8,128 bases of DNA from Clostridia bacterium (GTDB lineage Bacteria; Bacillota_A; Clostridia; Oscillospirales; CAG-272). The stretch lies in the NCBI GenBank assembly GCA_017453335.1, contig JAFTKI010000041.1:1-8128 (forward strand), in the 5' to 3' direction. Under the pieces are notes generated by a model that was not told the DNA's origin, did not search any database, and worked only from the letters and a program-made list of their open reading frames with translations. Shown piece by piece: positions 1-8,128 of this stretch. Each line of letters opens with the position of its first letter. The first letter of the stretch is position 1. The position numbers were made by a program, and so were the translations under genes.

Positions 1-3
1 AAA

Positions 4-879
4 ATGAGTTCAGTAAAAAAAGCCGAACAGTTTGAGAAAAATAAGATCGAATCGGGAACGCTGTATCTGGTTGCCACACCGATCGGAAATCTTGCCGATT
101 TATCGGAGCGCGCCGTAAAGGTGCTTTCCGAGGTCGATTTTATTGCCGCTGAGGACACACGCAACTCGATGCGCTTGCTCACGCACCTTGGCATCAGCAA
201 GCCGATGGTCTCCTATTTTGAGCATAACAAGCGCGAGCGCGGCGAGCAGATCACATCTCGCTTGGAGGCAGGTGAATCCTGCGCACTGATCACCGATGCG
301 GGTACCCCTGCCATCAGCGATCCGGGTGAGGATATCGTTGCCCTGTGCGCGCAAAAGAATATCCGCGTGTCATCTATCCCGGGGCCTGTTGCCTCGATCG
401 TGGCACTCACGCTGTCGGGACTTCCCACGGGACGCTTCACCTTTGAGGGCTTTTTATCGGTCAACAAAGCAGAACGCCGTGCGCGGCTCTCGGAGCTGAA
501 AAACGAAGCACGTACCATGCTTTTTCACGAAGCACCGCACAAATTACGCGCCACGCTGAAGGATTTTGCCTCCGCGTTTGGCAACGACCGCCGCATTGCG
601 ATCTGCCGTGAATTGACCAAGCTCAACGAGGAAGTCCTGCGCATGACGCTTGGCGAGGCAGTTGCTTATTACGAAGAACAAGAGCCGCGCGGCGAATACG
701 TGCTGGTGCTGGAAGGCGCAAAAGAAACCGCCGAGAACGCAGCCTTTTGGGCTGGCATGGACATTCCCGCGCACGTTGCCTATTACATCGAGCGTGGCAT
801 GACCAAAAAGGACGCCATCAAAGAAGCCGCAAAGGACCGCGGTGTACCCAAAAATGAGGTTTATCAAAAGGTTTTATAA
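4..879 (+). CDS. rsmI: 16S rRNA (cytidine(1402)-2'-O)-methyltransferase RsmI
   Basis: This is a cytoplasmic SAM-dependent enzyme that 2'-O-methylates C1402 of 16S rRNA in the ribosomal decoding centre. The 291-residue protein covers the whole family. The tetrapyrrole-methylase-type core begins at GTLYLVATPIGNL (18-30), followed by AAEDTR (48-53), ITDAGTPAISDPGE (96-109), SIPGP (124-128), SGLPTGRFTFEGFL (138-151), FHEAPHKLR (174-182) and RELTKLNEE (202-210). The C-terminal tail (258-291) with GMTKKDAIKEAAKDRGVPKNEVY is the helical extension common in this family. About 17 residues precede the usual first strand. The ATG at base 4 is the first start in view, but only three bases lie upstream, so the ribosome binding site cannot be judged and a start outside the window is possible. 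The gene ends 24 bases before a strong two-way terminator. Confidence 0.96.
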   Translation: MSSVKKAEQFEKNKIESGTLYLVATPIGNLADLSERAVKVLSEVDFIAAEDTRNSMRLLTHLGISKPMVSYFEHNKRERGEQITSRLEAGESCALITDAGTPAISDPGEDIVALCAQKNIRVSSIPGPVASIVALTLSGLPTGRFTFEGFLSVNKAERRARLSELKNEARTMLFHEAPHKLRATLKDFASAFGNDRRIAICRELTKLNEEVLRMTLGEAVAYYEEQEPRGEYVLVLEGAKETAENAAFWAGMDIPAHVAYYIERGMTKKDAIKEAAKDRGVPKNEVYQKVL

Positions 880-903
880 AAACTGAATAGGTTCATGTCA
901 TGA

Positions 904-933
904 AAAAAGCACTTGCAAATGCAAGTGCTTTTT
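904..933. terminator. Bidirectional intrinsic terminator between rsmI and the minus-strand membrane-protein gene
   Basis: Perfect inverted repeat: GCACTTGC (909-916) pairs with GCAAGTGC (921-928) around an AAAT loop. The stem is extended by five A residues (904-908) facing five T residues (929-933). Read on either strand it is a GC-containing hairpin followed by a U tract, so it can end rsmI from the left and the convergent operon from the right. Confidence 0.9.
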
Positions 934-986
934 GTTGCCTTAAGCGTGTAATAAAGTCAAAAATTGAGATAAAAGCGAACAAATGG

Positions 987-1448
987 TCAACGATTCTTAA
1001 TAATACGATCTTTCATCGTTTCAAAAATTTCCTTTTCTGTATATTTACCATAAGCATAAAGAGTAACCGTAATTCTTGTTCCATCTTTTAATTTCATTGT
1101 GTAAAAATATGTATCTTTGGCAATCAATCCATCGCCTTTTCTTAACTGAGCATCAATAGAATCGATATCACAAAATTTTACAACTGTTTTTTGAAAAATT
1201 ATTTTCCCGTTTTTATCAGCTCCTCGCGGAAATATGATTTTTTCAATATCTATTATCAATGCTCTGTTCTTTTCGGCAAGAAAGCAACTAAAAAATACGA
1301 TACCGAGTATTCCGCCTGACACCACCATAGCAACCGAGATAATCGGAAGTTCAGCAAAAATCAGTATCACACCTATAAGCAATACAGCACTGCAGATTAA
1401 AGAAACTATCGCTAACCATCTTGTAGCGCGAGAGGTGTATTTTCTCAT
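987..1448 (-). CDS. Small membrane protein with two N-terminal helices and a PH-like cytosolic domain (hypothetical)
   Basis: The 153-residue product is not a named family to me. Residues 10-32 and 35-58 are two hydrophobic segments joined by a short turn (AELP), which suggests a membrane hairpin. The rest (about 65-153) is soluble and looks beta-rich, ending in a charged helix. Its pattern (IDIEKIIFPRG, KTVVKFCDIDSID, DTYFYTMKLKDGTRITVTLYAYG) resembles bacterial PH-like (bPH) membrane proteins, in which such a domain follows two helices. The resemblance is by pattern only. The ATG at 1448 has AAGGAG (1462-1457) eight bases upstream, and this ribosome binding site lies inside the end of the preceding four-helix-bundle reading frame. 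The two genes overlap by ATGA (1448-1445), so translation is probably coupled. Transcription ends at the 904-933 hairpin. Function unknown. Confidence 0.75.
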   Translation of the reverse strand: MRKYTSRATRWLAIVSLICSAVLLIGVILIFAELPIISVAMVVSGGILGIVFFSCFLAEKNRALIIDIEKIIFPRGADKNGKIIFQKTVVKFCDIDSIDAQLRKGDGLIAKDTYFYTMKLKDGTRITVTLYAYGKYTEKEIFETMKDRIIKNR

Positions 1449-1657
1449 TTCGTATTCTCCTTCAATGCAATTTGAAATTTGGCGACAAAGTCGGCTTTGC
1501 TATGAGCATAGTTGGCTTCATGAATATTTGCTCCAATAGAGATTGAAGAACGCTCCAATTGGTTGACGAGGGAATAATTCCCCTTGATACCGGCGCACAA
1601 TTTGAGCACTTTGACAGCGAAGTCTGTTAAAAAACCACGGAGCTTCGACTCTGACAT
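1445..1657 (-). CDS. Truncated four-helix-bundle protein (S23 rRNA intervening-sequence/Avd-like family)
   Basis: The 70-residue product matches the N-terminal half of the small four-helix-bundle proteins first known from ORFs in 23S rRNA intervening sequences. They are related to Avd, the accessory protein of diversity-generating retroelements. Recognisable features are the MSESKL start, the amphipathic helix DFAVKVLKL (12-20), the core QLERSSISIGANIHEANYAHSKADF (33-57) and FQIALKE (61-67). Full members are about 110-130 residues. This one stops straight after the ALKE motif, so helices 3-4 are missing. The start at 1657 is supported by an AAGGCGG-type ribosome binding site just upstream and a promoter at 1682-1710. 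The frame stays open upstream through the hairpin array, but that part does not look like protein. A bundle lacking half its helices is probably non-functional, or now acts as a translated leader for the membrane-protein gene. Confidence 0.8.
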   Translation of the reverse strand: MSESKLRGFLTDFAVKVLKLCAGIKGNYSLVNQLERSSISIGANIHEANYAHSKADFVAKFQIALKENTK

Positions 1658-1681
1658 ATTGCCACCGCCTTTCTTGCTTTC

Positions 1682-1710
1682 ATGATAGCATAAAAACGTT
1701 AGCGTTTCAA
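1682..1710 (-). promoter_or_regulatory. Promoter of the four-helix-bundle/membrane-protein operon
   Basis: On the minus strand TTGAAA (1710-1705) is followed after exactly 17 bases by TATCAT (1687-1682), a good sigma-A type match. The predicted start near 1675 leaves a leader of under 20 bases that carries the ribosome binding site. The spacer holds an inverted repeat, AAACG (1694-1698) with CGTTT (1703-1707), that overlaps the -35 box. The promoter abuts the last unit of the hairpin array, so the array lies upstream of the transcription start. Confidence 0.65.
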
Positions 1711-1884
1711 GTGAAATATTCGGCAATGCCGAATGTGAAATAATCCACTTCGTGAATTGTGAAATATTGCTCCTTCGTCGCAATGTGAAATAAAATCCGC
1801 CTCTCTTATCCCCGCGAAGCGGGATTTCATCGCAAAGCGATTTCATCCACCGAAGGTGGATTTCTTCCGCCAACGGCAGATTTC
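1711..1884. repeat. Two-part inverted array of short hairpins with GTGAAAT / ATTTC spacers
   Basis: The left half has GTGAAAT at 1711, 1735, 1759 and 1785. The first three are each followed by a different small stem-loop: 1718-1734 (7 bp, loop AAT), 1742-1758 (7 bp with one mismatch, loop TTC) and 1766-1784 (5 bp outer stem, imperfect inside, loop TTC). The right half has ATTTC at 1824, 1840, 1860 and 1880, each preceded by a stem-loop: 1811-1823 (5 bp, GAA), 1829-1841 (5 bp, AAA), 1845-1861 (7 bp, GAA) and 1866-1880 (6 bp with one mismatch, AAC). GAAAT and ATTTC are reverse complements and TTC/GAA loops swap likewise, so the halves are inverted copies of one unit design around a centre at 1792-1807. 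Unit lengths are 24, 24, 26 and 16, 20, 20. Stem sequences differ from unit to unit. Function unknown. Confidence 0.85.
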
Positions 1885-1888
1885 GTTG

Positions 1889-1931
1889 AAAAAAGCACAC
1901 ATTGTCTTAGTAGACAAATGTGTGCTTTTTT
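1889..1931 (-). terminator. Intrinsic terminator of the tRNA-Thr/tRNA-Tyr operon
   Basis: GCACACATT (1895-1903) pairs with AATGTGTGC (1917-1925), with GTCT/AGAC continuing the stem after a one-base bulge and a four-base loop (1908-1911). Six A residues (1889-1894) face six T residues (1926-1931), so the hairpin can terminate on both strands. On the minus strand it starts two bases after the CCA end of tRNA-Tyr. It separates the tRNA operon from the hairpin array. Confidence 0.88.
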
Positions 1932-1932
1932 C

Positions 1933-2017
1933 TGGTGGGAGATGGTGGATTCGGACCACCGAAGCGAAACGCAACAGATTTACAGTCTGCCCCCTTTGGC
2001 CACTCGGGAAATCTCCC
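1933..2017 (-). tRNA. tRNA-Tyr (anticodon GTA)
   Basis: An 85-base class II tRNA with encoded CCA (complement of TGG at 1933-1935). The acceptor stem GGGAGAT pairs with ATCTCCC. The anticodon loop reads CTGTAAA, giving anticodon GTA (complement of 1981-1983), and the anticodon stem is GCAGA/TCTGT with one G-U pair. A long variable arm of the tyrosine type follows, then a T arm with stem GGTGG/CCACC and loop TCCGAAT. It is the second gene of a two-tRNA operon and is followed immediately by the terminator. Confidence 0.95.
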
Positions 2018-2025
2018 ATATTGAA

Positions 2026-2044
2026 GGGTCCATTGTGTGGACCC
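2026..2044 (-). other. Hairpin in the spacer between the two tRNAs
   Basis: GGGTCCA (2026-2032) pairs perfectly with TGGACCC (2038-2044) around a five-base loop. It fills most of the 27-base spacer between tRNA-Thr and tRNA-Tyr and ends directly at the CCA of tRNA-Thr. No U tract follows on the minus strand, so it is unlikely to terminate. A role in presenting the tRNA ends for processing is an inference. Confidence 0.6.
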
Positions 2045-2119
2045 TGGAGCTGGTGAACGGAGTCGAACCATCAACCTGCTGATTACAAATCAGCTGCTCT
2101 GCCATTGAGCCACACCAGC
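2045..2119 (-). tRNA. tRNA-Thr (anticodon TGT)
   Basis: A 75-base class I tRNA with encoded CCA (complement of TGG at 2045-2047). The acceptor stem GCTGGTG pairs with CACCAGC and the discriminator base is T. The D arm reads GGCTCAATGGCAGAGC. The anticodon stem is GCTGA/TCAGC and its loop TTTGTAA gives anticodon TGT (complement of 2085-2087). The T arm carries the GGTTCGACTCC pattern. It is first in the operon, about 35 bases downstream of the predicted transcription start. Confidence 0.95.
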
Positions 2120-2161
2120 GATTTTGTTCTGCGCGAACGCGGTCGCCATTGGAACGTTGAT

Positions 2162-2190
2162 ATTATATCACAACGTCCCCCGTTTGTCAA
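2162..2190 (-). promoter_or_regulatory. Consensus sigma-A promoter of the tRNA operon
   Basis: On the minus strand perfect TTGACA (2190-2185) and perfect TATAAT (2167-2162) are 17 bases apart. Upstream, 2191-2223 is rich in A/T tracts and could act as an UP element, as expected for a stable-RNA operon. The -10 box sits inside a palindrome, TGATAT-T-ATATCA (2158-2170), with further ACGT arms outside it (2154-2157 and 2173-2176). Confidence 0.9.
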
Positions 2191-2271
2191 GCCTTTTTTT
2201 CAAAAAAATAAACTTTTTTCAATTCAGCAAGCATTTCGTACTTTTTTGATGTTTTTTCGTTCAAAATCCCC

Positions 2272-2320
2272 AAAGAACAGGACCGCTGTGCAAATTTACA
2301 CAGCGATCCGTTTGTTCTTT
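2272..2320 (-). terminator. Terminator after the PHP-domain gene
   Basis: A long interrupted stem: AAAGAACA (2272-2279) with TGTTCTTT (2313-2320), GGA with TCC, and a 7-bp core CGCTGTG (2284-2290) with CACAGCG (2299-2305) around an eight-base loop. On the minus strand it starts at the first base after the TGA stop codon's last paired position and ends in TGTTCTTT, a modest U-rich tail. The stem could also act on the plus strand. Confidence 0.6.
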
Positions 2321-3360
2321 CAATCAACAAGATCTTTTACAAAATACGCATTGGTGCAAGCGTGTCTTCCCTTCCCGTCCACAACAGTGATGCGGAAATA
2401 TTCGCAATTTTCGGGGACTACAAACTTCGCCTCTGTGACAGGCACGTTATCGTAGGCATACACAACCCGTGCCTTGCGGATACCGTAGGTGCAGATCACG
2501 CGGTCGGCATCCGAGCATTTCACGGTCACCTCACCGTCCTCATAATACAAATCAAAGATCTCGGGTGCCTCGGAGGCATAGAAATGCCCGTCTTCCAGTG
2601 CTTTCGTCACTGTCCGATAGTCCAGCGAATCGGCTTTGATCACGGTAAAGGCAACGCCAGAATCCCAATGACGGTCGCTCTCTTCTCTGGCATTGTGGTT
2701 GTCGTCGGCACCGATACAGAAAATCTGCTTGCCGCCGCGCAACAGATCATCATATACACGGGGATTGTAGTCGTCATAGCCCTCGGCAAGACAACCGCCG
2801 TTCATGATCTCGAACGCGTGCATCCCCTCGTATTTCATGTAGTCGTTGTAGCTTTCCAAAGACCAGGTGGGATGATTGTAGGTTACGAAAAATCCCTTTT
2901 CCCGTGCTGTTTTCATAAAAGCATTGATACATTCGGGCGAAAATTCGCGCTCGAAATCGGGTTCGTTTTCATCATATTTCACTTCGGGCGCGTGTTCCTT
3001 TGCGTTGCCGTAAAAATAGTGAAATTGATAGAGCGTGCGATGCCAGCAGGGCTGTACGATGTTTTCGGGCTTCAATCCGACACAACAAATATGGCAGGTT
3101 TTTCGGGTTTCGGACGTGAGACCTTCCGAATAGTCACTCAACTCAATCTCAAATCCATGCAATGCCAAAAAGGTATCGTCATTCAATTCATCGTGCGGGA
3201 TCAGAATATCGTGATCGGTGTAGGCAATGATCGAATATCCCAACTTCTGATAGATCTCCTTGACCTCGGCAGGCGTTTTTCTGCCGTCCGAAAACGTGGT
3301 GTGGCAATGTAAATTCGCCTTATAAAATTGACCGCTCTTTGGCAACAAATATTTTCTCAT
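2320..3360 (-). CDS. PHP-domain metal-dependent phosphoesterase
   Basis: The 346-residue protein carries the PHP (polymerase and histidinol phosphatase) fold, which hydrolyses phosphoesters with a histidine-rich metal cluster. Visible metal-ligand motifs in order: LHCHTTFSDG (17-26), AYTDHD (46-51), LHGFEIE (67-73), KTCHICCVG (87-95), VTYNHPTW (159-166) and GADDNHN (217-223), which is essentially a complete site. Residues 265-346 form a beta-rich tail (YYEDGEVTVKCS to YFRITVVDGKGRHACTNAYF) typical of the longer stand-alone PHP proteins of Clostridia. Substrate cannot be told; relatives include 3',5'-nucleotide and nucleoside phosphatases. There is no signal peptide. The ATG at 3360 has a G-rich site (3373-3368) seven bases upstream. 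It lies 15 bases downstream of the FkbM gene on the same strand, so the two are very likely cotranscribed. Confidence 0.9.
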   Translation of the reverse strand: MRKYLLPKSGQFYKANLHCHTTFSDGRKTPAEVKEIYQKLGYSIIAYTDHDILIPHDELNDDTFLALHGFEIELSDYSEGLTSETRKTCHICCVGLKPENIVQPCWHRTLYQFHYFYGNAKEHAPEVKYDENEPDFEREFSPECINAFMKTAREKGFFVTYNHPTWSLESYNDYMKYEGMHAFEIMNGGCLAEGYDDYNPRVYDDLLRGGKQIFCIGADDNHNAREESDRHWDSGVAFTVIKADSLDYRTVTKALEDGHFYASEAPEIFDLYYEDGEVTVKCSDADRVICTYGIRKARVVYAYDNVPVTEAKFVVPENCEYFRITVVDGKGRHACTNAYFVKDLVD

Positions 3361-3375
3361 TTGTTTGTCCCCCGT

Positions 3376-4485
3376 TTATATTTTTTCTTTTCGAACATAC
3401 AAATTCAGATCCCACGCAGGCACGCCCCGCTTGCGGCGCAGATAGTAGCCCTCATAAGCAGGAAATTGCTCTTTCAGCAAAAGCGGAAGATCGTAAAGAT
3501 CCTCGTTTCGGTGGTAGAGCGAAACCAACAGAGTCGGCAAACACGCCCGAATACTGCTTTGACTTCCGTGGATCGCCTCATGCTCGGCACCCTCAACATC
3601 ATATTTGATATAATCGACCGACGCTCCCTGCAAGACCTCATCGAGCGGCAGGGCTTCGATCTCCTTCCACTTCACGGGGCGGTCGGACAGCACCTCGGAG
3701 CGGTTCGCTCCAAACGACGCATTTCGGTTACCGCTGGCATCAAAGTGCAAAGTTTCGGCTTTTGACCACGCACCCGCATGGATCGGAACCACCTCGGCTC
3801 TCGTTTCGCCCTCTGCATACGCCTGCAGTTTTTTGAAATTCCGCGCATCGGGTTCCATTGCATAGACCCGCGTGACCGATCCGCTCACCGCCAGAATTTC
3901 ACGCACCGTGTCGCCGTTATAGGCACCGAGATCGGCTACCGTATGGAGCTTTTCGGGGCAAACCAGCTTTTGCTGTGCCACCGCCATATCACTCTCCGCA
4001 TCGCGTAAAAAGTCGATACGTCCCGTCAATTTGAAGGCTATGACGTTCTCAAAGATCTTTCTCGATTCATCATCGGAGAGCAACCGATAGGCACGCTCCA
4101 GCTCCTCCTTGTGTGCGTTGAAAAATTCAAGATCAAACACTCCGTCCCCAAAAGCAGGCACGTCGGGAGCATACAGCTCGGCTTCGCGTTCTATGCGCTC
4201 GATATTTTCCAGCACATCCTCACGCGAGGTGCCGAACGAAAGCAAAACGATCACCTTTTCCGCGCCGTATTTTTCCTTGATCTCACTCCACGAAAGAACG
4301 GGCTTGCCGTGAAACAGATGTCCGCGCACAAATCCGTCACTGGCAAAGAAATCGCTGACCGTAATGCCCTTTTGCTCACAGACCGCCAATATCTTGTCGG
4401 CTCCGTTTCCCATACCGTACAAAACCACCGTTTTTTCGGTGCTTTCAAGATAACTCCAAAGATCCTGTGCCACAGATATTTGCAC
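3376..4485 (-). CDS. FkbM-family SAM-dependent methyltransferase with N-terminal Rossmann-like domain
   Basis: The 369-residue protein has two parts. The N-terminal part (about 1-110) holds a nucleotide-binding-like strand-turn TVVLYGMGNGAD (19-30) and IVLLSFGTSRED (79-90). Similar domains precede the catalytic part in many polysaccharide- or lipid-linked FkbM proteins. The C-terminal FkbM methyltransferase has the SAM loop VADLGAYNGDT (183-193), the acidic EPD (211-213), and the family motif DYIKYDVEGAEHEAI (291-305), then LLVSLYHR and LNLYVR strands. The substrate is probably a sugar or glycolipid hydroxyl, by analogy only. Start: GTG at 4485 is preferred because GGAGGTGA (4498-4491) lies five bases before it. 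In-frame ATGs at 4500, 4521 and 4551 lack a ribosome binding site, and the one at 4500 would make that site coding. First gene of an operon with the PHP gene. Confidence 0.88.
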   Translation of the reverse strand: MQISVAQDLWSYLESTEKTVVLYGMGNGADKILAVCEQKGITVSDFFASDGFVRGHLFHGKPVLSWSEIKEKYGAEKVIVLLSFGTSREDVLENIERIEREAELYAPDVPAFGDGVFDLEFFNAHKEELERAYRLLSDDESRKIFENVIAFKLTGRIDFLRDAESDMAVAQQKLVCPEKLHTVADLGAYNGDTVREILAVSGSVTRVYAMEPDARNFKKLQAYAEGETRAEVVPIHAGAWSKAETLHFDASGNRNASFGANRSEVLSDRPVKWKEIEALPLDEVLQGASVDYIKYDVEGAEHEAIHGSQSSIRACLPTLLVSLYHRNEDLYDLPLLLKEQFPAYEGYYLRRKRGVPAWDLNLYVRKEKI

Positions 4486-4514
4486 GCGCGTCACCTCCAT
4501 TCTTTTATCAACTC

Positions 4515-4543
4515 TTGACATTTTCGCATTTTTGTTGTATACT
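4515..4543 (+). promoter_or_regulatory. Promoter of the HIT-family gene
   Basis: TTGACA (4515-4520) and TATACT (4538-4543) are 17 bases apart. The predicted start near 4550 leaves a leader of about 25 bases. The -35 box lies only 30 bases from the GTG start of the divergent FkbM gene, so FkbM transcription must start in or near this promoter. The -10 region contains palindromic GTATAC (4537-4542), giving a TATACA on the opposite strand. Confidence 0.85.
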
Positions 4544-4574
4544 GAGATCAATCCAAAGGAAAGGAACTGTTCTT

Positions 4575-4916
4575 ATGTCTAACTGTATTTTTTGTAAAAT
4601 CATTGCAGGGGAGATCCCCTCTTCCAAGGTATACGAGGACGAATCGGTCTATGCCTTCCGCGACATCAATCCGATGGCTCCCGTACACGTTCTGATCGTT
4701 CCCAAGGTGCATATCGAAAGTGCCGACGGGATCAATGCCGACAACGCGGATTTCGTAGCCCGTATTTTCGAAGTTGTACCGAAGATTGCGGCTGCCGAGG
4801 GACTGACGAACGGTTACCGTGTCATCACCAACTGCGGTGAGGACGGCTGCCAATCGGTCAAGCACCTGCATTTCCACCTGCTGGGCGGTAAGAAGCTGCC
4901 CGAAACGATGGCGTAA
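4575..4916 (+). CDS. hinT: Histidine triad (HIT) family nucleotide-binding hydrolase, HinT type
   Basis: The 113-residue protein has normal HinT length. This family hydrolyses purine nucleoside phosphoramidates such as aminoacyl-adenylates in the cytoplasm. The histidine triad is KHLHFHLL (H97, H99, H101). Other hallmarks are CIFCKIIAGEIPSSKVYED (4-22), AFRDINPMAPVHVLIVPKVHI (27-47) and GYRVITNCGEDGCQSV (80-95). Cys4, Cys7, His46 and His97 match the zinc site seen in some bacterial members. The start is supported by AAGGAA (4561-4566) eight bases upstream and by the promoter about 25 bases before that. It is monocistronic, with a terminator directly after the stop and a divergent FkbM gene upstream. 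Confidence 0.93.
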   Translation: MSNCIFCKIIAGEIPSSKVYEDESVYAFRDINPMAPVHVLIVPKVHIESADGINADNADFVARIFEVVPKIAAAEGLTNGYRVITNCGEDGCQSVKHLHFHLLGGKKLPETMA

Positions 4917-4927
4917 GAAACAACTGC

Positions 4928-4972
4928 AACGATGGGGTTAGCCAAAAAGCCAACCCCATTGTTTTTTATTTT
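4928..4972. terminator. Shared terminator of hinT and aspartate kinase
   Basis: ATGGGGTT (4932-4939) pairs with AACCCCAT (4952-4959), extended by AAC/GTT outside (4928-4930 with 4961-4963) and GC/GC inside, with one A-C mismatch and a CAAAAA loop. A T tract follows on the plus strand (4962-4967), making it a strong hinT terminator. The TAA stop codon of the convergent aspartate kinase (4966-4968) lies inside that T tract. The tail on the minus strand is less U-rich. Confidence 0.88.
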
Positions 4973-6282
4973 GCAAACTCGTCGTAGATCGCAATCAAAG
5001 CGCGCTTGAGATCATGCTCCTCAACGCCGACAATGATATTGAGCTCGCTCGAGCCCTGGTCGATCATACGAATATTAATATCTGCCTTGGAGATTGCAGA
5101 GAATACGCGCACAGCGGTTCCCTTTGCCTTAACCATACCGCGTCCTACAACAGCCAAGAGTGCCAGACCGTCCTCGATCACGATGCTGTCGGGGCGTACA
5201 CGCTTCTGGATCGAAGCGATCATACGCTCACGGCGATCCTTCAGATAAGAGGTGCCTACCACAACACTCATGGTATCAACGCCCGAGGGAAGATGCTCGA
5301 ACGGCATATCGTTATCCTCCAGAACGTCGAGGATCTTACGGCCAAAGCCGATCTCGGAGTTCATCATATCCTTCTCGACCGTAATAACCGAGAAGCCTGT
5401 CTTACCTGCAATACCCGTGATGATCATTTCGGAATCATACTCGTTGGTCTCGGATACGATCATGGTACCGGGAGCCTCGGGCTCGTTGGTGTTACGGATA
5501 TTGATCGGGATTCCCGCATAGCGTACGGGGAAGATCGCATCCTCGTGAAGCACCGATGCACCCATATAGGAAAGCTCGCGCAATTCGCGGTAGGTGATGG
5601 TCTTGATCGGCTTGGGATTGTCAACGATACGGGGATCAGCCATCAGACATCCCGAAACGTCGGTCCAGTTTTCATACAGCTCTGCCTCGGAAGCACGCGC
5701 AACGATCGAGCCCGTGATATCCGAGCCGCCGCGACTGAAGGTTTTAATGGTGCCGTTGGGCATTACGCCGTAAAAGCCGGGGATCACGGCATACTTGTGC
5801 TTTTTCAGCTCCTTTGCCATTTCTTCGTTGGTCTTTTCATCGTCGTAGGTTCCGTTTTCGCGGAAATATACAACAGCCTCGGCATCGATAAAATCAAATC
5901 CCAAGAACTTTGCCAGAATCAAAGAGTTGAGATACTCACCGCGGCTTGCGGCAAAATCTCTGCCCGAGTGATGCAGGATCGCATTACGGATATAATCCAG
6001 CTCACCCGAAATATCAAACTTCAAGCCCAGATCACGAATGATCGAGTTGTAGCGCTCGCAGATCTGCGCATAGTACTCGGTAATATCCTCACGGTTCTGC
6101 ACCATCTCAAAGCAATGATACAGCATATCGGTTACCTTGGTATCGCCCGAATAGCGTTTTCCGGGTGCCGAGGCAACGACATAGTGACGGTCAGGATCCG
6201 CCTTTACGATTGCGGCAACCTTACGGAATTGCTCTGCATCCGCCAAGGAAGAGCCGCCGAATTTTACAACTTTCAGTCCCAT
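4966..6282 (-). CDS. lysC: Aspartate kinase (monofunctional)
   Basis: Phosphorylates L-aspartate with ATP, the first step to lysine, diaminopimelate, threonine and methionine. The 438-residue protein has an amino-acid kinase domain with VVKFGGSSLAD (5-15), FSRGGSDITGSIVA (182-195), ENWTDVSGCLMADPRIV (204-220) and SYMGASVLHEDAI (238-250). Two ACT regulatory domains follow (about 285-438), with ITGIAGKTGFSVITVEK and the C-terminal INIRMIDQGSSELNIIVGV (402-420), so allosteric feedback by an end-product amino acid is expected. Which one (lysine or threonine) and which paralogue name applies cannot be decided here; the layout is LysC/ThrD-like without a homoserine dehydrogenase fusion. ATG at 6282 is chosen over the longer frame to 6390 because AAAGGAAT (6299-6292) precedes it and the promoter lies inside the longer frame. 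No lysine riboswitch fits in the roughly 48-base leader. Confidence 0.94.
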   Translation of the reverse strand: MGLKVVKFGGSSLADAEQFRKVAAIVKADPDRHYVVASAPGKRYSGDTKVTDMLYHCFEMVQNREDITEYYAQICERYNSIIRDLGLKFDISGELDYIRNAILHHSGRDFAASRGEYLNSLILAKFLGFDFIDAEAVVYFRENGTYDDEKTNEEMAKELKKHKYAVIPGFYGVMPNGTIKTFSRGGSDITGSIVARASEAELYENWTDVSGCLMADPRIVDNPKPIKTITYRELRELSYMGASVLHEDAIFPVRYAGIPINIRNTNEPEAPGTMIVSETNEYDSEMIITGIAGKTGFSVITVEKDMMNSEIGFGRKILDVLEDNDMPFEHLPSGVDTMSVVVGTSYLKDRRERMIASIQKRVRPDSIVIEDGLALLAVVGRGMVKAKGTAVRVFSAISKADINIRMIDQGSSELNIIVGVEEHDLKRALIAIYDEFAK

Positions 6283-6337
6283 GGGCTTTTTATTCCTTTC
6301 GTTTAGCCATTTCGAAAAATTTACAATTATAATAAAT

Positions 6338-6366
6338 ATTATATGAAATTCAAGTGCGTTTGTCAA
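6338..6366 (-). promoter_or_regulatory. Consensus sigma-A promoter of aspartate kinase
   Basis: On the minus strand perfect TTGACA (6366-6361) and perfect TATAAT (6343-6338) are 17 bases apart. The predicted start is near 6331. The -10 box forms one arm of an inverted repeat, TATAATA (6328-6334) and TATTATA (6337-6343), so a second TATAAT faces the other way. Confidence 0.9.
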
Positions 6367-6439
6367 TAGAGAAAACGACGAAAGACACAATAAAAATACA
6401 AAAAAAGTAGTAAAAATGCAAAAAAGAGTGTTTGGTGTG

Positions 6440-6468
6440 TTGCATCTCCCGCCTTTTTTTGATATAAT
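6440..6468 (+). promoter_or_regulatory. Promoter of malQ
   Basis: Perfect TATAAT (6463-6468) lies 17 bases after TTGCAT (6440-6445), a weak -35, so an activator may be needed. The -10 is half of a perfect 12-base palindrome TATAATATTATA (6463-6474). The predicted start near 6475 gives a leader of about 45 bases. The stretch between this promoter and the divergent aspartate kinase promoter (6367-6439) is A-rich, with no gene seen. Confidence 0.7.
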
Positions 6469-6484
6469 ATTATAAAATGAGTTT

Positions 6485-6500
6485 CGGCAACCGTTTGCCG
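6485..6500 (+). promoter_or_regulatory. Leader hairpin before malQ
   Basis: CGGCAA (6485-6490) pairs perfectly with TTGCCG (6495-6500) around a CCGT loop. It lies in the predicted malQ leader, two to three bases upstream of the AGAAAGGA ribosome binding site. No U tract follows, so it is not a terminator. It may be an mRNA-stabilising 5' hairpin or an operator; this is inference. Confidence 0.45.
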
Positions 6501-6519
6501 CAGAAAGGACATAACAACG

Positions 6520-7950
6520 ATGAAACGATCCTCAGGCGTTTTGATGCACGTATCCTCCCTTTGGGGAAACTATTCCGAGGGCTCTTTGGGACAGGAAGCG
6601 CGCGAATGGGTGGACATTCTGGCACAAGCAGGCTTTCACGCATGGCAGGTGCTCCCCTTCTGCCTGCCCGACGAGTGCAACTCCCCCTATAAATCCTTCA
6701 GCGCGTTCAGCCTCAATCCCAATTTTATCGATCTTCCCACGCTTGCAGAGCAAGGGCTTCTGACCAAAGAGGAGCTGAAGAGCGCCGAACAAAAGGTTCC
6801 CTTTGCCTGTGAATTCGACCGTCTTTCAAAAGAGCGTTTTGCACTCCTGACACGCGCCGCCGAGCGTGTTTGCGATTGGAGCAAGATTGACACGTTCCTC
6901 ACTTTGCATCCCAAGACCGCCGATTTCTGCCGCTTCATGGCGATCAAGGCAAGCAACGGCGGCAAGGAATGGCAGGATTGGGAAAGCGAGACCGAGGACA
7001 AGGCAGTGCTGAAGGCTTGGCAATTTACGCAGTATGAGTGCTACCGTCAATGGATCGCGCTCAAGGAGTATGCAAACCGACGCGGCGTTTCGATCATCGG
7101 AGATATTCCGATCTACGTGGCATCCGACAGTGCCGACGTGTGGGCAAACCGTGAGCTGTTTCTTTTGGATCAGCGCAACCGTCCCACCGCTGTTGCGGGT
7201 GTACCTCCCGATTATTTCTGCGCCGACGGACAGCTTTGGGGCAATCCTTTGTACAACTGGCGCCGCATGAAAGAGGACAACTTTGCTTGGTGGCGTGCCA
7301 GAATGTCGTTTATGCTGGAGCTTTTTGACGGTGTGCGCATCGACCACTTCCGCGGCTTGGAATCCTATTTCAGCATTCCCGCAACCGAAAAGACCGCACG
7401 GAACGGCGTTTGGAAAAAAGGCCCCGGGATGGCACTCATCCGCGCGCTTCGTCCGCTTTGCGAGGACAAACTGATTATTGCCGAAGATCTGGGAGATATT
7501 ACACCTGCCGTTCATAAGCTGGTGAAGGACAGCGGATTTCCCGGGATGCGCGTGCTGCAGTTTGCCTTTTTGGGCGATGAGAATACCCCTCACCTGCCCC
7601 ACAACTATGAAAACAACTGCGTTGCCTACACGGGAACGCACGACAACAACACGCTCTTGGGCTACGTTTGGGAGCTGGATGACGAAACGCGCCGCCGTTT
7701 GATGGAATACTGCGGCTATGAGGGTGATTTTGACCGTTGCTACGGCGAGGTGTTGCGCACCATGTTTGCAAGCCACGCAGGGCTTTTGGTACTGCCCGTA
7801 CAGGATCTTCTCTACTTCGGCAGAGATACGCGGCTCAACCGCCCGGGGGATAGCGACGGTAACTGGAGTTGGCGTTTGACGCGCGAGCAGGCGGCACATA
7901 TTCCCACCAAGCAATTGGCACACCTCAATCGGCTGTACGGAAGAAATTAA
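6520..7950 (+). CDS. malQ: 4-alpha-glucanotransferase (amylomaltase)
   Basis: A GH77 disproportionating enzyme that transfers alpha-1,4-glucan chains between maltodextrins, releasing glucose and long chains for phosphorylase. The 476-residue protein spans a whole bacterial MalQ. Motifs in order: SSGVLMHVSSLWGNYSEGSLG (4-24), WQVLPF (42-47), GDIPIYVASDSADVWAN (194-210), VAGVPPDYFCADGQLWGNPLY (225-245), FDGVRIDHFRG (269-279) with nucleophile Asp275, IIAEDLG (319-325) with acid/base Glu322, and YTGTHDNNT (370-378) with Asp375. The C-terminal NRPGDSDGNWSWR (440-452) is also typical. AAAGGA (6504-6509) lies ten bases before the ATG. It has its own promoter and no sugar-metabolism neighbours in view. 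No clear intrinsic terminator follows within the window. Confidence 0.96.
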   Translation: MKRSSGVLMHVSSLWGNYSEGSLGQEAREWVDILAQAGFHAWQVLPFCLPDECNSPYKSFSAFSLNPNFIDLPTLAEQGLLTKEELKSAEQKVPFACEFDRLSKERFALLTRAAERVCDWSKIDTFLTLHPKTADFCRFMAIKASNGGKEWQDWESETEDKAVLKAWQFTQYECYRQWIALKEYANRRGVSIIGDIPIYVASDSADVWANRELFLLDQRNRPTAVAGVPPDYFCADGQLWGNPLYNWRRMKEDNFAWWRARMSFMLELFDGVRIDHFRGLESYFSIPATEKTARNGVWKKGPGMALIRALRPLCEDKLIIAEDLGDITPAVHKLVKDSGFPGMRVLQFAFLGDENTPHLPHNYENNCVAYTGTHDNNTLLGYVWELDDETRRRLMEYCGYEGDFDRCYGEVLRTMFASHAGLLVLPVQDLLYFGRDTRLNRPGDSDGNWSWRLTREQAAHIPTKQLAHLNRLYGRN

Positions 7951-8069
7951 GAGCCACAGCTTGTAAAGCGGACGACCAATGCTCGCACCTATTGCGATGT
8001 AACAACTAAAACCTGATGAATATAACCCATTTGCAAACGGCTATCCACAAAAGCAGGATTTACAGAAAG
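7951..8069. other. Gene-free stretch after malQ
   Basis: No open frame with a start and ribosome binding site, no tRNA, and no hairpin followed by a U tract was seen here. The malQ transcript therefore has no obvious terminator before the hairpin element at 8070. Confidence 0.5.
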
Positions 8070-8128
8070 CCTTCCCCAGCGGGGAAGGTGTCACGAGCCT
8101 GCGAGTGACGGATGAGGAGGGACGGCTA
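8070..8128 (+). repeat. GC-rich double-hairpin intergenic element, cut by the window edge
   Basis: A perfect 8-bp stem CCTTCCCC (8070-8077) / GGGGAAGG (8081-8088) with loop AGC is followed at once by a second stem GTCAC (8090-8094) / GTGAC (8105-8109), then GGATGAGGAGGG. From memory, this order (CCTTCCCC hairpin, GTCAC hairpin, GGATGAGG tail) resembles a dispersed intergenic repeat in gut Clostridia, sometimes near DUF559-type endonuclease genes; I cannot verify that here. There is no U tract, so it is a poor intrinsic terminator. Its right end lies outside the window. Confidence 0.6.

Follow-up and report, generated by a model that had tools for sequence, protein, structure and literature searches.

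Facing Gut-1 hairpin arrays as a candidate left-end module of small gene cassettes behind tRNA genes

Introduction

The window analysed here, an 8,128-nucleotide stretch of a Clostridia bacterium genome (contig JAFTKI010000041.1), carries an inverted pair of hairpin arrays which, on balance, we take for the left-end module of small gene cassettes; these form a family and often lie directly behind the CCA end of a tRNA or behind a previous cassette. The cassette would consist, in order, of its own terminator, array A, a closing strand, the inverted array B, an outward promoter, an S23 gene and/or cargo, and a repeated right end finishing in GGCA, ACCA or CACA. The window would hold one 997-bp copy (936–1932) behind tRNA-Tyr in which S23 is partly deleted (Table 1). 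The array, its linkage to S23, the left junction, the variable cargo and the sharing between distant genomes are visible in the sequences compared; the exact right junction is one that we infer. The unit would move as such, S23 would act as an adaptor that binds the array folded as RNA or as single-stranded DNA, and the cutting and joining enzyme would be supplied in trans. A more specific version is tentative, plausible but short of probable: an enzyme-less cassette class may enter between the tRNA CCA and the terminator in Clostridia-type gut bacteria, with the folded inverted array as its left end, the spacer word as a family address read by the co-encoded S23 pentamer, and Gut-1 as half of an end. 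The orphan Gut-1 family would gain a testable genomic role, and S23 proteins a candidate nucleic-acid partner other than ribosomal RNA. Should the units be mobile, tRNA ends in gut Clostridia would host a cassette system by which small genes, most of them of unknown function, pass from one species to another, with a cassette end recognized by structure and not by fixed sequence.

Table 1. Features of the putative cassette and its surroundings in the window.
Feature	Position	Strand	Basis
tRNA-Tyr (GTA)	1933..2017	-	ARAGORN, cmscan, sequence
Left junction of the putative cassette, CCA end of tRNA-Tyr	1935-1933	-	Sequence
Terminator-like palindrome, directly behind CCA	1888..1932	-	Inverted repeat, 16-nt arms, 100%
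Array A, four hairpins, GAAATC/GATGAAATC spacers	1810..1884	-	Sequence and Gut-1 match
P1 5' strand, first spacer and 5' arm of hairpin A1	1875..1884	-	
P1 distal strand, like 3' arm of hairpin A1 (alternative pairing)	1792..1801	-	
Array B, three hairpins, spacers ATTTCAC on - / GTGAAAT on +	1711..1791	-	
Promoter-like site TTGAAA-17-TATCAT, abuts array B end	1682..1710	-	Sequence
S23 / four-helix-bundle gene, 70 aa	1445..1657	-	PF05635, TIGR02436
Cargo ORF, 153 aa, start overlaps S23 stop (ATGA)	987..1448	-	
Right-end sequence ...TTTGTTCGCTTTTATCTC...CTTAAGGCA	936..986	-	Resembles relatives' right ends by eye
Terminator-like hairpin beyond right end	900..935	.	Sequence

Results and discussion

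Identity and distribution of the arrays

Direct reading of the window bears out the spacer and hairpin positions given in the initial annotation. The GTGAAAT spacers of the left half start at 1711, 1735, 1759 and 1785 and the ATTTC spacers of the right half at 1824, 1840, 1860 and 1880; the left half has three hairpins, the right half four. Its caveat that spacer and stem share an AT in the right half is also correct. A repeat search put three of the left half's four spacers into one direct-repeat family. The + strand fold of 1690–1900 gives z = -2.90 against chance, and 3 of 200 dinucleotide shuffles equal it. The - strand order is tRNA-Thr, tRNA-Tyr, palindrome, array A, array B, promoter-like site, S23 and ORF. 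Beyond the cargo ORF lie 51 nt, a terminator-like hairpin, which is probably the original tRNA-Tyr/rsmI terminator, and then the converging rsmI. The palindrome behind tRNA-Tyr is perfect, with A- and T-tracts, and is taken as the left end of the cassette; nearly identical letters stand behind other tRNAs in other genomes.

The array had been held to fit no standard repeat class. This does not stand, since both halves match Gut-1 (RF01706): the match on the + strand (1709–1796) scores 50.0 bits, exactly the gathering score of 50, and that on the - strand (1819–1888) scores 49.3 bits, slightly under it (cmscan). The array thus fits a known class because its halves are Gut-1. Each half is one Gut-1 unit and the halves lie on opposite strands, so that either half repeats the design of the other in inverted form, as the initial annotation had suggested. 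The Gut-1 model shares with the window the same spacers and three hairpins in the same order. It differs in covering 77 nt of one half on one strand only, without the inverted partner, P1 helix, S23 gene, tRNA junction and cassette that accompany the arrays here. According to an excerpt of the 2010 description (PMC2864571), Gut-1 was found in environmental sequences only, and in the human gut only, and is not cis-regulatory; by the same excerpt it has stood in print since 2010 without an assigned function. Beyond that paper, no Gut-1 literature was found among open-licence PMC papers.

Relatives were collected by a scan with the window RsmI, from which the best 80 of 294 loci were taken, mostly from Clostridia/Oscillospiraceae metagenome genomes; the best RsmI identity to the window is 85%. 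All 16 genomes taken from these loci contain Gut-1 matches at E 0.001, 15 of them over the cut-off, with 1 to 34 matches per genome, often as facing pairs. In a class survey, 49 of 291 genomes show a match and 33 are over the cut-off; these 291 are a draw from the class of genome G007, G007 included, under stricter filters than those of the 16-genome scan. Of 14 control genomes, E. coli alone gives a match, and this one stays under the cut-off. The genome-wide search proposed in the initial annotation therefore shows that the array is not a one-off. The relatives' genomes are fragmented assemblies, and several Gut-1 matches in G007 and other assemblies lie at contig ends, as expected if near-identical copies break assembly; the copy numbers given here may thus be too low.

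Conserved design of stems, spacer words and the P1 helix

We compared the array elements slot by slot for stems, P1 and spacers, because the MAFFT alignment slips one hairpin between elements. In 24 GAAAT-type elements, which include the window and several nearly identical members, an uninterrupted stem of 4 bp or longer is retained in 93 of the 141 segments between spacers; 200 shuffles give a mean of 25.6 and a maximum of 38. Several to many different stems occur in each hairpin slot, so the proposal that structure rather than sequence is selected holds for these elements. Homologous loci with neither compensatory stem changes nor conserved spacer positions, and an array that occurs only once, had been named as grounds for giving up this proposal; neither was found in the relatives.

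The spacer words vary with the family (among them GTGAAAT, GATGAAATC, ATGAAGC, GTGAAG, TGATAT, ATGATG, GTGATG, GCGATAT and GCTAAAT), and the second half bears the reverse complement. A search in which complementarity was not demanded yielded 63 of 84 adjacent direct-repeat pairs that are reverse-complementary (partner-shuffled mean 17.0, maximum 26 of 500); some of the 84 are related copies, and at least one place is represented twice (by L046 and L145). When pairs sharing a 30-mer are collapsed, 26 of 40 groups remain reverse-complementary (partner-shuffled mean 5.5, maximum 11). Under a 5-of-6 criterion, 45 of 85 pairs are complementary (partner-shuffled mean 9.2, maximum 15); repeated 5-mers were used for the larger count because many of the 5-of-6 misses were register shifts. 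The 21 misses among the 84 pairs are in part chance repeats and in part degenerate arrays. By eye the window is a hybrid, with an A half of the GATGAAATC type, as in L141 and L150, and a B half of the GTGAAAT type, as in L046, L118 and L129. A further family, GCTAAAT/ATTTAGC, is found upstream of the S23 gene in additional genomes from the class (L253, L254, L256, L257 and L259). Reversed sequence proved unfit as an array control (121 real and 123 reversed) because reversal preserves inverted repeats, and dinucleotide shuffles and tiles were used instead; GAAAT arrays alone gave 9 against 0 in reversed sequence, a count not used as evidence.

A long-range closing helix, P1, recurs as well, in which the first spacer and the 5' arm of hairpin A1 pair with a more distant strand; it reaches at least 10 bp at an offset of 78–85 nt in 22 of the 24 GAAAT-type elements; the two misses each show, by eye, one mismatch at the expected place. 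Over all families, P1 of at least 10 bp occurs at an offset of 74–92 in one orientation in 36 of 63 array pairs, compared with 1 of 63 when the distal region is shuffled. The P1 strands vary by family, for example AAATCC/GGATTT, TCGCC/GGCGA, GTTTGCC/GGCAAAC and CCGTTCC/GGAACGG. Cross-pairing of P1 strands between elements is a weak control, because GAAAT/ATTTC is common to the elements, and 184 of 488 different-strand pairs reach 9 bp. In the 84-pair analysis the best helix of a repeat pair is often other than P1. Two partners are thus possible for the 5' arm of hairpin A1, namely its own 3' arm and the similar distal strand of P1.

The S23 gene and its link to the arrays

The window S23 gene matches PF05635 with 44.5 bits (cut-off 33.8) and TIGR02436 with 52.4 bits (cut-off 24, model positions 7–64 of 109), and the matches cover only about the first 60 profile positions. 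Full-length relatives have about 115 aa, and the 70-aa window protein is without their inner part: at its IALKE-NTK, L134 has more residues between the same two flanks. The closest solved relative that we found is 2rld (E 1.7e-25). In the excerpts of the two papers concerned, a Xanthomonas S23 member is a homopentamer of four-helix bundles (PMC4990558), and Avd of diversity-generating retroelements is homologous to PF05635 (PMC10053308).

Thirteen of the 16 genomes hold 31 S23 matches, of which 30 were taken as loci, one match having no locus. An array pair stands within 450 nt upstream of S23 in 23 of the 28 loci with enough upstream DNA, by a test that itself demands a reverse-complementary second half. 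The same test is passed by 2 of 1,120 dinucleotide shuffles of these upstream regions, by 1 of 25 downstream windows and by 8 of 1,918 tiles of 450 nt from the relatives' DNA, some of which hold real arrays. The 30 loci come from genomes chosen via rsmI, Gut-1 or S23 and are not a random sample; the 23 include a doubtful array (ACTTTT, L173), and L169, L186 and L191, where degenerate arrays are visible by eye, count as misses. In the class-wide set, drawn from the best 30 S23 matches, 9 of 29 evaluable loci have an array, and L264 and L266, beyond these nine, are also array-like by eye; that S23 of the wider class often stands without an array counts against the cassette. The array-linked S23 carries GAN, and four members without an array carry PTN: arrays accompany 27 of 34 distinct evaluable GAN-type loci (28 of 35 rows, reduced because L268 is the same locus as L187) and none of the four PTN-type loci. 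This set comprises 62 loci including L001 and the window, with 21 unclassed and two having too little DNA. As judged from these protein sequences, the array link goes with an S23 subfamily.

Contig L001, from a viral collection, shows two tandem array pairs before a full-length S23 (2564–2949). The gene after S23 is one that we take to be guaA, and the contig is therefore probably chromosomal.

The main rival to the cassette is that the array is a transcribed riboregulator, in which the 5' arm switches between hairpin A1 and P1 and which regulates, with or without the S23 protein, transcription past the tRNA terminator into S23 and cargo. This is an unlikely explanation, in our estimate, and it owes its rank to loci that show no promoter between array and S23: L167, L168, L170, L176 and L178 have a ribosome-binding site after the array and no promoter by eye, so the array RNA would be the S23 leader there. 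The recurrence of P1 and the likeness of its distal strand to the 3' arm of hairpin 1 argue in the same direction, as do the UUCG-type loops that occur in arrays and the classification of Gut-1 as sRNA in Rfam. However, a promoter-like site follows the array in the window and in many relatives, where the layout is similar by eye, and the S23 mRNA would then exclude the array. The design is moreover identical on both strands, because the A and B halves are inverted, and the probability of P1 in the window's own ensemble is only 0.0–0.01.

Left junction at the tRNA CCA end

We compared 28 distinct tRNA loci, picked for an array start less than 75 nt behind the tRNA. They represent 15 anticodons, and 27 of the 28 tRNAs end in CCA. 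In all 28 an inverted repeat (arm of at least 6) starts within 16 nt of the tRNA, a count that has no control set, and in most an A-run lies, by eye, within the first few nucleotides after CCA. These loci are from genomes chosen via rsmI, Gut-1 or S23 and do not form a random sample. In eight pairs of different tRNAs, six of which lie among four loci, the first 50 nt after CCA, mainly terminator, are more than 85% identical, and the tRNA bodies average 42%. Of 83 distinct tRNAs, 33 are followed by an array within 300 nt, and an array lies upstream of 0 of 79; the 83-tRNA sample is biased towards arrays, and in the rsmI-chosen loci the count is 4 of 20 tRNAs, at two loci. In L106, L116, L167 and L168 the array follows a protein gene and not a tRNA, which counts against the cassette as described.

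An inner TTTGTCT motif is seen by eye in the pre-array terminator hairpins of 13 of the 28 loci, including L041, L046 and L187, despite differing stems. At tRNA-Trp, nearly one and the same terminator precedes three array families in three genomes (L095, L108 and L215). The terminator may therefore be native there, with modules joining after it, and arrays may also be exchanged after the terminator. In L172, a tRNA-3'-end-like fragment (GGTTCTGAGCCC...TTTCCACCA), by eye not an intact tRNA, stands directly before terminator and array; L172 and L120 taken together are a hint that a tRNA end may be part of some units.

Whole units, right ends and cargo

The unit as a whole is best seen in L177 (tRNA-Val, G002) and L187 (tRNA-Arg, G007), which are 93.7% identical over 1,325 nt. 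Their shared block starts at CCA and ends at ...GACACCTTTTATCAC.TTTA (TATCAC.TTTA), a few nucleotides before GGCA or ACCA. Similar right ends occur at nine sites in relatives, in addition to L227 and the window. By eye, a clear terminator hairpin follows in L101, L180, L187, L204 and one of two sites in L142; another array follows directly in L126; neither follows at the other L142 site or in L177 and L189; and in L227 the terminator and array of the next unit follow. A second type of right end, with GCATCTAAATCRG repeats, stands after cargo genes in L131 and L150. This variation of the right ends is a further point against the cassette.

Units are in tandem in L150 and L227. Each of the three units of L150 (850–3240) carries a promoter and cargo and closes with a long right end, about 180 nt in length; by eye, the inner portion of this end (ATCGCCAAGGGGTTAG...) is similar to a tRNA D-arm. 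The array between the first and second cargo has ATGAAGC/GCTTCAT spacers. A duplicated tRNA end was considered for the right end and rejected, L120 being the only case among the junctions compared: L120 (same locus as L220) has a copy of the tRNA 3' end with 7 mismatches, the others 12–17, and the best 30-nt far-end copy in the window has 13.

Cargo is common to L177, L187 and L189 and varies among many units. The window cargo ORF is weakly DUF5381-like (24.7 bits, cut-off 26). Two of ten cargo proteins have Pfam domains over the cut-off (PQQ_2 and Metallophos) and eight have none. Defence genes were considered as cargo, and PADLOC matched none of the ten proteins at E 0.01. Units with cargo and without S23 occur (L106, L120 and L150), and beside other arrays no S23 or cargo was seen (L002 and L116), the latter again weighing against the cassette; L118 resembles L130 minus S23 and most of the cargo. 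In L222 (1–10061), about 15 mostly small co-oriented ORFs, one reversed, precede an array unit.

Turnover and sharing between genomes

At 17 tRNA-Tyr loci compared by eye (16 relatives and the window; L203 and L213 have incomplete sequence), array families differ between genomes, and L206 and L215 have no array. Among the 30 closest relatives (L002–L031, some incomplete), only L002 shows the window's arrangement of tRNA-Tyr beside rsmI; the roughly 320 nt between the two contain a different array and, by eye, no S23 or cargo. Outside this set, tRNA-Thr and tRNA-Tyr adjoin rsmI in L046 with the opposite orientation, and a unit that includes S23 comes after them. Between G014 and G002 the identity is 72.9% for rsmI, 97.1% for the array and 98.5% for S23, and between G002 and G007 it is 78.1% for rsmI and 98.9% for the array. 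The G014/G002 block takes in both tRNAs (94% over 740 nt), so this sharing may be ordinary recombination. No near-isogenic empty/filled pair was found among the genomes compared.

An alternative is that the array is a passive intergenic repeat of the REP/BIME type that homologous recombination has spread, S23 and cargo being bystanders. The occurrence of the hairpins as inverted pairs, many to a genome, the copies without S23 (L116 and L118) and the mixed A and B families of the window's array would all be natural for such a repeat. We nevertheless consider it quite unlikely, as a bystander relationship does not suit the fixed order and place relative to S23 (23 of 28), the left edge at the CCA of unrelated tRNAs or the 1,325-nt shared unit with genes.

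Folding of the window array

The initial annotation proposed that the nested spacers of A and B could pair as rungs, giving a ladder of four-way junctions. This fold is possible, yet it is not the preferred one. With RNA parameters the ladder has an energy of -42.3 kcal/mol, the local hairpins -39.8 and the P1 form -44.9, whereas the unconstrained minimum is -59.7 kcal/mol. The RNA rung probabilities, from the outside in, are 0.45, 0.04, 0.16 and 0.005 on the S23 strand and 0.55, 0.002, 0.11 and 0.25 on the opposite strand. DNA parameters give 0.60, 0.15, 0.47 and 0.34 for one strand and 0.53, 0.15, 0.62 and 0.73 for the other; the ladder (-22.5) is then slightly better than the local hairpins (-21.4) and P1 (-19.2), with a minimum of -32.5. 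In these models a four-rung ladder is thus allowed, more so as DNA, but it is not singled out energetically.

As the functional form of the array, the ladder appears distinctly improbable. The complementarity of the spacer words between halves (63 of 84 pairs, 26 of 40 collapsed groups) and the outer rung probability of 0.45–0.60 would agree with it. On the other hand, the lowest-energy fold is another, the first rung and its hairpin compete with P1 for one strand, and common descent with spacer homogenization would equally yield matched words. Single deviant spacers in L130, L144 and L155 have no change in the nested partner by eye. Such uncompensated deviants suggest that the co-change of the spacers may be due to a protein that recognizes a single word in either orientation, and not to rung pairing.

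Search for a mobilizing enzyme and comparison with known systems

For the cassette reading, domain scans and locus checks do not bear out movement by a linked reverse transcriptase, Y1 transposase or integrase. Reverse transcriptase (PF00078) was found in 5 of 16 genomes and in none of the four with most array matches (G007, G012, G013 and G002), and arrays lie near none of the five reverse transcriptase loci. Y1 transposase (PF01797) was likewise found in 5 of 16 genomes and is absent from the two with most array matches (G007 and G012); none of eight Y1 loci has an array. Tyrosine recombinases occur in all 16 genomes, few in each (two in G007), and two of the ORFs are presumably Xer-like. 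A repeat that passes the array test, a doubtful GC-rich word, lies near 1 of 30 tyrosine-recombinase loci, and no linked tyrosine integrase was found among the eight window ORFs scanned. No candidate moving enzyme emerged from these three scans of the 16 genomes.

A retro-insertion, in which an antisense RNA ending at the U-tract of the left palindrome is copied from the tRNA 3' CCA or a nick to give CCA and an A-tract, would account for the A-run soon after CCA in most of the 28 loci (by eye) and would suit the essential role that an excerpt of PMC10053308 gives the S23-family Avd in reverse-transcribing diversity-generating retroelements, but it is very improbable, as 11 of the 16 genomes, including the four richest in array matches, yielded no reverse transcriptase domain and 0 of 5 reverse transcriptase loci have arrays nearby.

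We compared the unit with known systems, mostly by feature tests in the relatives' genomes. REP/BIME elements with RAYT, like the units here, are paired inverted hairpins that recur at many intergenic sites and have a gene linked to them. The units here differ in that the linked protein is S23 and not a Y1 transposase, and in having cargo and a tRNA junction. Integron gene cassettes are likewise small units with variable cargo, sometimes in tandem; in contrast, the present units have their own promoter and terminator, and the attC order (RYYYAAC...GTTRRRY) was not seen by eye. Unlike tRNA-targeted integrative elements, the window has neither a linked tyrosine integrase nor a far-end repeat of the tRNA 3' end. 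Diversity-generating retroelements have in Avd a protein homologous to PF05635 (PMC10053308, in the excerpt), whereas the units here have no linked reverse transcriptase.

The intervening sequences of 23S rRNA carry an S23 of the same family (PF05635/TIGR02436) and, as an excerpt of PMC4990558 presents them, are likewise small elements with an S23 gene in or beside a structured-RNA gene. In contrast to them, the cassettes here lie behind tRNA genes and bear hairpin arrays and cargo; an Rfam scan found no rRNA family match in the window, where the element lies behind tRNA-Tyr and not inside a 23S rRNA gene. The whole unit fits none of the families tested, namely 23S intervening sequences, REP/RAYT, tRNA-targeted elements and diversity-generating retroelements. 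In the titles and abstract openings retrieved by searches of open-licence PMC papers, neither S23 with hairpin arrays nor such cassettes were evident. If the unit moves as such, the system, defined here from sequence comparison, would be new as a class.

Lastly, the end of the window (8070–8128) contains a GC-rich repeat-like stretch (CTTCCCCAGCGGGGAAGG...GAGTGACGGATGAGGAGGG), which by eye belongs to another intergenic repeat family.
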